A stretch of 64,000 nucleotides of DNA from Brochothrix thermosphacta DSM 20171 = FSL F6-1036 (GTDB lineage Bacteria > Bacillota > Bacilli > Lactobacillales > Listeriaceae), in the NCBI RefSeq assembly GCF_036884295.1, contig NZ_CP145608.1, positions 1,426,001 to 1,490,000 on the forward strand, in the 5' to 3' direction. The translations under genes were made by a program, and so were the position numbers. The stretch's first letter is position 1. The number at the start of each line of letters is the position of its first letter. Below, piece after piece: positions 1 to 64,000 of the stretch. The notes below the pieces were generated by a model. It saw only the letters and a program-made list of their open reading frames with translations. It ran no database searches and was not told where the DNA came from.

Positions 1-746
1 ACATTCAATTTATCATTAAGTTTTTTTGATGTGACACCAAAACCAATACGTAATGCTGCTAAACCATAAGCTTTCGAAAATGTGCGCATTACCATTAAGT
101 TTGAATGTTTTTCTATCAATGGCATTGTATCTGGATAATCTTCAGCAATCGCATATTCAGCATAAGCTTCATCAACAATAACCAACACATGATCTGGCAC
201 ACGACTTAAAACATTAATTAGTTCTTCATGTGAAAAATAAGTTCCGGTCGGGTTATTGGGATTGCAGAGCCATAAAATTTTAGTGTTGTGGTCAACCGCT
301 TCCATCATCGCTTTTAAATCATGAAAACCATCTGCATCAACTGGCACTGATTTAACTTCTACACCCTCAATATCAGCATGTAGTGCGTATTGTGAAAAAG
401 TCGGTGTCGCTTGTACAATGTTATCACCAGCTGTTAGAACAGCACGGCTTACAATTTGGATTACTTCATCTAGTCCAGCACCAATAACAAGTTGTTCGCC
501 ATCTACTTTATAAAAATCAGCTAATTCCGCACGTAAATTAACGGCATACCCATCAGGGTAAATCGACGTGTCTGATAACGCTGCGATAGCCGCTGCTTTT
601 GCTGCTTTAGATGAACCTAATGGGTTTTCATTTGATGCCAGCTTCGCAATTGAAGTCAAACCTAGTTCTTTTTGAACTTCTTCAATCGGTTTTCCGGGCT
701 TGTATGCTTGTAAATCGTTCAAGACTGCTTTTATTTTGATAGACAT
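1..746 (-). CDS. hisC: Histidinol-phosphate aminotransferase HisC (3' end beyond window)
   Basis: PLP-dependent class II aminotransferase that makes L-histidinol phosphate from imidazole-acetol phosphate. About 248 codons are visible from the ATG at 746, which has a GAGGAG ribosome site. The C-terminus lies outside the window. Landmarks are the ASNENPLG start motif (residues about 37-44), NPNNPTG (about 162-168), DEAYAEY (about 192-198) and the SKAYG motif with the Schiff-base lysine near 225. It begins 13 bp after hisE and is the second gene of a short hisE-hisC unit with its own promoter. The family also includes paralogues acting on aromatic amino acids, but the his context makes HisC the likely role. 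Confidence 0.95.
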   Translation of the reverse strand, partial: MSIKIKAVLNDLQAYKPGKPIEEVQKELGLTSIAKLASNENPLGSSKAAKAAAIAALSDTSIYPDGYAVNLRAELADFYKVDGEQLVIGAGLDEVIQIVSRAVLTAGDNIVQATPTFSQYALHADIEGVEVKSVPVDADGFHDLKAMMEAVDHNTKILWLCNPNNPTGTYFSHEELINVLSRVPDHVLVIVDEAYAEYAIAEDYPDTMPLIEKHSNLMVMRTFSKAYGLAALRIGFGVTSKKLNDKLN

Positions 747-759
747 CTGTTTCGCTCCT

Positions 760-1080
760 CTATAACGTTTTAATTTCTTTTCGATCGGTTGTTTTTGATA
801 ACTTCCCTTCACGGCTTTGTAACTCCGCTTCCAGTTCAGCAAGGGTGATGTCTTTTTCAGCGAGCAACACCATCACATGGTACATCAAATCTGCGACCTC
901 TAGTAAAATTTCTGGTTTATCATTATTTTTGGCTGCAATCACAACCTCAGTTGCCTCTTCACCAATTTTCTTAAGAATTTTATCCTGACCTTTATCAAAA
1001 AGATAGTTTGTATAACTGCCTGTTTTTGGCGTGATTTTACGTTGATTAATTTCAGTCATTAGACGTTCAAGTGCTTCCAT
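760..1080 (-). CDS. hisE: Phosphoribosyl-ATP pyrophosphatase HisE
   Basis: Second step of histidine synthesis: hydrolyses phosphoribosyl-ATP to phosphoribosyl-AMP and pyrophosphate. At 106 aa it is the usual size of free-standing HisE. The MazG-like metal-binding helices are visible as EEATE (41-45) and EVADLMYH (61-68). HisE and HisI are separate proteins here, not the HisIE fusion of enterobacteria. The ATG has a GGAGGAG ribosome site 6 bp upstream. A 119-bp gap holding a terminator and a promoter separates it from hisI, so hisE-hisC can be transcribed apart from the main operon. Confidence 0.95.
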   Translation of the reverse strand: MEALERLMTEINQRKITPKTGSYTNYLFDKGQDKILKKIGEEATEVVIAAKNNDKPEILLEVADLMYHVMVLLAEKDITLAELEAELQSREGKLSKTTDRKEIKTL

Positions 1081-1112
1081 GTAATCTCCTCCAAACTATT
1101 CTCTTTCGCTCT

Positions 1113-1142
1113 ATTATATACAAAGCGCTTCCCATTCTGCAA
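1113..1142 (-). promoter_or_regulatory. Sigma-A type promoter for hisE-hisC
   Basis: Read on the minus strand, the -35 box TTGCAG (1137-1142) and the -10 box TATAAT (1113-1118) are separated by 18 bp. It lies just downstream of the hisI terminator and 33 bp upstream of the hisE start. The spacer holds a short palindrome, AAGCGCTT. The boxes are seen directly; activity is inferred. Confidence 0.7.
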
Positions 1143-1154
1143 CCTTAAAACAAT

Positions 1155-1193
1155 ATTTAAAAAAGCATAGAATAATGAGGCTTTTCCATGCTC
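1155..1193 (-). terminator. Terminator or attenuator after hisI
   Basis: On the minus strand, seven bases after the hisI stop, AGCATGG pairs with CTATGCT (one G-T pair) around a 15-nt loop. A run of T residues follows. It would end the hisZ-to-hisI transcript, or attenuate it, before hisE. Confidence 0.6.
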
Positions 1194-1199
1194 GTCAAC

Positions 1200-1517
1200 T
1201 TATTGAAGTTCTTTAAAAAAGCAGGATTTTGCTCCTGTATGGCAAGCGCTCCCACCTTGTTGTTTCACTCGAATTAATAAGGTATCATTGTCACAATCTG
1301 TAATGATTTTACACACTTCTTGATAATGACCACTGGTTGCACCTTTATGCCACAATTCGTCGCGGGATCGTGAATAAAACCAAGTATGCCCGCTAGTTAA
1401 TGTTTTTTGGTACGATTCTTCATTCATATAACCAAGCATAAGCACATCACCTGTTAAGTCTTCTACAATAATAGCGGGAATTAAGCCCTCTTGTTTCGAA
1501 AATGCTAATTCAGTCAT
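1200..1517 (-). CDS. hisI: Phosphoribosyl-AMP cyclohydrolase HisI
   Basis: Opens the purine ring of phosphoribosyl-AMP, the third step of the pathway. The protein is 105 aa, typical of stand-alone HisI. The metal site is visible: D-C-D-x-D at 74-78, CHTG at 92-95 and Cys99, together forming the zinc and magnesium ligands of the family. [14 protein letters not shown] (46-59) is the family core. It overlaps hisF by 4 bp (ATGA), so the two are probably translationally coupled. It is the last gene before the terminator that separates hisE-hisC. Confidence 0.96.
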
Positions 1518-2269
1518 ACACGCACCGCCAATCCATTGTTTGCCAGTTCTTCTTTTACCTGAGCAATATTCACGTCGCCATAATGAAAAATAGAAGCGGC
1601 TAATGCGGCATCCACGTTTGTTTCTTTGAACACATCAACAATATGTTGGGATGTGCCACAACCTCCTGAAGCAATAACTGGAATAGAAACAGCTGCAGTG
1701 ATAGCATTAAGTAGTTGAGTATCGTAACCATCTTTCGTACCGTCTTTATCCATGCTCGTTACCAATAATTCACCTGCACCCAAAGCTTCCACCTCTTTTG
1801 CCCAAACAATGGCATCTAATCCTGTCGCAATACGTCCACCTGCGGAATAAACTTCCCATCCCGTCACACAGCGCTTCACATCCATCGCAACCACGATGCA
1901 TTGCGAACCAAATTTTTGAGCCCCGTCTGTAATTAATGTTGGTTGCTTTATTGCTGCAGAATTTAATGAAATTTTATCTGCACCTGCTTGCAACATGGCT
2001 TTCATTTCAGCCACTGATTGAATCCCTCCACCCACTGTTAATGGAATAAACACTTCCGCGGCAGTACGTTCCACTACATCAATCATCGTTGCTCGTTTTT
2101 CTACGGTGGCTGTAATGTCTAGAAAAACTAATTCATCAGCACCTTCGGCATTGTATTGTTTTGCTATCGCGACTGGATCACCCACATCTTGTAATTCTAC
2201 AAAGTTAACCCCTTTAACAACACGACCCGCAGTTACATCTAAACAGGGAATGATTCGTTTAGTTAGCAT
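1514..2269 (-). CDS. hisF: Imidazole glycerol phosphate synthase cyclase subunit HisF
   Basis: (beta-alpha)8-barrel subunit that uses ammonia from HisH to close the imidazole ring, giving imidazole-glycerol phosphate and AICAR. The two catalytic aspartates are in place: Asp11 in the CLDV motif and Asp130 in AMDVK. Phosphate-binding loops include VGGGI (79-83) and ASGG. At 251 aa it is full length. It overlaps hisI by 4 bp and hisA by 11 bp in a tightly packed operon. Confidence 0.97.
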
Positions 2270-2984
2270 TATTTTCCACCTCCACTACTTCTGCCATTGT
2301 TAGTTTTCCTTCATAAAGCGCCTTGCCGCTGATTACCCCGTATAAACCTAACTGTGAGCAAGCCAACAAATCTGCTTTTGATGAAATCCCTCCTGATGCT
2401 ATCACATCAAGTCCTGGTACCGTGTTTATTTCTGTGAGCTCCATTAAGTTGGGGCCACTCATCGTTCCATCACGACCAATGTCTGTATAAACAATCCGCG
2501 TGACGCCACGACGTACCATTTCTTGAGCTAAATCAAGGTAACTCACTGTGCTGGTTTCTAACCAACCTTCCGTTGCAACTTTACCTGCACGCGCATCAAT
2601 TCCGACAACAATTTTTTCCGTGCCAAAACGTGTTATTGCTTCTTCGACTAATTCAGGTGCTTGTAAAGCAATCGAACCTAAAATAACGCGTGATACACCT
2701 AACTTTAATAGCGCTTGGATTTGTTCAATAGTCCGAATCCCACCACCTAATTGGACAGGAATATTGACTGCCTCAACAATGTTTGCCACAACATCAAGGT
2801 TAGCTGAAGCACCTTGTACGGCTCCGTCTAAATCAACGATGTGTAAATACCGCGCCCCTGCGTTCTCGAATGTTCGCGCTTGTGCGACTGGATCAGGATT
2901 AACAATGGTTTTTTTATTAAAATCACCTTGGTAAAGCCTCACCGATAAGCCGTCTTTTAAATCGATTGCTGGGAAGATGAACAT
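2259..2984 (-). CDS. hisA: Phosphoribosylformimino-AICAR ribotide isomerase HisA
   Basis: Amadori rearrangement of ProFAR to PRFAR, the substrate of HisFH. A (beta-alpha)8 barrel of 241 aa with the catalytic Asp8 (PAIDLK) and Asp130 (GIDARAG), the phosphate loop LGGGIR (79-84) and ASGGIS near the C-terminus. It is clearly homologous to HisF, as known for the family. The 28-bp overlap with the upstream hisH indicates translational coupling. Confidence 0.96.
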
Positions 2985-3583
2985 GCGACCACCACCTCTT
3001 TAAATAATTTTAAAACTTGAAACCCTGCATCACCGCTTTTTTCAGGGTGAAACTGTGTTCCAAAGACGTTGTTTTTCTGTACAATTCCAGGTATTTTAAC
3101 GCCATAATCACTGCTCGCCAAGATATAGTCCGAAGCAGTCACCGCATAGTAAGAGTGAACATAATACACATACGCGTGGTTCACTAGATTAAATAATGAG
3201 TCTTGCTGGCTTTCAAGCTGATTCCATCCCATATGTGGCACCTTTAAGTTTGATTCGGGTAATCGTTCAACACGACCAGGGATTAATCCTAGCCCTCGTG
3301 TTTCACCGTACTCTGTACTTGAGTCAAATAAGAGTTGCATGCCTACACAGACGCCCAACAAAGGTTTTCCGTTTTGAACCACCTCTTTAATGAGTGTATC
3401 TAGACCACGTGTCTCCATATTTGCCATTGCCTGAGCGAAGGCACCCACGCCTGGTAAAATAATACCGTCGCTTTGGCGAATGATGGCGGGATCAGCGGTA
3501 ATAATATGTTCTAAACCGATATGTGTCAATGCTTTTCCAACACTGCGTGTGTTACCTGTATCGTAGTCCACCACGGCAATCAT
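2957..3583 (-). CDS. hisH: Imidazole glycerol phosphate synthase glutaminase subunit HisH
   Basis: Class I glutamine amidotransferase supplying ammonia to HisF. The catalytic triad is visible: Cys79 in [12 protein letters not shown], and His179 with Glu181 in [10 protein letters not shown]. The oxyanion-hole motif PGVGAF sits at 44-49. At 208 aa it is full length. It overlaps hisB by 4 bp and hisA by 28 bp. Confidence 0.96.
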
Positions 3584-4167
3584 AATAAACTCCCTTTCGT
3601 TGAATTGACACCGTTGATACTTGTATCAATCGTAACCGCTTCACGTAAAGCACGGCCAAAAGCTTTAAAAAGCGCTTCAATTTTATGATGAGTGTTTGTG
3701 CCATACAACACTTTAACATGACAGTTCATTTCAGCATTGAACGTCACTGCTTGGAAAAATTCTAATACGAGCTCTGTGTCAAATAAACCTAATTTAGGAT
3801 TGCTAAAGTTCGCATCAAATACCAAATATGAACGGCCACTTAAATCAATTGATACTTGACCAAGCGCTTCATCCATTGGTACAAACTGAGTACCATAGCG
3901 TACAATTTGCGATTTATCACCGAGTGCGTCTTTCAAGCATTGTCCCAACACAATACCAATATCTTCAACTGTATGATGTGCATCTACTTCAATATCACCC
4001 TCTGCTTTTACAATTAAACCAAAACGGCCATGTTTTGCAAATAAGTGGAGCATATGATCAAAAAAAGGCACGCCTGTTTGGATATCGATTGTTGTTTCAT
4101 CATCAAGATTAAGGGCTAAGACAATTTGTGTTTCACCTGTTTTACGACTTAACTCTGCTGTTCGCAT
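3580..4167 (-). CDS. hisB: Imidazoleglycerol-phosphate dehydratase HisB
   Basis: Dehydrates imidazoleglycerol phosphate to imidazole-acetol phosphate. The two internal metal-binding repeats are seen: FFDHMLHLF and AHHTVEDIG in the first half, and the [17 protein letters not shown] region in the second. The protein is 195 aa from the ATG at 4167, which has GAGGAGG spaced 6-7 bp upstream. A longer frame begins five codons earlier at a TTG inside that ribosome site and is unlikely to be used. There is no histidinol phosphatase domain, so that activity must come from elsewhere (no hisJ or hisK is in this window). Confidence 0.96.
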
Positions 4168-4168
4168 A

Positions 4169-5455
4169 TTATTCCTCCTCAAATCGAATTTTTATCGCTC
4201 GTGCATGTGCATCTAAACCTTCTTTTTCTGCTAAATAAATAACATCATCCATATCTCTTTTAAGAGCATCTTTTGTATAGGAAATAAACGACGATTTTTT
4301 ACAAAAATCATCCACATTAAGACCAGAAAAGAAGCGTGCGGTGCCACTTGTCGGTAATACATGATTTGGACCGGCGAGGTAATCACCTAATGGTTCCGAG
4401 GCATAGGCACCTAAAAAGATAGAACCAGCATTATGAATGGCTGCTAAATGACTCATGGCATCCGTTACTTGAACTTCTAAGTGTTCAGGAGCTATGACGT
4501 TAACTACTTCAAAGGCTTCAGCTAAAGAGTTTACCACGATGGCTGTACCATAGGTTGCAATCGCTTCACGAGCAATCGCTTCTCGCGGCAGATCGCGCAG
4601 TTGTTTTTCGACTTCAGCGGCAACTGCTGTCGCTTGTTGCAATGAAGGGGTGACTAGGATGGCTCGAGAACGTTGGTCATGTTCAGCCTGTGACAATAAA
4701 TCAGCTGCGATAAAACGTGGGTTAGCAAACGCATCTGCAACGACAACTACTTCAGAGGGACCCGCAATCATATCAATGCCTACCTGCCCAAAGACTTGTT
4801 TTTTTGCCGTTGCAACATACACATTACCTGGTCCAACGATCTTATCAACTGCTGTAATTGACTCTGTGCCATACGCCAAAGCTGCAATAGCCTGAACCCC
4901 GCCTACTTGATAAACTTCTGTCACACCTGCAATCTTTGCAGCTGCCAAAATATAAGGATTGACACCTTTTTCACTCGGTGGTGTTACCATCGTTATCCTT
5001 GGAACACCCGCAATTTTAGCTGGCAACACATTCATTAACACGGAGGATGGATAAGCTGCCGTACCGCCAGGCACATAAACGCCAACCGCAGCAATTGGTC
5101 GAATCAATTGCCCGCGTATAATACCTGGTTCGTTTGCATCCATATAATTATGACGTTTTTGCTGTTCGTGATAAGAAGTGATGTTTCGTTTTGCATGTGT
5201 CATTGCTTGAATAAAAGCAGATTCGACTGATTGGTAGGCGGCATCAATTTCGGCCTCACTCACACGAAAATCGGCTAACGTGACATGATCGTATGTTTCA
5301 GTATATGAACGAATGGCCGTATCTCCTTCAATCTTTATCTTCTGAAGCATTTCACTTACTTGTGTTTCGATGGCTTGATGGATTGTTGCTTCACCTTGGT
5401 CCCATTCGCTGAGAAGATTTCGAACAGCATCAACTGTCATTTTTTCAATTTTCAT
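4169..5455 (-). CDS. hisD: Histidinol dehydrogenase HisD
   Basis: Zinc- and NAD-dependent four-electron oxidation of histidinol to histidine, the last step of the pathway. The protein is 428 aa. Family landmarks include [41 protein letters not shown] and [16 protein letters not shown], the last holding the catalytic histidine region. The gene overlaps hisG by 4 bp. Its terminal GAGGAGGAATAA codons double as the ribosome site of hisB, linking translation of the two. Confidence 0.97.
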
Positions 5456-6102
5456 ACGTCAGCCTCCTGTCTGTTTTCAATGTAAGTGTCTAAACGATCA
5501 ATCAAATCAAAAATCGGTTGCGTATGTTTTTTCAGTGCTGTACGATTAACGATTAAACGCGCGGATATAGGTGCTAATTTATCAAAAATGACCAAACCAT
5601 TTTCACGTAATGTTTCACCTGTTTCAACGATATCCACAATAGCATCTGCTAACCCTAATAGTGGTGCGATTTCTACTGATCCTTCTATTTTAATGATTTC
5701 GACATCTTGACCTTGCTGGCGAAAATAATGAGCGGCTACATTTGGGTATTTTGTTGCAATGACTTTTCGACGCTGGCTTTCTGGGTCATAGCTTGGAACG
5801 GAAGCCAAACAAAAATCACATTTTCCAAATTGTAAATCCAGCATTTCAAAATCATCTTTACCATTTTCTAGCAACACATCTTTACCGACAATACCGATGT
5901 CTGCCACACCATGTTCAACATAGGTAAGAACGTCGACGGCTTTGACAAGAATGAAGCGGAAATCACGATTCTGACTTTGAAGGATGAGCTTGCGTCCTTT
6001 ATCTTTAACCTCTGTACAATCAATACCAAGTGACTCAAGGATACGTATTGTTTCTTTTTCTAAACGGCCCTTAGTGAGTGCAATTGTAATTGGTGTAGTC
6101 AT
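5452..6102 (-). CDS. hisG: ATP phosphoribosyltransferase catalytic subunit HisG (short form)
   Basis: First committed step: condenses ATP with PRPP. At 216 aa it is the short form, which lacks the C-terminal regulatory ACT-like domain and needs HisZ for activity and feedback inhibition. The PRPP-binding loop [18 protein letters not shown] is visible near residues 155-172. It has a GGGGGAG ribosome site and overlaps both hisZ and hisD by 4 bp. Confidence 0.96.
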
Positions 6103-7283
6103 GATGTCTCCCCCTTTTCAACAGACTCAGTCGTAACGCCATCTTTTTGACAAATAACAAGCGTCTGAAAGCCATGTTCTATGGCATATTCACGGGATTC
6201 AACGACTGTTTCACATACGCTCAATTCATTCAACGGTCCCTGAGCACGTTTCAATGCATCAACAACTGCTGCTTCCTCGTAGTGGATCAATGTGCGAATG
6301 GCTTTATTCGTTAGTTCGCTTTGTTGTTGTTTCAGACGTACAATTTCATCGAGATTAACGCCCACTCCAACTGCGGCGCGTTTTTGACCTTCAAAACGTT
6401 GGAATAGATCATCATACCGTCCCCCACTTAAAAATTCAGTGGCCGAAGACGTGGCATAACCTCTAAAAATAACACCTGTATAGTATTCAAATGTTTGAAC
6501 CATCCCTAAATCCACACTTAGTGCCGTGCCATAGCCAAGTAAGGTTAATTGATACACAAGTGCTTCAATACGATCGATCGCTTGATGAATCGAACGACTG
6601 GTTGTTAACCCACGAACATGTGTCAGCAACGACGTTTCTCCGAATAAACGTGGCAATTCTAACAAGAACGCTTTCTCTTGTGGGTGTTCCGCTGCAAAAG
6701 CTCGAATACCTGATAAGCTTTTACTTGTTAACAATGAAGCAAAGTGCAATCGTTGTTCTTCATCAAGACCTAATTCACTGCAAAGTGACTGATATATTTC
6801 TGCATGACCAATTTCAATGATTGTATCGTCTAATCCAACGGCTTGTAAGCTTTGGATAACAGTTGCAACAGCCTCAACTTCTGCTTTTAACGGATCACCA
6901 CCGATGATTTCAATACCCGTTTGCATTTGCTCGTTATTCTTACCGGTATAATCATCAAATACGCGAAATACCTTGCCGCTGTATGTTAATTTCAACGGCC
7001 CTTTCAAACCAATCGTTGAAACCACGCGACCAATCGGCAATGTCATATCAGGACGTAAAGCTAACGTACGACCTCGATCATCAAAAAATTGATAGAGCCT
7101 TTGTTCACGTTCTTCGCGCCCTCTTGAAAAAACATCTTTATACTCAAATGTCGGCGTTTCAATCTGACGATATCCCTTCGTATAAAAAAAAGCCATCATC
7201 TTATACGCTGTTTCAGTCATTTGACGTGATTCACCAAACAATTTATCGCGTGTCCCATAGGGTAATGCTCGATTCCAACTCAT
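6099..7283 (-). CDS. hisZ: ATP phosphoribosyltransferase regulatory subunit HisZ
   Basis: Histidyl-tRNA-synthetase-like protein that partners short HisG and confers histidine feedback control. The protein is 394 aa. Class II synthetase-fold motifs are recognisable: the [13 protein letters not shown] region (motif 2-like, about 76-88) and [11 protein letters not shown]. It lacks the HisS anticodon-binding domain. It is the first gene of the operon, with GAAGGAGGG 6 bp before the ATG and a strong promoter 41 bp upstream. Confidence 0.95.
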
Positions 7284-7323
7284 TTAAGCCCTCCTTCATT
7301 CCGTTTCGCTTTATCTTGTTATC

Positions 7324-7352
7324 ATAGTAACGCACTAAAGCGTTTTTATCAA
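7324..7352 (-). promoter_or_regulatory. his operon promoter with operator-like palindrome
   Basis: On the minus strand the -35 box TTGATA (7347-7352) and the -10 box TACTAT (7324-7329) are spaced by 17 bp. The spacer contains AACGC-(6 bp)-GCGTT, a perfect 5-bp inverted repeat that a repressor could occupy. The leader is only about 35 nt, too short for a T-box, so control at the operator is the simplest model. The boxes and palindrome are seen; the regulator is inferred. Confidence 0.75.
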
Positions 7353-7421
7353 GTATTTTTTACCTATAAACAAAAAATTCTGATTTTTCAACAACTGAAT
7401 GAGTATATATAATTGAAAAAA

Positions 7422-7455
7422 AAAAGATAGAGCATTAAATACTCTATCTTTCGCT
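7422..7455 (-). terminator. Terminator of the NlpC/P60 gene
   Basis: On the minus strand AAAGATAGAG pairs with CTCTATCTTT around a short loop and is followed by a run of T residues. It lies immediately after the stop of the NlpC/P60 gene. Confidence 0.9.
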
Positions 7456-7459
7456 TCTA

Positions 7460-7903
7460 TTATTTCACAACGCGTTTTGCGAAGCTTGGTTTATAATATT
7501 TTGTTTGTGTTACTTTTACACGATCGCCTGGTTTAGGTGCATGTACCATCTTACCTTGACCAATATAAACACCGACGTGGTAAGAAGCTTTTTCGCTGCC
7601 GTAAAACAATAAATCACCTGGTTGTACTTGCTTCAAGTTAACTTTTTTCGCTTTCACTTTTCCTTGTTGTTGAGAAGTACGTGGAAGCTTAGTTTTAACT
7701 GCTTTTTTATACACATACTGAGTTAGGCCTGAACAATCAAAACCTTTTGTTGTTGTTCCACCCATTTTGTATTTAACACCAATCGTTTTCTTTACTTCTG
7801 AAACAATTTTTCCTTGTTTCGTCGTTGCTGCAGCTGCTTCATGCATTGGAAAAACACTGCTAAAAAAAGCAACAAGCATTAAAATTGATAATAGACGTTT
7901 CAT
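7460..7903 (-). CDS. Secreted NlpC/P60 cell-wall hydrolase
   Basis: Predicted secreted peptidoglycan endopeptidase of 147 aa. An N-terminal signal peptide is clear: MKR, a hydrophobic stretch to about residue 20, then an AAAA cleavage region near 23-26. The NlpC/P60 domain fills the rest, with catalytic Cys57 in FDCSGLTQYVY, His109 in YHVGVYIG and His121 as the likely third residue. There is no LysM, SH3 or other wall-binding domain, so this is a minimal single-domain enzyme. It probably cleaves D-Glu-mDAP/Lys stem-peptide bonds. It is monocistronic, with its own terminator. Confidence 0.9.
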   Translation of the reverse strand: MKRLLSILMLVAFFSSVFPMHEAAAATTKQGKIVSEVKKTIGVKYKMGGTTTKGFDCSGLTQYVYKKAVKTKLPRTSQQQGKVKAKKVNLKQVQPGDLLFYGSEKASYHVGVYIGQGKMVHAPKPGDRVKVTQTKYYKPSFAKRVVK

Positions 7904-8030
7904 GCAATCTAACCCCCAGATAATTTAAGCGCTTCACATATTACCCCTAATACGTCAGCTACTCAGATATACTTAACTTTTTAAGAATACCATGCTTATA
8001 TTACAGTTAGATTGCAGTTACTTTAATATC

Positions 8031-8414
8031 TTAAGTGTTTTTACTTTTGATACCTGCAATAAGATTGAGGATACCTTGTAGAGAAAATATCTCGAAAATC
8101 CCCATAATGATTAAAGTAATGCCCCAAGCACGTGCAGGTTTTTCTACAATACGGAGTTGGCTATTGGCAATAAAACCAAGAGTCGCCAATATGATATGAT
8201 AAAAACCCCATAAAACTACCATTAATATTAATTGATTGAGCAGATTTTCAGCATCCGCTTGCTCTGGGTAACCGTATTCGACAAGGCTCTGCTGCAACTC
8301 TGTAATATTTGTTTGACTATACAATAGATAGGCACTGAAAAAAGTGATGAGTCCGACAAAAACATTAACAATTGCGGCAATGAGTACCATGGTTATACTT
8401 GCTTTCCTTTTCAC
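8031..8414 (-). CDS. Small membrane protein, DUF4064-like
   Basis: 127-aa integral membrane protein of unknown function. Hydrophobic segments are visible at about residues 8-30, 62-84 and 96-118, with the extracytoplasmic-looking TNITELQQSLVEYGY stretch between the first two. The pattern resembles the DUF4064 family of Firmicute membrane proteins. The start is GTG at 8414 with a strong AAGGAGGTG site 7 bp upstream. It appears monocistronic. No catalytic motif is seen. Confidence 0.65.
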   Translation of the reverse strand: MKRKASITMVLIAAIVNVFVGLITFFSAYLLYSQTNITELQQSLVEYGYPEQADAENLLNQLILMVVLWGFYHIILATLGFIANSQLRIVEKPARAWGITLIIMGIFEIFSLQGILNLIAGIKSKNT

Positions 8415-8740
8415 TTTGATACACCTCCTTTTCCTCTTTATTTAATAGGTCTCTTCTATTAAAACATACTTCATTAAAAAGCCAAACTAATTACAGATAA
8501 AACACGTTTACAAATCGGTCTATTTATGTTTGACGAAAATAAATAGTTCTCATTAACTAGTTACAAAATATTTGCAAAACAATATTATGGACTTATTTAG
8601 CTTCTACAGCTTGTAGAAACGGGATTTGACGCTTAAGCAATACAGCGAATTATTGTTCTTTTAAAATAACTAGTAAAAAATGAGCTGGCTATTAATCAAA
8701 TACGTGGTATAGTTAATATATATAGTAGGAGGTGAAATAT
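8415..8740. other. Intergenic region, no gene seen
   Basis: Divergent spacer between the DUF4064-like gene and the KTSC gene. It contains a perfect 7-bp hairpin (TTCTACA-gct-TGTAGAA, 8602-8618) and a TATAGT -10-like box shortly before the KTSC gene. No ORF with a credible ribosome site was found. Confidence 0.6.
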
Positions 8741-8956
8741 ATGAACATGCATCCTGTTGATTCAGAAGAAATCATTAGCATTGGATACAGCCAATCGAAA
8801 CAAGAATTACATGTTGAACTATCTACCTCAACGAATGCCTACCTTAACGTACCTTCTTATATTTTTCAGGGACTTATGTCGGCGGCTTCAAAAGGAGAAT
8901 ATTATAACGTCTATATCGAAAACAGCTTTGAACATCGTCAAGTTACCGAAGCGTAA
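8741..8956 (+). CDS. KTSC-domain protein
   Basis: 71-aa protein made up almost entirely of a KTSC domain. Landmarks are an S..I.SIGYS start, a beta-hairpin, a YLNVPSYIFQGLM segment and SKGEYYNVYIENSFEHRQV. This domain often occurs alone or beside nucleic-acid-related domains; its function is not established. The ATG at 8741 follows AGGAGGTG by 6 bp, so an in-frame GTG at 8732 within that site is not used. A terminator follows. Confidence 0.8.
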   Translation: MNMHPVDSEEIISIGYSQSKQELHVELSTSTNAYLNVPSYIFQGLMSAASKGEYYNVYIENSFEHRQVTEA

Positions 8957-8981
8957 ATTAAATTTACAGTGTATGCTAATC

Positions 8982-9014
8982 TTGAGTCCAAAAGGATTCA
9001 GGGTTTTTATTTTG
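8982..9014 (+). terminator. Terminator of the KTSC gene
   Basis: TGAGTCC pairs with GGATTCA (one G-T pair) around a 4-nt loop, followed by GGG and a T-rich stretch. It sits 25 bp after the KTSC stop. Confidence 0.7.
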
Positions 9015-9131
9015 GTTTGATATTCAAATGAAACATAAAACGAACACCTTTACGCTCAACAGCCTACTCTTTATTCAAATTAATTAAAAATTATTCACAC
9101 AGCTATCTTTTGATAGTTGTTTTTTTTGAAA

Positions 9132-9162
9132 TAAAAAAGCCACCCGTTTAAAGGATGGCTTC
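9132..9162 (-). terminator. Terminator of ldh
   Basis: On the minus strand AAGCCATCC pairs with GGGTGGCTT around a 7-nt loop and runs into six T residues. It lies 37 bp past the ldh stop. Confidence 0.9.
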
Positions 9163-9198
9163 TAAGAAGTAAAATCTAGCTAAGTTTTTATTCAGAAA

Positions 9199-10164
9199 TT
9201 ATTTTTCGTTATCGATTGGAATAAATGAATCATCCAATATTTTACGTAAAACACCAGCTGAGTTTTCCATTGCTTTTTGTTCTTCTTCATTCAATGGTAC
9301 TTCAGCAATTTTAACGACACCGTTAGCACCTAATACAGCTGGTGTTCCAACATATACATCGTTTAATCCGTAATTTGAACCATCCATATAAACGCTTAAA
9401 GGTAAAACTGCGTTTTCGTTGTTTAAGATAACGCGAGTTATACGTGCTAATGCACTAGCAACACCATATGCTGTTGCGCCTTTACGTTCAATAATATAGT
9501 AAGCTGCGTCACGAACTTTAGCTAAAACTGCTTCTTTTTTCTCAGCATCTAATGGGCCAGTCCAGCTTTCAATTGGCAAGTTACCAATACGAATATTTGA
9601 CCAAGCGATAAATTCTGAATCACCGTGTTCGCCTAAAACATAACCATGAACACTACCTGCTTCAACGTCAATTAATTCAGCGACTGTTTGGCGTAAACGA
9701 GCTGTATCTAATGAAGTACCTGATCCGATAACACGTTCTGGTGGGAAACCTGTCCATTTCATTGTTGCATATGACAAGATGTCCACTGGGTTTGCTGCAA
9801 TAAGGAAGATTCCATTAAAATCAGTTTTCATAATTTCACCTAAAATTGATTTTAGAATACGTAGGTTACGTGATACAAGTTCCAAACGAGTTTCGCCTGG
9901 TTTTTGAGCTGTACCAGCTGTAATACAGATAACATCTGCATCGCCACAGTCAGAATAATCTGCTGAATAAACTTTCATTGGTGATAAGAATGGTAAAGCA
10001 TGTTTCAAATCTAATGCGTCACCTTCTGTACGACGTTTATCTACATCAATAATACCTAATTCATTTCCGATGCCTTGGTTTACTAATGAGAACGCATAGG
10101 CAGAACCTACTGCTCCATCTCCTACTAAGATTACTTTTTTGTTGTTTGGAATAATTGCTGTCAT
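9199..10164 (-). CDS. ldh: L-lactate dehydrogenase
   Basis: NAD-dependent interconversion of pyruvate and L-lactate in the cytoplasm. The protein is 321 aa. The Rossmann motif GDGAVGSAYA is at 15-24. The substrate-specificity loop QKPGETR holds Arg93. The catalytic pair is Asp153 (in SLDTAR) and His180 (in GEHGDSE), with substrate Arg156. The arginine-bearing loop and HGD motif favour LDH over malate dehydrogenase. It is transcribed alone and divergently from the lactate permease gene, which suggests coordinated control of lactate metabolism. Confidence 0.96.
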   Translation of the reverse strand: MTAIIPNNKKVILVGDGAVGSAYAFSLVNQGIGNELGIIDVDKRRTEGDALDLKHALPFLSPMKVYSADYSDCGDADVICITAGTAQKPGETRLELVSRNLRILKSILGEIMKTDFNGIFLIAANPVDILSYATMKWTGFPPERVIGSGTSLDTARLRQTVAELIDVEAGSVHGYVLGEHGDSEFIAWSNIRIGNLPIESWTGPLDAEKKEAVLAKVRDAAYYIIERKGATAYGVASALARITRVILNNENAVLPLSVYMDGSNYGLNDVYVGTPAVLGANGVVKIAEVPLNEEEQKAMENSAGVLRKILDDSFIPIDNEK

Positions 10165-10204
10165 TTTAAATTCCCCCTGAGTTGTTTTTGTAATTTACAC
10201 CCTT

Positions 10205-10234
10205 ATTATATGATTAAGCCTTAAACTATTACAA
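10205..10234 (-). promoter_or_regulatory. ldh promoter
   Basis: On the minus strand the -35 box TTGTAA (10229-10234) and the -10 box TATAAT (10205-10210) are spaced by 18 bp. It lies 41 bp before the ldh start, which has a GGGGGAA ribosome site. Confidence 0.8.
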
Positions 10235-10279
10235 TAGATAATAACACGATTAATGATATAAATACTTTAATATGAACAA

Positions 10280-10374
10280 CATGTGACAGCCCGTGAACGT
10301 TGCTACATCAATATTCGTATTCAACTATCATTTGTGACGGGTTTCGCTTTTTTGTCACATTTTCCTGTCACATG
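10280..10374. promoter_or_regulatory. Long-range inverted repeat between ldh and lctP
   Basis: CATGTGACAG (10280-10289) and its exact reverse complement CTGTCACATG (10365-10374) have centres 85 bp apart, about eight helical turns. Between them lie further half-sites, TTGTGAC (10332-10338) and TTGTCACAT (10352-10360). This layout suits two operators bridged by one regulator. The sites are seen; looping and the regulator are inferred. They do not match the 18-bp Rex palindrome. Confidence 0.5.
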
Positions 10375-10386
10375 CTACAAAAGCAA

Positions 10387-10400
10387 TGGAAGCGTTTCCG
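10387..10400. promoter_or_regulatory. Candidate cre (CcpA) site upstream of lctP
   Basis: TGGAAGCGTTTCCG has the palindromic GGAA-GCGT-TTCC layout of a catabolite-responsive element, with a few mismatches to the consensus. It lies about 70 bp upstream of the lctP -10 box. Assigned by motif only. Confidence 0.45.
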
Positions 10401-10467
10401 CATCTTCATAGTCACACTTTAAAGTGAAATTCAAAAAAAATAGTACGTACTTTTAGCTAAAAACGGT

Positions 10468-10473
10468 TATACT
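10468..10473 (+). promoter_or_regulatory. lctP -10 box with weak -35
   Basis: TATACT lies 71 bp before the lctP start. No good -35 is found at 17 bp, but a 10-bp palindrome AGTACGTACT (10442-10451) covers that position. An activator-dependent promoter would fit. Confidence 0.45.
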
Positions 10474-10544
10474 ATAGATGCAAAGGCAAAAGGCTTTAGA
10501 CAGCTGTTTGCAAATAACTATATATAAAGAGGAGTCGGTTTTTT

Positions 10545-12182
10545 ATGAATGAATGGGCGCAGATTTATAATCCATTAGGTAACATTGCATTATCAGGTAT
10601 TGTTGCAGCACTACCAATTATCACTTTCCTACTATGTTTAACTGTTTTCAAATTACAAGGTTACATTTCAGGTCTTATTAGTATCATCGTAGCTGCAGTT
10701 ATTGCAGTCTCTGTTTATGGCTTTCCAGTTCAAAAAGTTTTCGGTGCTACAACATTAGGTGTTTTATCAGCTATATGGCCTGTAGCAAGTATCATTGTTA
10801 CTGCTATCTTCCTATATAAACTTACTGTTAAAACAGGATACTTCGAAATCATTAAAAGTTCTATCACATCAGTAACAGCCGATCAACGGATTCAAGTCAT
10901 CATCGTAGCCTTTTCATTCGGTGCTTTCTTAGAAGGTGCTGCTGGCTTTGGTGCACCTGTTGCAATTACAGCTGCTATCCTTGTAGGACTTGGCTTCAAA
11001 CCGCTTTATGCTGCTGGGCTTTGTCTCCTCGCTAATATCGCTGGTGGTGCTTACGGCGCTATGGGTATTCCCGTACTTTCGCCAGCGCTATTAACAAACT
11101 TAGACCCACTTTCAGTATCAGCTTACACATCTGTATTAATGCCAATCATTTCATTTATTATCGTTTTCATCCTCATCTTCACAATTGATGGTATTAAAGG
11201 TATTCGTCAAACAATGCCTGCAATTCTTGTCAGTGGTGGTGTGTTCGCAGTTGTTCAATTCGCTATTCTTAATACAATTGGACCTGCACTCGTTGATATT
11301 TTCTCTGCACTTGCAAGTTTAATTGCTCTAATCGTACTCTTACGTTTCTGGCAACCAAAAGAAATTTATCGTATTAATAAAGATGAAAAAGTTGAAGCAG
11401 AAGAAGATAAAGTTAAATACTCATTTAAACAAATTTCATTTGCTTGGTTACCATTCCTTTTACTAACAATTTTTGTTACTATTTTAAACCTCGGTTTTGT
11501 TAAAGCATTATTTGCACCAGATGGCCCTTTAAACAAATTGATTTTCAACATTCAAATTCCAGGGCTACATAATTCAGTCGTACAATCTGCTCCTGTTGTT
11601 GAAACACAAACAACAATGGCCGCAATATTCAAGCTTGATTTATTCACAAACACAACGACTGCCATTGCTTTAGCAGCGTTAATCACAATGATTATCTTTA
11701 AAGTAAGCTTCAAAACATATAAAGACACAGCGTTAGAAACAATTAAAGAATTATGGCGTCCAATCTTAACTATCTGTAGTGTGTTAGCACTCTCATTCAT
11801 CTGTACATACTCAGGTATTTCAGCTACAATGGGGATCGCACTTGCAAGTACAGGAAACCTTTTCCCTCTCTTCTCTCCAGTATTAGGTTGGTTAGGCGTA
11901 TTCTTAACAGGATCAGTTGTAAACAGTGGTTCTCTCTTTGCACCTTTACAAGCCGTTACAGCAACACAAATCGGTATTGACCCTGCATTCCTAGTAGCAA
12001 TCAATGTACTCGGTGGCGACATGGCTAAGATGATTTCACCACAATCAATCGCAGTTGCAACAGCCGCAGTAGGTTTAGTAGGACGTGAAAGCGAACTATT
12101 CAAATTTACAATTAAATTCAGTGTCATCTTCTTGGTAGCAGTTGGCTTGTTCAGCTTAGTATTCTCAATGCTGTTTCTATAA
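10545..12182 (+). CDS. lctP: L-lactate permease LctP
   Basis: Lactate/proton symporter of the LctP family. At 545 aa with roughly 12-14 hydrophobic segments it is full length. The conserved EGAAGFGAPVAI motif is near residues 125-136, and NSGSLFAPLQAVTA and GGDMAKMISPQSIAVA are near the C-terminus. GAGGAG precedes the ATG. Divergent from ldh, it may import lactate for oxidation or export it, depending on conditions. It is followed by an 880-bp non-coding region rich in structured repeats, the first of which doubles as a terminator-like hairpin. Confidence 0.95.
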   Translation: MNEWAQIYNPLGNIALSGIVAALPIITFLLCLTVFKLQGYISGLISIIVAAVIAVSVYGFPVQKVFGATTLGVLSAIWPVASIIVTAIFLYKLTVKTGYFEIIKSSITSVTADQRIQVIIVAFSFGAFLEGAAGFGAPVAITAAILVGLGFKPLYAAGLCLLANIAGGAYGAMGIPVLSPALLTNLDPLSVSAYTSVLMPIISFIIVFILIFTIDGIKGIRQTMPAILVSGGVFAVVQFAILNTIGPALVDIFSALASLIALIVLLRFWQPKEIYRINKDEKVEAEEDKVKYSFKQISFAWLPFLLLTIFVTILNLGFVKALFAPDGPLNKLIFNIQIPGLHNSVVQSAPVVETQTTMAAIFKLDLFTNTTTAIALAALITMIIFKVSFKTYKDTALETIKELWRPILTICSVLALSFICTYSGISATMGIALASTGNLFPLFSPVLGWLGVFLTGSVVNSGSLFAPLQAVTATQIGIDPAFLVAINVLGGDMAKMISPQSIAVATAAVGLVGRESELFKFTIKFSVIFLVAVGLFSLVFSMLFL

Positions 12183-12185
12183 AAG

Positions 12186-12378
12186 ATTGAAAGAATAACA
12201 AGCTCATTCTAATTTATCCAAATTGAAATGCTAAAAAAATCACTCATTAGACTAAGGAAATTAAATTGTTATAGACTGGTCATCGAAAGAAAGAGAAACT
12301 CGTTTTACTTTCATCCAAATTGAAATGCTAAAAAAATCACTCATTAGACTAAAGAAATTAAATTGTTATAGACTGGTC
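12186..12378 (+). repeat. 97-bp tandem duplication downstream of lctP
   Basis: The segment 12216-12281 recurs at 12313-12378 with one mismatch in 66 bp, a period of 97 bp. Similarity fades out upstream, where both copies carry a GAAAGAA...CTC.TTTTA-like stretch. Each copy contains the left arm of the hairpin element described below, but only the second copy is followed by its right arm. Confidence 0.85.
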
Positions 12379-12422
12379 CATGTCTATACTCCAATTTGAT
12401 TTTCAGGTCTAGTGATTTTTTT
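12330..12422. repeat. Structured dispersed element, copy 1 (terminator-like hairpin)
   Basis: A 93-nt hairpin. The outer stem AAAAAAATCACT / AGTGATTTTTTT carries an A-run and a T-run at its ends, so it could terminate in either direction. Inside is a core with arms TAGAC / GGTCTA, GAAAT / ATTTTC, AAATTG / CAATTT and TAGAC / GTCTA, with the loop TGGTCCAT. The left arm carries an extra CATT that bulges. It probably acts as the lctP terminator. The same core recurs at 12621-12714 and at 39094-39370 with different outer stems. Confidence 0.8.
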
Positions 12423-12538
12423 ATGTGTTTATGAAATTTTGATAAAGTAAGCTTGGAATTCTGGAGACAGAAAATGCAAGCAACATTAACCTCGTAAAAA
12501 CACTGATAAATTGGAATCTATAAACCATCCACTACTTT

Positions 12539-12714
12539 TTGACTAAGGAATTTAAGTTGGATAGACTGATTACTGAAAGAAAAGCAAGCTCGTTCTACTT
12601 TATCTCAATTGGAATACAATAAAAAATACGGCGTGTTAGACTAGAAATTTTAATCGTTATAGACTGATCCATGTCTATTTCTGATTTAAATTTCAGGTCT
12701 CGCCGTATTTTTTT
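12539..12714. repeat. Structured dispersed element, copy 2 (lone left arm plus full hairpin)
   Basis: A lone left arm (GACTAAGGAATTTAAG...TAGACTGATT, 12541-12571) is followed by a linker shared with the other copies (GAAAGAAAAGCAAGCTCGTT region). The full hairpin is at 12621-12714. The outer stem AAAAAATACGGCG / CGCCGTATTTTTT is unrelated in sequence to copy 1 yet fully paired. The inner arms AGACTAGAAATTT / AAATTTCAGGTCT and TAGAC / GTCTA are conserved, and an extra TGTT bulges on the left arm. Confidence 0.8.
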
Positions 12715-12735
12715 GTCGTTATGAAATTTTTGTTG

Positions 12736-12783
12736 AATTGTCTTGAAGTACTAGAGAACAGTATAAGTAGCTTCAAGACAATT
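12736..12783. repeat. 13-bp perfect inverted repeat
   Basis: AATTGTCTTGAAG (12736-12748) is the exact reverse complement of CTTCAAGACAATT (12771-12783), with a 22-nt loop and no T-run after it. It lies between the copy 2 hairpin and the tail module. Confidence 0.8.
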
Positions 12784-12796
12784 ACTTTACGAGAAG

Positions 12797-12950
12797 AGTA
12801 TGGGTGTTGACCTTGTTGTTAAGAAATGAGCTTACAAAGATATTATGGGACGGAGCCTTCGATAAATGATAGTACCATTCCATTATTAAAGCAGTTGAGT
12901 CCCATTCCATTTGTTAATTACTTAGAGTACCATCCCAAACTTTAATTCCT
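12797..12950. repeat. Tail module of the dispersed element, copy 1
   Basis: Contains GTATGGGTGTTGACC, GAGCTTACAAAGA, TATGGGACGGAGC and several AGTACCATTCC-like units (about 12871, 12924). The same blocks in the same order recur at 39396-39550 after the second repeat array. Non-coding in all frames examined. Confidence 0.75.
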
Positions 12951-12992
12951 GGTCATTCCATTTTTCATATTTCTATAAATTTAATAAATAAT

Positions 12993-13026
12993 AAAAACGC
13001 CTAGACTTTTGTCAGGGCGTTTTTTT
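12993..13026. terminator. Terminator, probably of the GNAT gene (bidirectional)
   Basis: AAAAACGCC pairs with GGGCGTTTTT around TAGACTTTTGTCA. A-runs and T-runs on either side allow use in both directions. On the minus strand it follows the GNAT stop by 35 bp. Confidence 0.8.
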
Positions 13027-13061
13027 AGTTATTGATAATATAAATTTGCATTTTTAGCTTA

Positions 13062-13562
13062 TTATAGCTCTAAAAACATCGAATCCTCATCATAATATTT
13101 AACACCATCGAACATTGCATTAGGTTCGGTGCCGTATGTCTCAAAACCAAATGTTTCATAAAAAGCTTTAGCTCGCTCATTCTCAGAGACGACAATTAAT
13201 GTGAGCATCTTAAGGCCTTCCAAAGTACGGGCATGTGCGATAGTATATTCAATCACTGCTTTCGCAATCCCAGTTCCTCGATAGGCTTTTTCACAATATA
13301 TACCTGCTAGACTACCTTTATGTTGCTCTTTTTCTTCATCTGCTCTAATAAATGATGCTGTACATACGAGCTGATTCTCTTCGAAACCACCAACAACAAA
13401 TTGTTCTTCAGAAGGCACTAAACGTTGTTCAAATTCTTTTAACGGTAAGTCACATTCCAACTCATAGGTTGAACCGAAGGCGCTTGCATCTGTTTGAAGA
13501 CCTTTAAGCCGTAGTTTTCTAAACTCTTCTGCATCTTTTTCTGTTAAAATCCTCATTTTCAT
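13062..13562 (-). CDS. GNAT-family N-acetyltransferase
   Basis: 166-aa acetyltransferase of the GNAT fold, probably using acetyl-CoA to modify a small molecule or a protein N-terminus. The CoA-binding motif A is visible as YRGTGIAKAVIEY (about 94-106), followed by NERAKAFYETFGF (about 127-139), the motif B segment. The substrate cannot be told. The start at 13562 has AAGGAGGAAAAG upstream. A second in-frame ATG two codons later is possible but less well spaced. It is monocistronic with its own terminator. Confidence 0.85.
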   Translation of the reverse strand: MKMRILTEKDAEEFRKLRLKGLQTDASAFGSTYELECDLPLKEFEQRLVPSEEQFVVGGFEENQLVCTASFIRADEEKEQHKGSLAGIYCEKAYRGTGIAKAVIEYTIAHARTLEGLKMLTLIVVSENERAKAFYETFGFETYGTEPNAMFDGVKYYDEDSMFLEL

Positions 13563-14039
13563 ACGCTTTTCCTCCTTGAAAAGATCATTCAGTTTATATC
13601 TTAAAATAGTATAGGTAGCTGCGTAAAAATATTGCTCCTATTAACATACCTCACGTTTTTTTAGTAACGCTTACTTATTATTTTAACAAAAAATGATTAT
13701 AAATGTTGATTGTGTGCATCTCGACAGTAATAATATCCTCAAATACTAAAACGTTCACACAATAAAACAGTTATCTAAAGGTAGGTTGGCTATCGAAAGT
13801 TTAGAAGCGACTGATTGTACCCAACTCAAAAAATCTAACCGAAAAGAATATACTATCATCCCTAATAGCAAAGGTATCAAAATAATAACATCTCAGTAAA
13901 GATTTCATTAATTTGATATATGTCTCTATAATTTAGTGAGTGAGTAAGCAATTATTAGTAGCTATTTCCATCAAAAAAATATCAAAGCCATGCACAAATA
14001 AAAGAAGTAAAGTGAGCTCATTTAGAAGGACGTTATTTG
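13563..14039. other. Intergenic region with a possible small gene relic
   Basis: No credible gene is seen. An open stretch on the plus strand at about 13758-13900 could encode about 45 residues ending in IPNSKGIKIITSQ before a TAA, but it has no start codon or ribosome site. It may be the 3' end of a decayed gene. The rest is A/T-rich without clear signals. Confidence 0.35.
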
Positions 14040-14067
14040 AAAAAAAAGCCACAAAAAAATTGTGGCT
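14040..14067 (-). terminator. Terminator of the histidine phosphatase gene
   Basis: On the minus strand AGCCACAA pairs with TTGTGGCT around a T-rich loop and is followed by eight T residues. It lies 24 bp after the stop. Confidence 0.88.
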
Positions 14068-14091
14068 GCTTTAATGACAATTTAAAATTCA

Positions 14092-14673
14092 TTAATCAAT
14101 TAAGCTGATTGCTTCTTTAAATTCAAATTCACCCTCCGAATAATCAAATTTAAGAATACAACAGTTTGTAAATTTAATGTTTTTTATCCGCTCTTGTGAT
14201 ACCCATTTTTGGATAAAGCGGTACATCGCTCCCCCATGACTCACACATAAAATAGTATTGTGATTTTCATTTTCCATCACTTCAATTAAAGTACTATTCA
14301 TTCTCTTTTGAACTTGCTCACTAGATTCTCCACCATAATCTACAAAAAAATAACCATAGGAAGTCTCACCCTCCTTAATTTTCGGATTTAATTGTTCACT
14401 TTCTCCTTCAAATAGGCCAAAATTCCATTCCTTAATACCTTTTAAATGAGCTACATTTTTATAGCTACACACTATTTCGGCTGTATCGACAGCTCTTTCT
14501 TGTGTTGACGAATAAGCAAAATCAAAGTTTATCTCATGATTAATAAAATAGTCCCTAACAATTTCAGCTTGCTTAATTCCTTCATCTGTTAACGGTGAAT
14601 CACAAGCTCCTTGTATCTTACCTCTTAAATTAAAAAGTGTTTGACCATGTCTCATCAAATACAATGTTTTCAT
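14092..14673 (-). CDS. Histidine phosphatase family protein (phosphoglycerate mutase-like)
   Basis: 193-aa member of the phosphoglycerate mutase/acid phosphatase superfamily. The phospho-histidine motif is LMRHGQTLFN, with His9 as nucleophile. The second histidine is in VSHGGAMYRF near 145, and the acid region is EWNFGLFEGE. Members dephosphorylate varied small metabolites, and the substrate here is unknown. The gene stands alone. It is lower in GC than its neighbours by eye. Confidence 0.85.
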   Translation of the reverse strand: MKTLYLMRHGQTLFNLRGKIQGACDSPLTDEGIKQAEIVRDYFINHEINFDFAYSSTQERAVDTAEIVCSYKNVAHLKGIKEWNFGLFEGESEQLNPKIKEGETSYGYFFVDYGGESSEQVQKRMNSTLIEVMENENHNTILCVSHGGAMYRFIQKWVSQERIKNIKFTNCCILKFDYSEGEFEFKEAISLID

Positions 14674-14970
14674 ATTTTTACCTTCCTTTCTTATCCACCC
14701 TCTTTATTTTGTATATTAATTATAGTACATTATACTATTTTAAACCATGAGCCTGAGTTTTGAATCGTTGGCTATTATTTGCGGTAATTTCACTTCTTCT
14801 AGGTGACTTTTTTTATTGTTAATTTAAGTTTTTACCGACTCACTATTCACTGCTTTTTCAACCGTTATAAATACTGGCCCACTTACTGGTAACACGTTAT
14901 TTATAGCCTGATTTTTTTGCGATTTTTGTCATTTCAAATCTCATCAAACAGCAAATTTCACCTGATTCCT

Positions 14971-15006
14971 AAAAAAAATCAGAGCTACAATGTAGCCCTG
15001 ATTTTC
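14971..15006 (-). terminator. Terminator after the dehydrogenase relic
   Basis: On the minus strand AAAATCAG-GGCTAC pairs with GTAGC-TCTGATTTT around a tiny loop and ends in a T-run. It is a strong hairpin left from the gene whose remnant lies upstream. Confidence 0.85.
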
Positions 15007-15018
15007 TGTTCTTTATCA

Positions 15019-15160
15019 TTAATCAAACTGTATCATTACCTGTCCTTTTGGATGACCTTTTGCTACTAATTCTAGCATTTTATCAATATCTTCCAAATTG
15101 AATTTTGTCGGATTAATCGCTTGAACAATCTTATTTTTACGATATATCAGATATTTATTT
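15019..15160 (-). pseudogene. C-terminal remnant of a zinc-type/quinone oxidoreductase family dehydrogenase
   Basis: An open stretch ending at TAA (15019-15021) reads KIVQAINPTKFNLEDIDKML, then ELVAKGHPKGQVMIQFD. This matches the usual end of medium-chain dehydrogenases (a substrate-binding helix followed by GKVVI-like residues). Upstream there is a stop in frame at about 15160 and no start or catalytic domain. A terminator follows directly. It appears to be the tail of a deleted gene. Confidence 0.55.
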
Positions 15161-15230
15161 TAATTGTTTTATTTCTGATTGAACAAAAAATGAAATGATA
15201 TTCAATTTTTTCAGCTTTACTTTATGATAC

Positions 15231-15689
15231 TTACTTTTGTAGCCAATCTGCAGGGTATGTCACGTAAACAAAACGCGCGTCACCTTGAACTGAGAATTTA
15301 ATAGCACTACCTTTAGGTACAAGTATGATTTCACCTGGTCCTGCTGAGATCGTTCGTCCTTCAACTATCACATCTAAACGACCTTCAATAATGTAATCAA
15401 TCTCATCATATTCTAGTTTCCAGTCAAACGTTGTATCTTTCATCACCATTAGACCACAGCCTAAACGTGGGCTTTCCTCTAACGATACTAAATCTTTACA
15501 ATAGACAACATCATTGGGGTTACCAGTATCTAAACGATCATCTTCTGATACATCTAATTGGGGTAGTTTTATCGAGATTACACCACTGGGGTCAACGACG
15601 CGATTTGATTGAGTGATACCATTTTCCATTAAAAGGTTACGCACAATCGCTTCAATTGCTGAACGGTCAATATTTGTCATTTTAAACAC
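15231..15689 (-). CDS. eutQ: Ethanolamine utilization protein EutQ
   Basis: 152-aa EutQ-family protein with a C-terminal cupin fold (about 55-145: GCGLMVMKDTTFDW, YEIDYIIEGRLDVIVEG, PGEIILVPKGSAIKF). EutQ homologues have been linked to microcompartment assembly and acetate kinase-like activity. The N-terminal segment IEAIVRNLLMENGI resembles short encapsulation helices of microcompartment cargo, which is inference. It is the last gene of the eut operon, 46 bp after eutH. Confidence 0.85.
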   Translation of the reverse strand: MFKMTNIDRSAIEAIVRNLLMENGITQSNRVVDPSGVISIKLPQLDVSEDDRLDTGNPNDVVYCKDLVSLEESPRLGCGLMVMKDTTFDWKLEYDEIDYIIEGRLDVIVEGRTISAGPGEIILVPKGSAIKFSVQGDARFVYVTYPADWLQK

Positions 15690-15735
15690 TCCTCTTATTA
15701 CATAATTGTTGTTATTATATACAGTTTGTCGTGTA

Positions 15736-16839
15736 TTATTTTTTAGCTTGTTTGTTATTTTTTAACATGCGGTTTGCCATAAACATTGCGACAAAGACTG
15801 CACATACACCGGCAATAATCTTACCTACCATCATTGGGAAAATCATCTCAGGTGCAACACCCGCTGTAAATCCAAGGTGATCGCCTAAAACAAATGATGC
15901 GGATACTGCAAAAGCAACGTTGATAATTTTACCGCGGTTATCCATATCTTTCATCATTTGAAACATCGGAATGCTATTTGCTAATGTCGCTACCATACCC
16001 GCTGCAGCAATATCATTGATGCCTAGTAGTTTACCTAATTTCATCAATGGTTTTCTGAAGACTTTTGTTAACACATATACAAAACAGAAAGCTCCGGCAA
16101 GTGTTAAAGCAATACCGCCGACAACTTCAATCCCTTCAGTAACAGGTGTTAACCCTTCAATAATGGTGATATTAAGCAATTGCTCTGTCGCACCGAGTGC
16201 TAAACCAAGAATCGCAACAATCACAACACCTTTTCCAAAGACAGTAAAGCCTCTAATCATCGCATCTGGTTTAAACCATAGTCCTGCCATAATAATGGCT
16301 GCTACAAGAACGATAGGTACTAAGTTATGCAAAATCATCGCAATTGGGAAACCGGCTACTAACCCACCTGCCAATAAACCGATTGGAATCGTAATCAAAC
16401 CTGAAAGAACACCTGTTGCCAAGTATTGATTATCATTTTTGTTGATAATTCCTAACGCTACTGGAATAGTAAATACAAGCGTCGGTCTCATCATTGCTCC
16501 TAAGATAGTCCCTGCAAATAAACCAGCTTCAGGCGTATTCGCCATTTCCACAGCTAATTGATACCCACCCATATCGTTTGCTAACAAGGTTGTTGCAAAC
16601 ATAGCTGGATCAGCACCTAAAAAGCTATAAATGGGTACAACAATTGGGCTTAATAATTTAGCCAAAAGAGTTGCAATTGTTATAATACCGACCATTGAAA
16701 GTGTTAAAGCGCCCATCGCCATAATACCCTCTTCAAAGCGTTCGCCTAAACCGAATTTATTGCCAAAACATTTATCAAGTGCTCCTAATATCATAAAGAA
16801 CACCATGATGTACATAATAATTTCATTAATACTCATCAT
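15736..16839 (-). CDS. eutH: Ethanolamine permease EutH
   Basis: Integral membrane transporter that admits ethanolamine when it is scarce or protonated. The protein is 367 aa with about 10-11 hydrophobic segments. Typical EutH sequences include YLATGVLSGLITIPIGLLAGG and SASFVLGDHLGFTAGV near the C-terminus. The start used has AGGAGGAAA upstream. A neighbouring ATG two codons in is equally possible. It lies between eutN and eutQ in the operon. Confidence 0.93.
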   Translation of the reverse strand: MMSINEIIMYIMVFFMILGALDKCFGNKFGLGERFEEGIMAMGALTLSMVGIITIATLLAKLLSPIVVPIYSFLGADPAMFATTLLANDMGGYQLAVEMANTPEAGLFAGTILGAMMRPTLVFTIPVALGIINKNDNQYLATGVLSGLITIPIGLLAGGLVAGFPIAMILHNLVPIVLVAAIIMAGLWFKPDAMIRGFTVFGKGVVIVAILGLALGATEQLLNITIIEGLTPVTEGIEVVGGIALTLAGAFCFVYVLTKVFRKPLMKLGKLLGINDIAAAGMVATLANSIPMFQMMKDMDNRGKIINVAFAVSASFVLGDHLGFTAGVAPEMIFPMMVGKIIAGVCAVFVAMFMANRMLKNNKQAKK

Positions 16840-16878
16840 TTTCCTCCTAATTCGTTATTCAATTCAACTGGATACCAG

Positions 16879-17148
16879 TTAATTGCCACGATCAACGGAA
16901 TCAATAATCCCAACAATCATCGCATCTAACGGTACATCTGGATGTGATGCAGCCACACGTGCGGCACTGCCTTCAGTGACAAGAACAAGGTCTCCTAAAC
17001 CGGCTCCAACAATATCACCCGCGACAAGTGATCGCTGAGTGTGTGTGGTTTCATCGGTACATACAGTCACAATTAAAAAGGTAATACCATTCAATTTTTC
17101 ATCTTTACGTGTGGACCATAAACTACCGGTTACTTTACCGATTAACAT
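16879..17148 (-). CDS. eutN: Microcompartment vertex protein EutN
   Basis: 89-aa protein of the EutN/CcmL family, which forms pentamers capping the vertices of the bacterial microcompartment shell. Family features are MLIGKVTGSLWSTRKDEKLNG at the start and DIVGAGLGDLVLVTEGSAAR in the middle. The C-terminal segment PLDAMIVGIIDSVD is diagnostic. It is 17 bp downstream of the gene at 17166-17780. Confidence 0.95.
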   Translation of the reverse strand: MLIGKVTGSLWSTRKDEKLNGITFLIVTVCTDETTHTQRSLVAGDIVGAGLGDLVLVTEGSAARVAASHPDVPLDAMIVGIIDSVDRGN

Positions 17149-17165
17149 GAGCTATCGTCCCTTTC

Positions 17166-17780
17166 TTAGTCTGTTACAACCGTCATATCATGTTGACGTA
17201 TATAATCGGTTGCCAATGCAGTGAGAATTGTATTTTTAGGCAGATGAATGGTTGTTGTTCCTGCAGATAACAGTTCTTTTACATCCACTTCTGCTAAAAC
17301 TTTTTTTGCTTGAGGTTGTATAGGTGTCTTTTTAGACAGGTGCACTGGAAATTTCGCAGCCTCTATATCTGCAACTGACATAAAAACAACACCATAACGC
17401 TCAAGTGTGGCACGTACTTCTTGCATTTTTTGATACAATGCGTAGCGTGTTGCTTTACGTGTATCAGACCAGTTTATCTCATCCAGGATGATTAGTGGTT
17501 TCCCAGCAAGTAACTGTTCTAGATAAAGCGTTTCATCTTCTTGGGGCATTAACGCTGCTAAACGCGCCATAGTAGGAAACGTTAACTCCCCGCAAAAAAT
17601 TATATCCACTGTTGTTGGGTCCCAACATGTTGTAAGTTGATACTTTTTAGACAGCTGCTCTTTTATATCAGCCTTACACTGCATATTCATTATTAAAAGC
17701 GTTGGTTTTGTAGATTGTAAGCGACAGAGCAATTCGTCAGTTACTTTTTTTACTAGCTGCTCAAATGCTTGAGCATCCAT
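17166..17780 (-). CDS. Ethanolamine-utilization associated protein (TIGR02536-like)
   Basis: 204-aa protein of unknown biochemical function found in Firmicute eut operons between eutD and eutN. Visible features are an alpha/beta N-terminal domain with LLIMNMQC and DIIFCGELTF strands. LLAGKPLIILDEINWSD lies in the middle, and the C-terminus VHLPKNTILTALATDYIRQH is typical of microcompartment-associated proteins with a short assembly tail. No signal peptide is seen. The start overlaps the eutD stop by one base (TAATG). The family name is from memory of the operon layout, and no catalytic residues are recognisable. Confidence 0.6.
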   Translation of the reverse strand: MDAQAFEQLVKKVTDELLCRLQSTKPTLLIMNMQCKADIKEQLSKKYQLTTCWDPTTVDIIFCGELTFPTMARLAALMPQEDETLYLEQLLAGKPLIILDEINWSDTRKATRYALYQKMQEVRATLERYGVVFMSVADIEAAKFPVHLSKKTPIQPQAKKVLAEVDVKELLSAGTTTIHLPKNTILTALATDYIRQHDMTVVTD

Positions 17781-18415
17781 TACTTTTCACTCTTCTTAAT
17801 AATTTCACCACGAATACCTTTTTTGAAACCAACAGCATTGGCTTCATCATAATCAATGTGCATCGATGTGGCATAATCAGCACTGACACGAATAACAACA
17901 TCATCAAAAATCAAAGCACGCGCTCCCTCAATTTTCACTTGGACAATTTCACCTTTGCTGACGTTAAAACGACGCGCATCTTCTTCTGTAATATGAATAT
18001 GACGTTTCGCTACGATTACACCTGTTTTTAAAATAACACTTTGAGTGCCGTTGATTAACACAATCCCTGGTGTCCCTTCGATGTCTCCACTTTCACGTAC
18101 AGGCACTCGCAAACCAAGCGATGTCGCATCTGTTGCAGATACTTCTACTTGTGCTGCCGGACGTTCAGGTCCTAAAATAACAACATTTTGGAACGAATTT
18201 TTGCCACTCGCAATTGTGATACGTTCCTTACATGCATATTGGCCAGGTTGTGATAAATCTTTAGCTTTTGTTAATTGGTAACCTTCACCAAATAAAGCAT
18301 CGATTGTAGGGCGATCAAGGTGGATATGACGGCCTGAGGCTTCCACTTCGACTGTATTGACTTCTGGTTTAATCCGTTTGACTATCTCATCAACTAATTG
18401 ATCGATGTTATTCAT
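17780..18415 (-). CDS. eutD: Phosphotransacetylase EutD (PduL type)
   Basis: Converts acetyl-CoA and phosphate to acetyl phosphate and CoA, recycling CoA in the ethanolamine microcompartment. This is the PduL family, not the Pta family: 211 aa with two beta-barrel repeats and zinc-binding histidines in SGRHIHLD (about 27-34) and KRHIHITEEDA. VSADYATSMHIDYDEANA is near the end. The N-terminal helix IDQLVDEIVKRI fits a shell-targeting peptide (inference). There is a GGAGGG ribosome site, and a hairpin separates it from eutM. Confidence 0.92.
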   Translation of the reverse strand: MNNIDQLVDEIVKRIKPEVNTVEVEASGRHIHLDRPTIDALFGEGYQLTKAKDLSQPGQYACKERITIASGKNSFQNVVILGPERPAAQVEVSATDATSLGLRVPVRESGDIEGTPGIVLINGTQSVILKTGVIVAKRHIHITEEDARRFNVSKGEIVQVKIEGARALIFDDVVIRVSADYATSMHIDYDEANAVGFKKGIRGEIIKKSEK

Positions 18416-18429
18416 CTAAAACCCTCCTA

Positions 18430-18490
18430 TAATTTAAAAATAGAAAGGGTCTGGATTCAGATAACCCTCCAAGCCCTTTCTATTTTAATA
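18430..18490 (-). terminator. Attenuator-like hairpin between eutM and eutD
   Basis: On the minus strand AAAATAGAAAGGG pairs with CCCTTTCTATTTT, a perfect 13-bp stem enclosing 24 nt. It is followed by TTTAAATT and then the eutD ribosome site. It could lower expression of downstream genes relative to the abundant shell protein EutM, or stabilise the eutM message 3' end. It lacks the paired hexaloop hairpins seen at the EutV sites. Confidence 0.7.
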
Positions 18491-18506
18491 CTCCTAATGG
18501 TTACAC

Positions 18507-18776
18507 TTATTTTGGTAAGATAGCATCAACATCTGTATGTGGACGTGGGATAACGTGTACTGATAATAATTCGCCTACGCGTTCACATGCTGCAGCACCT
18601 GCATCTGTTGCCGCTTTAACTGCACCAACATCACCGCGAACCATCACTGTTACTAAACCACCACCGACTTGTTCTTTACCGATTAATTGAACGTTAGCTG
18701 CTTTCACCATAGCGTCTGCTGCTTCGATTGCGCCTACTAAACCTTTTGTTTCTACCATTCCTAATGCGTTATTCAT
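18507..18776 (-). CDS. eutM: Microcompartment shell hexamer protein EutM
   Basis: 89-aa single BMC-domain protein of the PduA/EutM type, which tiles the flat faces of the shell. The family core is intact: [20 protein letters not shown] at the start, [20 protein letters not shown] in the middle and [15 protein letters not shown] at the end. TAGGAGGA precedes the ATG. It is followed by a stable hairpin. Usually the most abundant shell component. Confidence 0.96.
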
Positions 18777-18862
18777 AATAAATTCCTCCTAGTATAATTG
18801 TTTTTTTATTTATTATAATAATAGCTTTGCCACAACAGTTTTTTTGCTGCTGTCTCAAGTTA

Positions 18863-20311
18863 TTAGTGTAATCGTTCCAATACTTTTTCAATCAGAGTGT
18901 TGATTAATTGTTCTTGTGACGTTGCGTCTGTTGAAACGGGTTCACCACGTAAATCTTCTAACTCACGTTTACCATAAGCCACACGGCGAATATTAAAGAG
19001 ATTCGCAGGTCCAATATTATCAGAAGTTGAACTGCCACCGACTGCGCCACAACCAAGTGTTAAAGCAGGCATTAAGTTGGTTGTTGCACCAATCCCACCT
19101 AAAGCACCGGGTGTGTTAACTAACAAACGCGACACGGGTTTATGCAAAGCAAACTCACGAATGACATTCTTATCTTCCGAATGAATAATCATTGTGTGAC
19201 CTGCCCCTTCTTGATGCAAAATTTCCATACTTAACGCACAAGCTGCTTCCCAAGTTGCCGTTGTGTAAAAGGCTAAAATTGGTGCTAACTTTTCTCGTGA
19301 GTAAGGTGCTTTGGGGCCAACATTTGTTTCTTCAGCGATTAAAACACGGGCCGATTGTGGCACTGTTAAGCCTGCTAAATCAGCAATGCGTTGCACCGAT
19401 TTACCAACAATCAATGGATTCATTGTGCCATTCGCACGCATGATGAATTTTTCTAATTGCTTCGCTTCAGCAACAGATAAGAAATGCGCTCCCTGTTTTT
19501 TTAGTTCGGCAATAACAGCTGCTTTACTGACTTCCTCCACAATAATTGATTGTTCAGAAGCACAAATAGTGCCGTTATCAAATGTTTTTGAATCTAAAAT
19601 ATGTTTAACGGCTTGTGGAATATTCGCAGTACGCTCAATAAACGCAGGACCGTTACCTGGTCCAACACCAATTGCTGGTGTTCCTGATGAATATGCCGCT
19701 TTAACCATTGCTGATCCACCCGTTGCTAAAATAACAGCTGTATCCGTGTGTTTCATTAATTCAGCTGTCCCTTGCATGGTTGCTTTTGTCATACAGCTGA
19801 CTAATCCGGCAGGACCGCCTGCTGTAGCAATTGCGGCATTAATAATGTTTATCGTCTCTAAAATGCTTTTTAACGCATTTGGATGAGGCGAAAACACAAT
19901 ACCATTACCTGCTTTAACAGAAATCAGTGTTTTGTACATTACTGTTGAAGTAGGATTTGTTGAAGGAATCAAGCCTGCCACTACACCCAGTGGGACAGCA
20001 ACTTCCATAATACCTTCTTCGGTGTTTTCACTTAAAATACCAATCGTTTTCATGTGTTTGATTTTCTCAAATACAATTTTAGAACCAAAAGTATTTTTAA
20101 CCACTTTATCCTGCCAAATACCAAAACCAGTTTCTTCATGAGCCATCTTCGCTAATTTTTCACTGTTTTCATAACACGCATTGGCAATTGCATGGCAAAT
20201 ATCGTTAATTTTTTCTTGTGGGAATGTAGCTAATTGCTGTTGTGCTTTTTTAGAAGCAGCTAATAGATCGCGTACTTCTTGAATTGATGCAAGATCTTTA
20301 TCTAATATCAT
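18863..20311 (-). CDS. eutE: Acetaldehyde dehydrogenase (CoA-acylating) EutE
   Basis: Oxidises acetaldehyde to acetyl-CoA with NAD inside the microcompartment. The protein is 482 aa of the aldehyde dehydrogenase superfamily. The active-site cysteine is in FDNGTICASEQSI (about 246-258), and GGPAGLVSCMTKATMQGTAE is typical of CoA-acylating enzymes. The N-terminus LASIQEVRDLLAASKKAQQQL looks like an encapsulation helix (inference). The start overlaps the stop of the upstream shell gene by 4 bp. Confidence 0.95.
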   Translation of the reverse strand: MILDKDLASIQEVRDLLAASKKAQQQLATFPQEKINDICHAIANACYENSEKLAKMAHEETGFGIWQDKVVKNTFGSKIVFEKIKHMKTIGILSENTEEGIMEVAVPLGVVAGLIPSTNPTSTVMYKTLISVKAGNGIVFSPHPNALKSILETINIINAAIATAGGPAGLVSCMTKATMQGTAELMKHTDTAVILATGGSAMVKAAYSSGTPAIGVGPGNGPAFIERTANIPQAVKHILDSKTFDNGTICASEQSIIVEEVSKAAVIAELKKQGAHFLSVAEAKQLEKFIMRANGTMNPLIVGKSVQRIADLAGLTVPQSARVLIAEETNVGPKAPYSREKLAPILAFYTTATWEAACALSMEILHQEGAGHTMIIHSEDKNVIREFALHKPVSRLLVNTPGALGGIGATTNLMPALTLGCGAVGGSSTSDNIGPANLFNIRRVAYGKRELEDLRGEPVSTDATSQEQLINTLIEKVLERLH

Positions 20312-20802
20312 TCGTTGTCACCACTTTCTGAATGGTCTAATAAGGCTTTTACTAGCTTCGCTTTATTAGCAAATTTAATATCACCTTTTTTAATCGCCTT
20401 CACTTGTTTTTCTAACGCTAATTTTCGCAATTGATCGACCTTCATTTTTTCCAATTGTTGTAATTTAGTCATTGAAGAAGCTGTTGTTTTCTTTTCAGGC
20501 ACTGTTTCAACCGTTTGTTTCACTTTTTTTTTTTCAATCAGTAAGGCCTGTGTGTCAGCATCCATGCGAGCAATCACATGACTGGATAATAAACAACCCA
20601 GTGACTCTGCAACAACACGTCCACTTTCCACTCCAGCGGTAACCGCACCAACATCCCCCATGACTTGGATGGTAGTTAAGCCGCCACTGATTTTTTCGGC
20701 ATTGACCAATTCAACATCTGCTGCTTTTAATGTGGCATCCGCCGTTGCAATTGCACCGAGATAGCCATACACTTCAATTAAGCCTAGCGCTCTATTTTCC
20801 AT
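20308..20802 (-). CDS. Microcompartment shell protein with C-terminal SAP/Rho-N-like tail (EutK-like)
   Basis: 164 aa in two parts. Residues 1-90 are a BMC domain (ALGLIEVYGYLGAIATADAT, ISGGLTTIQVMGDVGAVTAG, HVIARMD). After a charged linker rich in Lys, Glu and Thr (about 92-115), residues about 118-158 (LEKMKVDQLRKLALEKQV through NKAKLVKALLDH) look like a SAP or Rho-N type helical module. EutK of enterobacteria likewise couples a BMC domain to a nucleic-acid-binding tail, though of a different fold. The tail assignment is by eye. It overlaps eutE by 4 bp. Confidence 0.8.
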   Translation of the reverse strand: MENRALGLIEVYGYLGAIATADATLKAADVELVNAEKISGGLTTIQVMGDVGAVTAGVESGRVVAESLGCLLSSHVIARMDADTQALLIEKKKVKQTVETVPEKKTTASSMTKLQQLEKMKVDQLRKLALEKQVKAIKKGDIKFANKAKLVKALLDHSESGDNE

Positions 20803-20818
20803 AAAAATCCCCTACCTT

Positions 20819-21472
20819 TTAATAATTTAGTGGATTTTCAGCCACTTCAATCACTGCACGTTCAAACGCATCACATGCTGCTGAACAAGCAGATTGTGAA
20901 CCTGTTAATAGTGCGCCAACAAAGTTTGTTTCTGAAGGCGGTCCATAAAATGCAGCCAAACTAACATCTGCTGCTTTTAATGCAAAATCTAAGGCATAAA
21001 GGGCTTCCATCGGTGGTGCAATTAAATAAGCAATCGCTTCACCCTCAGTAATGTTAGCTTCTTTCGCTAAATGACTTCCTGTACGTGCAATACAATAGGC
21101 TAAGTAAGGCACAGAATCATCGTCATTTGCGCTAATAAAAGAAGGACCATTTTCAATTGTTGCCAGCGCAACATCCAACCCACTTTTCACTTCAGCGGGA
21201 CTTGGACCAGCAATAATTCCAATCACTTCACCCGCTAATTTTGTTTGAGCATTCCCAGCACCGCCATAAAAACTACGCGCATAAACGACATCTACAGGTA
21301 CTGCTTTTGTTGCTTCATCTAATGCAATGTAAGTGACATCATCACAATCAGCAGTAATAATTCCTAAACTCCGTTGTGCCGGGTTAAGATTCAATTGTTT
21401 TGCCATTGCTTCATCAACGTTTGAAATGATTTTCGCACTCAATACTGTCGTTCCTAATCGATCTGCTTTCAT
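20819..21472 (-). CDS. eutL: Microcompartment shell trimer protein EutL
   Basis: 217-aa tandem BMC-domain shell protein forming trimers with a gated pore. The first repeat contains QRSLGIITADCDDVTYIALDEA, and the second contains VAYLIAPPMEALYALDFALKAA-like sequence. The end SACSAACDAFERAVIEVAENP is typical. GGAGGA lies before the ATG, and it starts 18 bp after eutC. Confidence 0.95.
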   Translation of the reverse strand: MKADRLGTTVLSAKIISNVDEAMAKQLNLNPAQRSLGIITADCDDVTYIALDEATKAVPVDVVYARSFYGGAGNAQTKLAGEVIGIIAGPSPAEVKSGLDVALATIENGPSFISANDDDSVPYLAYCIARTGSHLAKEANITEGEAIAYLIAPPMEALYALDFALKAADVSLAAFYGPPSETNFVGALLTGSQSACSAACDAFERAVIEVAENPLNY

Positions 21473-21490
21473 CTACTTTTCCTCCGCTCT

Positions 21491-22384
21491 TTAGCTTTCT
21501 TTTAAGTCGATTCCTGATTTTTGTTTATCGAGCATTTCTTTGATTAATTCAGCAACAAATGCACCGGCTTCAACAGGTGGTGTTCCACCTTTATGAATGT
21601 TTGAAATAACGGTACGACGTGCTTCTGGCATTCCCACAGTTGGACGGTAAGCGATATAAGCACTCATTGATTCTGCTGTGACTAACCCAGGACGTTCACC
21701 AATTAGTAAACAGACAACGCCGGCATCTGTTAATTCGCCAATTTGATCCATTGCATGTACACGACAATGTTTAACAAAAATGACTTCATTAAATTCAAGG
21801 TTAAACATTTTTAAGCCTTGTTTAATAGAAGGTAAAATTTCACGAATGTTAGCTCCAATTGCAGCTGAACTTAACCCATCCCCTACAACGACTTGGATTT
21901 TAGCTGCTTTCGTCGTATGACTCGTGATTTTTTGAGCCATTTCCTCAGAGAAAACGCGGCCCAGATCGGGGCGGGTCACATACTCATCTTTATCACGACA
22001 CAGTGTTTCGGTTGAAACAAATTGCATCTCTTCTACAAGCGCTTCATCTACATATGAGAACACGGCATCTTGAGCAGCGGCATGATCGGCACGGAAACGT
22101 AACACCGATTGTGTTTTATAACGTGTACCTGCACGACCTAAACCTAAACGTGCGGGTGTAAATTGTTTCATTTTCATATAACCCGCTTTATCACGCGGAT
22201 TCTCTACCATAAATTGTTCTTTAATGACTACTTCTGTAATATCAGGAATCATCCCATCTTCCACAACGGAAACAGCATTATTTGGTGTTTCGCTTTTTGG
22301 ATTTTCTGGTGTTTTTTCCGTTTTCGCTCCTGTCATTTCAGTTAAGATATCTTCAATCATTACTTTTAAGTCTTTTTCGTTCAA
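21491..22384 (-). CDS. eutC: Ethanolamine ammonia-lyase small subunit EutC
   Basis: Small subunit of the adenosylcobalamin-dependent lyase that splits ethanolamine into acetaldehyde and ammonia. Start chosen at the TTG at 22384 (297 aa, beginning [16 protein letters not shown] after the initiator). It has AAAGGGTGAG upstream and fits the family N-terminus. A longer frame to 22435 would overlap eutB and has no ribosome site. The C-terminal B12-binding part includes [15 protein letters not shown] and [20 protein letters not shown]. The residues 25-50 linker is charged and low in complexity. Confidence 0.94.
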
Positions 22385-22403
22385 AATACTCACCCTTTCG
22401 TTA

Positions 22404-23768
22404 TTATTTGAGGAAGATTGATGCGTCACCGGCACGGCTTGTTAATTTACCATTTTCACTCAAGCCCATTTTTTCCATCCATTGATCAAATTCACTGATT
22501 GGTTTTAAGCCAAAGGTATCGCGTAATGTTGCCGTTTCATGATAGCCTGTTGTTTGATAGTTCAACATGACATCATCCCCATGTGGAATACCCATAATGT
22601 AGGTACAGCCTGCAGCTGTTAATAAAACAGACAAGTTTTCGATGTCATTTTGGTCCGTTTTCATATGATTGGTGTAACACACATCAACACCCATCGAAAT
22701 ACCTGTTAATTTACCCATAAAATGATCTTCAAGTCCGGCACGAATCACTTGTTTTGAGTCATATAAATACTCGGGTCCGATGAAGCCAACCACTGTATTA
22801 ACTAAAAACGGATCGTATTTTTTAGCGAAGCCATAACAACGTGCTTCCATTGTTAATTGATCACAACCATAATGGGCATCTGATGATAACTCAGAACCTT
22901 GACCTGTTTCAAAGTACATCACGTTTGGTCCAGCAGCCATTCCAGTTTCTAATGCCATTTGGTTCGCATCGCTAATCGTTCCCCCATCAAAACCAAACGC
23001 TGTATTCCCTTTTTCAGAGCCAGCAATTGATTGGAATACTAAACCAGTAGGTGCGCCTTGTTTCATTGCTTCCATTTGTGTTTTAACATGAGCAAGCACA
23101 CACGTTTGTGTTGGAATATCCCATTCAGAACGGAATTCTTCAAAACGATGTAACACACGTTTCACACTTTCAGTTGAATCATCTACAGGATTTAAACCGA
23201 TTACTGCATCACCAATCCCATAAGATAAACCTTCCATTAACGATGCCATAATACCATCTGGATCATCTGTTGGATGATTGGGTTGTAAACGTGCTGAGAA
23301 AGTTCCTGCACGACCAATTGTAGTATTGGCCGTTTTTTCGATATGAATTTTTTTAGCTGCAACAACTAAATCGAGATTCGACATTAATTTTGTGACTGCC
23401 GCAATCATTTCTGCAGTTAAACCACGTGAAATATGTTTAATGTTAAAGTCTGTTGTGTTTGTATCAAGCAACCATTCGCGGAATTCTTCAACCGTCCAAT
23501 TTTTAATACTTTCATAAATACGGAGATTGACTTGGTCAACAATAATACGTGTCACTTCATCTTTTTCATACGGTACTGCAGGGTTATTAAATAAATCCTT
23601 TAATTGCAACTGTGCCAGCACAACTTTTGCTGCTACACGTTCTTCTGCTGAGTTTGCCGCGACACCAGCTAAGCGGTCACCCGATTTTTCTTCATTGGCT
23701 TTCGCCATTACTTCCATTACTGATTGAAAAGCATACACTTTTCCAAATAAACTTGTTTTTAAAATCAT
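22404..23768 (-). CDS. eutB: Ethanolamine ammonia-lyase large subunit EutB
   Basis: Catalytic TIM-barrel subunit of ethanolamine ammonia-lyase. The start is ATG 23768 with GGAGGAAA 5 bp upstream, giving 454 aa. The 12 extra codons further upstream lie in the ribosome site region and are not used. Family landmarks are [23 protein letters not shown] (about 126), [44 protein letters not shown] and [18 protein letters not shown]. It is followed by eutC after 19 bp. Confidence 0.97.
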
Positions 23769-23857
23769 TTTATTTCCTCCTTTAATTTTGTTGCTTGAAG
23801 TCACTTATTAATTGCCTCATTTTCCTAAGTGATGCATGTGCTTCTCTTCAGTCTGCC

Positions 23858-25288
23858 TTAATTGAAGACGAGTGTTTTAACGATAACAGGTAACACTTTT
23901 CCTTCTGCTACCGGTAAACCAATGTCAATATAGTCGCCATTTTCTACCTTGACACTGTCAAGACAAACAAAGGGATGCGCTTGTGGTAATTCAGCAAACA
24001 ATGCTTGACCTAACGCTTTTGCCATATCTTGAGCAACAACAATCACAACTGGATAGTTCTTCTCAATAAGGGGCTGTAAACCTGTGACAATTGCCTTCGC
24101 TAGGGATTGGATACGTGTAAAGCTTGGGCTGGGTTCACCTTCAAATCCTAAAGCTATCATTTGAAACTCTTCATTTACCTTGTACCAACCGAGTTTTTCA
24201 GTGATACTCTTCGCCAACGGTTCACTTTCTAAACGGTTGTCTGCATCAGTTAGTTTTAATACTGGTAAATTTCGTAGCGGCAAACTCGCACCTGTATACG
24301 AAATCGTACTGCCGCTGATTTCTGCGGTATGCGAACCTGCACCAACAACGGTGGCTCGAATCGTTTCAACTGAAGGAATAATTGCCATTGCTTGAAACGC
24401 TGATGATTGAGCAATTGCCCAACCTAATAACTGCCCCATATCACCAAATTCAAACGGATCACTTCCCAGCTCAACAGCGATACAGTCGGCAACCCCGCCA
24501 GAGAATGATACATAATCACTTGCCACATTACTTGTTAAGCCATGGTGCGTAATTGATTGTTCATAATAAGGGCTTTTTTCAGCTGCACCAATGCTTTGAG
24601 CCAATATACATGCCATTTCTTGTGCTAATGGTGTTAACTTTTTAACGCTGGCTGTTTGACCCACTTTGATATCCCAACCTGCAGAAGCAATAACCCGTTT
24701 GATTTTCTCTGTAATAAAAGTGATTTCACGGGTGTCTGGATTGATTTTAACTAAGCGCCCTCCGATATCAAAACAAGCGGTATCGATCAGTTCTCCATCA
24801 GTAAACACAGCTAGATTAGTCGTACCACCACCAATATCGAGGTTGACCACCGATTTGCGCGTTTTTTCTGAATACGTATGTGCACCTGCACCTTTAGCTG
24901 CAATAATACTTTCTAAATCTGGTCCCGCTGTTGCCACTACAAAATCTCCTGAAAAACCACTTAATGCCTCTAGAACTAAGGCTGAATTTTCTTTTCGCGC
25001 GGTTTCACCTGTGATGATAACGGCACCCATTTGGATGTGTTCTTTTTTAATACCTGCTTTTTGGTATTGTTGAGAAACAAATGTTTTAATTGCTTCTGCA
25101 TCAATCACTTCTTCTGAAAGAAGCGGCGTGAATATAATATCACTGCGATAAATCACGCGTTTATCAGAAATAGTAATTCGCGGCACACTGAAGGCGGATG
25201 CGAGGTTTTCAATCGTTAATTCCGACAATACGAGTTGTGTGGTTGACGTTCCTAAATCGATCCCGACAGTTAACATCTTTTCTAACAT
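23858..25288 (-). CDS. eutA: Ethanolamine ammonia-lyase reactivating factor EutA
   Basis: Chaperone-like ATPase that exchanges damaged cobalamin from EutBC. Actin/Hsp70-type phosphate loops are visible: VGIDLGTSTTQLV (about 8-20) and VVNLDIGGGTTNLAVF (about 150-165). The start is ATG 25288 after GAGG, giving 476 aa. A longer reading frame reaches into the upstream terminator hairpin and is not likely. The gene follows a EutV-type antitermination leader. Confidence 0.94.
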   Translation of the reverse strand: MLEKMLTVGIDLGTSTTQLVLSELTIENLASAFSVPRITISDKRVIYRSDIIFTPLLSEEVIDAEAIKTFVSQQYQKAGIKKEHIQMGAVIITGETARKENSALVLEALSGFSGDFVVATAGPDLESIIAAKGAGAHTYSEKTRKSVVNLDIGGGTTNLAVFTDGELIDTACFDIGGRLVKINPDTREITFITEKIKRVIASAGWDIKVGQTASVKKLTPLAQEMACILAQSIGAAEKSPYYEQSITHHGLTSNVASDYVSFSGGVADCIAVELGSDPFEFGDMGQLLGWAIAQSSAFQAMAIIPSVETIRATVVGAGSHTAEISGSTISYTGASLPLRNLPVLKLTDADNRLESEPLAKSITEKLGWYKVNEEFQMIALGFEGEPSPSFTRIQSLAKAIVTGLQPLIEKNYPVVIVVAQDMAKALGQALFAELPQAHPFVCLDSVKVENGDYIDIGLPVAEGKVLPVIVKTLVFN

Positions 25289-25303
25289 AACTTTGCCTCC
25301 TCT

Positions 25304-25401
25304 AAAAAAAGATGCTTGAAGAAAGCACATACAACCTATAGTCGCATGTTACTGTTCTCCAAGCATCTTTGCCTGAATCACTTAAACGTCACTGTTCAAG
25401 T
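25304..25401 (-). promoter_or_regulatory. EutV-type dual-hairpin antitermination leader of eutA
   Basis: On the minus strand, P1 is ACTTGAAC-AGTGAC-GTTTAAGT (25380-25401), which overlaps the end of eutW. P2 is AGGC-AAAGAT-GCTT (25361-25374). Both have six-base loops with A at position 1 and G at position 4, as required by ANTAR antiterminators. P2 overlaps the 5' arm of a terminator, AAAGATGCTTG / CAAGCATCTTT plus T-run (25304-25370), so P2 and terminator are mutually exclusive. Confidence 0.85.
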
Positions 25402-26783
25402 GTGTTTTTAAAGAGAATATGGGTCGTTGTCCCTTTTTCTCCTGATGAGATTGATAATTTACCTTTTAATTTTTCGCTGACATAACTTTTAATAATCATT
25501 AAACCTAAACTTGTTTGACCCGCGGTTTTGGTATTATAGCCACAGCCAAAATCAGTAATTGTTAAATCAACAATTTGATTGTGTTTTTTCACGGTAATTA
25601 TCACACGCCCCATACTGCCTTGCGGATACGCATATTCGTAAACGTTTTGGAGTATTTCATTGATAACAAGTGATAAACTCACCATCTGATTACCATTTAA
25701 GTAGATGTTATCCGTCATTATTATCTCAAGTGTTAGCGGTTGAATATTAGTAAATAACCGTTCAATATTATGAGAGATCGATGTTAGAATGGGTTTTAGC
25801 TCTAACGCATCCTCCACTTGCATTGATAACATTTCATGTGTTTGAGCAATCACCAACATACGATTAATGCTCTCTTGCAGTGCAATTTTAGCCTCTTCGC
25901 TTGTCACTCGTCTTGCTTGTATTCTTAGCAATGAAACAACAGACTGTAAAATATTTTTAACGCGATGATGTATTTCCAAAATAGCAACTGACTTCGAAAT
26001 AATTTCTGCTTCTTTGTTTTTGATATCTGTGACATCCCGAATAATCATCATCAATTGATCATCGTGCTTCGTCCATATCTTTTTAATGGACAAGTGGTAA
26101 TTATCATATTTAATGACTGTCTCTGTTTCATGTTTTTGACGTTCTAATTGATACAGTAAAAAATCATAAGTAGTGCTATCCAGCGCTAAATTATCATAAT
26201 GTAACCCCTGAATTCTACCGATATACCCAATCTGTTGATAAAAAAGATGAGCTGCTCTATTTGCTTTAATGAGAATCCCTTGATTATCAAACACAAGTAG
26301 TTCTTCGTTGATTTCATCTGCTAAGATGGCATCTTCTAAATGGAAGAAGGGTTCAACTTGAAGACTCGTTCTTTTATGGGGTTCTCGTGCTGCTTCCTCA
26401 ACAATCAAAACACCTATTGTACGGCAATCATTCCGAATAGGATACACTGTTTGTTTGATTAAACGCTGTTCTTGACTATTTGCATATAGCCCCATCGAAT
26501 TTAAACTTGTTGTCATCGTACGATAAACACCGGGTTCATTTTTTTTATTCGCTTCCAAACCCACAACATTACCTTGATAAAGAGATGGTAAACAAACGGG
26601 TCGTTTATGATAAACAACCACTGCTTCGCGAGTCACCTGATCAAAAATATCAATAAAAACATCTACTTCTTCATATCGAGATGATGTTTCAAGTTCTTCT
26701 GAAACACGGACGAGTTCTGCAATATCTGCCGAGCTTAAATCCAAATGTTTTTCACAAAGACGTCTCAGTTCTGCTTTACTCAT
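25389..26783 (-). CDS. eutW: Ethanolamine-sensing histidine kinase EutW
   Basis: Cytoplasmic sensor kinase that detects ethanolamine and phosphorylates EutV. The protein is 464 aa. An N-terminal sensory domain (about 1-150) is followed by a PAS-like domain (about 150-265). A HisKA_2-type dimerisation domain carries the phospho-acceptor in LEIHHRVKNILQSVVSLL (about 272-289). The HATPase domain has NEILQNVYEYAYP, TDFGCGYN and SLGLMIIKSYV. No membrane segment is seen. It overlaps the eutV stop by 8 bp. Confidence 0.92.
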   Translation of the reverse strand: MSKAELRRLCEKHLDLSSADIAELVRVSEELETSSRYEEVDVFIDIFDQVTREAVVVYHKRPVCLPSLYQGNVVGLEANKKNEPGVYRTMTTSLNSMGLYANSQEQRLIKQTVYPIRNDCRTIGVLIVEEAAREPHKRTSLQVEPFFHLEDAILADEINEELLVFDNQGILIKANRAAHLFYQQIGYIGRIQGLHYDNLALDSTTYDFLLYQLERQKHETETVIKYDNYHLSIKKIWTKHDDQLMMIIRDVTDIKNKEAEIISKSVAILEIHHRVKNILQSVVSLLRIQARRVTSEEAKIALQESINRMLVIAQTHEMLSMQVEDALELKPILTSISHNIERLFTNIQPLTLEIIMTDNIYLNGNQMVSLSLVINEILQNVYEYAYPQGSMGRVIITVKKHNQIVDLTITDFGCGYNTKTAGQTSLGLMIIKSYVSEKLKGKLSISSGEKGTTTHILFKNTLEQ

Positions 26784-27347
26784 CGGTCATCACGATCAAC
26801 TCAGCGATTTCACTCATGCGACACCGTTTATTCATGCTCAATTCACGGATTGTTTTATAAGCGTCATCCTCTGTCATATGGTCGCGCAACATCAAGCACC
26901 CCTTTGCTTTTTCAATAATTTTACGCTCATCAAGTTTTAAGGATAATTTTTCAATTTTTTTGATAAGATTTGTGGTTTCTTGTCCTTTTGCGATAGCCAT
27001 TTCAACCGTGGGAATTAATGATTTTTCATGCAGAGGTTTCACGAGATACCCGATTGCACCTGCTTTTTTTGCTCGTTCTGTATGTTCAACACCACTAAAT
27101 GCCGATAAAAAGATAATACCTTGTGCTAACTGGTCAGCGAGAATTTTTTTACCTGCTTTTAAACCATCTAAAATTGGCATTTGTATATCCATAATGATTA
27201 AATCGGGGCGATGTTTTTACATGCTTCAATTGCTTCGAAACCATCTGAAGCTTCAGCCACTACGTCGTAACCCGCTTCTTCCAATACATCACGAATATCC
27301 ATTCTTGTAATAGGTTCATCATCGACTACTACAATGCGTCCATTCAT
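26776..27347 (-). pseudogene. eutV: Response regulator with ANTAR domain EutV, frameshifted
   Basis: EutV binds dual-hairpin RNA and prevents termination in eut leaders. The receiver domain starts at ATG 27347 (MNGRIVVVDDEPITR) and reads to residue 48, where a stop appears. The rest continues in the next frame as PDLIIMDIQMP (with phospho-acceptor Asp54) through the ANTAR domain (AKGCLMLRDHMTEDDAYKTI). Adding one A to the A5 run at 27214-27218 restores a perfect 190-aa protein. The frame loss is therefore a recent mutation or a sequencing error. As given, EutV function would be lost unless the frame is corrected. Confidence 0.85.
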
Positions 27348-27381
27348 CACGTCACGTCCATTTCTATCTCGTATTGTGTTG

Positions 27382-27732
27382 CTATGTTCTGGTGATTTTT
27401 GTGCCTGTAAATCCGAGTATCGTTTGTAAACCAACTAACACTTCACTGATAGCTGCTTCAACAGATGATACATCGCCTGTTAAAACAACAGAACCACTAA
27501 AACGGTCGATAAAACCAATCTCGACGGCTCCTGCTTTTGTCGCAATATCAACAGCTATTATTGCTGCCTCACTAGGCGTAATCGTTAAAATACCAATCGC
27601 ACCATAACTTTCATCGGCTAAACCAAGTTTTGTATAGATTTCGCGGTTAGGGCTCGCAATAATATGTGCCAAAGTGACTTGTTTACCAGGAACATATTCT
27701 TGAATCATACGTTGTTTTTCTTGTTCAGACAT
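27382..27732 (-). CDS. eutS: Microcompartment shell protein EutS
   Basis: 116-aa BMC-domain protein whose hexamers are bent and help shape shell edges. Family features are [19 protein letters not shown] near the N-terminus, [25 protein letters not shown] (about 43-68) and [15 protein letters not shown]. It is the first gene after a EutV-type leader and lies 34 bp before eutV. Confidence 0.94.
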
Positions 27733-27755
27733 TGTTTCACCTCTTTACTAAAATT

Positions 27756-27842
27756 AAAAAAGCTCCTAAACAAACAAAATATCGGTTGATATCTCGTAGG
27801 TTAGGAGCTCCATTGCTCTAATTAGCGACACATCCTTGTGTC
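27756..27842 (-). promoter_or_regulatory. EutV-type dual-hairpin antitermination leader of eutS
   Basis: On the minus strand, P1 is GACAC-AAGGAT-GTGTC (27827-27842) and P2 is GAGC-AATGGA-GCTC (27805-27818). Both hexaloops have A1 and G4. P2 shares bases with a terminator, AGCTCCTAA / TTAGGAGCT followed by T residues (27756-27811). Confidence 0.87.
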
Positions 27843-27907
27843 TTATACCATTATTATAGTGATTGTTAAAATTGATGTCAAGATGATGCCGAGTGCTGAA
27901 AAATTTT

Positions 27908-29041
27908 TTAAAGGACATGTCGTAAAATCGACACAACTTCATCATTTGTCGGTACACGTGGATTAGTTGCTGTACAACCATCAACGAGTGCAGCTGTTGC
28001 TATTTCAACTTCTAGCGCTGTGATTGTGTCTACTGTAACACCACATTGTTTTAATGTGGCTGGCATTTCAAGTGTTTGTCGTAATTTTTCAATCGCTCGC
28101 ATCAAGTTTTTAACTGCCACGCGTCTATTCGTGATGGACAATCCCAACAATTTTGCCAAATGTGCGTAACGTTCTGCTGCAAGATTAGCGGGTACACCCT
28201 GTACCTCGTCAATATGACTGTTATAGCGAATAATGGCTGGCATTAATACGGTATTTAAACGACCATGAGCGATATGTAATTTGGCCCCCGCTGCATGTGC
28301 AATCCCGTGGTTAATTCCGAGTGATGCCATATTAAATGCCATTCCGGCCATGCACGAAGCCATATGCATTTTCTCACGCGCTTCCATGTCAGCACCATTT
28401 TTATAAGCACGCGGTAAGTATTCAAAAACAAGCTGTACTACTTTTTCAGCTAAAGCGTCACTCACATCGTTCGCGTTGGTCGAAACATAGGCTTCTAAAG
28501 CATGTGTTAACACATCCATTCCTGTATCCGCTGTAATATGAGGTGGCACTGATTTCACAAGGTTTGTTTCGAGAATCGCAATATCTGGTAAAATTGCGTT
28601 TGTGACAAGTGGATATTTAACGCCTTTATCAGCACTGGTAATAATCGAAAAATTCGTGACTTCAGAGCCAGTTCCGCTCGTTGTTGGAATAACAATGAAC
28701 TGTGTGCCTTTTAGATTGCGTAAGGTTTCACCGAAATATTTCATCGCTTTCGCCGCATCGATTGCTGAACCGCCCCCCACTGCTAAAATAATATCAGCAG
28801 CAAATTCTGCCATTGTATCAATGCCTTTAACCACTGTTTCAATCGGTGGATCTGGTGTTATTTCACTAAAAACAAGATGTTCGACTGATTGTTGCAAACG
28901 GCTTGTGACTTGTTCGATCATACCTGATGATACGATAAATGGATCAGTGACAATAAACACTTTTTTGTTTGCGATTGTTGCCAAATGTCCCAATGCATCT
29001 TCCCCTGTGTATACCGTTGTTTTAATGCTAATTTCTTTCAT
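27908..29041 (-). CDS. eutG: Iron-containing alcohol dehydrogenase EutG
   Basis: Reduces acetaldehyde to ethanol, regenerating NAD within the microcompartment. The protein is 377 aa of the group III alcohol dehydrogenase family. The NAD-binding GGGSAIDAAKAM motif is near 88-99. TTSGTGSEVTNFSI follows. Metal ligands sit in the DALTHALEAYVS-like segment (TGMDVLTHALEAYVS), GINHGIAHAAGAKLHIAHG and the following histidines. It is preceded by an antitermination leader and the B12 riboswitch RNA. Confidence 0.94.
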   Translation of the reverse strand: MKEISIKTTVYTGEDALGHLATIANKKVFIVTDPFIVSSGMIEQVTSRLQQSVEHLVFSEITPDPPIETVVKGIDTMAEFAADIILAVGGGSAIDAAKAMKYFGETLRNLKGTQFIVIPTTSGTGSEVTNFSIITSADKGVKYPLVTNAILPDIAILETNLVKSVPPHITADTGMDVLTHALEAYVSTNANDVSDALAEKVVQLVFEYLPRAYKNGADMEAREKMHMASCMAGMAFNMASLGINHGIAHAAGAKLHIAHGRLNTVLMPAIIRYNSHIDEVQGVPANLAAERYAHLAKLLGLSITNRRVAVKNLMRAIEKLRQTLEMPATLKQCGVTVDTITALEVEIATAALVDGCTATNPRVPTNDEVVSILRHVL

Positions 29042-29068
29042 TTTCTATTCCTCCTTAAATAAGACCGT

Positions 29069-29147
29069 AAAAAAGAAGCTCGAAAGAACTGCCAGAATGA
29101 CAGCCTTTAAGCTTCTTTGCTTTGCACACATACAACAATGTATGTGT
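29069..29147 (-). promoter_or_regulatory. EutV-type dual-hairpin antitermination leader of eutG
   Basis: On the minus strand, P1 is ACACATAC-ATTGTT-GTATGTGT (29126-29147) and P2 is AAGC-AAAGAA-GCTT (29109-29122). Both hexaloops carry A1 and G4. A terminator, AAAGAAGCT / AGCTTCTTTTTT (29069-29118), overlaps P2. The same hairpins are the 3' part of the riboswitch-led RNA starting near 29508. Confidence 0.87.
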
Positions 29148-29510
29148 CTATTTATTTGGTGTAGCTGTTAGTGTACATTAAATAAGGCATTCACAAAACG
29201 ACCTTGTTTTGATCCACTTACGCCATTGGAAGTGACATGCCCATTGCTTTTAAGTTGCACTTCAGTGTGCTGGCATCGGTACACATTCACTTGCTACTGC
29301 GTTGTTAAAACAATGGGCGTCTTCAATTTCGAAAAACAGCCTGTTTTACCACGAAACAGTCCGCAATAGCAGAATACAATCAAAGACCTGACTTAAAGCA
29401 CAATGTACTTATCACAGTGGCGGGACCGCGTTGGATTTACACCAAACTTCCATTTTTGTATTCTAAATACTATTTGTGTAGGAATTACCAAGTTAGTTCA
29501 TTCTAACTGA
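29148..29510 (-). ncRNA. eutX: EutX/Rli55-like regulatory RNA (B12 riboswitch plus EutV-binding hairpins)
   Basis: The eutT-eutG spacer, 505 bp, has no protein-coding potential. It begins with a cobalamin riboswitch (29372-29463). A long structured stretch follows, including GCCCATTG pairing with a distant CAATGGGC, and it leads into the eutG dual hairpin. In Enterococcus and Listeria an RNA in this position titrates EutV when adenosylcobalamin is absent and is cut short when it is present. Position and parts match; the transcript ends are inferred. Confidence 0.75.
29372..29463 (-). ncRNA. Adenosylcobalamin riboswitch aptamer
   Basis: On the minus strand the diagnostic B12 box GCCACTGTGA is present, preceded by GGTGTAAATCC and GCGGTCCC, with AGTCAGG downstream. 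The enclosing P1 helix is GAATACA / TGTATTC (29457-29463 and 29372-29378). A candidate terminator just downstream is CTGTTT-(loop)-AAACAG followed by CTGTTTTT (about 29334-29362). Confidence 0.92.
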
Positions 29511-29514
29511 TTCC

Positions 29515-29543
29515 AGTCTAGCATGCGCATCTTGAAAATTCAA
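29515..29543 (-). promoter_or_regulatory. Promoter of the B12 riboswitch RNA
   Basis: On the minus strand the -35 box TTGAAT (29538-29543) and the -10 box TAGACT (29515-29520) are spaced by 17 bp. It lies right after the eutT stop and just upstream of the aptamer. Seen by motif only. Confidence 0.5.
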
Positions 29544-29546
29544 GCT

Positions 29547-30110
29547 TTAAAAATTATGAAAAACCTTATCTGAATTTTGATAAAAGACATCTGTTTGGCC
29601 TTGACGCGTATTGACCGCACGAGCTACTGCATAAAAATAATCTGAGAGGCGATTAAGGAAACGTAAGGCCGCCCCATTTATTTCTTCTTCTTGTAATAGT
29701 GCGACAACATGACGTTCGGCACGACGGGTCGTTGTTCGAGCCACATGTAATAACGCAGCATCTCGTGTGCCTCCTGGTATGATAAAATGTTCAATCATTG
29801 GGGGTTCATCCGCATAAACATCGATGCGCCCTTCAAGCCAAATAACATCCTTTTCACTTAAGCGATACGCACGATGACCCGCTGGTGTTGCCAAGTCTGT
29901 GCCACAATCAAATAACAGTTGTTGAATCGTTTCGATATCGTAACAAATATCAGCATGCAGCGGATTAAGTTGTATTAACGTATAACCCAACCATGCGTTT
30001 AATTCATCAATCGTTCCGTAAGATGCCACACGTTCCGAAGATTTAGCAACACTTGTACCCCCGACCAGTTTTGTTTGACCCGCATCACCTGTTTTTGTAT
30101 AAAGTTTCAT
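29547..30110 (-). CDS. eutT: Corrinoid adenosyltransferase (PduO type), eut-linked
   Basis: Makes adenosylcobalamin, the EutBC cofactor, from cob(I)alamin and ATP. The protein is 187 aa of the PduO family, not the EutT fold of Salmonella. The ATP-binding N-terminus is KLYTKTGDAGQTKLVGG. IDELNAWLG (about 34-42) and RTTTRRAERHVVAL (about 127-140) hold the remaining nucleotide contacts, and FLNRLSDYFYAVAR is near the end. It overlaps eutP by 4 bp. The symbol follows operon position. Confidence 0.9.
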   Translation of the reverse strand: MKLYTKTGDAGQTKLVGGTSVAKSSERVASYGTIDELNAWLGYTLIQLNPLHADICYDIETIQQLLFDCGTDLATPAGHRAYRLSEKDVIWLEGRIDVYADEPPMIEHFIIPGGTRDAALLHVARTTTRRAERHVVALLQEEEINGAALRFLNRLSDYFYAVARAVNTRQGQTDVFYQNSDKVFHNF

Positions 30111-30550
30111 TTAATTTCTTCCTCCTCTAGATAAGCTAATAACTCCTTAACACCCATTTCATCCACAGCTGATAAGCAAAAAACTTGGCGTGCCCCTGCT
30201 TCACGCAAGCGTTGTTTCGTTTGTTGTATCACTGCATCGGATTCAGCAATATCAGTTTTTGACACAATCCCAATGACTGGTTTTGGAAAGATACTACCAA
30301 ATCCGGGTGAATAAACTTGTGTTTTATCTGTGGCACTTTGCATTAAAGCGATAACATCAGCTTCTGCTGCAGTAACTGATAATGCACTGTAATACTGGCG
30401 ATGTAAAATATATTCCCCTGGCGTGTCAATAATATCAAGGTAAAAAGCCACTGCCTGTGTTTTATCATACTGTAAAGCGAGCCCTAACATTCTTTGTGAT
30501 AATGTCGTTTTCCCGCAACCTACTGGGCCCATAAAGATAACTTTTTTCAA
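30107..30550 (-). CDS. eutP: Ethanolamine utilization protein EutP (P-loop NTPase)
   Basis: First gene of the eut operon. A 147-aa small GTPase-like protein; EutP/PduV homologues show acetate kinase-like or microcompartment-positioning roles. The P-loop GPVGCGKTTL is near residues 8-17. IDTPGEY (about 47-53) is the switch II-like DTPG, and SKTD (about 96-99) is the base-specificity motif. Start chosen at the TTG at 30550 after GAAGAAGGTGGG. A longer frame reaching 30640 would run through the terminator hairpin and is rejected. Confidence 0.88.
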   Translation of the reverse strand: MKKVIFMGPVGCGKTTLSQRMLGLALQYDKTQAVAFYLDIIDTPGEYILHRQYYSALSVTAAEADVIALMQSATDKTQVYSPGFGSIFPKPVIGIVSKTDIAESDAVIQQTKQRLREAGARQVFCLSAVDEMGVKELLAYLEEEEIK

Positions 30551-30581
30551 CTTAAACCCACCTTCTTCCAGATTTATTTTC

Positions 30582-30665
30582 AAAAAAAAGACCCAAACTT
30601 TCCGATGGTAAACATCGGAAAATCTGGGCCTCTTTGCCAATCACGTCGTGTACGTCTTTGTACAC
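30582..30665 (-). promoter_or_regulatory. EutV-type dual-hairpin antitermination leader of eutP
   Basis: On the minus strand, P1 is GTGTAC-AAAGAC-GTACAC (30648-30665) and P2 is GGC-AAAGAG-GCC (30627-30638). Both hexaloops carry A1 and G4. The terminator is a long stem with CCGATG / CATCGG at its tip and eight T residues at its foot (30582-30634). P2 overlaps its 5' arm. Confidence 0.9.
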
Positions 30666-30686
30666 CGATATTAAAATGATAGCTTA

Positions 30687-30715
30687 ATCATACTGTTTAT
30701 TTTTTTATTTGTCAA
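30687..30715 (-). promoter_or_regulatory. eut operon promoter
   Basis: On the minus strand the -35 box TTGACA (30710-30715) and the -10 box TATGAT (30687-30692) are separated by 17 bp, a near-consensus promoter. Strong basal initiation fits control by antitermination further downstream. Confidence 0.85.
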
Positions 30716-30739
30716 TTTTGATTTTTGTCATTTATAAGT

Positions 30740-30784
30740 GAAAAAACAGTTGTTACACACCTCAATGGGATTGCAACAACTGCT
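30740..30784 (-). terminator. Terminator of the beta-glucoside operon
   Basis: On the minus strand CAGTTGTTGC pairs imperfectly with GTAACAACTG, and six T residues follow. It lies 10 bp past the 6-phospho-beta-glucosidase stop. Confidence 0.85.
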
Positions 30785-30794
30785 ATCAGTCTTT

Positions 30795-32249
<1,455 letters not shown>

Positions 32250-32255
32250 TTAGGT

Positions 32256-33737
32256 TTATTTTGCTTCTTCTTTAAAGCCAACAACGTAAGTTAATACTAA
32301 GCCAAGTACAAACGCAACGACGATTGAAATTAACAAGCCGATAAATTCTGTTGCATGACCACTCTTGAAAAAGGCCGGTAATGTTGCGATACCGGGCATG
32401 TTGTATGCCCAAGATACTGAACGGAAAGCACCAGCAATTGCACCACCGACAGCTCCGGCAATACAACCCATGATAAAGGGTGTTTTCAAACGTAATGTAA
32501 CACCGTAAATCGCTGGTTCTGTGATACCAAAGAAACCTGTGATAGCTGCAGGTAATGCAACACCTCGCATTGCGCTATCGCGTGATTTGAAGAATACACC
32601 GAGTGCAGCGCCTGCTTGCGCAAACACAGCTGAGGCTTGTAATGCGGTGAACGTATCGTAGCCTAGAGATGCGTAGTTCCCTACTGTCACTGGTGTAATA
32701 CCCCAGTGAACGCCGAAGATAACAAGCACTTCCCAGAACCCACCTACGATGGCTCCCGCGATAATTGGGCTAAGACCGTATAAGAAGTTATATACATCAC
32801 CAATTGCGCCACCGATTGTACTACCAACTGGTCCAAATACTAATAAAGTCATTGGTACAATAATTACTAAGCTTAATAATGGCGTGAATAAGTTACGAAT
32901 AACTGATGGTAAAATACGTTCAAAGAAACGTTGGACATACGATAAAATCCAAATTGCTAAAATAATTGGAATAACCGATGAAGTATAACTTAACATTTTG
33001 ATAGGTAAGCCTAAGAAATCAAGCGGTTGTGATAGAACAGGAATGCCTAATACATCATTAATTAATTTCATTGTATCAGGGTTATTTGTTGCTTGTGTAA
33101 TCATTGATTGCACTTTTGGATCTGCTGAAGCATTGTTTAAAAAATCATTGGCTGCAAACATTTTCATGAAATCAGGGTTAACAAGTGCACATGCCGTTAC
33201 AACTGCCACATAAATGTTAGCACCAAATTTTTTCGCTGCTGTAATCGCAATCAACACGGGTAAGAATGTAAAACCAGTCCATGAAACGAAGTTTAAAATA
33301 CGGTAAGTCCCACCAGCAGTATCTAACCAACCTAAAGCTACCATTACACCTAACAACCCTTGTAAAATACCACAAGCTGCTAAAGTATATAAGAACGGTG
33401 CAAAAATACTTGAGATAACATCGATAATACGACTGAATACACCGACTTTATTTTTGTTGTTTGAATTCGATGCTTTACTATCGTCTACTTTAATGTCTTG
33501 CATGATCAATTCGTAAACATCTTTGACGTGATTACCAATCACGACTTGGAATTGCCCGCCTGCTTCCATTGTAGTGATAACGCCTTCAATTTTATTCACT
33601 TCGTCTTTATTCACTATTTTGTCGTCGTTTAAAATGAAACGTAAACGCGTAGCACAGTGTGTCAGGCTGTTGATGTTTTCATCGCCACCCACTGCTTTGA
33701 TAATTTCTTTTGCTGACTTTGTATAATTGATAGCCAT
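32256..33737 (-). CDS. Beta-glucoside PTS transporter EIIBC
   Basis: Imports and phosphorylates beta-glucosides. The protein is 493 aa. The EIIB domain is at 1-90 with phospho-Cys28 in LTHCATRLRF. The EIIC domain runs from about 105 to the end, with GITEPAIYGVTLRLK typical of the glucose superfamily. Unlike BglP, there is no C-terminal EIIA domain (the protein ends after the last membrane segment), so an EIIA must be supplied by another PTS. The start has AGGAGGATAAG. A palindromic TGTAAGCCTTTACT site lies just upstream. Confidence 0.93.
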   Translation of the reverse strand: MAINYTKSAKEIIKAVGGDENINSLTHCATRLRFILNDDKIVNKDEVNKIEGVITTMEAGGQFQVVIGNHVKDVYELIMQDIKVDDSKASNSNNKNKVGVFSRIIDVISSIFAPFLYTLAACGILQGLLGVMVALGWLDTAGGTYRILNFVSWTGFTFLPVLIAITAAKKFGANIYVAVVTACALVNPDFMKMFAANDFLNNASADPKVQSMITQATNNPDTMKLINDVLGIPVLSQPLDFLGLPIKMLSYTSSVIPIILAIWILSYVQRFFERILPSVIRNLFTPLLSLVIIVPMTLLVFGPVGSTIGGAIGDVYNFLYGLSPIIAGAIVGGFWEVLVIFGVHWGITPVTVGNYASLGYDTFTALQASAVFAQAGAALGVFFKSRDSAMRGVALPAAITGFFGITEPAIYGVTLRLKTPFIMGCIAGAVGGAIAGAFRSVSWAYNMPGIATLPAFFKSGHATEFIGLLISIVVAFVLGLVLTYVVGFKEEAK

Positions 33738-33754
33738 TTCTTATCCTCCTATGA

Positions 33755-33785
33755 TGTAAGCCTTTACTTTTTGTTAACAAGTATA
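33755..33785 (-). promoter_or_regulatory. Promoter region and cre-like site of the beta-glucoside operon
   Basis: The -10-like TATACT on the minus strand (33780-33785) has no good -35. The palindrome TGTAAGCCTTTACT (33755-33768) lies downstream of it, where a repressor would block elongation. The same 13 bases TGTAAGCCTTTAC occur at 37825-37837. It resembles cre with the central CG altered. Confidence 0.5.
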
Positions 33786-33890
33786 TCTTATCAAAATATT
33801 TGCGAAAATAAAGCGTATTCATTGATTAAAACACTCGTATTTCATTGGGAAATTTGTTACATAAAAAAAACACCTTGTATTTTTTACAGC

Positions 33891-33930
33891 AAAAAAATAA
33901 CCATCTCATCCTTATTAGGATCAAATGGTT
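33891..33930 (-). terminator. Terminator of the RpiR regulator gene
   Basis: On the minus strand AACCAT-TTGATCC pairs with GGATGAG-ATGGTT around a short loop, followed by ATTTTTTT. It sits 17 bp past the stop. Confidence 0.85.
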
Positions 33931-33947
33931 GGGTTGTTACTGTTAGG

Positions 33948-34673
33948 TTATTTTATCGGCAAACGTCGAGCGATTTCTTCGATAATATAAATGACAGGTA
34001 CTTGACTCGCTGTATTGTAATCACCTGCAATGCGCTCATTCGACATATAATAAGAGATTGTTTCGACCGACATTCGGCTAATCGTTGCGTTCTCTTGGTT
34101 TGTTATACTTACAATTTGGCAGCCGTGTTGCTTTAATTTATCTAATAATAAGACTGTTTCTTCGGTTTCGCCTGAAACAGATAAAGCAATAACAACTGTT
34201 TTATGGTCCAATTCTTCCATTACTGGATAAAAAGGATCTTCGATGTAATGGCTAAATTTGCCATTCATTGAAAAATAACGTGCCCCATATTTTCCAATCG
34301 CACCTGACGTCCCAATACCAACGAACACAATTCGATTAGAATCACGTACTAATGATACGATGCGATTAACTTTACCATCAAAGACAGGGTTATCGATGTA
34401 TTTAAAATAATTCATAATTTCCGAAATTGAATTTGATTCGCGACGTTTTTCTGTCTCTTTAGCCAAGCTCATTTTAAAACGAAAGCGAAATTCTGTATAA
34501 CCTTCACAGCCCGTTTTTTTACAAAAACGCATCACAGTTGAAGTGGAAACATGTACCGCATCTGCTAGTTCACGAACAGTCATGTATAAAATTTCACGTG
34601 GGTGCTTTTGGATATATTCATAGAGAGCAAGTTCTAATGAGTTAAACTTTTGAATAATTTCATATGTAAACAT
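33948..34673 (-). CDS. MurR/RpiR family transcriptional regulator
   Basis: 241-aa sugar-phosphate responsive regulator. The N-terminal HTH_6 domain has ADAVHVSTSTVMRFCKKTGCEGY (about 38-60). The C-terminal SIS domain has VFVGIGTSGAIGKYGARYF (about 116-134) and VIALSVSGETEETVLLLDKLK (about 155-175). The likely ligand is a phosphorylated sugar from the adjacent beta-glucoside PTS and hydrolase. It is probably co-transcribed with the small membrane protein gene 12 bp upstream. Confidence 0.9.
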   Translation of the reverse strand: MFTYEIIQKFNSLELALYEYIQKHPREILYMTVRELADAVHVSTSTVMRFCKKTGCEGYTEFRFRFKMSLAKETEKRRESNSISEIMNYFKYIDNPVFDGKVNRIVSLVRDSNRIVFVGIGTSGAIGKYGARYFSMNGKFSHYIEDPFYPVMEELDHKTVVIALSVSGETEETVLLLDKLKQHGCQIVSITNQENATISRMSVETISYYMSNERIAGDYNTASQVPVIYIIEEIARRLPIK

Positions 34674-34685
34674 AAAACCACTCCT

Positions 34686-34862
34686 TTACTTCGGTTGGTC
34701 GTGCTTTGAGCCTCTTGTACGGATAATGCCTTCTGCAATATAGTAAGCAATAATAATCCCCGCCAAAACAAGACTCAGTGTATAGCCAATTTGTTTTTGG
34801 AAGATTAGTAGCCCTAAGATAATCAATGTAAAGAAAATATTTCTTACTCGTTTTTTAGTCAT
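34686..34862 (-). CDS. Small membrane protein (58 aa)
   Basis: A 58-codon ORF starting ATG 34862 with GGAGGC 4 bp upstream. The layout is a basic N-terminus (MTKKRVRN), one long or two short hydrophobic segments (about 9-20 and 28-47), and a charged tail ending KHDQPK. It is unrecognised. It ends 12 bp before the RpiR gene, with whose AAAGGAG site it abuts, and starts 16 bp after the HD-hydrolase gene, so all three may share a transcript. Short length, good ribosome site and membrane pattern support it as real. Confidence 0.7.
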   Translation of the reverse strand: MTKKRVRNIFFTLIILGLLIFQKQIGYTLSLVLAGIIIAYYIAEGIIRTRGSKHDQPK

Positions 34863-34878
34863 AATGCCTCCTTAATTT

Positions 34879-35544
34879 TTAACGTTCGCCAGCCCACTCC
34901 GCATAAAATTGTTCAAGGTACGTTTCCAAAAACAAATGCCGTTGCTCTGCGAGTTTTTTTCCAGTTAGTGTATTCATTGTATCCTTTAAAGTCAGTAATT
35001 TCTCATAAAAATGCATAATTGCTGTATCTTCGTCATTTCGGTATTCTGCCAGTGTCATGTTTAGACGTGGTTGCGCATTCGGAAGATGCATCGGGCGACC
35101 TTTACTACCACTATATACCATCGTACGCGCAATCCCAATCGCACCAAGCGCATCAATACGATCAGCATCTTGCACCACTTTACCCTCGAGCGATAAAACT
35201 TTATCCGCATTACTACCACCTTTAAAAGACATATCTGCAATGATCTGCATAATTTGCCGAACAACGTTCTCTTCTAACTGTTGCTCAAACAACCAATCTA
35301 AAAGTTCAGTTTGCGCTATTTTTTCGTCAGCTACCAACTTGTCATCCACTGTATCATGAAGCAATGCAGCCATTTCACAAATAAACAGATCTGCCTGCTC
35401 TTCTTTTGCAAGCGTTAAAGTTAACTTTCGCACACGATGAATATGCCACCAATCATGACCTGTGGTATCTGCAGCTAACAATTGTTTTACATGTTGTTCG
35501 GTTGCTAACAAGCAGCTTTCTTTTATTGCGTTTGTTGGCATCAT
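34879..35544 (-). CDS. HD-domain phosphohydrolase
   Basis: About 221 aa. HD superfamily metal-dependent phosphohydrolase of the YedJ/YpgQ type, probably acting on nucleotides or other phosphate esters. Metal ligands are visible: HDWWHIHRV (about 31-39), then ALLHDTVDDK (about 64-73) with the HD pair, and QDADRIDALGAIGIART (about 127-143). The start is ATG 35544 or the next codon, preceded by AGAGGGTG; the GTG within that site is too close. The substrate is unknown. Confidence 0.85.
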   Translation of the reverse strand: MMPTNAIKESCLLATEQHVKQLLAADTTGHDWWHIHRVRKLTLTLAKEEQADLFICEMAALLHDTVDDKLVADEKIAQTELLDWLFEQQLEENVVRQIMQIIADMSFKGGSNADKVLSLEGKVVQDADRIDALGAIGIARTMVYSGSKGRPMHLPNAQPRLNMTLAEYRNDEDTAIMHFYEKLLTLKDTMNTLTGKKLAEQRHLFLETYLEQFYAEWAGER

Positions 35545-35642
35545 GCGCACCCTCTTTCAAAATGTCATCGTTTTCATTCCACTCTTACATTATAAGGCAA
35601 GCTTGTGAAAATAGAAACTGCTTCAACGCTAAAAAATATGAC

Positions 35643-35671
35643 TTGTGTCCCCTACACGTTCATGCCATAAT
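35643..35671 (+). promoter_or_regulatory. rsgA promoter
   Basis: The -35 box TTGTGT (35643-35648) and the -10 box CATAAT (35666-35671) are 17 bp apart. Transcription would start near 35678, giving a leader of about 145 nt before rsgA. Confidence 0.6.
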
Positions 35672-35716
35672 AAAACTATTAACTTGATAACTATCAAGAA
35701 CCAGAAAGGATGTTGC

Positions 35717-35785
35717 ATGATGGGAGTTTTAACTACATTATACGCCGTTGTAAATCAATTAGAGATGAGGGCGAAGATTTCCTAA
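35717..35785 (+). CDS. Putative 22-aa leader peptide upstream of rsgA
   Basis: MMGVLTTLYAVVNQLEMRAK plus IS and a stop. AGAAAGGATG lies 7 bp before the first ATG. Its last codons overlap the 5' arm of a hairpin that competes with the one hiding the rsgA ribosome site. It has no homologue known to me. Support comes from the good ribosome site and the alternative structures; translation is inferred. Confidence 0.5.
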   Translation: MMGVLTTLYAVVNQLEMRAKIS

Positions 35786-35815
35786 CAGTGCTTCTCCCTC
35801 AATTATGAGGAGAGA
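35767..35815 (+). promoter_or_regulatory. Candidate translational attenuator of rsgA
   Basis: Segment 1 GAGGGCGAAG (35767-35776) pairs with segment 2 CTTCTCCCTC (35791-35800), nine of ten positions. Segment 2, TCTCCCTCA (35793-35801), can instead pair with segment 3, TGAGGAGAGA (35806-35815), which contains the rsgA Shine-Dalgarno GAGGAGA. The two pairings exclude each other. Segment 1 lies within the leader ORF, so ribosomes there would set which hairpin forms. Confidence 0.55.
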
Positions 35816-35821
35816 TTATTT

Positions 35822-36847
35822 ATGTACACACTAGAACAACTCGGATGGCACACGTTTTTCGAAGATACACTCACTGAGCAAGAACGCTCACGATTGGCAC
35901 GCATAACTGTGACCGGACAAAATACTTACCAAGCATTAACGCTCGAAGGTAAAATAAACCTTAAATTAACTGGGAGCTTTTCACGTACGATCACAACAAA
36001 ATTTGAGCTACCGGCTGTCGGTGATTGGGTGGTGACCGATGAAACAAAACAGGTGATCCATCGACGCTTACCGCGCCAAACAAACTTTGTGCGTAATATT
36101 CCCGGTGAGAAAGACGAACGTCAAGTAGTTGCCGCTAATATTGAAGAAGTTTGGTTGGTGATGAGCCTTAACAAGGATTTCAACTTGAAACGACTGAACC
36201 GCTATGTGACAACAGCTTGGGACAGTGGTGCTATCCCTGTGATTGTTTTAACAAAAAGTGATTTAGTGACAGACCTCGAAGATTACCTTGCCCAAGTTGA
36301 AAGTGAACATATGGGCATCGAAATTATTGCTTGCAGTGCTTTAAATGGGGCTGGTTTTGATCGTTTAAACAAGCGCCTTGTTGAGCACCGAACAATCGCG
36401 CTTGTGGGTTCATCGGGTGCAGGTAAATCAACGTTGCTCAATTATTTAGCAGGTGAAGAAATTCAAACAACGAGCGGTATTCGTGACGACGATAGTCGTG
36501 GCCGCCATACAACCACCTCGCGCTTTTTATTACCGGTCGGTGACGCTTGGATTATTGATACACCTGGTATGCGCGAACTACAGCTTTGGGCTGATTCAGA
36601 AAGCTTAGATACTACTTTTACCGATATCAAGGAACTGACTGCAAACTGTCGTTTCAATAACTGTACGCATAACAATGAACCGGGATGTGCAGTCACAGCG
36701 GCATTGACAGACGGAACTCTTTCGACACAACGTTGGGCTGAATATACGAAACTGCAAAAAGAACTGGCTTACCTTGAACGAAAAGCTAACCCCGTCAGTC
36801 AACGTCAGTACATGAAAGCGATAATTAAGAAGTATAAGAAAAAATAA
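35822..36847 (+). CDS. rsgA: Ribosome small subunit-dependent GTPase RsgA
   Basis: Circularly permuted GTPase that checks late 30S assembly. At 341 aa it is full length. An N-terminal OB-fold (about 30-90) is followed by the permuted G motifs in the order G4 TKSD (about 141-144), G1 GSSGAGKST (about 195-203), G2 region DDSRGRHTTT and G3 DTPGMREL. A C-terminal zinc-binding stretch has Cys and His in NCRFNNCTHNNEPGC. GAGGAGAG lies 8 bp before the ATG within an inhibitory hairpin. It is monocistronic and ends at a bidirectional terminator. Confidence 0.93.
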   Translation: MYTLEQLGWHTFFEDTLTEQERSRLARITVTGQNTYQALTLEGKINLKLTGSFSRTITTKFELPAVGDWVVTDETKQVIHRRLPRQTNFVRNIPGEKDERQVVAANIEEVWLVMSLNKDFNLKRLNRYVTTAWDSGAIPVIVLTKSDLVTDLEDYLAQVESEHMGIEIIACSALNGAGFDRLNKRLVEHRTIALVGSSGAGKSTLLNYLAGEEIQTTSGIRDDDSRGRHTTTSRFLLPVGDAWIIDTPGMRELQLWADSESLDTTFTDIKELTANCRFNNCTHNNEPGCAVTAALTDGTLSTQRWAEYTKLQKELAYLERKANPVSQRQYMKAIIKKYKKK

Positions 36848-36880
36848 AATGTTTTAAAATTATAATTATTTTCCACACTC

Positions 36881-36909
36881 AAAAACCACCCTTTTGGGTG
36901 GTTTTTTTG
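36881..36909. terminator. Bidirectional terminator between rsgA and the PucR-type gene
   Basis: AAAAACCACCC pairs with GGGTGGTTTTTTT around TTTT. The A-run on one side and T-run on the other allow use from both converging genes. Confidence 0.9.
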
Positions 36910-36942
36910 GTTCTCTATTAAACTGTTCAACTTTCTGTTTGT

Positions 36943-37806
36943 TTACACACCAACTAGCAGATAACATAAAAATAAGGCTTCATTTGATTTAAGAGATAAT
37001 CCGGTTTGTTCATAAAACCGTTGAATGCGATATAACAATGTATTCCGATGAATAAATAATTTTTGGGCAGTATGAGCAATGTTCCCTTCATTTTTCCATA
37101 ATTCCTTAATTAAAGAAACAGTATCAGGTTGTGCAATTAACACCTCTTTTAATTGTTGTAAGATAACGCTATCTGCCGTCATTTGACTCGCATGTTCTTT
37201 AAATAACAACTTAGGAATGTTCACAACACTATCTCCTGTTAAATGTTGTAAATGAACTTGAAATAAACGCTTTTCTTCTATAAAATAAGCGGGTAATTGT
37301 GGTGAAACATCATAATATGAACCGATCACACAACTTGAATGGGCATAAAAATCACTATCTAAGACCGTCAGTATTGACGCCAGACTTTCATCTGTTAGAG
37401 CATCCGTTGTTTTTTCTTCTACCAATACGCCACTCGTTTCAGTTAATAGAAAACGAGTGCGACGCCCTTCAAATAATGCATCGAATAAATTTAACCACTC
37501 CCCCATTTGTTGAGTGTTATCTGCAAAACGGACATCAAAATAGATACAACGTACGGGTGCAGATACCGAGGGAAGGATCGCAGTTTCTCCCGTTAAAAAG
37601 GCATGCCAAGGTGACCGTTTAATTGAAGGCTTTGAAACGATTTCTTGTTGGTAGAGCGAGGTCAACAATGCTATTTCACTAGCCGTTAAATCGGTCTCAG
37701 GAATGCTAAGATATTGCGTTTCATGAGGGATATTAATATGAGCCGGTAAAGGGTTTGAACCCGTTTTAGCCGTCGGATAGATGGTTAGTAATTTTGTAGG
37801 TGTCAT
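36943..37806 (-). CDS. PucR/CdaR-type helix-turn-helix regulator
   Basis: 287 aa. The C-terminal PucR-type HTH is clear: IKELWKNEGNIAHTAQKLFI and HRNTLLYRIQRFYEQTGLSL (about 228-268). The N-terminal two thirds are not recognised and probably bind a ligand. It is divergent from the MsmX/UgpC-type ATPase gene, a pairing I recall from other low-GC bacteria, and is the likely regulator of that gene. A TGTAAGCCTTTACA palindrome lies 19 bp before its start. GGAGGA precedes the ATG. Confidence 0.8.
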   Translation of the reverse strand: MTPTKLLTIYPTAKTGSNPLPAHINIPHETQYLSIPETDLTASEIALLTSLYQQEIVSKPSIKRSPWHAFLTGETAILPSVSAPVRCIYFDVRFADNTQQMGEWLNLFDALFEGRRTRFLLTETSGVLVEEKTTDALTDESLASILTVLDSDFYAHSSCVIGSYYDVSPQLPAYFIEEKRLFQVHLQHLTGDSVVNIPKLLFKEHASQMTADSVILQQLKEVLIAQPDTVSLIKELWKNEGNIAHTAQKLFIHRNTLLYRIQRFYEQTGLSLKSNEALFLCYLLVGV

Positions 37807-37824
37807 GTGAATTCCTCCTTTTAA

Positions 37825-37838
37825 TGTAAGCCTTTACA
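37825..37838. promoter_or_regulatory. Palindromic operator, cre-like
   Basis: TGTAA-GCCT-TTACA is a perfect inverted repeat of 5 bp around 4 bp, located between the PucR-type gene and the sugar ABC ATPase gene. Thirteen of its bases are identical to the site upstream of the beta-glucoside PTS (33755). Confidence 0.5.
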
Positions 37839-37941
37839 TATTTGGTTAGTTTGCTACTTTTTTTGTGCGATGTGTCTATACGCTATTGTTTATTGGCATT
37901 ATATACTAGTAATAGATAAAACAAACAAAGGGGTTTTTAAA

Positions 37942-39048
37942 ATGGTACAAATGGCATTGCGTAATATTTATAAAAAGTATGACAACTCAGACGGTTTCGC
38001 AGTAACAGATTTTAACCTTGAAATTGCTGATCAAGAATTCATTGTTTTCGTTGGACCTTCAGGCTGTGGTAAATCAACAACCCTTCGTATGGTTGCTGGA
38101 CTTGAAGACATAAGTGATGGTGAACTTTACATCGGCGATAAATTGATGAATGAAGTGGCACCTAAAGACCGTGACATCGGGATGGTATTCCAAAACTATG
38201 CGCTTTATCCACATATGAGTATTTATGATAATATGGCATTTGGTTTGAAATTACGTAAATACAGTAAAGCTGAAATCAAGCAACGAGTAACAGATGCTGC
38301 AGATATCTTAGGATTAACGGAATATTTGGAACGTAAACCCGCTGCATTATCAGGTGGACAACGCCAACGTGTTGCTTTAGGACGTGCGATTGTGCGTGAT
38401 GCAAAAGTCTTTTTAATGGATGAACCACTATCTAACTTAGATGCTAAATTACGTGTAGCGATGCGTGCTGAAATCGCAAAACTACATAACCGTTTAAAAA
38501 CAACAACAATTTATGTAACACATGATCAAACAGAAGCAATGACGATGGCAGATAGAATTGTTATTATGAAAGACGGATTTGTTCAACAAATCGGCTCTCC
38601 AAAGGAAGTTTATAACCACCCTAACAACGTTTTTGTAGCCGGCTTTATTGGCTCACCAGCAATGAACTTCTTCAATGTTGAATTGAAAAATGGTTACATT
38701 AGCACTGAAGGCGGCGACATGAACTTCCACGTGCCTGAAGGTAAATACAAAGTGTTAAAAGCACAAGGCTATGAAGGTAAAAAACTTGTTTTTGGTATTC
38801 GACCAGAAGATATTCATAACGAACCCTTAGTGTTAGAAACATTAGCAGAAAGTACAATGGACGTTGAAGTAGTCGTTTCAGAATTATTAGGCGCTGAAAC
38901 AATGTTATATACTAAGATTGAAGACACAGAATTTGTATCTAAGGTGCCCGCACGCGACGATTATGAAGCCGGAGATATTATTAAATTAGCCTTCAACCTC
39001 AGCAAAGCACACTTCTTCGACACTGAAACTGAATTAGTAATTAAGTAG
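37942..39048 (+). CDS. msmX: Multiple-sugar ABC transporter ATP-binding protein (MsmX/UgpC type)
   Basis: Shared ATPase that energises several carbohydrate ABC transporters in Firmicutes. The protein is 368 aa from ATG 37942 (AAAGGGG upstream); 24 in-frame codons further upstream lack a start signal. Walker A is GPSGCGKST (about 37-45), the signature LSGGQRQRV (about 133-141), and Walker B VFLMDEPLSNLDA (about 153-165). The H-loop histidine is in VTHDQTEAM, and the C-terminal MalK-type OB domain follows. The LplABC-type importer at 43523-46879 has no ATPase, so MsmX is its likely partner. Confidence 0.92.
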   Translation: MVQMALRNIYKKYDNSDGFAVTDFNLEIADQEFIVFVGPSGCGKSTTLRMVAGLEDISDGELYIGDKLMNEVAPKDRDIGMVFQNYALYPHMSIYDNMAFGLKLRKYSKAEIKQRVTDAADILGLTEYLERKPAALSGGQRQRVALGRAIVRDAKVFLMDEPLSNLDAKLRVAMRAEIAKLHNRLKTTTIYVTHDQTEAMTMADRIVIMKDGFVQQIGSPKEVYNHPNNVFVAGFIGSPAMNFFNVELKNGYISTEGGDMNFHVPEGKYKVLKAQGYEGKKLVFGIRPEDIHNEPLVLETLAESTMDVEVVVSELLGAETMLYTKIEDTEFVSKVPARDDYEAGDIIKLAFNLSKAHFFDTETELVIK

Positions 39049-39093
39049 TGAAAGTGGAAACACCTCGTCGATTCTCTAAAAAATTGGAAAAAT

Positions 39094-39370
39094 AAAAAAC
39101 ATTCATTAGACTAGAAATTTTAGTTAGGATAGACTGATTACCGAAAGAAAGCTAAGCTCATTTTACTTTATCGAAATTAGAATGGATTAAAAATCGAACG
39201 TGTTAGACTAGAAATTTCAGTTGAGGTAGGCTGATTCATGCCTACTAAAGCACTTAAATTTCAGGTCTCGTTATATTATTGAATCCCGTTATGAAATTTT
39301 GATACAGTAAGCTTAGTTTTTCTGGAGGAATGTCTATTTAAAACTTAAATGTCAGGTCTAATGTTTTTTT
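39094..39370. repeat. Structured dispersed element, copy 3 (nested)
   Basis: The outer arms AAAAAACATT-CATTAGAC (39094-39107) and GTCTAATGTTTTTT (39355-39369) pair with each other although 250 bp apart. Between them is the shared linker (CCGAAAGAAAGCTAAGCTCA) and a complete inner element at about 39186-39280, with AGACTAGAAATTT / AAATTTCAGGTCT arms and AGGC / GCCT tip. One element thus appears inserted in another. It follows the msmX-type gene and may terminate it. Confidence 0.75.
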
Positions 39371-39395
39371 GTGCGTTTATGAAATTACTGACATT

Positions 39396-39550
39396 GTTGC
39401 GAAGCTAAAAGCTTACAAAGACAGTATGGGTGCTGACGTTGTGCGAAGCTATGAGCTTACAAAGACAGTATGGGACGGAGCGACAGCGAGTACCACTCCT
39501 TTGCTAATATCGTAGCGAATTCATTCGCTTTACGAGAGTACCACTCCTTC
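39396..39550. repeat. Tail module of the dispersed element, copy 2
   Basis: A 30-bp unit (GAAGCTAAAAGCTTACAAAG continuing to TATGGG) at 39401-39430 recurs at 39445-39474 with two mismatches, period 44 bp. It is followed by GGGACGGAGC, a hairpin GTAGCGAAT / ATTCGCTTTAC and two AGTACCACTCC units (39489, 39537). The same blocks lie at 12797-12950. Confidence 0.75.
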
Positions 39551-39594
39551 TGTTGATGTACTAATTTCCCATTTCACTCCTCATGTTTTTTCAA

Positions 39595-41070
39595 CTACTC
39601 TTCATTACCAAATTGTTGGCGATAATCTCTTGGTGAAATACCGGATACATTTTTAAAGTTTTTATAAAAATAGCCTGTGCTGGTGTATCCAATTTTTTCA
39701 CTAATTTCATTGATGTTATAATCCGAATGTAACAATAAATCTTTTGCTTTTGTGATGCGATAATGATTTAAATATTGTGAGAAACTCTTTTTTGTTTCTT
39801 TTTTAAAGAGTTGTCCTAAATACATCGCATTTAAATGCAATTGTTCAGCTACCTCTTTTAATGTTAAATCTGTGCGGTAACGCTCCATAATAATTTGTAA
39901 AACATGTTGTATATTAGGACTAAATTGTTTCACGTCAATTTCACGTTCCACTTGTTTAATACTTGTCTCAATTATTTTTTGCAGTTTTTGAAATGTTTTT
40001 ATCGTAGAAATTTCTAGCAGCGCCTCTTGGTAAGCCACTTGATCTGCTTGGTTGAATCTTCGATAAATATCAGCCAGTGTCAAGAAGCTAATGTGTGTCA
40101 CATAACTAGGTGTCATTTCTTGTTCATACATTAACGTGAAGATCGCTTGAACCTCTGCTTCTATCGTTGTCATTTTTCCCAGTGTCAGTGCATGATGTAA
40201 CTTATCCAACGAAATTTCTTGTGGCACTTCTGATTCATCAAGGCTAGCGAGTAGTCGTTTTAGTTGTTGAACACCTGATAATTCGTAAAAACTACAGAGC
40301 GTTAATACTTGCTGCGCTTGCTCATAACTGTGTGCTACTTCTGTGTATGGTACTTCTGTTTTCCCTAGTCCTAATTTAAAATCAGCTTCCTTGAGTAATT
40401 CACGTAATTGCCGTAAAAAATCACGCAACTCATACTTCAATCCGCGAAAAACAATCATGAAAATATCTTCTTGGAAGAAAAAATACGGCTGTTTATTTTT
40501 CTTTACTAAATCCATTAAGAAACCATGGTGCTTTTCCAATCCTTTAAAAATCAATGCCGTATAGCGTTCATTTTCAATCGTGTAGCCATATGTCGCCATC
40601 TCTGTCACGAAGTTTTCCGTTACATTCGGCAGGTTCAGCCATTCTTGAATCAGTGTTTGAAACTGTTGCGGTTGCCCACTATTACTTGTTTCAATCATAC
40701 TTATTTTTTCTACGATACTTTCAACATTCTTTAAAAGCTCGCTCTTATCGACAGGTTTTACTAAATAATTTTCGGCACCCAGTACCAAACCTTCTTTAAC
40801 ATAACTGAATTCTTGATAACCTGACATGATAATAAAATGGAAACGATAACCATCATTTTGCGCTTGTTGAACAAATTCAATCCCTGACATGGCTGGCATT
40901 GTTACATCAGTTATCACAATATCAACGGGATGTTCACGTATAAAATCAAGTGCTTCTTGTCCATTTTTAGCAGTACCGCTAATTTCAATGCCCATATTTT
41001 CCCAGTTGATAATTTTTTTCAAACCATTGAGTATCATATACTCATCGTCTACTAACAACAATTTATACAT
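39595..41070 (-). CDS. AraC-type response regulator, YesN family
   Basis: 491 aa. The receiver domain is at 1-120, with phospho-acceptor Asp55 in VITDVTMPAMSG and Lys in YLVKPVDK. A middle linker is of unknown fold. A C-terminal pair of AraC HTH motifs is at about 385-490 (LKEVAEQLHLNAMYLGQLFK, INEISEKIGYTSTGYFYKNF). It pairs with the kinase gene that it overlaps by 8 bp and probably activates the oligosaccharide ABC operon, upstream of which a 21-bp-phased repeat is found. Confidence 0.93.
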   Translation of the reverse strand: MYKLLLVDDEYMILNGLKKIINWENMGIEISGTAKNGQEALDFIREHPVDIVITDVTMPAMSGIEFVQQAQNDGYRFHFIIMSGYQEFSYVKEGLVLGAENYLVKPVDKSELLKNVESIVEKISMIETSNSGQPQQFQTLIQEWLNLPNVTENFVTEMATYGYTIENERYTALIFKGLEKHHGFLMDLVKKNKQPYFFFQEDIFMIVFRGLKYELRDFLRQLRELLKEADFKLGLGKTEVPYTEVAHSYEQAQQVLTLCSFYELSGVQQLKRLLASLDESEVPQEISLDKLHHALTLGKMTTIEAEVQAIFTLMYEQEMTPSYVTHISFLTLADIYRRFNQADQVAYQEALLEISTIKTFQKLQKIIETSIKQVEREIDVKQFSPNIQHVLQIIMERYRTDLTLKEVAEQLHLNAMYLGQLFKKETKKSFSQYLNHYRITKAKDLLLHSDYNINEISEKIGYTSTGYFYKNFKNVSGISPRDYRQQFGNEE

Positions 41071-42775
41071 CAGTTATTTCCTCCTCAAAGGTTAGTCGTA
41101 CAATCACTCCGCCTGACAAATTGTGATACAACACCATAGTGGCATTGTCTCCAAAAACTAATTTCAAACGATCGCTGACATTCATTAAACCAATAGATGT
41201 TTGGTGCCGTTCCTTGCTTACATCCTCTACTAATAAACGATTAACTTCCGTTAAACGCTCGTCCGACATTCCTTTACCGTTATCAATCACATCAATCACG
41301 ACAGACGTGTTTTTACGATACACTTTCACGCTAATTGCATTATCAATCCGTGAGAAATCAATGCCATGTACAAAATAATTTTCAATAAGCGGTTGTACAA
41401 TATATTTCGGTACCATCACATCATCTATTTCAGAATCCACTGTAAAGTGATAAGCAATCCGATCAGGATAACGCATTTGATAGAGGAAAACATATTTTTC
41501 ACAAAATTCTAATTCTCTTTGTAGCGTCACCGTTTTTTCTTGCATCGTATTATTCCGAAGTAAACTCGCAAATGAGTATACAACTTCAGCTAACTCATCA
41601 ACCCCTTCACTCACTGCGTACATGCGGATATATTCCAACGTATTATACAAAAAATGTGGGTTAATCTGTGACTGTAATGCCCTCATGTGCGCATCTTTTT
41701 GCTCTATTTCTAGCAAATAAATATCTTTCACCTGCTGATTAATATCATCCAACATCAGGTTGATGCCGACGGCAATTTCTTTCAACTCACGTTGCTTATT
41801 CTCTTCATTTATCCGAACCGATAGATTACTGTCAGTCACATGATTCATCGTCACTAATATATCCTCGACTTGACGACTATAAGCGCCAAATGTACGGAAT
41901 AAAATAATCAATAAAATACCATCTAATAATAAACTTCCCATTAAAATCCAACTGTAGTTTTTAAAAGCTGCCTCGTAGATAATATTTTTGGGTGTTAAAA
42001 CAACGACTTTTAAATTCGCACCACTTGCATTTTGTGTCATAAAATAGTTATCGTCTAACACATTCTCTTTCAAGGAAATGATACTTTTTAAATCTTTACG
42101 TGCATCAAGTGGTTTCGTGACTTTATTGCCAGTATAGCTATACATTAACTGGTCAGTTTGTGAATAAATCAGAATCTGTTGTTGCCGAGCGCCGCTCATT
42201 GAGGTGATAATATTTTTAATCATCGCCTCATCCGCAATCAACGAAAAAGTCCCCGTACTATTAATGCTTTCTGTTTGGGTAATCGGTTTGCTAATAACTA
42301 ATTGATTTTTAGGCTGAGGTAACGCCTTAATTTTTTCACCAGCTTTTTTAGATTGATTTGAATAATAAGTCTCATCAAAATCATTTAACGAGACTTGGAT
42401 ACCACCAATACCTATTTGAAGCTGGTACAATTGCTTCACCATTTGTGGCCAATAACGTTGTTCTGTCCCTTCTCTTTTAAGAGTAGCTCGCAAATATTCT
42501 GCATGCCCAAGGTTAAAATACTCATAAAGATTTTCAATGCTTTTACTATCATTTAATAAATTATCAACAATTAAGTCTGTCTGTTGTTCAAGATTATTAA
42601 CTGTATCCGTTAAAAAATTCGCCGTTTGTTCATTATCTTTTTGGGCATCTTCTACATATGTTTGGAAAATTGTATACCCTACAATTAACGTAAAAAGAGT
42701 GATGATTATAATCATCACCACTGCATAGATACGTAATAAAGTATTCATCAAGTTTGTTTGTTTCATATTATTCAT
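41063..42775 (-). CDS. Sensor histidine kinase, YesM family
   Basis: About 570 aa membrane kinase. An N-terminal membrane segment (about residues 7-35) and a second near 285 flank a large extracellular sensor domain. A HAMP-like linker follows, then the His_kinase domain with QSQINPHFLYNTLEYIR. The HATPase N and G boxes are VQPLIENYFVHGI and DNGKGMS. The start is placed at ATG 42775, overlapping the YesL stop (ATGAATAA). An ATG three codons on is possible. The ligand is probably an oligosaccharide, or its binding protein. Confidence 0.9.
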   Translation of the reverse strand: MNNMKQTNLMNTLLRIYAVVMIIIITLFTLIVGYTIFQTYVEDAQKDNEQTANFLTDTVNNLEQQTDLIVDNLLNDSKSIENLYEYFNLGHAEYLRATLKREGTEQRYWPQMVKQLYQLQIGIGGIQVSLNDFDETYYSNQSKKAGEKIKALPQPKNQLVISKPITQTESINSTGTFSLIADEAMIKNIITSMSGARQQQILIYSQTDQLMYSYTGNKVTKPLDARKDLKSIISLKENVLDDNYFMTQNASGANLKVVVLTPKNIIYEAAFKNYSWILMGSLLLDGILLIILFRTFGAYSRQVEDILVTMNHVTDSNLSVRINEENKQRELKEIAVGINLMLDDINQQVKDIYLLEIEQKDAHMRALQSQINPHFLYNTLEYIRMYAVSEGVDELAEVVYSFASLLRNNTMQEKTVTLQRELEFCEKYVFLYQMRYPDRIAYHFTVDSEIDDVMVPKYIVQPLIENYFVHGIDFSRIDNAISVKVYRKNTSVVIDVIDNGKGMSDERLTEVNRLLVEDVSKERHQTSIGLMNVSDRLKLVFGDNATMVLYHNLSGGVIVRLTFEEEITDV

Positions 42776-43385
42776 CGTCCGCTGCAAGTTTATCCTCAAT
42801 AATTGATACCCACTGTTTTGCTGTAAATATGCAGATGATTTGAATTAATGCCATCGTTGCAAACATGATTAATCCTGGGAATTTGTACGTAATAAATAAT
42901 ACAATCCCAATTCCAAAAATCAATTTAACAAGCATGAAAAAATTCGAATAAAATGTGATAAACGCTAATTTAATCAAATTCGCTAGCCCCATATCAAAGC
43001 GACTGTGTAGCACTAAACTGTAACTGTAAGTAACAAACAGACAGAAGAGTACAAAAACAAGTAAAAAATCTATTACGAGGAATAAGATACCTTGAACTTG
43101 CACTGATAAATAAAGGTTATAGCCAATAAATAAACTAAGTCCCGCATAAATTCCAAATAAAGCATTCCCACGTTTCCAGTTTTGTTTATAGGTTAACCAG
43201 GCATTCTTCCAAGTTATTTTTTTATAATCCCATTCATGTTCTGTGAAAAGTTGATTGATTGTTAAAAAGGCCGGGCCGATTCCAACAACAATTAACCCCA
43301 TCACTGTCAATAATATGAAGTATAAATTCAACTTAATTATCACATAACACCGTATAAAGACATTTTCTAACATTTCACCAATCAT
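42768..43385 (-). CDS. YesL family membrane protein (DUF624)
   Basis: 205 aa with about five hydrophobic segments. GIGPAFLTINQLF near residue 36 is typical of the family. YesL homologues co-occur with YesMN and LplABC-like transporters, but their role is not known. It is the first gene of the YesL-YesM-YesN unit and overlaps YesM by 8 bp. Confidence 0.85.
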   Translation of the reverse strand: MIGEMLENVFIRCYVIIKLNLYFILLTVMGLIVVGIGPAFLTINQLFTEHEWDYKKITWKNAWLTYKQNWKRGNALFGIYAGLSLFIGYNLYLSVQVQGILFLVIDFLLVFVLFCLFVTYSYSLVLHSRFDMGLANLIKLAFITFYSNFFMLVKLIFGIGIVLFITYKFPGLIMFATMALIQIICIFTAKQWVSIIEDKLAADDE

Positions 43386-43472
43386 TGTTATTCCCCTTTT
43401 CTCATATCCACTCTGCTGCTTAATTTTAGCATAGATATATTCGTTCGTAATACATATTCAGCAAATAAACTA

Positions 43473-43503
43473 AATGACAGGAAACTTGCGCATCCTGTCA
43501 TTC
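43473..43503 (-). terminator. Terminator between the ABC operon and yesLMN
   Basis: On the minus strand AATGACAGG pairs perfectly with CCTGTCATT around a 13-nt loop. A T-rich but interrupted tail (TTAGTTTATTT) follows, so it may only partly terminate. It lies 20 bp after the binding-protein stop. Confidence 0.7.
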
Positions 43504-43522
43504 GATTTAGCTACGAATACGC

Positions 43523-44995
43523 TTATTTAGCTTCTGCCATAAAAGCATCGTATTGTTTTTGCATTTCTTTTTGAACTTTAGAGAAGCCAGCTGTTTCCAG
43601 TTTTTTGTTCATTTCTGGTACTGCAACTGTTGGATCTAATGTTCCTGTGTTTAAGCCATCAAGGTATTGGCTCATCACGTTGTTTAAGTTACTGATTTCG
43701 TTTTTAACTGTTTCTGTGTTAAAGACAAAACCAAGAATTGGCGATTCAATTGCATCTTCAATCGATTTATCACGCGCTTCGATTTGTTTGTCTGTAATTG
43801 TTTCATCTGCATATAAAATCTTGTTGTTTGCAGTGTTCCATGCAGCCATGTGCATGTTTGGTTGGTAACCTTCTAATAATTTAGAACGATCATCTCCAAC
43901 TTTTTCCCACGCTTCGCCTTCAACACCTAATACAAGGCCATTAAGCAATTCTGGATCTGAATTTAACAAACCTAAGAATTCAACTGATTTGTCGATGTTT
44001 TTAGAACCACTTGAAACAACAAAACTTGCCATTTGAGCAGCTTGAGTTGTTTTCAATGGTACAGAAATAGCTTTAGAAACAAGCTCTTGACCAGCTGCTT
44101 GCGTTAATATTGTATCACCATAATCAAAGGGTCCTTGTGTTTCTTGACGAGCGAACCAAGTTGATGAATCCAACGGATACTCTGTGTTACTTGTAGACGC
44201 ATCTTTTGCAATGTAACCCGCTTTGTAGAAATCATGTAACGTTTGGTAAGCTGTCATCATCCCTTTTTCTTCAAATGGGTTGATGATTTTTTTAGTATCA
44301 CCATTTAGATCAACACCAAACGGTAAACCATTACCTAAAGCAAAATCAAAACCTGCTTCAGCACGGAAACCTTGTCCGACTGCGATTGGCATTACTTTAG
44401 GTTCTTTTTCTTTAATCGTTTCTAATAATGGTTCAACATCAGCATATGTTTTTACTTTGCTAATATCTAAGTTATATTTATCAACGAATTTTTTATTAAA
44501 TGTTAACATTTGTTGTGAAAAGATGTTTGCGTTTACAGGGAATGCGTACATTTTGCCATCAATCGTGTTACCTTTGATGTATGACTCATCGAGCATTTTG
44601 TAAGCAGCTTCTGCTTTTTCAGGTAATAACTTAGTCAAGTCAGCGTATGCACCTTTTTGAGCATTAGTTACATAGTTTTTAGCAAGCGCAATATCATAAT
44701 TTTCTCCAGAAGATACAATTACAGACATTTTTTGCTCGTAATCACCCCAACCAATGTACTGAATGTTTACTTTCGCACCAATTTTATCTTCAATGCGTTT
44801 GTTAGCAATTTCCATTAATTGATCGTAATTTTTTGGTTTATCACCAATTTGGTACATTAACAATGTTGGTGTATCCCCTTTATCAGTTGTTTTTGCTTTT
44901 TTATCCCCCGATAAACTACCACAACCTGCTAATGCTCCTACTGCTAAAACTGTCACTAATGATGTTGCAACGACTTTACTCCACTTTTTCATCAT
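43523..44995 (-). CDS. Oligosaccharide-binding lipoprotein (LplA type)
   Basis: 490-aa extracellular solute-binding protein. The lipoprotein signal MMKKWSKVVATSLVTVLAVG precedes the lipobox LAGC (Cys at about 25). A family 1 binding fold follows, and the C-terminal part (ESPILGFVFNTETVKNEISN and onward) matches the DUF3502 region of LplA/YtcQ-like proteins. Operon order is LplB, LplC, LplA. The substrate is inferred to be mannose-containing oligosaccharides from the neighbouring glycosidases. Confidence 0.9.
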   Translation of the reverse strand: MMKKWSKVVATSLVTVLAVGALAGCGSLSGDKKAKTTDKGDTPTLLMYQIGDKPKNYDQLMEIANKRIEDKIGAKVNIQYIGWGDYEQKMSVIVSSGENYDIALAKNYVTNAQKGAYADLTKLLPEKAEAAYKMLDESYIKGNTIDGKMYAFPVNANIFSQQMLTFNKKFVDKYNLDISKVKTYADVEPLLETIKEKEPKVMPIAVGQGFRAEAGFDFALGNGLPFGVDLNGDTKKIINPFEEKGMMTAYQTLHDFYKAGYIAKDASTSNTEYPLDSSTWFARQETQGPFDYGDTILTQAAGQELVSKAISVPLKTTQAAQMASFVVSSGSKNIDKSVEFLGLLNSDPELLNGLVLGVEGEAWEKVGDDRSKLLEGYQPNMHMAAWNTANNKILYADETITDKQIEARDKSIEDAIESPILGFVFNTETVKNEISNLNNVMSQYLDGLNTGTLDPTVAVPEMNKKLETAGFSKVQKEMQKQYDAFMAEAK

Positions 44996-45011
44996 TATAC
45001 CCCCAATTTTT

Positions 45012-45929
45012 TTATTCTTTCACGCCACCAATTGTTAAGCCACTTACAAAGTATTTTTGGAAGAATGGATAGCTTAAAGCAATCGGCAACGTTGAAATTA
45101 CTACCATTGCCATACGTGTTGCTTCTTTTGGTATCGCTTGAGCACCACTACTCAATGCTGTACTCATACTCGCATTTTGTGTCATGTACTCAATGTTAGC
45201 TTGAATCTTCATTAAAAGGTATTGCAATGGAACTAAATTGTCGCTTTGAATGTATAACAAAGCATTGAACCAATCGTTCCAAAATCCTAGTGCTGCAAAC
45301 AAACTAATGGTTGCAATCCCAGGCACTGCTAAAGGTAAAACAATTTGACCGAAAATACGCAACTCGCTCGCACCATCAATACGTGCAGATTCAATGATTG
45401 CATCTGGCACCGTTCGTTTAAAGAACGTACGCATTACAATGATATTGAACGGGCTGATAGCCATCGGTAAAATCAATGCCCAAATTGTATCTTTTAAACC
45501 CAACATCGATGTCATAACAATGTAGTTTGGTACCATTCCGGCACTGAAAAGCATTGTGATTAAACAAGCGATTGTAAAGAATTTACGTAAGATAAAGTCT
45601 GGACGTGAGATTGCATAGGCATAAGTTGATGTGAACGTTGTATTAATCAACGTCCCTACAACTGTTACCATCACAGTCACAAATAATGATTGGAGCAATT
45701 GCTCTTTAAGATCCGCTAAATAGCGGTAACCATCTAAACTCCACTCGGATGGCCATAATGAATAACCATTCGTTACGAGAGAGTTTTCACTTGTCAGTGA
45801 GATGATTATTACGAAAAGAAAGGGAAATACGCATGATAAGGCAAACAACGCTAGAAACACATTAAAGAATATATCAGCTTTTTTTCCGAAGGAACGTACT
45901 CCCACTTTTTGTATTTTTTTCTTACGCAT
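45012..45929 (-). CDS. Oligosaccharide ABC permease, LplC/YtcP type
   Basis: 305 aa with six hydrophobic segments. The EAA loop, which docks the ATPase, is at about 195-214 (ESARIDGASELRIFGQIVLP). FNIIVMRTFFKRTVPDAIIE precedes it. It is the second gene of the transporter operon, 20 bp from each neighbour. Confidence 0.92.
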   Translation of the reverse strand: MRKKKIQKVGVRSFGKKADIFFNVFLALFALSCVFPFLFVIIISLTSENSLVTNGYSLWPSEWSLDGYRYLADLKEQLLQSLFVTVMVTVVGTLINTTFTSTYAYAISRPDFILRKFFTIACLITMLFSAGMVPNYIVMTSMLGLKDTIWALILPMAISPFNIIVMRTFFKRTVPDAIIESARIDGASELRIFGQIVLPLAVPGIATISLFAALGFWNDWFNALLYIQSDNLVPLQYLLMKIQANIEYMTQNASMSTALSSGAQAIPKEATRMAMVVISTLPIALSYPFFQKYFVSGLTIGGVKE

Positions 45930-45949
45930 AGGTTCGTCTCTCCTTCTTT

Positions 45950-46879
45950 TTAGAATAATGCTGATGAATCATCTAGCTTACGCACGACTGCATTCGCAGC
46001 GATTAATAGAACACACCCAACAACTGATTGATACAATCCAGCTGCAGCAGCCATTCCAATATCTCCTGTGTTTGCTAAACCGTTGTAAACATATGTGTCT
46101 AGTACAGAAGTTACTTCGTAAAGCACCCCTGAGTTACGTGTTACCTGGTAAAACAGTCCAAAATCCGCTTTGAAAATATTACCCACTGAAAGAATTGATA
46201 AGATTGTAATTAACGGAATCAGTTGTGGTAAAGTAACGTGGCGAATTTGTTGCCACTTAGTTGCACCATCAACCATTGCTGCTTCGTAGTATGTTGGGTT
46301 AATACCCATAATCGCTGCGAAGTAGATGATACTGCTGTAACCAACGGATTTCCATACACCGAGTACAATTAAGATAAACGGCCAATATTTCGGTTCGTTA
46401 TACCAGTTAATTGCTTCACCACCGAATGATGTAATCATTGAGTTAAGGAGTCCTTTGTCCGGGCTTAAGAAAGCGTATACAAAATAACCAATAATTACCC
46501 ATGATAAAAAGTAAGGCAGTAACATTGATGTTTGATAAATCTTAATCATCTTACGTGAGCGAATTTCACTCAATACAACTGCAAAGAGGATCGCACATAC
46601 CAAACCAATCAGGATAAACGCAATGTTATACAATAATGTATTTCTTGTAATTAGATAGGCATCTGACGAAGAAAACAAGAACTTAAAGTTATCAAATCCG
46701 ATCCATGGGCTATTTTTCAAACTGGCAAGGAAGCCGTCTGGCGAATAGCGGAAATCTTTGAAGGCAACAATGTTTCCTAATACAGGAATATAGAAGAAGA
46801 AGATCATCCATATAAAACCTGGTAATGCCATAAATATTAATGCACGATGTTTATAACACTTTTTTAGCTTTTTTTTCAT
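45950..46879 (-). CDS. Oligosaccharide ABC permease, LplB/YteP type
   Basis: 309 aa with six hydrophobic segments and the EAA loop at about 206-226 (EAAMVDGATKWQQIRHVTLP). The N-terminal basic patch MKKKLKKCYKHR precedes the first membrane helix. It is the first gene of the LplB-C-A operon, with GGGGGAGG before the ATG. There is no ATPase gene in the operon. Confidence 0.92.
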   Translation of the reverse strand: MKKKLKKCYKHRALIFMALPGFIWMIFFFYIPVLGNIVAFKDFRYSPDGFLASLKNSPWIGFDNFKFLFSSSDAYLITRNTLLYNIAFILIGLVCAILFAVVLSEIRSRKMIKIYQTSMLLPYFLSWVIIGYFVYAFLSPDKGLLNSMITSFGGEAINWYNEPKYWPFILIVLGVWKSVGYSSIIYFAAIMGINPTYYEAAMVDGATKWQQIRHVTLPQLIPLITILSILSVGNIFKADFGLFYQVTRNSGVLYEVTSVLDTYVYNGLANTGDIGMAAAAGLYQSVVGCVLLIAANAVVRKLDDSSALF

Positions 46880-46921
46880 TTTTCCACCTCCCCCATAAAT
46901 GAAGCGCTTACTTCTATAACT

Positions 46922-46989
46922 ATCATAATAATTTACGCACTGAAAAGTAAGTCACAAAGTATAGGTATATCATTACAAATTATAGGTAT
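46922..46989 (-). promoter_or_regulatory. ABC operon promoter with 21-bp-phased activator repeats
   Basis: On the minus strand the -10 box TATGAT (46922-46927) and a weak -35 TTACTT (46945-46950) are 17 bp apart. Immediately upstream, ATACCTATACTTTGT (46954-46968) and ATACCTATAATTTGT (46975-46989) match at 14 of 15 bases and are offset by exactly 21 bp. This is the arrangement of AraC-family activator sites. A cre-like AAGTAAGCGCTTCA (46905-46918 region) lies downstream. Confidence 0.65.
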
Positions 46990-46997
46990 GATGACAT

Positions 46998-47095
46998 AAT
47001 TAAAAAAACACGCTGAAAAAGGGTAACACACATTTGTGATTTTTACAGCACAAACACGTATTATACCGCTTCCAGCATGTGTTTAAAACTAATGA
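46998..47095 (-). terminator. Terminator of the GH92 gene (long loop)
   Basis: On the minus strand AACACATGCTG, at the end of the GH92 gene, pairs with CAGC-GTGTT, which is followed by TTTTTAATT. The loop is about 60 nt, so this is less certain than the other terminators. Confidence 0.5.
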
Positions 47096-49293
47096 TTAGT
47101 TGTTAATGAAAATGGTTTTTCTGCGTTACTATACTCACGATCTACTGGTGCTAAAGCCATCGTAAACTTGAGGTTTCCACCTGCCATTAAGCTTTCATGT
47201 TGAATAGCTAAGGCTGTATGGGGTGTCTCGTTTAATGCGACTTCACTCACAAAGTTCGTGTGTGCCTGGTTGCCAGCCGCCTCAACAACAAGCGTTTTGC
47301 CATTAGCTAAGTGAACAGTTGCTTTATCAAACAATGGGATCCCTAACACATATTCGCCAGAACCTGGACATACCGGATAGAATCCTAAGCTCGAAAAGAT
47401 ATACCAACCTGACATGCTGCCATTATCCTCGTCGCCTGGGAAACCATCCCAGCCCGCATTAAAGAGTTCTGTCATTAATTGTTTCACAACTACTTGTGTA
47501 GAAGCTGGTTTACCCACATAGTTGAATAAATAAGGCAGATGGAAACTTGGTTGATTTGATAATGCCACTTGTCCAAAATCAACGGCTGCCATTTCACTCA
47601 TCTCATGTATTTCAAAACCATAGCCCTCTACACCATAAGTCGGTGGCGTGTTACACAACGTGGTCAACTTATCAAAGAAGGCACGTTCGCCCCCATAAGC
47701 AGCGATTAACGCTGCAAAGTCATGGTACGTCGCAAAACCATTTTGCCATGTTGAGCCCTCAGCATAATCTAAGCCCCAACGGTCATGTTTAAAGTCATGA
47801 CGGAAATTACCTTCTTTGTCTTTTGCTCGCATAAAACCAGTGTTCGCATCAAAGATGTTAAGGAAATTGCGTGATTGTTTTTGATACGTTGCTTGTATAT
47901 CCCCTTTGCCTAATACACGCGCCACTTGGCTAATACAGAAATCACTGTAGGCATAATCTAAGGTATGATTCACGCTTTCATGATAATCGAGTGGCACATA
48001 ACCGTATTTCAAGTAATCGAGCGTACCACGACGGCCGTAGTTTCCAGAGGCACTTTTTGTTGTTGCTCCTGCTAACATACCTTCTAAAAATTCTGGCATT
48101 AAATCAGTGGCAAGACCTTTGACAGCAGCATCGGCAATCACAGCATCAATCAGTGTACCTGGCATCATCCCACGTTCATCTGGCGATAACCATTTCGGTA
48201 AAAAGCCCGCTTCACGGTAGGATTGTAGGTAACCTTGTAACATCTCTTCATATTCCTCATGTGCAATTAAAGAATACAAAGGATACACCGTTTTGTAAGT
48301 ATCCCAAAAACCATTGTTTGTATACAAATAACCTGGCTGTACTTTTTTCGCAAGTGTGTTGTAATGTTGGGGTTGGTTTGCTTCATCTAATTCGTAAAAT
48401 TTTTGTGGGAATAAGCACGTACGGTACAAGCACGCATAAAACGTTTTGATTTGCTCTTTATTACGATTTTCAATTTCAATTTTATTTAAATAACTCAACC
48501 ATTTATCAGCGGCGGCTTGCTTGATCGTATCAAATGAATCATTTTCAATGCGTGAGAGATTTAAATCCGCTTGGTCTTGTGATAAAAAGCTCGTTGCTAA
48601 ATGTGTTGTAAGTGTTTCTGCTGCTGGGAAACGAATGTCAAAAATCGGATCCGTTCCAGCATACGTTGTACTCGGCACCAAGGCATCATCTGTGTAATAC
48701 CCTGTCGTTGCCGCATCAATCGCTTGGTCAAAACGAAGTGTAAAGTACATTTTAAAGTCTTTATCCTCACTACCTGAAGCATTTGTAATATAACCTCGTA
48801 CTGTTTTGTTTGCAACATCTACTGCTATTTCACTCGGCCCTTGCGAACGGATGAATAATCCTGGTTGTGAATTTTTGAGGTAACGACTTTGTAAGACACC
48901 ACCGTATGTCGTTGGGCTAAATTCTGTTGTAATTTGATAACGTTCTTGTTTCACTTTAAGATAAAACGGTGAAAATACCGCTTCTTCTGTACGATAGCTG
49001 CTTTGATGATGGAATAAATCACTCTTTACGACGTGACCTACCGTTGGTGCTAATAAAAGTTGTGAAAAATCACCCATCCACGGGCTGGGTTGATGCGTTA
49101 AACGAATGCCTTGGAATGTGCGATCATGCGGGTTAAAATACCAGCTACCGCGTTGATCTGCTGTTTGTACCACAAAATGGTTCATCCCGAAAGGGACGCC
49201 TGTATAAGGTAAGCAGTTCCCGTGTGAAAACGTGTGTTGATTGTTCGTCCCTTGTCTTGTATCTATTTGCAATAAATCCTCTATGTGTAACAT
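47089..49293 (-). CDS. Alpha-1,2-mannosidase, GH92 family
   Basis: 734 aa, calcium-dependent inverting exo-alpha-mannosidase. Family motifs are HGNCLPYTGVPFGMNHF near the N-terminus, NNGFWDTYKTVYPLY and LSPDERGMMPGTLIDAVIADA in the middle, and PGDEDNGSMSGWYIFSSLGF with GIPLFDKATVHL near the end. There is no signal peptide, so it acts in the cytoplasm on imported glycans. It lies 3 bp after the regulator gene. Confidence 0.92.
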   Translation of the reverse strand: MLHIEDLLQIDTRQGTNNQHTFSHGNCLPYTGVPFGMNHFVVQTADQRGSWYFNPHDRTFQGIRLTHQPSPWMGDFSQLLLAPTVGHVVKSDLFHHQSSYRTEEAVFSPFYLKVKQERYQITTEFSPTTYGGVLQSRYLKNSQPGLFIRSQGPSEIAVDVANKTVRGYITNASGSEDKDFKMYFTLRFDQAIDAATTGYYTDDALVPSTTYAGTDPIFDIRFPAAETLTTHLATSFLSQDQADLNLSRIENDSFDTIKQAAADKWLSYLNKIEIENRNKEQIKTFYACLYRTCLFPQKFYELDEANQPQHYNTLAKKVQPGYLYTNNGFWDTYKTVYPLYSLIAHEEYEEMLQGYLQSYREAGFLPKWLSPDERGMMPGTLIDAVIADAAVKGLATDLMPEFLEGMLAGATTKSASGNYGRRGTLDYLKYGYVPLDYHESVNHTLDYAYSDFCISQVARVLGKGDIQATYQKQSRNFLNIFDANTGFMRAKDKEGNFRHDFKHDRWGLDYAEGSTWQNGFATYHDFAALIAAYGGERAFFDKLTTLCNTPPTYGVEGYGFEIHEMSEMAAVDFGQVALSNQPSFHLPYLFNYVGKPASTQVVVKQLMTELFNAGWDGFPGDEDNGSMSGWYIFSSLGFYPVCPGSGEYVLGIPLFDKATVHLANGKTLVVEAAGNQAHTNFVSEVALNETPHTALAIQHESLMAGGNLKFTMALAPVDREYSNAEKPFSLTTNH

Positions 49294-49296
49294 CCC

Positions 49297-50370
49297 TTAT
49301 CCTCCGCTCTCTATCTGACTGCTTTTTCGTACAATCAGTTCGACCGGCACGATGTGCTTCTCCTTCACTTGAGTTGGCTGACTAATTTCTGCCAACAGCG
49401 TTTGACTGGCAATCGTACCCATCTCTTCAAATTTTTGTGAAATCGTTGTTAAACTAGGTTCCAATAGGCTCGCTGCTTGAATGTTATCAAAACCAACGAC
49501 TGCAAAATCAGCTGGTACCTGGTAACCCATTTGTTTCATTGTATTGATTAATTGAATAGCGATAATATCATTTTCCGCAATGACCCCTGTGATGCCTTGA
49601 TCAAGCAATTGACGCGTCACCTGTTCTAAGTAAATACTCACTTCTTCCGTTCCCGTTTTTTTGAGGTGGATGGGCTGTGTGGCCCCCGCTGCATGTAACG
49701 CCTTCATGTAACCGAAGTAACGCTCGCGTACAGATGACACTTCACCCAGATGTTCAGTGCTTACAAATGCGACTTGCTGATGCCCTTGTGCAATTAAATG
49801 TTGTGTCGCTTCAAAACCACCTTGTTGGTTATCCGCAACGACTGCACTAAATGGTAAACTCTCAAATTCTTTATCTAATAAAACGGTTGGTAATGCATTG
49901 AGATGTAAGCCGTAAAGCAACTCCAAATCCGAACTGTTATTCGTTGGATAATAAATGATGCCGGCATATTGCGCCACAATCTCTGCAACATCAGTAGAAG
50001 AAAGATACTGGTGTGGCTGTACTTGTAAACGATAAGACGTTTCTTCTAAACAGCGCAACATCCCTTGCGTATAATCTCCTAAACCTGCATTGTGTGGAAA
50101 AGGCATAATAAAGAGAATATCCGTTTTTGCGACGGTTTTTTCTTCTGTTAAGCCATCTTTGGCACAAACAAAACTTCCTTTGCCACGCAAACGATAAATC
50201 ATCCCCTCATTTTCTAATTCGACCAATGCGCGCTTTGATGTGATACGACTTACCCCATAACGCTCGGAAAGCTCCAATTCAGTCGGTAATTTATCTTCTG
50301 GCAAATAAGTTCCCGCTGTAATGTCTGCTTTTAAATCATTTAATATTTGTTGATACAATGGTTGCTTCAT
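49297..50370 (-). CDS. GntR/LacI-type transcriptional regulator
   Basis: 357 aa. An N-terminal GntR winged helix (1-70: LPTELELSERYGVSRITSKRALVELENEGMI in outline) is joined to a LacI-type sugar-binding domain (about 85-350), as in AraR. It is divergent from the GH125-GH38-ROK operon. ATACCATTGGTAT and related palindromes in the spacer are its likely operators, including one over its own -10. The effector is probably mannose or a mannoside. Confidence 0.9.
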   Translation of the reverse strand: MKQPLYQQILNDLKADITAGTYLPEDKLPTELELSERYGVSRITSKRALVELENEGMIYRLRGKGSFVCAKDGLTEEKTVAKTDILFIMPFPHNAGLGDYTQGMLRCLEETSYRLQVQPHQYLSSTDVAEIVAQYAGIIYYPTNNSSDLELLYGLHLNALPTVLLDKEFESLPFSAVVADNQQGGFEATQHLIAQGHQQVAFVSTEHLGEVSSVRERYFGYMKALHAAGATQPIHLKKTGTEEVSIYLEQVTRQLLDQGITGVIAENDIIAIQLINTMKQMGYQVPADFAVVGFDNIQAASLLEPSLTTISQKFEEMGTIASQTLLAEISQPTQVKEKHIVPVELIVRKSSQIESGG

Positions 50371-50425
50371 TACTCGTTTCTCCTCTCACCCAATCGCATT
50401 TGATATACTATTATTTCATTTTATC

Positions 50426-50438
50426 ATACCATTGGTAT
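50426..50438. promoter_or_regulatory. Operator of the GntR/LacI regulator (autoregulatory)
   Basis: ATACCA-T-TGGTAT is a perfect 13-bp palindrome. On the minus strand it overlaps an extended -10 (TGGTATGAT) of the regulator gene. Assigned by symmetry and position. Confidence 0.65.
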
Positions 50439-50504
50439 ATTATTAACACTTTCCCTCAAAAGACACTGCCAGAATCGCCAATTAAGTTTATTAAAAATTA
50501 ACAA

Positions 50505-50567
50505 TGAAAGCGCTAGACAAATTAAATGATATACCATATAATTAAAAATGTAAATAATGATATATCA
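50505..50567 (+). promoter_or_regulatory. Promoter, cre-like site and operators of the GH125 operon
   Basis: The -35 box TAGACA (50514-50519) and the -10 box TATAAT (50537-50542) are 17 bp apart. A cre-like TGAAAGCGCTAGAC (50505-50518) overlaps the -35. The half-palindromes ATGATATACCAT (50526-50537) and TGATATATCA (50558-50567) resemble the regulator's operator at 50426. Dual control by CcpA and the GntR/LacI protein is inferred. Confidence 0.7.
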
Positions 50568-50587
50568 AATAAAAGGAGTGTTTTTTA

Positions 50588-51877
50588 ATGACTTACACAA
50601 CAGTACCCACATCAGTACAACAATTTATGGATGATATGACAAAACGCGCAGAAGCAGAAAACCCACGTTGGGCGGAGATTTTCAATAAATGTTTTGCCAA
50701 CACATTACTTACAACAGTTAAACGCTTTGACGATGGTTCGACGTTTCTTTTAACAGGTGATATTCCTGCCATGTGGCTACGTGACTCAACAGCTCAAGTT
50801 CGCCCTTACTTAGCAATCGCTAAAGAAGATGACGATTTGCAAGCAATGATTGCAGGCTTAGTAAAACGTCAATTCCGTTACATTAACCTTGATCCTTATG
50901 CGAATGCCTTTAATGAAGAAGCTAACAACGCAGGACATCAAACGGATCACACCGAAATGAACCCCTGGATTTGGGAACGTAAATATGAAATTGATTCATT
51001 ATGTTACCCGATTCAGCTCGCTTACCTTCTCTATAAAGAAACAGGCCGTCGTGATCAATTTGACGCTTCATTTGAAAGCGGTATCACTGAAATTTTGAAG
51101 GTGTGGGAAACTGAACAAAATCATGATCAATCGCCTTACACGTTCGAACGTGACACAACGCGTGTTGAAGATACATTAACACATGACGGTCGCGGCACTC
51201 CCGTTGGACCAACAGGCATGACATGGTCTGGCTTCCGTCCAAGTGATGATGTGTGTAAATACGGTTACTTAGTGCCTTCAAATATGTTTGCCGTGGTTGT
51301 ATTGAGTTACTTAGAAGAAATTTACACTGATTTATTGCCGCAACCCGACGTTGTTGCCCGTGTGACAAAACTTAAAAATGAAATTGATGCGGGGATTAAA
51401 GAATATGCTCAAGTTGCAAATGCAGCGGGTGAAACAGTCTTTGCTTTTGAAGTTGATGGATTAGGTAACCATTCCATTCATGACGATTCAAATGTACCAA
51501 GCCTGATGGCAGCACCTTACTTAGGTTATTGTGCACAAGATGACCCCATTTACTTGGCAACACGTAAAACATTATTAAGCAGTGAAAACCCTTACTATTA
51601 CGAAGGTAAAAATGCCAAAGGTATCGGTAGTTCTCATACGCCTGAAAACTATATTTGGCCGATTGCACTTGCAATTGAAGGCTTAACTACCTCCGATAAA
51701 GCAGATAAAAAACGTATTTTAGATATGTTAGTTGATAACGATGGTGGCACAAACTTAATGCATGAAGGTTTCGACGTCAACGATGCAAACAATTACACTC
51801 GTGAGTGGTTCTCATGGGCAAACATGATGTTCTGTGAATTATTAATGGATTATTACGATATTAAAATCACTGCCTAA
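50588..51877 (+). CDS. Exo-alpha-1,6-mannosidase, GH125 family
   Basis: 429-aa metal-independent inverting glycosidase. GH125 signatures are TGDIPAMWLRDSTAQVRPYL (about 53-72) and MNPWIWERKYEIDSLCYP (about 125-142). FRPSDDVCKYGYLVPSNMFAV and NANNYTREWFSWANMMF near the end carry the catalytic acid and base regions. There is no signal peptide. It is the first gene of the operon, with AAAAGGAG before the ATG. Confidence 0.93.
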   Translation: MTYTTVPTSVQQFMDDMTKRAEAENPRWAEIFNKCFANTLLTTVKRFDDGSTFLLTGDIPAMWLRDSTAQVRPYLAIAKEDDDLQAMIAGLVKRQFRYINLDPYANAFNEEANNAGHQTDHTEMNPWIWERKYEIDSLCYPIQLAYLLYKETGRRDQFDASFESGITEILKVWETEQNHDQSPYTFERDTTRVEDTLTHDGRGTPVGPTGMTWSGFRPSDDVCKYGYLVPSNMFAVVVLSYLEEIYTDLLPQPDVVARVTKLKNEIDAGIKEYAQVANAAGETVFAFEVDGLGNHSIHDDSNVPSLMAAPYLGYCAQDDPIYLATRKTLLSSENPYYYEGKNAKGIGSSHTPENYIWPIALAIEGLTTSDKADKKRILDMLVDNDGGTNLMHEGFDVNDANNYTREWFSWANMMFCELLMDYYDIKITA

Positions 51878-51901
51878 GCGCACTGAAAAAGGAGACGAAC
51901 A

Positions 51902-54607
51902 ATGACAACTAAAAAAGTTTATATTATTTCGCACAGCCACTGGGATCGCGAGTGGTACATGGCCTACGAACAACATCATATGCGTTTAGTCGCTTTGATG
52001 GATGACTTACTCCACCTCTTTAAGACAAATCCTGATTTCCACAGTTTTCATTTGGATGGTCAAACGATTGCGATTGACGATTATTTAGAAGTCCGCCCTG
52101 AAAAACGTGAAGAAGTCCAAGCAGCGATTACAGCAGGTAAGTTAAAAATCGGTCCGTTTTATATCTTACAAGATGATTTCTTAATCAGTAGCGAATCTAA
52201 TACCCGCAACATGTTGGTTGGCCTAGAAGAAAGTCGTAAATGGGGCGATCCTGTGATGCTTGGTTATTTCCCTGATACGTTTGGTAACATGGGACAAGCG
52301 CCTCAGATGATGAAAGAAGGCGGCATTGAAGCTGCTGCTTTCGGACGTGGTGTTAAACCCACTGGCTTTAACAACGTAGTCATTAACGATGAGAAATATA
52401 CGTCACAATTCTCTGAAATGTGGTGGGAAGGTGCTGATAAATCGAAAATTTTCAGTCTCCTCTTTGCTAACTGGTACAGCAATGGTAATGAAATCCCCGT
52501 GGAAAAAGAAGCAGCTCAAGCTTTCTGGAAAGAAAAATTAGCTGATGCGGAACAATTCACTTCAACCGATCATATCTTAATGATGAATGGTGTCGATCAC
52601 CAACCGGTACAAATGGATGTAACGGATGCCATCAAGGTTGCCAATGATTTATACGATGATTATGAATTCATCCACAGCAGCTTTGACGAATACTTAGAAG
52701 CTGTGATGAACGATGTGCCCGCTGATTTAAGCACCGTTTCAGGTGAGTTAACAAGCCAAGAAACAGATGGTTGGTACACACTGGCAAACACTGCCTCTGC
52801 TCGTATTTACCTCAAACAAAAAAATACGGATGTTCAACGCCAACTAGAAAATATCACAGAACCATTAGCAACGATGGCATTTGATGTGACTGGTGAATAC
52901 CCACACGATCAATTGCGTTATGCTTGGAAATTATTAATGCAAAACCACCCACATGATAGTATTTGTGGCTGTAGTGTGGATGAAGTCCACCGAGAAATGA
53001 TCACACGTTACGATAAAGCGTTAGAAGTTGGAAAATTCTTGGCAAGCGAAGCGGTTGAAAGTTTAACAGCATCCATCGATACCAGCCTCTTCCCAACTGA
53101 TAGCAAACCCTTTGTGGTCTTTAACACAGCAGGTAGTGCTAAAACGGGAACAATTGAAACTGAAATCGAATGGAAACGCCTACCATTTTCTCAAGGTGTG
53201 CCAGAAGAACTTTATGCGCAATTAAAGAATGAGACCTTGCCTGAATTGACAGTGATAGATGCAAAAGGACAAGCTGTTGCAGCTGAAATTTTATCGCATG
53301 AGGTTCGCTTCAACTACGACTTGCCTAAAGACGCGTTCCGCGTACCTTTCATGGCAATTTATGTCAAAGTTCGAGTTGTTGTGACGGATATGCCTGCTGT
53401 TTCTTGGGAAAGTTTAGCGTTAACAGTGGGTCAAAATACAACTTCTACTTTACCAACGATTGTATCAGAAGCCGACAATCGCTTAGAAAATGAATTCCTT
53501 CACGTTAAAGTTGAAAGCAATGGTCAATTAACTGTAACTGATAAGACAACAAGCATTACCTATCCAAACGTATTAACTTACGAAAATGTCGGTGATATTG
53601 CCAATGAATATATCTTTAAACAGCCTGAAGGCGACCAAGCGATTTATGCACATGACTTCCCTGCTACAACGACAGTCGCTATCAACACAACAAAAATCGG
53701 TGAAATTACGTTAACACAAACATTGATGATTCCCGTTTCAGCTGACGAAACATTGGCAGAGGAAATGAAAGCTGTTGTTGAAATGCGTCAACGTAAAGCA
53801 CAACGTAGCAAAGAACTAGCACCGTTTACATTAACAACGAAAATTCGTCTTGAACAAGGCAGTCGTCAATTGAAGTTCTCTACACACTTTGATAACCAAA
53901 TGAAAGATCATCGTTTGCGCGTGTTGTTCCCAACAAATATTACAACAGATAAACACTACGCTGAGAGTATTTTTGAAGTTGTTGAACGTCCAAACGGCGT
54001 GAGTGCTTCGTGGGAAAACCCAATGAATCCACAACATCAACATTCATTTGTTAACGTACAAGATGCCACACATGGTATGACTGTTTCAAACTATGGCTTA
54101 AATGAATATGAAATTCTAGCGGACAACACAACAATCGCTTTAACCTTACATCGTTCAGTCGGTGAGCTGGGTGACTGGGGTTACTTCCCAACACCTGAAG
54201 CACAATGTATGGGTGAACAAACCGTTGCTTTTGCCTTGGCGTTCCATGGTGCCGATGACCAAAATCGTACGTTCCATGACGGTCAAAACTTCCAAATTCC
54301 ATTTACAGTTGCTCAAACATCTGTACACAATGGTCGTTGGGCGCCTAAAGCTGCTTATTTAACGATTGATAGTTCTGCCTACGCATTGACTGCTTTAAAA
54401 CGTAAAGAACATCAAACAGAAATCGTGACACGTGGTTTCAACCTCTCAAATACAGCAGCCGCTCCACTTGAAATTAAAATTTCAGGTTACACACCGTCAC
54501 GTTGTACCTTGATTGAAACACCGCACGAAAAACCATTATCTGCTATACTTGAACCAGCTGAAATCAACAGCTTGCTTTGGACAAAATCAGCGTCGGTGAA
54601 CGACTAA
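51902..54607 (+). CDS. Alpha-mannosidase, GH38 family (ABC-linked)
   Basis: 901-aa retaining zinc-dependent alpha-mannosidase of the MngB/YbgG type. Zinc ligands sit in IISHSHWDREWYM (His11, Asp15 region), and the nucleophile is likely Asp125 in GYFPDTFGNMGQ. QNHPHDSICGCSVDEVHREM is the third conserved block. The C-terminal half is beta-rich. It is cytoplasmic. It lies 24 bp after GH125, with AAAGGAG. The substrate is probably alpha-1,3 or alpha-1,2 mannosides from N-glycans. Confidence 0.93.
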   Translation: MTTKKVYIISHSHWDREWYMAYEQHHMRLVALMDDLLHLFKTNPDFHSFHLDGQTIAIDDYLEVRPEKREEVQAAITAGKLKIGPFYILQDDFLISSESNTRNMLVGLEESRKWGDPVMLGYFPDTFGNMGQAPQMMKEGGIEAAAFGRGVKPTGFNNVVINDEKYTSQFSEMWWEGADKSKIFSLLFANWYSNGNEIPVEKEAAQAFWKEKLADAEQFTSTDHILMMNGVDHQPVQMDVTDAIKVANDLYDDYEFIHSSFDEYLEAVMNDVPADLSTVSGELTSQETDGWYTLANTASARIYLKQKNTDVQRQLENITEPLATMAFDVTGEYPHDQLRYAWKLLMQNHPHDSICGCSVDEVHREMITRYDKALEVGKFLASEAVESLTASIDTSLFPTDSKPFVVFNTAGSAKTGTIETEIEWKRLPFSQGVPEELYAQLKNETLPELTVIDAKGQAVAAEILSHEVRFNYDLPKDAFRVPFMAIYVKVRVVVTDMPAVSWESLALTVGQNTTSTLPTIVSEADNRLENEFLHVKVESNGQLTVTDKTTSITYPNVLTYENVGDIANEYIFKQPEGDQAIYAHDFPATTTVAINTTKIGEITLTQTLMIPVSADETLAEEMKAVVEMRQRKAQRSKELAPFTLTTKIRLEQGSRQLKFSTHFDNQMKDHRLRVLFPTNITTDKHYAESIFEVVERPNGVSASWENPMNPQHQHSFVNVQDATHGMTVSNYGLNEYEILADNTTIALTLHRSVGELGDWGYFPTPEAQCMGEQTVAFALAFHGADDQNRTFHDGQNFQIPFTVAQTSVHNGRWAPKAAYLTIDSSAYALTALKRKEHQTEIVTRGFNLSNTAAAPLEIKISGYTPSRCTLIETPHEKPLSAILEPAEINSLLWTKSASVND

Positions 54608-54620
54608 AGGAGAGAATGTT

Positions 54621-55481
54621 ATGTTACTTGGAGCAATTGAAGCTGGCGGCACTAAATTTGTCTGTGCCGTCTCAGATTTAGAGTTAAACATTGTCGAACG
54701 TATTTCACTACCCACGACAACACCTGAAGAAACACTTAATGCTGTGTATACTTTTTTTGATAACTACACGTTAAATGCACTTGCCATCGGATCATTTGGC
54801 CCGATTGATGTGAATAAAAAATCACCAACTTACGGTTATATCACATCAACACCCAAAACAGCTTGGAAAAAATTTAATTTGTTAGGTGCTCTAAAAGAAC
54901 GTTATAACCTTCCTATCGCCTTTACAACCGATGTTAATGCTGCTGCCTATGGCGAGCTAAAACACGGTGCTGCCAAAGGAAAAGAGAGTTGTATTTATTT
55001 AACAGTGGGAACCGGTATTGGTGGCGGTGTTGTGATTAACAACAAAGTGATTGAAGGCTTTAGCCACCCTGAAATGGGCCATTTAGTTGTTAAACGTCAT
55101 CCCGACGATCATTTTGATGGGGTATGTCCGTATCATGGCGATTGTTTAGAAGGCCTCGCAGCAGGCCCTGCCATTGAAGGACGTTTCCAACAAAAAGCAT
55201 TTGAACTACCAAATGATCATCCAGCATGGGATATCGAAGCCTTTTATCTTGCTCAAGCAGCAGTCAACTATACCTTAACACTCTCACCGGAAATCATTAT
55301 TTTTGGTGGAGGTGTCAGCAAGCAAGAACAGTTATACCCTAATATGCGTCAGTATTTTGCTGAATTGATGAATGGTTATTATGCAACACCTCCGTTAGAA
55401 GATTATCTCGTTTATTGTGACTTAGGTGACAACGCCGGGATTACAGGTACACTCTTATTAGCAAAAGAAGCCATTAAATAG
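54621..55481 (+). CDS. ROK-family sugar kinase (fructokinase/mannokinase)
   Basis: 286 aa. The phosphate loop EAGGTKF is at about 7-13, TDVNAAAYGELKHGAA at about 104-119 and LTVGTGIGGGVV at about 129-140. The zinc-binding stretch is HPEMGHL with CPYHGDCLEGLAAGPA. Sequence is close to GmuE-type enzymes. In this operon it probably phosphorylates mannose released by the mannosidases to mannose 6-phosphate. It is the last gene before a terminator. Confidence 0.9.
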   Translation: MLLGAIEAGGTKFVCAVSDLELNIVERISLPTTTPEETLNAVYTFFDNYTLNALAIGSFGPIDVNKKSPTYGYITSTPKTAWKKFNLLGALKERYNLPIAFTTDVNAAAYGELKHGAAKGKESCIYLTVGTGIGGGVVINNKVIEGFSHPEMGHLVVKRHPDDHFDGVCPYHGDCLEGLAAGPAIEGRFQQKAFELPNDHPAWDIEAFYLAQAAVNYTLTLSPEIIIFGGGVSKQEQLYPNMRQYFAELMNGYYATPPLEDYLVYCDLGDNAGITGTLLLAKEAIK

Positions 55482-55483
55482 TA

Positions 55484-55530
55484 AAAAAAGAAGCAACTCC
55501 GTTAATACGCCGGGAGTTGCTTTTTTGTAT
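55484..55530 (+). terminator. Terminator of the GH125-GH38-ROK operon
   Basis: AAGCAACTCC pairs with GGGAGTTGCTT around a 14-nt loop and is followed by six T residues. Confidence 0.9.
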
Positions 55531-55639
55531 TTTATTTAGCAGCCCTCAATTAAAGCAATTTCAAAATTGTTGAAACTGATTGACCACAATTAATCACTAG
55601 CATTCCAATCAAAAACTAGCATTGCAACAACGTATCCAT

Positions 55640-55938
55640 AAGGAAACGTTCGAGTAACAGGAAAAAGAACGCCAAGAACAACTGTTAATTGAAAAAGAAC
55701 AACAGAAAGCTACTCGAATAGCATGCTTCAACTCAAGTACCCTCGTTTAAAAGAATTACATTATAAATATGATATGACTAGATCAACTATATCGCTTAAA
55801 ATATCTTAACCAATTTCAATCTAAAAAAGCTTTTTATTCCGATCAAATTAGTGGATAGCGCGATGATTTTTCACTGGAATTGAATGCGCTTTTAACAAAT
55901 AATAAGACACATAATTTGTTCTCATATAAAGATATATA
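55640..55938 (+). pseudogene. Heavily decayed gene of unknown family
   Basis: Coding-like fragments lie in shifting frames. QEKERQEQLLIEKEQQKATRI is at about 55660-55720, then YPRLKELHYKYDMTRSTISL in the next frame. A third frame reads LNQFQSKKAFYSDQISG, then a stop, and RDDFSLELNALLTNN ends at 55938. No single frame is open. At least three lesions are needed to join them. I do not recognise the family. It could equally be chance coding-like sequence. Confidence 0.35.
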
Positions 55939-55940
55939 AA

Positions 55941-55972
55941 CAAAACAACCGCTCTCCTCTAAAAGAGCGGTC
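55941..55972 (-). terminator. Terminator after the deaminase relic
   Basis: On the minus strand ACCGCTCT pairs with AGAGCGGT, followed by a T-rich run. Confidence 0.8.
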
Positions 55973-55991
55973 GCTTTCATTATTCTTCAAA

Positions 55992-56345
55992 TTAATCCCA
56001 ATACCCTTGATGCACTGCGGCGACTTCATCTTCAATTTCTGTAAAAGGTCCTAGAACAACGATATCTTTTTGCCCTCTCGCTAAAACCTCACGACAGGGT
56101 AAATCAAATGTCGGATTTTGTTCCGCATCACCTGTTAACTCTAACAATCTTTTTTCAGTCATTGAGTATACAATCGTACCTACATTACTCCAATAAATCG
56201 CACAGGGTTTAGCTGTTGTGTACAAAGTACAGCTCGCTAAAAAAACTTACCGTATTGTTGTGATGCACGTTGCACTAATGTTGGTTCGGCATGTCCAGTA
56301 CAAATTGTTTGTGTTATTTCAATATTTTCTTGTTCTAAACTAATG
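55992..56345 (-). pseudogene. Nucleoside/cytidine deaminase family relic
   Basis: The C-terminal half of a COG0590-type deaminase. The zinc HAE motif (GHAEPTLVQRASQQYGKFF) is in one frame. The rest (SCTLYTTAKPCAIYW through LLELTGD, NPTFDLPCREV) is in another; one T added to the T7 run at 56239-56245 joins them. The family's PCxxCxGAIYW is reduced to PCAIYW, losing a zinc cysteine, and the N-terminal half is missing. Three separate lesions indicate a true pseudogene. It directly follows the nucleoside hydrolase gene. Confidence 0.7.
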
Positions 56346-56350
56346 TAATG

Positions 56351-57265
56351 TTAACATTTACGTAAACTTTCCATCAACCATTTTTTAAACAAGGTACTAT
56401 CGATATCAACACAAACTTTAGCATTCGGGGTTTTCCCCATACTCCCTGCTAGATCGACAACCGTTGCACCGGCAGTATACTCACCTTGCGTTTCAATCGC
56501 AACATAGGCATCAACCGTTTGGTATATTTCCGGTACGAGTAAATAAGCGATGGCACACGCATCATACATCGCCGAACCGTTCACTGCTTGTACATTACGA
56601 TAACGCTGTAAAATATGGTAAATCATTTCACCTGTCGCATTCATTTGTCTAATTTCTTCGCTATCACTAGCATAAACAAGTGCTTTTAGTCCAACATCTA
56701 ACGGCGCCATTACAATTGGCAGACCACTTTCGAACACAATACGTGCGGCTTCTGGGTCGACGACAATGTTAAATTCAGCTAAAATACCTTTATTTCCTCG
56801 GCCAAGTGCACCGCCCATCAACACGATTTCAGCTATTTTACTCGATACTTCTGGATGTGTACGTAATAATAAGGCGATATTAGTTAAAGGTCCAATCGCA
56901 ACAATGGTCAACGGCTCCTCCGCTTTACTCAATAGCTGATACATTGCTGTGACGGCATCCTCTTTCATTAATAAATGATCGGCTTGTTTTGGAAAGTCAT
57001 AACCGTCCATCCCTGTTTCACCATGCACTTCGCTCGCATCAACAGGCGCTCGTAAAAGTGGCTGTTTTGCACCTTTTGCTACCGGTATTTCCTTTTTAAA
57101 AAGCGCCAATAATTTCAAGGCATTATTTGTCACTTTACTCAAACTAACATTGCCTGCAACTGTTGTAATGAGCTTAACATCTAAGGCGTCAGATGCTGTT
57201 GCAATGGCAATCGCGATTGCATCATCAATCCCTGGGTCCGTATCAATAATAATTGGTCGTTTCAT
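56351..57265 (-). CDS. Inosine-uridine preferring nucleoside hydrolase
   Basis: 304 aa from ATG 57265 (AAAGGAGAG upstream; an ATG two codons earlier is too close). Calcium-binding signature DTDPGIDDAIAI (about 8-19). HGETGMDGYDFP (about 77-88), NIVVDPEAARIVF and the MYDACAIAYLL block with the last aspartate are all present. Releases the base from ribonucleosides in the cytoplasm. The deaminase relic downstream suggests a former nucleoside salvage pair. Confidence 0.92.
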   Translation of the reverse strand: MKRPIIIDTDPGIDDAIAIAIATASDALDVKLITTVAGNVSLSKVTNNALKLLALFKKEIPVAKGAKQPLLRAPVDASEVHGETGMDGYDFPKQADHLLMKEDAVTAMYQLLSKAEEPLTIVAIGPLTNIALLLRTHPEVSSKIAEIVLMGGALGRGNKGILAEFNIVVDPEAARIVFESGLPIVMAPLDVGLKALVYASDSEEIRQMNATGEMIYHILQRYRNVQAVNGSAMYDACAIAYLLVPEIYQTVDAYVAIETQGEYTAGATVVDLAGSMGKTPNAKVCVDIDSTLFKKWLMESLRKC

Positions 57266-57329
57266 CAACATCTCTCCTTTAACTTTATCATAAAAGACTT
57301 TACTTATCTGTTACCCTTAGTACAACACC

Positions 57330-57358
57330 ATCATAGCAACTAATGTAACCGCTGTCAA
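57330..57358 (-). promoter_or_regulatory. Promoter of the nucleoside hydrolase gene
   Basis: On the minus strand the -35 box TTGACA (57353-57358) and the -10 box TATGAT (57330-57335) are exactly 17 bp apart, nearly consensus. Confidence 0.85.
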
Positions 57359-57384
57359 AAACCACTTTACCTTAAACATAAACA

Positions 57385-57432
57385 AAACAAAAAACAGTTA
57401 CACACAAGAGATGTTCACTTGTTGTAACTGTT
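57385..57432 (-). terminator. Terminator of the exonuclease gene
   Basis: On the minus strand AACAGTTACAACAAG pairs with CTTGTGTGTAACTGTT around a short loop and ends in TTTTTTG. It overlaps the region just past the stop. Confidence 0.85.
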
Positions 57433-57437
57433 TCTGT

Positions 57438-58517
57438 TTAATTACCACAGGCCGTATCAACCAAGCGTTTTTGTGCTTGGAATTTACGCCAATCCGCTTC
57501 AACAATTTTCTCAGCGCGAATATCAGCTTGCAAGCGCGCTACTGTTTGGAAGTATTGATCCAGAATATAATCCCGATACGTCAAAACATCTGCCATATCT
57601 GCCAAGGTAACGCGGAAGTCACCCCAATCAGAAGCTGGTGCAACCATTGTGGGTGCTGAAGGGTACATTACTTGAAAAGCGTCAATATTCCCCCGCAAAC
57701 TAATAAAACGAGATTTCGAATTATAAGTAATGCGCGCAAATGGATAATAACCATCCAAACTGAGCGTTTTACTCACATGTTTCATCGCAAAAAAGCTGGC
57801 CATCCGTTGTCCCTGTAGAAACACATTAATACTTTGATATAAACGTAATTCATCTGTTTCAAACGTATCACTTTGCGGTGGTACTACTGGTTTAATGTTA
57901 GTACCTACAGTCCCGATTCGCTGTTTTTCAGGTGTTTTATGCCAACAGTTCATGTAGACTTTACCTGTTACAATACAATCCTCTAATGCGTCATGTGATT
58001 GATGTTCAAGACCTAAGTAATCCTTCAACGTTTCTAATTTATGATTCGGTGTATCAAAAAATTTCCGTGCTAATGGCACTGTATCAATTACTTCATAAAC
58101 AATTGATTCCAACCGTAAATCTTGCGATGTCGCCAGTAAAAATTTCATATCAAACGACGCATTGTGTGCCACAAGTACTTCACCGTTAATATAACTTAAA
58201 AATTCAGGCCAAACATCTTCGACTGCAGGTGCTTCTGCTAAAATATCATCCGTTATACCTGTGATACGTACAATCGTATCGGATAATGCTTCAAATGGAT
58301 TAATATAGCTACTATAGGTCGACACTTGCTCGCCGTTCGCATATTTTACAGCTCCAATTTGAATAATTTGATTACGATCCGCACTTAATCCTGTTGTTTC
58401 AAAATCAACCACTACAAAATTAGCAGGGAGCTTTGTTGGTTTTGCATAAGCTTTTGTTTTTGCTGTTGTACGCCCACGTTTTGCGCCAGACGCACGACGA
58501 TAATTGTATCCACTCAT
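57438..58517 (-). CDS. DnaQ-like 3'-5' exonuclease
   Basis: 359 aa. The exonuclease domain is at about 33-195, with Exo I VVDFETTGLS, Exo II VLVAHNASFDMKFL and Exo III SHDALEDCIVTGKVY (DEDDh type). The basic N-terminus has YRRASGAKRGRTTAKTK. The C-terminal 150 residues are not recognised and contain no helicase or BRCT signature. It is similar to stand-alone PolC/DnaQ-family exonucleases of Firmicutes, probably acting in repair or RNA/DNA trimming. Confidence 0.85.
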   Translation of the reverse strand: MSGYNYRRASGAKRGRTTAKTKAYAKPTKLPANFVVVDFETTGLSADRNQIIQIGAVKYANGEQVSTYSSYINPFEALSDTIVRITGITDDILAEAPAVEDVWPEFLSYINGEVLVAHNASFDMKFLLATSQDLRLESIVYEVIDTVPLARKFFDTPNHKLETLKDYLGLEHQSHDALEDCIVTGKVYMNCWHKTPEKQRIGTVGTNIKPVVPPQSDTFETDELRLYQSINVFLQGQRMASFFAMKHVSKTLSLDGYYPFARITYNSKSRFISLRGNIDAFQVMYPSAPTMVAPASDWGDFRVTLADMADVLTYRDYILDQYFQTVARLQADIRAEKIVEADWRKFQAQKRLVDTACGN

Positions 58518-58589
58518 TTTGTCACAGCCTTACTGTCAGATTTATGTCTCATTTTCTATTTTACACGAAAGTGATAACAATATCATCTG

Positions 58590-58904
58590 CTAAGAAATCA
58601 ATTTTAGACCTACTGTTGCAGCAATAATAAGTGTGATAAACAGAATACGTCTTACACTTTTAGCATCGCCAAAAAAGAACATGCCGACGATTGCCGAACC
58701 AGCTGTACCAATACTTGTCCATACTGCATAAGCTGTTCCCATTGGGATCGTGTTCATCGCATACGATAACAGCGCAAAACTTAAGGCAAAAGCAATAACT
58801 AATTCTACCATGTGCTTAATATTCTTTTTATTAACCCAACGGTTAATACTTGCCACACCGACTACTTCAAAACATCCACCAATAATTAATATTATCCAAG
58901 CCAT
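58590..58904 (-). CDS. ykkD: SMR-family guanidinium exporter subunit, YkkD-like
   Basis: 104 aa with four hydrophobic helices. The conserved glutamate is Glu13 in GGCFEVVGVASINRW. MNTIPMGTAYAVWTSIGTAGSAIVGM matches the YkkD type closely. Works as a heterodimer with the upstream YkkC-like subunit. It lies 18 bp downstream of its partner and behind a guanidine riboswitch. Confidence 0.92.
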   Translation of the reverse strand: MAWIILIIGGCFEVVGVASINRWVNKKNIKHMVELVIAFALSFALLSYAMNTIPMGTAYAVWTSIGTAGSAIVGMFFFGDAKSVRRILFITLIIAATVGLKLIS

Positions 58905-58922
58905 TTCAGTAACACATCCTTC

Positions 58923-59243
58923 CTATTTTTCTGTTGATGTTAATTTCAATCCCACAACACCTGTCATTAATATCACTAATAGTCCTGCTTTTAATACTGT
59001 CATTGGTTCTCCGAAAAAAAAGACACTCGATAAAACGGTCCCTAATGTTCCTAATCCAACAAACAATGCATATGATGTACTGACAGCATTGGTCTCGCTA
59101 ACTTTAATTAAGAGTCCGAATGAAACGGCAATACAAACAACGGTCAATCCCCACTCCAATACGTTGGTAGAATGTTTTAGACCAATGACCCAACCCACTT
59201 CTGCTAAACTTGCTAGCACAATTAATAACGTACTTTTACTCAT
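58923..59243 (-). CDS. ykkC: SMR-family guanidinium exporter subunit, YkkC-like
   Basis: 106 aa with four hydrophobic helices. Glu15 in LASLAEVGWVIGLKHS is the substrate/proton site. YALFVGLGTLGTVLSSVFFFGEP is the third-helix region. With its YkkD-like partner it exports guanidinium in exchange for protons. The ATG follows GAGGAGGCG. The aptamer upstream gives direct support for the substrate. Confidence 0.92.
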   Translation of the reverse strand: MSKSTLLIVLASLAEVGWVIGLKHSTNVLEWGLTVVCIAVSFGLLIKVSETNAVSTSYALFVGLGTLGTVLSSVFFFGEPMTVLKAGLLVILMTGVVGLKLTSTEK

Positions 59244-59265
59244 GGCTTAACGCCTCCTCTATCAA

Positions 59266-59307
59266 AATAAAAAACCTAAGAAAAACGAAAATTCGTTTCT
59301 CCCAGGC
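59266..59307 (-). terminator. Expression-platform terminator of the guanidine riboswitch
   Basis: On the minus strand CCT-GGGAGAAACG pairs with CGTTTTTCTT-AGG around AATTTT and is followed by TTTTTT. Its 5' arm is the last part of the aptamer, so guanidine binding would prevent it forming. Confidence 0.85.
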
Positions 59308-59389
59308 TTTTGTCCTTCCGTGTCACACCCATAGCGGCTGCGCATTTCTCTCGGACCAGGCCAACAGTAAACTGTCGCGGAACCCTAGA
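59296..59389 (-). ncRNA. Guanidine-I (ykkC) riboswitch aptamer
   Basis: On the minus strand the conserved blocks appear in order: CTAGGGTTCCG, GGCCTGGTCCGAGAG, ACACGGAAGGACAAAAGCC and GGGAGA. These are the hallmarks of the ykkC class. It lies between a promoter and the YkkC-like gene. Confidence 0.95.
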
Positions 59390-59417
59390 AATGTTTTCGT
59401 ATTTAATTAGTCATTTA

Positions 59418-59446
59418 ACTATAGCACAGTTTAAAATAACAAACAA
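59418..59446 (-). promoter_or_regulatory. Promoter of the guanidine exporter operon
   Basis: On the minus strand the -35 box TTGTTT (59441-59446) and the -10 box TATAGT (59418-59423) are 17 bp apart, about 30 bp before the aptamer. Confidence 0.7.
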
Positions 59447-59447
59447 A

Positions 59448-62045
59448 CTAAAATTTTATTTTTAACGTTAAACTATCATACGCAGGAACTTCAAAATTTT
59501 GTTCTTGTCTTGTTTCTATGGCGTTAACGACTGTTACTTTACTCAAATCTAGCGTGCTTGTATCTAACGGGAAGGTTGTCTTTGTGGGGTTTTGCACACG
59601 CACAATCCAACTATCCGCATCATAATATGAGGGGTGACAGGCTGTTACTAACGTATTATCTGGGAATCTGATGATTTCTAACCGTTGTGCCAAATTCAGT
59701 AAACGTTCTGATTTTTGAATTTTATTATCGATACGATGCAAGAAAAAATTAAGTGTTTGATGTTGATAATCAATATTTTCTTGTTCATATGCTGCTGCTA
59801 ATTCTGCAGTGTTTTGTTCATCAAACGCCGCTTCTGCCACATAAAAACCAAATTCAAAACAATGCTCTCCACGTAATTGTGACTCTTCGGTTGGAATAAA
59901 GACATGACCTCGTTTTGTTGTATCACCAGATGCACGACCTGGACGATATAATAAATCGGGTTTACCTAATTGGCCGGTTGTCGCTAATAACGTCACACAA
60001 ATTTGATGGCGTGACACTTCATATTCTTTGATCCCTTTAGTTAAAACGGTAAAGACGTTCTCTTCATCTGACATCGACACACTTTTAACTAGCGGTTCGA
60101 TATTCACTGGGCGTTCAACATAATTTTTTTCCCAATCGGGCACGTCATGATTTTCGCGTGTTACAAAGCCAAAAGGCAACGACGCAATACTTTGTTCATT
60201 CGCAATGTCTGTTTGAAACAACACACGTAAACGATGACTATCCACTTGATTGTTCACACGTAAAGCGCTTTGAATAATTGAGCTGCCTGTTGCTAGTTCT
60301 ATCGTCAATTCCACAGCAACCTCGCCTGTTTCTTGTGTATCGATACGTTGTTCTAAATTAAGTGGTAACTGATAGGTTGCCGTTAAAATCAAGCGTGAGA
60401 AAGTGGGTGATTCTTCCACTCTCGCATGATCAAACCCTAATAACAAAGCTTGTTCGTTTTCTAAAGGTGAGAAATCATAGGTGTCGCCATTATTGCCAAT
60501 ATCCTCTAATTGAATCACGTGCTCGATAATTTTTCCAGAAGCTAAATGTAAATTGAGTTGCTTATTCTCGAAAACAAGCGTGTAGTTTTCATTTCCAATT
60601 TGCTTTGCATCAGTGGGTACAATCGTTTGCAGTTCTTTTTCTGCATTTGCAAATTCAATCACTTTATAGCCTAAAGCAGGTAATTCCACAGCAATACGTA
60701 CTTTTAAAATAAAGTAACCCGGTTCTTGAATAAAGATATTACCGTTAGGTGTTTCTTGCATGATATTATCACGTGCGGCAACAAATTCTTCTGCAATGAT
60801 AGTCGCATCTCGATGATTCACAAATTGAATGTCTTTTGTTTCAGTAATCACCGTGATTGTTTTATAGCCGTTGAATACTGTCAAGTCTGTGTTAAAGATG
60901 ATAACTTCTTTATCTGTTAAAGCTAAATCATCTGCAATTTTCTTAACAATTGTATTCTCAATACTATCGGCCATTTCGTTAGCCTCTTTCATTCGGTGCA
61001 TAATATCTTCTGCCACAGCATCAGATACACAGCCTGCTAAACTATCGTGCGCTTGACCTTCTAACACTTTTTTCCAAATTAACATTAACAATCGTTCTGA
61101 AATATTGATGCCACATGCTTTGGAAATGACTAATAACGGTTCAATTCGCTTCAATAATTTCTGTTCCATGTGATAGTTCGCTACTTTAATGTTCATCCGA
61201 CTTGAACCAATTGTTTTATGCACACGCGCCAATTTTGGCTCACGAAATTCACCTTGATACTGTTCCAATTCTGGTAATGTTTCAACATAGGCTATGAAGT
61301 CTTGATATGTGCTCATTTGATAGTCATGTTGACCAATTTCATTTAACCCTGCGATTTTATCACTAAAATCATGAATAATATTTAATTGATCATTCCCTGA
61401 TGGAATTAAGACTTCCTCCGTTTGACTCCGTTCAGCAATAAAATCAATGGCAGGATCTAAACGTCCCTCAGCAAAAGCACTGCTTGCTTCCAACAACATT
61501 CCCGTACCATAACCATGGGGCATGTTAATCGCCGTTACCTCTCGATTTTCTGCTAAGCCGCGCCATTTAAAATAAGGTGACGTAACTTGTGTACCTAAAT
61601 CAATCCCACGCCAGAAAATCAATGATTTGAAGCCCACTTGATTCAGTAAAGTCGGTATTTGCGCATTGAAACCAAACGTATCTGGTAAATAACCTATCGG
61701 TAAATAATCGCCGTATTTTTTACTATCAAAAATCCCAATCATCGCATTGCGTAAAATGGATTCCCCTTGCGTAAAAAAGGCATCTGTTTGTGTATACCAT
61801 GGGCCGATAAACAATTGTTTATCAGCGACTAATTGGCGGATGGCCTCTAACTTATCAGGGTGTAACGTCATGTAGTCATCTAAAATCGAAATCTGTCCGT
61901 CCAGTACAAAGGTTGCTTCAGGATGTGCTAACAACTCTTCAATCACCTCTGTAAACAATTGTTCACTGAGTACTAATGAATCTGCTGAAGTAAAGTACCA
62001 TTCACGATCCCAATGCGTATGATTGACAATATGTGCTTTCGTCAT
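59448..62045 (-). CDS. Alpha-mannosidase, GH38 family (PTS-linked, MngB-like)
   Basis: 865 aa. Zinc ligands sit in VNHTHWDREWYF (His11 and Asp13 region), and the nucleophile is likely Asp122 in IGYLPDTFGFNAQ. EGQAHDSLAGCVSDAVAEDI is the conserved third block. It differs from the other GH38 in this window in most of its length. Position after a fructose-type PTS recalls mngA-mngB, in which MngB cleaves phosphorylated mannosylglycerate. A phosphorylated alpha-mannoside is the likely substrate. It lies 20 bp after the EIIC gene. Confidence 0.92.
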   Translation of the reverse strand: MTKAHIVNHTHWDREWYFTSADSLVLSEQLFTEVIEELLAHPEATFVLDGQISILDDYMTLHPDKLEAIRQLVADKQLFIGPWYTQTDAFFTQGESILRNAMIGIFDSKKYGDYLPIGYLPDTFGFNAQIPTLLNQVGFKSLIFWRGIDLGTQVTSPYFKWRGLAENREVTAINMPHGYGTGMLLEASSAFAEGRLDPAIDFIAERSQTEEVLIPSGNDQLNIIHDFSDKIAGLNEIGQHDYQMSTYQDFIAYVETLPELEQYQGEFREPKLARVHKTIGSSRMNIKVANYHMEQKLLKRIEPLLVISKACGINISERLLMLIWKKVLEGQAHDSLAGCVSDAVAEDIMHRMKEANEMADSIENTIVKKIADDLALTDKEVIIFNTDLTVFNGYKTITVITETKDIQFVNHRDATIIAEEFVAARDNIMQETPNGNIFIQEPGYFILKVRIAVELPALGYKVIEFANAEKELQTIVPTDAKQIGNENYTLVFENKQLNLHLASGKIIEHVIQLEDIGNNGDTYDFSPLENEQALLLGFDHARVEESPTFSRLILTATYQLPLNLEQRIDTQETGEVAVELTIELATGSSIIQSALRVNNQVDSHRLRVLFQTDIANEQSIASLPFGFVTRENHDVPDWEKNYVERPVNIEPLVKSVSMSDEENVFTVLTKGIKEYEVSRHQICVTLLATTGQLGKPDLLYRPGRASGDTTKRGHVFIPTEESQLRGEHCFEFGFYVAEAAFDEQNTAELAAAYEQENIDYQHQTLNFFLHRIDNKIQKSERLLNLAQRLEIIRFPDNTLVTACHPSYYDADSWIVRVQNPTKTTFPLDTSTLDLSKVTVVNAIETRQEQNFEVPAYDSLTLKIKF

Positions 62046-62065
62046 AATAACCTCCTATTGTTAAT

Positions 62066-63166
62066 TTATGCTTCCCACTCTGCTTCATCAATATCATCAA
62101 TGACTGTTTCTTCATCTACAATCACTGGGTTTCCACGTAAGAGTATCGTTAATCCTGCTACTACAAATGTACCGACTGCGATAGAAAGAACGTAGATTGG
62201 CCACATTTCAACTGTGAACCAGCCATAAAAACCGCTGATTGGCGCTTTATTAACCGAACCTAAACCAACTGCTAATGCACTACCAATTGCGGAACCGATC
62301 ACAGTGACTGGCATAACTTTTAGTGGTGATTCAACTGCAAATGGAATTGCACCCTCACTGATACCCACAAAGCCCATTACTAATGAAGATTTACCCGCTT
62401 CGCGCAATTCTGTGTTATATTTACGTTTCGCTAAAATTGTCGCTAAACCTAAACCAAGTGGTGGAATAATAATCGCAACTTGTGCCGCTGTGTTCGGTGC
62501 ATAGATCCCTGTTGTTAACAATGCCATTGCTGTTGTGACTGCTGCTTTGTTAACAGGTCCACCTAGGTCAAACCCAACCATACCACCGATAATCGCTGCC
62601 ATTAAAATTTGGTTTGTACCTGAAAGACCATTTAACCAGTTTTCTAAGCCTGTATTTAAACTTGCAAACGGGATACCTACAACGTAGTTAATTAAAAGAA
62701 CGGTAATCAATGTACCAAATACGGGTACGATAAAGACGGGAACAACGGATGCCGCTGCTTTTGGTAATTTTACATATTTCTTTAACAATAAACAGGTATA
62801 ACCTGCAATTAAACCGGCTGCTAAAGCACCTAGGAAACCAGCACCAATATCTTTTACTAACATCCCAGCAACTAAACCTGGGGCAATTGCTAACTTATCG
62901 GAAATTGAGTACCCAATAAAAGCTGCGATTACAGGGAACATTAACCCTAATGCCATGCCCCCAAAACCATCTAAGCTATGTAACAAACGAATTAAGTTGT
63001 TAGCACTTTCAGCATGCTTCGCATCCCAAATATCTGCAATGCCATAAATAGAACCACCCACGCGTGATATTGCCATTATAACTGCCCCTGCAATAACCAA
63101 TGGAATCATATACGAAATCCCTGTTAGTACGTGTTTTTTTAGTTCACTCCCAATTGTTTTCATCAT
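62066..63166 (-). CDS. Fructose/mannosylglycerate-type PTS EIIC
   Basis: About 366 aa membrane permease. GISYMIPLVIAGAVIMAISR at the start and MVGFDLGGPVNKAAVTTAMA in the middle are Fru-family EIIC signatures. GFVGISEGAIPFAVESPLKVMP is the third. About nine hydrophobic segments. Start uncertain: ATG 63166 (GAGG 9 bp upstream) is preferred over ATGs at 63181 and 63163. It is the third gene of the split IIA-IIB-IIC set. Confidence 0.92.
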   Translation of the reverse strand: MMKTIGSELKKHVLTGISYMIPLVIAGAVIMAISRVGGSIYGIADIWDAKHAESANNLIRLLHSLDGFGGMALGLMFPVIAAFIGYSISDKLAIAPGLVAGMLVKDIGAGFLGALAAGLIAGYTCLLLKKYVKLPKAAASVVPVFIVPVFGTLITVLLINYVVGIPFASLNTGLENWLNGLSGTNQILMAAIIGGMVGFDLGGPVNKAAVTTAMALLTTGIYAPNTAAQVAIIIPPLGLGLATILAKRKYNTELREAGKSSLVMGFVGISEGAIPFAVESPLKVMPVTVIGSAIGSALAVGLGSVNKAPISGFYGWFTVEMWPIYVLSIAVGTFVVAGLTILLRGNPVIVDEETVIDDIDEAEWEA

Positions 63167-63199
63167 TATCTTCATCCTCATTTCCCTATTTTAGTGGTA

Positions 63200-63517
63200 T
63201 TAGTTATCAACTAAATTTAAAGCATCTTGAATCACTTTTTGACCATCTTTAATTGGTGCATTCACAGGTACTTCTAAAATGTGTTTTCCAGCAAAACGTT
63301 CTTTGTCACGAACTTTGGTATCCACTGCAAAGATAACAACTTCGGCAATTCCTGCATCTTTTTCAGTGAGCGCATTCTCAATCCCCAATGCCCCTTGCGT
63401 TTCGACCTTAATAAGGACATCCATTTGTTTTGCTGCTTTCTTGAGCGCTTGAGCGGCCATAAATGTATGAGCCACCCCTGTTGCACATGCTGTAATTGCG
63501 ATTACTTTTCTTTTCAT
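63200..63517 (-). CDS. Fructose-type PTS EIIB
   Basis: 105 aa. Phospho-cysteine Cys11 is in AITACATGVAHTFMAAQAL. ALGIENALTEKDAGIAEVVIFAVD is typical. Start set at ATG 63517, with AAAGGGG about 9 bp upstream. An ATG at 63526 sits directly on that site. It overlaps or abuts the EIIA stop, indicating coupling. Confidence 0.92.
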   Translation of the reverse strand: MKRKVIAITACATGVAHTFMAAQALKKAAKQMDVLIKVETQGALGIENALTEKDAGIAEVVIFAVDTKVRDKERFAGKHILEVPVNAPIKDGQKVIQDALNLVDN

Positions 63518-63518
63518 A

Positions 63519-63977
63519 TTATTCATCCCCTTTACTTAATATTGTAAGTACTGCTTCAGGTGTTGTTGCTTCTTTCAATGCTGCGACGATATCATCATCC
63601 ATTAATTTTGTGGCAATTTCGGATAATAAACGTAAATGACCATCGGTTTTATCCGCATCACTGATTGCCAATAATATCAGTAAGTTAACGGGTTGATCAT
63701 CCAATGATTCCCATTCAATATCCTGTGACGTCCTCGCGAATACAATCGTGGATTCCGTTACTGTGGTACTTTTACCATGAGGAATAGCAATCGCATTGCC
63801 AATCCCAGTTGTGGCATGTATTTCACGTTCTAGTACAGACGCTAAAAACACTTCCGCATCTGCTACAAAACCAGCATGTGCTAATTTTTGACTGATCTCA
63901 CCGATGACTTCTTCTTTTTTTGTGCCTTGTAAATCAAATAAAACATTTTGTTTTTTTAGAATTTCTTCAACTTTCAT
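63519..63977 (-). CDS. Fructose/mannitol-type PTS EIIA
   Basis: 152 aa from ATG 63977 (GAAGGGTG upstream; the in-frame GTG at 63986 lies inside it). The active-site histidine is His67 in GIGNAIAIPHGKS. The PTS_EIIA_2 fold continues to DGHLRLLSEIATKLMDD. It receives phosphate from HPr and passes it to EIIB. It is the first gene seen of this operon; its promoter and any regulator lie beyond the right edge. Confidence 0.92.
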   Translation of the reverse strand: MKVEEILKKQNVLFDLQGTKKEEVIGEISQKLAHAGFVADAEVFLASVLEREIHATTGIGNAIAIPHGKSTTVTESTIVFARTSQDIEWESLDDQPVNLLILLAISDADKTDGHLRLLSEIATKLMDDDIVAALKEATTPEAVLTILSKGDE

Positions 63978-64000
63978 ACGTATCACCCTTCATTAATAAT

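Follow-up and report, generated by a model that had tools for sequence, protein, structure and literature searches.

The hairpins that follow the L-lactate permease gene of Brochothrix thermosphacta DSM 20171 (= FSL F6-1036) seem to represent one branch of a family of 3′-UTR hairpin repeats of the genus Brochothrix. The assignment, made from the sequence, stands somewhat better than even, and it includes a presumed transcription of the units and a presumed function at the 3′ end of the mRNA. The window, that is, the whole stretch of 64,000 nucleotides analysed here, contains two loci of the repeat (Table 1), and 20 full-length copies of its AGACTA core are found in the genome.

Layout of the hairpin arrays in the window

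The first array starts at the stop codon TAA (12180–12182) of the permease gene. The nearest relative of this permease is that of B. campestris (88% identity over 545 residues), followed by one with 62% identity, among six relatives found in records from which those of the same species are possibly absent. The positions originally predicted for two complete core hairpins were confirmed. RNA folding pairs their outer stems (12 and 13 pairs), forms an AGACT/GGTCT stem and an inner stem, and reproduces the predicted bulge of 4 nt (CATT or TGTT) in the left arms. The energies are −31.4 kcal/mol for the first hairpin and −36.5 kcal/mol for the second, and for neither was any of 200 shuffles as stable. 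A third copy at the second locus (39188–39282) folds more poorly (z −3.4, 1 of 200 shuffles equal), its A/T-rich outer part being unpaired. The explanation of the hairpins as chance structures was rejected on the basis of the fold z-scores and the covariance-model scores given below.

The feature was at first taken to span 12330–12714, which is only a part of it, as further arms extend it to about 12189–12469 and 12480–12758. Its left half is duplicated at a spacing of 97 bp (12213–12281 vs. 12310–12378, 97% identical). The right arm of the further outer unit at 12480–12570 is missing up to the hinge, as a hinge-to-hinge deletion between repeated hinges would leave it. At the second locus, the stop codon TAG (39046–39048) lies just before the outer unit.

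Table 1. Elements of the two hairpin arrays in the window and the gene upstream of the first array.
Feature	Position	Strand	Evidence
L-lactate permease gene, upstream	10545–12182	+	Open reading frame; partly similar plasmid genes annotated L-lactate permease
First left half-unit: outer-stem arm, hinge AAATTGAAATG, AAAAAAATCACT, bulge CATT, core left arm; own right arm absent	12189–12281	+	97% duplicate; sequence
Outer-frame left arm (stem, hinge AAATTGAAATG) of first complete unit	12285–12329	+	Pairs with 12423–12469 in arm alignment
First complete AGACTA-core hairpin	12330–12422	+	Fold z −6.8; model match 94.7 bits
Outer-frame right arm: TTATGAAATTT hinge, stem, CTGGAGA end	12423–12469	+	Arm alignment
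Further outer unit, left arm with CATCCACTACT stem; loop runs into next unit; own right arm missing up to hinge	12480–12570	+	Sequence; loop list
Frame left arm of second complete unit (stem, hinge ATTGGAA at 12608–12614)	12571–12620	+	Sequence
Second complete AGACTA-core hairpin, outer stem AAAAAATACGGCG	12621–12714	+	Fold z −7.9; model match 105.5 bits
Right hinge TTATGAAATTT, then right arm fitting outer unit 12480–12570	12715–12758	+	Sequence
Second locus, outer unit left arm: AAACACCT stem, AAATTGGAA hinge, AAAAAACATT, CATT, core left arm	39050–39137	+	Sequence; fold
Second locus, complete unit nested in loop of outer unit; hairpin 39188–39282	39143–39328	+	Fold z −4.7; 81.5 bits; loop list
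Second locus, outer unit right arm: AATGTTTTTTT, hinge TTATGAAATT	39330–39386	+	Sequence; fold

A further short repeat, TGACCTTGTTG..TTACAAAGATATTATGGG, and its relatives come after the hairpin arrays of both window loci (12808–12849, 39389–39430 and 39433–39474), and stretches resembling it also come after several other clusters. An Rfam search of the window at gathering scores returned only two riboswitches, both elsewhere in the window: an AdoCbl riboswitch (29331–29478, minus strand, 104 bits) and a guanidine-I riboswitch (59297–59399, minus strand, 89 bits). For 13 element loci searched at E up to 1, two matches were obtained, far below the gathering score. Membership in a known Rfam family was rejected for the window elements and the 13 loci.

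Copies of the core hairpin and their paired variation

A BLAST search of the genome with 12621–12757 as the query returned 70 matches with E values of up to 10, the better ones at about 20 places. Together with the two window sites, 18 stretches outside the window make up the 20 clusters examined; a 24-base match inside a gene (L048) was left out of the counts. Alignment A1 contains 19 complete core hairpins (18 distinct sequences), with core units of 92–94 nt. Whereas the original prediction had counted three loci, a covariance-model search of the whole genome (a single contig of 2,564,037 bases) revealed further copies, giving 20 full-length matches with 77–105 bits; 19 of these belong to the model's training set, and the copy at 1834472–1834565 (77 bits) is the sole full-length match outside it.

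Beyond this genome the core appears to be absent from the sequences searched. In 35 other Listeriaceae genomes, one of them of the same genus, only two weak matches (26.4 and 24.7 bits) were obtained, which were taken as chance. Among 394 other genomes of the order, searched with strict filters that recovered 10 of the 20 own copies, the core model gave one foreign match at 0.001 (L140, 33 bits), which reads as a plain terminator. No matching sequence was found in phage or plasmid records, from which records very near the own genome are possibly left out, and carriage by phages or plasmids was rejected for want of a match there.

The variation of the core hairpin is paired. In the 18 distinct units, with the structure named by the analyst, 92.1% of 558 paired cells are standard pairs, and both-sided changes occur at 17 of 31 pairs. 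Cells with both-sided changes number 57, compared with 17.5 in shuffles, and the observed values were not attained in any of 500 shuffles, but these figures overstate independence, since the structure was derived from the same sequences and the relatedness of the copies inflates shuffle tests. When the partner arm is slid, pairing reaches at most 47.7% and cells with both-sided changes number at most 14. The suggestion that paired variation points to selected structure is supported by these counts and likewise by a second, core-less set from two species, described below. Covariation alone is also compatible with upkeep of the palindromes at the DNA level.

If sense RNA is under selection, G-U pairs should outnumber A-C mismatches. 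In the core the ratio is 27 to 6, with one constant U-G pair omitted (column-shuffle ratio 1.76), and in the core-less stems it is 31 to 15; a count over whole arms (108 to 22) has no proof value, because fixed positions are counted repeatedly. The excess weakly favours selection on the sense-strand RNA, which is only suggested, because the excess is weaker in the core-less units. The RNA reading gains further from the way the units are placed and oriented at stop codons. The nearest upstream open frame is co-directional in 19 of the 20 clusters (18 loci and two window sites), with L045 as the exception. The core starts 54–66 nt past the stop codon in 13 of 20 clusters, and most others have another module first; the start of L043 was set by hand, and its distance to the stop is not a core distance. 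At single-layer loci, the outer arm starts within a few bases of the stop codon. A small tandem run of TAAAAGTAAAAGTAAAAGTAAAAGTG was noticed at the element start of L034, right after the stop of the upstream gene.

Core-less units, nesting and orthologous sites

The core-less frame pattern ATTGGAA N14-44 TGAAAT matches 31 times in the own genome and 52 times in the sister genome; the reversed control matches 9 and 8 times, which implies that chance accounts for part of the matches in either genome. According to the 57 matches inspected, core-less units are about 118 nt long (114–120 nt in the aligned units) and often stand in tandem at about 120 bp. Most begin with TAAAAGTGAA or similar and end with AACTGGA or similar, and the hinge motifs are constant, whereas the stems are variable yet complementary. 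All seven units that were folded show closing pairs, stem a, a bulge of 3–5 nt, a 6-bp stem b, a 3 × 3 loop, a 6-bp stem c, a 3 × 2 loop, stem d and an apical loop. Their z-scores range from −3.0 to −7.9, with 1 of 200 shuffles equal to the weakest, and stem c is interrupted in one unit.

The pairing of these stems was assessed with offsets fixed by the hinge motifs alone in 40 distinct arm pairs from the two species. Stem c has 225 of 240 cells paired and stem b 218 of 240; none of the slid offsets that were tried exceeded 163 for stem c or 128 for stem b. In 21 distinct arm pairs of stem b, the own partner scores 5.00 of 6 and foreign partners 3.34 on average, although single foreign pairs reach 6. 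With the bulge length left free, stem a scores 5.97 of 7 with its own partner versus 4.39 with foreign ones, the bulges differing in length and sequence. The arm counts omit L211, L220, L222 and L244, which have a broken right side or resemble chance matches. Alignment A2, which contains 40 of 43 units (L212, L221 and the second L242 unit are omitted), served for reading only, its variable stems being aligned unreliably. In 13 core-carrying units stem c holds its offset (64 of 78 paired cells), and stem b has 47 of 78 cells paired at the strict offset and 50 of 78 one base off; the layout of these units is thus less strict.

In the core-less set, 36 first units were compared with the open frames before them. 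For 21, the unit begins between −15 and +12 nt of the stop codon that ends an open stretch of no fewer than 70 codons; 15 are without an abutting long open frame, some of them beginning inside arrays or lacking upstream sequence. Elements in both species are adjoined by a stretch of about 600 bases (L108 1492–2080 and L042 4259–4861, 70% identical to each other), which by eye resembles a portion of a transposase gene.

The apical loop of the core is the place where units are nested. A closed loop reads GACTG-NTY-CATGTC or near; 19 loops were found closed by script and that of L031 by reading, giving 20. Thirteen core loops continue, always after GACTGNTN or GGCTGNTN, into ACCGAAAGAAAG or a near variant, which is the start of another unit. 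It had been proposed that the core inserts into the loops of existing terminators; units do lie in loops, but in these 13 cases the loop itself belongs to a unit of the family. L037 and L039 have a further unit that starts at a different place in the core, at AGACTAGAA; the nested inner unit of L044 has kept only its ends, and the core loops listed for L046 include a broken arm. The second window locus (39050–39386) holds a complete unit inside the loop of another, and its fold follows both units.

In L041 the arms come in order, three left and then three right, and L045 has five left arms versus two right. After stray matches were struck and four missed arms were added by eye, 9 of the 20 clusters have different numbers of left and right arms (L033, L035, L036, L042, L043, L045, L046, L047 and window 12189–12758), and therefore these arrays cannot fold completely. 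The arrays of L035, L043, L044, L046 and L047 also contain a different hairpin module, GAAAACAACC .. GGTTGTTG, whose frame is apparently the same.

The comparison of five orthologous sites in the sister shows the core at none of them and the frame right after the stop at two. At the nusG site of the sister Brochothrix genome (G001), a different hairpin with the same frame, AAATTGGAA and TGAAATTT, directly follows the stop, and at the mnmA site a core-less unit does so; at both sites the frame is common to the two species, and the stem sequences are different. The pdp site of the sister retains merely a short remnant ahead of a terminator, and the lldP site of B. campestris (L049) has other repeats and lacks the AGACTA core, both judged by eye. 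The gnd site, the single clean empty site among the five, has no unit in the sister, only a plain terminator about 20 nt past the stop, with a stem unlike the outer stem of the own copy. Among 30 nusG loci obtained from 36 family genomes (six genomes gave no locus), the frame is present in the two Brochothrix and in none of the 28 others; one of the latter (L164) has a chance ATTGGAA within an unrelated terminator. Inside the pdp cluster of the own genome, a repeat of about 100 bases (L040 2587–2691) matches 17 places of the sister genome at 73–84% identity, representing a second dispersed repeat family.

Origin, possible role and relation to known repeats

The most likely explanation of these observations is that the units are 3′-UTR hairpins kept by selection on their fold and spread like modular repeats of the MITE or EFAR type, with both an RNA function and mobility presumed. 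The basic unit is an imperfect hairpin of ~118 nt starting at the stop codon with TAAAAGTGAA or similar. Stem a (5–9 bp), a bulge of 3–5 nt (e.g., CGTTC), stem b (6 bp), a 3 × 3 internal loop and stem c (6 bp) lead to the internal loop ATTGGA/TGAAAT, which is constant, and then to stem d and an apical loop that GAY..RTC closes in most cases. The sequence is constant in loops and hinges and varies in the stems, which keep their complementarity. In the longer branch of the own species, the AGACTA core replaces stem d and the tip, and whole units can fill its apical loop, giving nested hairpins. The units are probably transcribed within the upstream mRNA, where they would fold and cap its 3′ end; with a T-run after the stem, as in the window, a unit may also terminate transcription. 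Copy number would grow through duplication in tandem and through units inserting into loops, and recombination between the constant hinges would trim arms and reassort stem modules.

Possibly the units constitute a novel kind of self-nesting element whose recognition depends on the internal loops, whatever the stem sequence; it would be anchored at stop codons, grow by inserting into its own apical loop and reassort its stem modules via the constant hinges. This stronger proposal is tentative and, in our estimation, rather doubtful.

A clear minority of the probability falls to selfish DNA palindromes of the modular MITE or EFAR type, moving or being copied as single-stranded DNA hairpins and inserting into hairpin loops, in which a mobility enzyme or arm-to-arm copying (template switching) would keep the pairing and the RNA would have no role. 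Such an origin agrees with the 20 full copies in one genome with no convincing match in 35 relatives, the use of one site of entry, the core loop, which is closed 19 times and runs into another unit 13 times, the recurring outer-stem types, the tandem duplicates and unequal arms, and the precedents of EFAR, BOX, RUP and SPRITE. It accounts less well for the strict position and orientation at stop codons and for the excess of G-U over A-C in the core, both of which point to sense RNA.

The original prediction had offered another alternative, in which a mobile core enters the loop of host terminators, so that each outer stem is the old terminator. This is improbable, and in its simple form it is already contradicted. 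The A-run before and the T-run after the outer stem, core-less frames with terminator-like stems in the same genome and a plain terminator with core-like sequence at L047 would fit it. The outer stems, described at first as unrelated, do differ between the two window hairpins, but both types recur elsewhere: TCACT in six of the 19 copies of the alignment, spread over six loci, as judged by eye, and CGGCG in the outer unit of L041, with the left arm differing by one base. By eye, three types (CATT in six rows, one of them TATT; TCACT in six; CACTACT in two) make up 14 of the 19 rows of A1 at different loci, and they recur in combination with differing inner stems, which amounts to modular assembly. 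Constant repeat sequence, moreover, encloses the outer stems. To the left the repeat continues with an A-run, AAATTGGAA and a further stem, and to the right with a T-run, TTATGAAATTT and the complementary arm, which makes the 93-nt hairpin the interior of a longer one of about 180 nt. Separate terminator-like hairpins stand downstream of the element at several loci, and the terminator at the gnd site of the sister, which lacks the core, has a different stem. On these grounds, the identification of the outer stem with an old host terminator was rejected. The plain terminator at L047 (genome coordinates 2204467–2204526) has the stem AAAAAAGAGGGCGTGTTAGA..TCTAACACGCCCTCTTTTTT and a loop like the left core arm, with TGTT paired and not bulged.

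Ordinary transcription terminators alike by composition or chance, as the plain hairpins with A-runs and T-runs after many window genes might suggest, are a very improbable and contradicted full explanation in view of the 20 full-length model matches with one outside the training set, the constant hinges with control counts several-fold lower and the lack of an Rfam match; termination may be one role. The window copies share with intrinsic (Rho-independent) terminators an A-run, a stem and a T-run after the stop codon, and for them termination seems possible. Unlike intrinsic terminators, the Brochothrix repeat has a long stem with a conserved bulge and core, and its frame goes on past the T-run. 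The sister units inspected show no clear T-run, so termination is unlikely as a common function. A consensus terminator scan of 12150–13100 found no sites, its loop limit of 3–8 excluding these hairpins.

Among known bacterial repeats, the Enterococcus faecalis repeats (EFAR), which comprise about 16 sequence types inserted at stem-loop targets, would be the nearest relative. Like EFAR, the Brochothrix units are palindromic, modular, of variable length, intergenic and foldable; unlike it, they start at a stop codon, nest in their own loops and combine constant hinges with variable stems. As is typical of MITEs, many dispersed intergenic palindromic copies occur in one species, and the core-less frame occurs in both Brochothrix genomes. 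BOX, RUP and SPRITE of Streptococcus pneumoniae differ from the Brochothrix repeat in sequence and layout. They resemble it as clustered intergenic hairpin repeats with mutual insertion, SPRITE being terminator-like; in Brochothrix it is units of a single family that nest, 13 times at the same position in the loop (L037 and L039 elsewhere in the core). The REP palindromes (GTAG- or CGTC-tagged, RAYT-associated) are likewise short palindromes near gene ends, but the Brochothrix units measure 92–120 nt and more. REP/RAYT was rejected because neither the core units (92–94 nt) nor the core-less units (114–120 nt) are tagged palindromes of 20–40 bp, the tag being judged by eye, and CRISPR, ToxIN and attC, compared by their general features, were dropped for lack of a match.

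In the literature, EFAR is counted among the MITEs (PMC3733652), and an E. faecalis family Efa-1 of 163 bp with 65 copies, possibly identical to EFAR, is listed (PMC2267715). Published accounts also describe BOX, RUP and SPRITE as clustered intergenic hairpin repeats inserting into one another (PMC10969869), and REP palindromes as 20–40 bp long, with GTAG REP ends often providing a TAG stop (PMC3733652). The parts consulted of two Brochothrix genome papers (PMC6180393, PMC12562394) contain no passage on such repeats, and no earlier description of such a family was found among the listed open-licence papers on Brochothrix repeats, hairpins or MITEs and on nested or stop-codon repeats.

The family separates structure from sequence unusually cleanly, with dozens of copies of similar layout, constant loop motifs, changing paired stems and tandem or nested arrays. 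It thus lends itself to testing whether palindromic repeats in bacteria persist as structures of RNA or as hairpins of DNA, and by what route the two paired arms change in step. Brochothrix is a meat-spoilage bacterium, and the family may matter for reading transcript ends in this food-spoilage genus.
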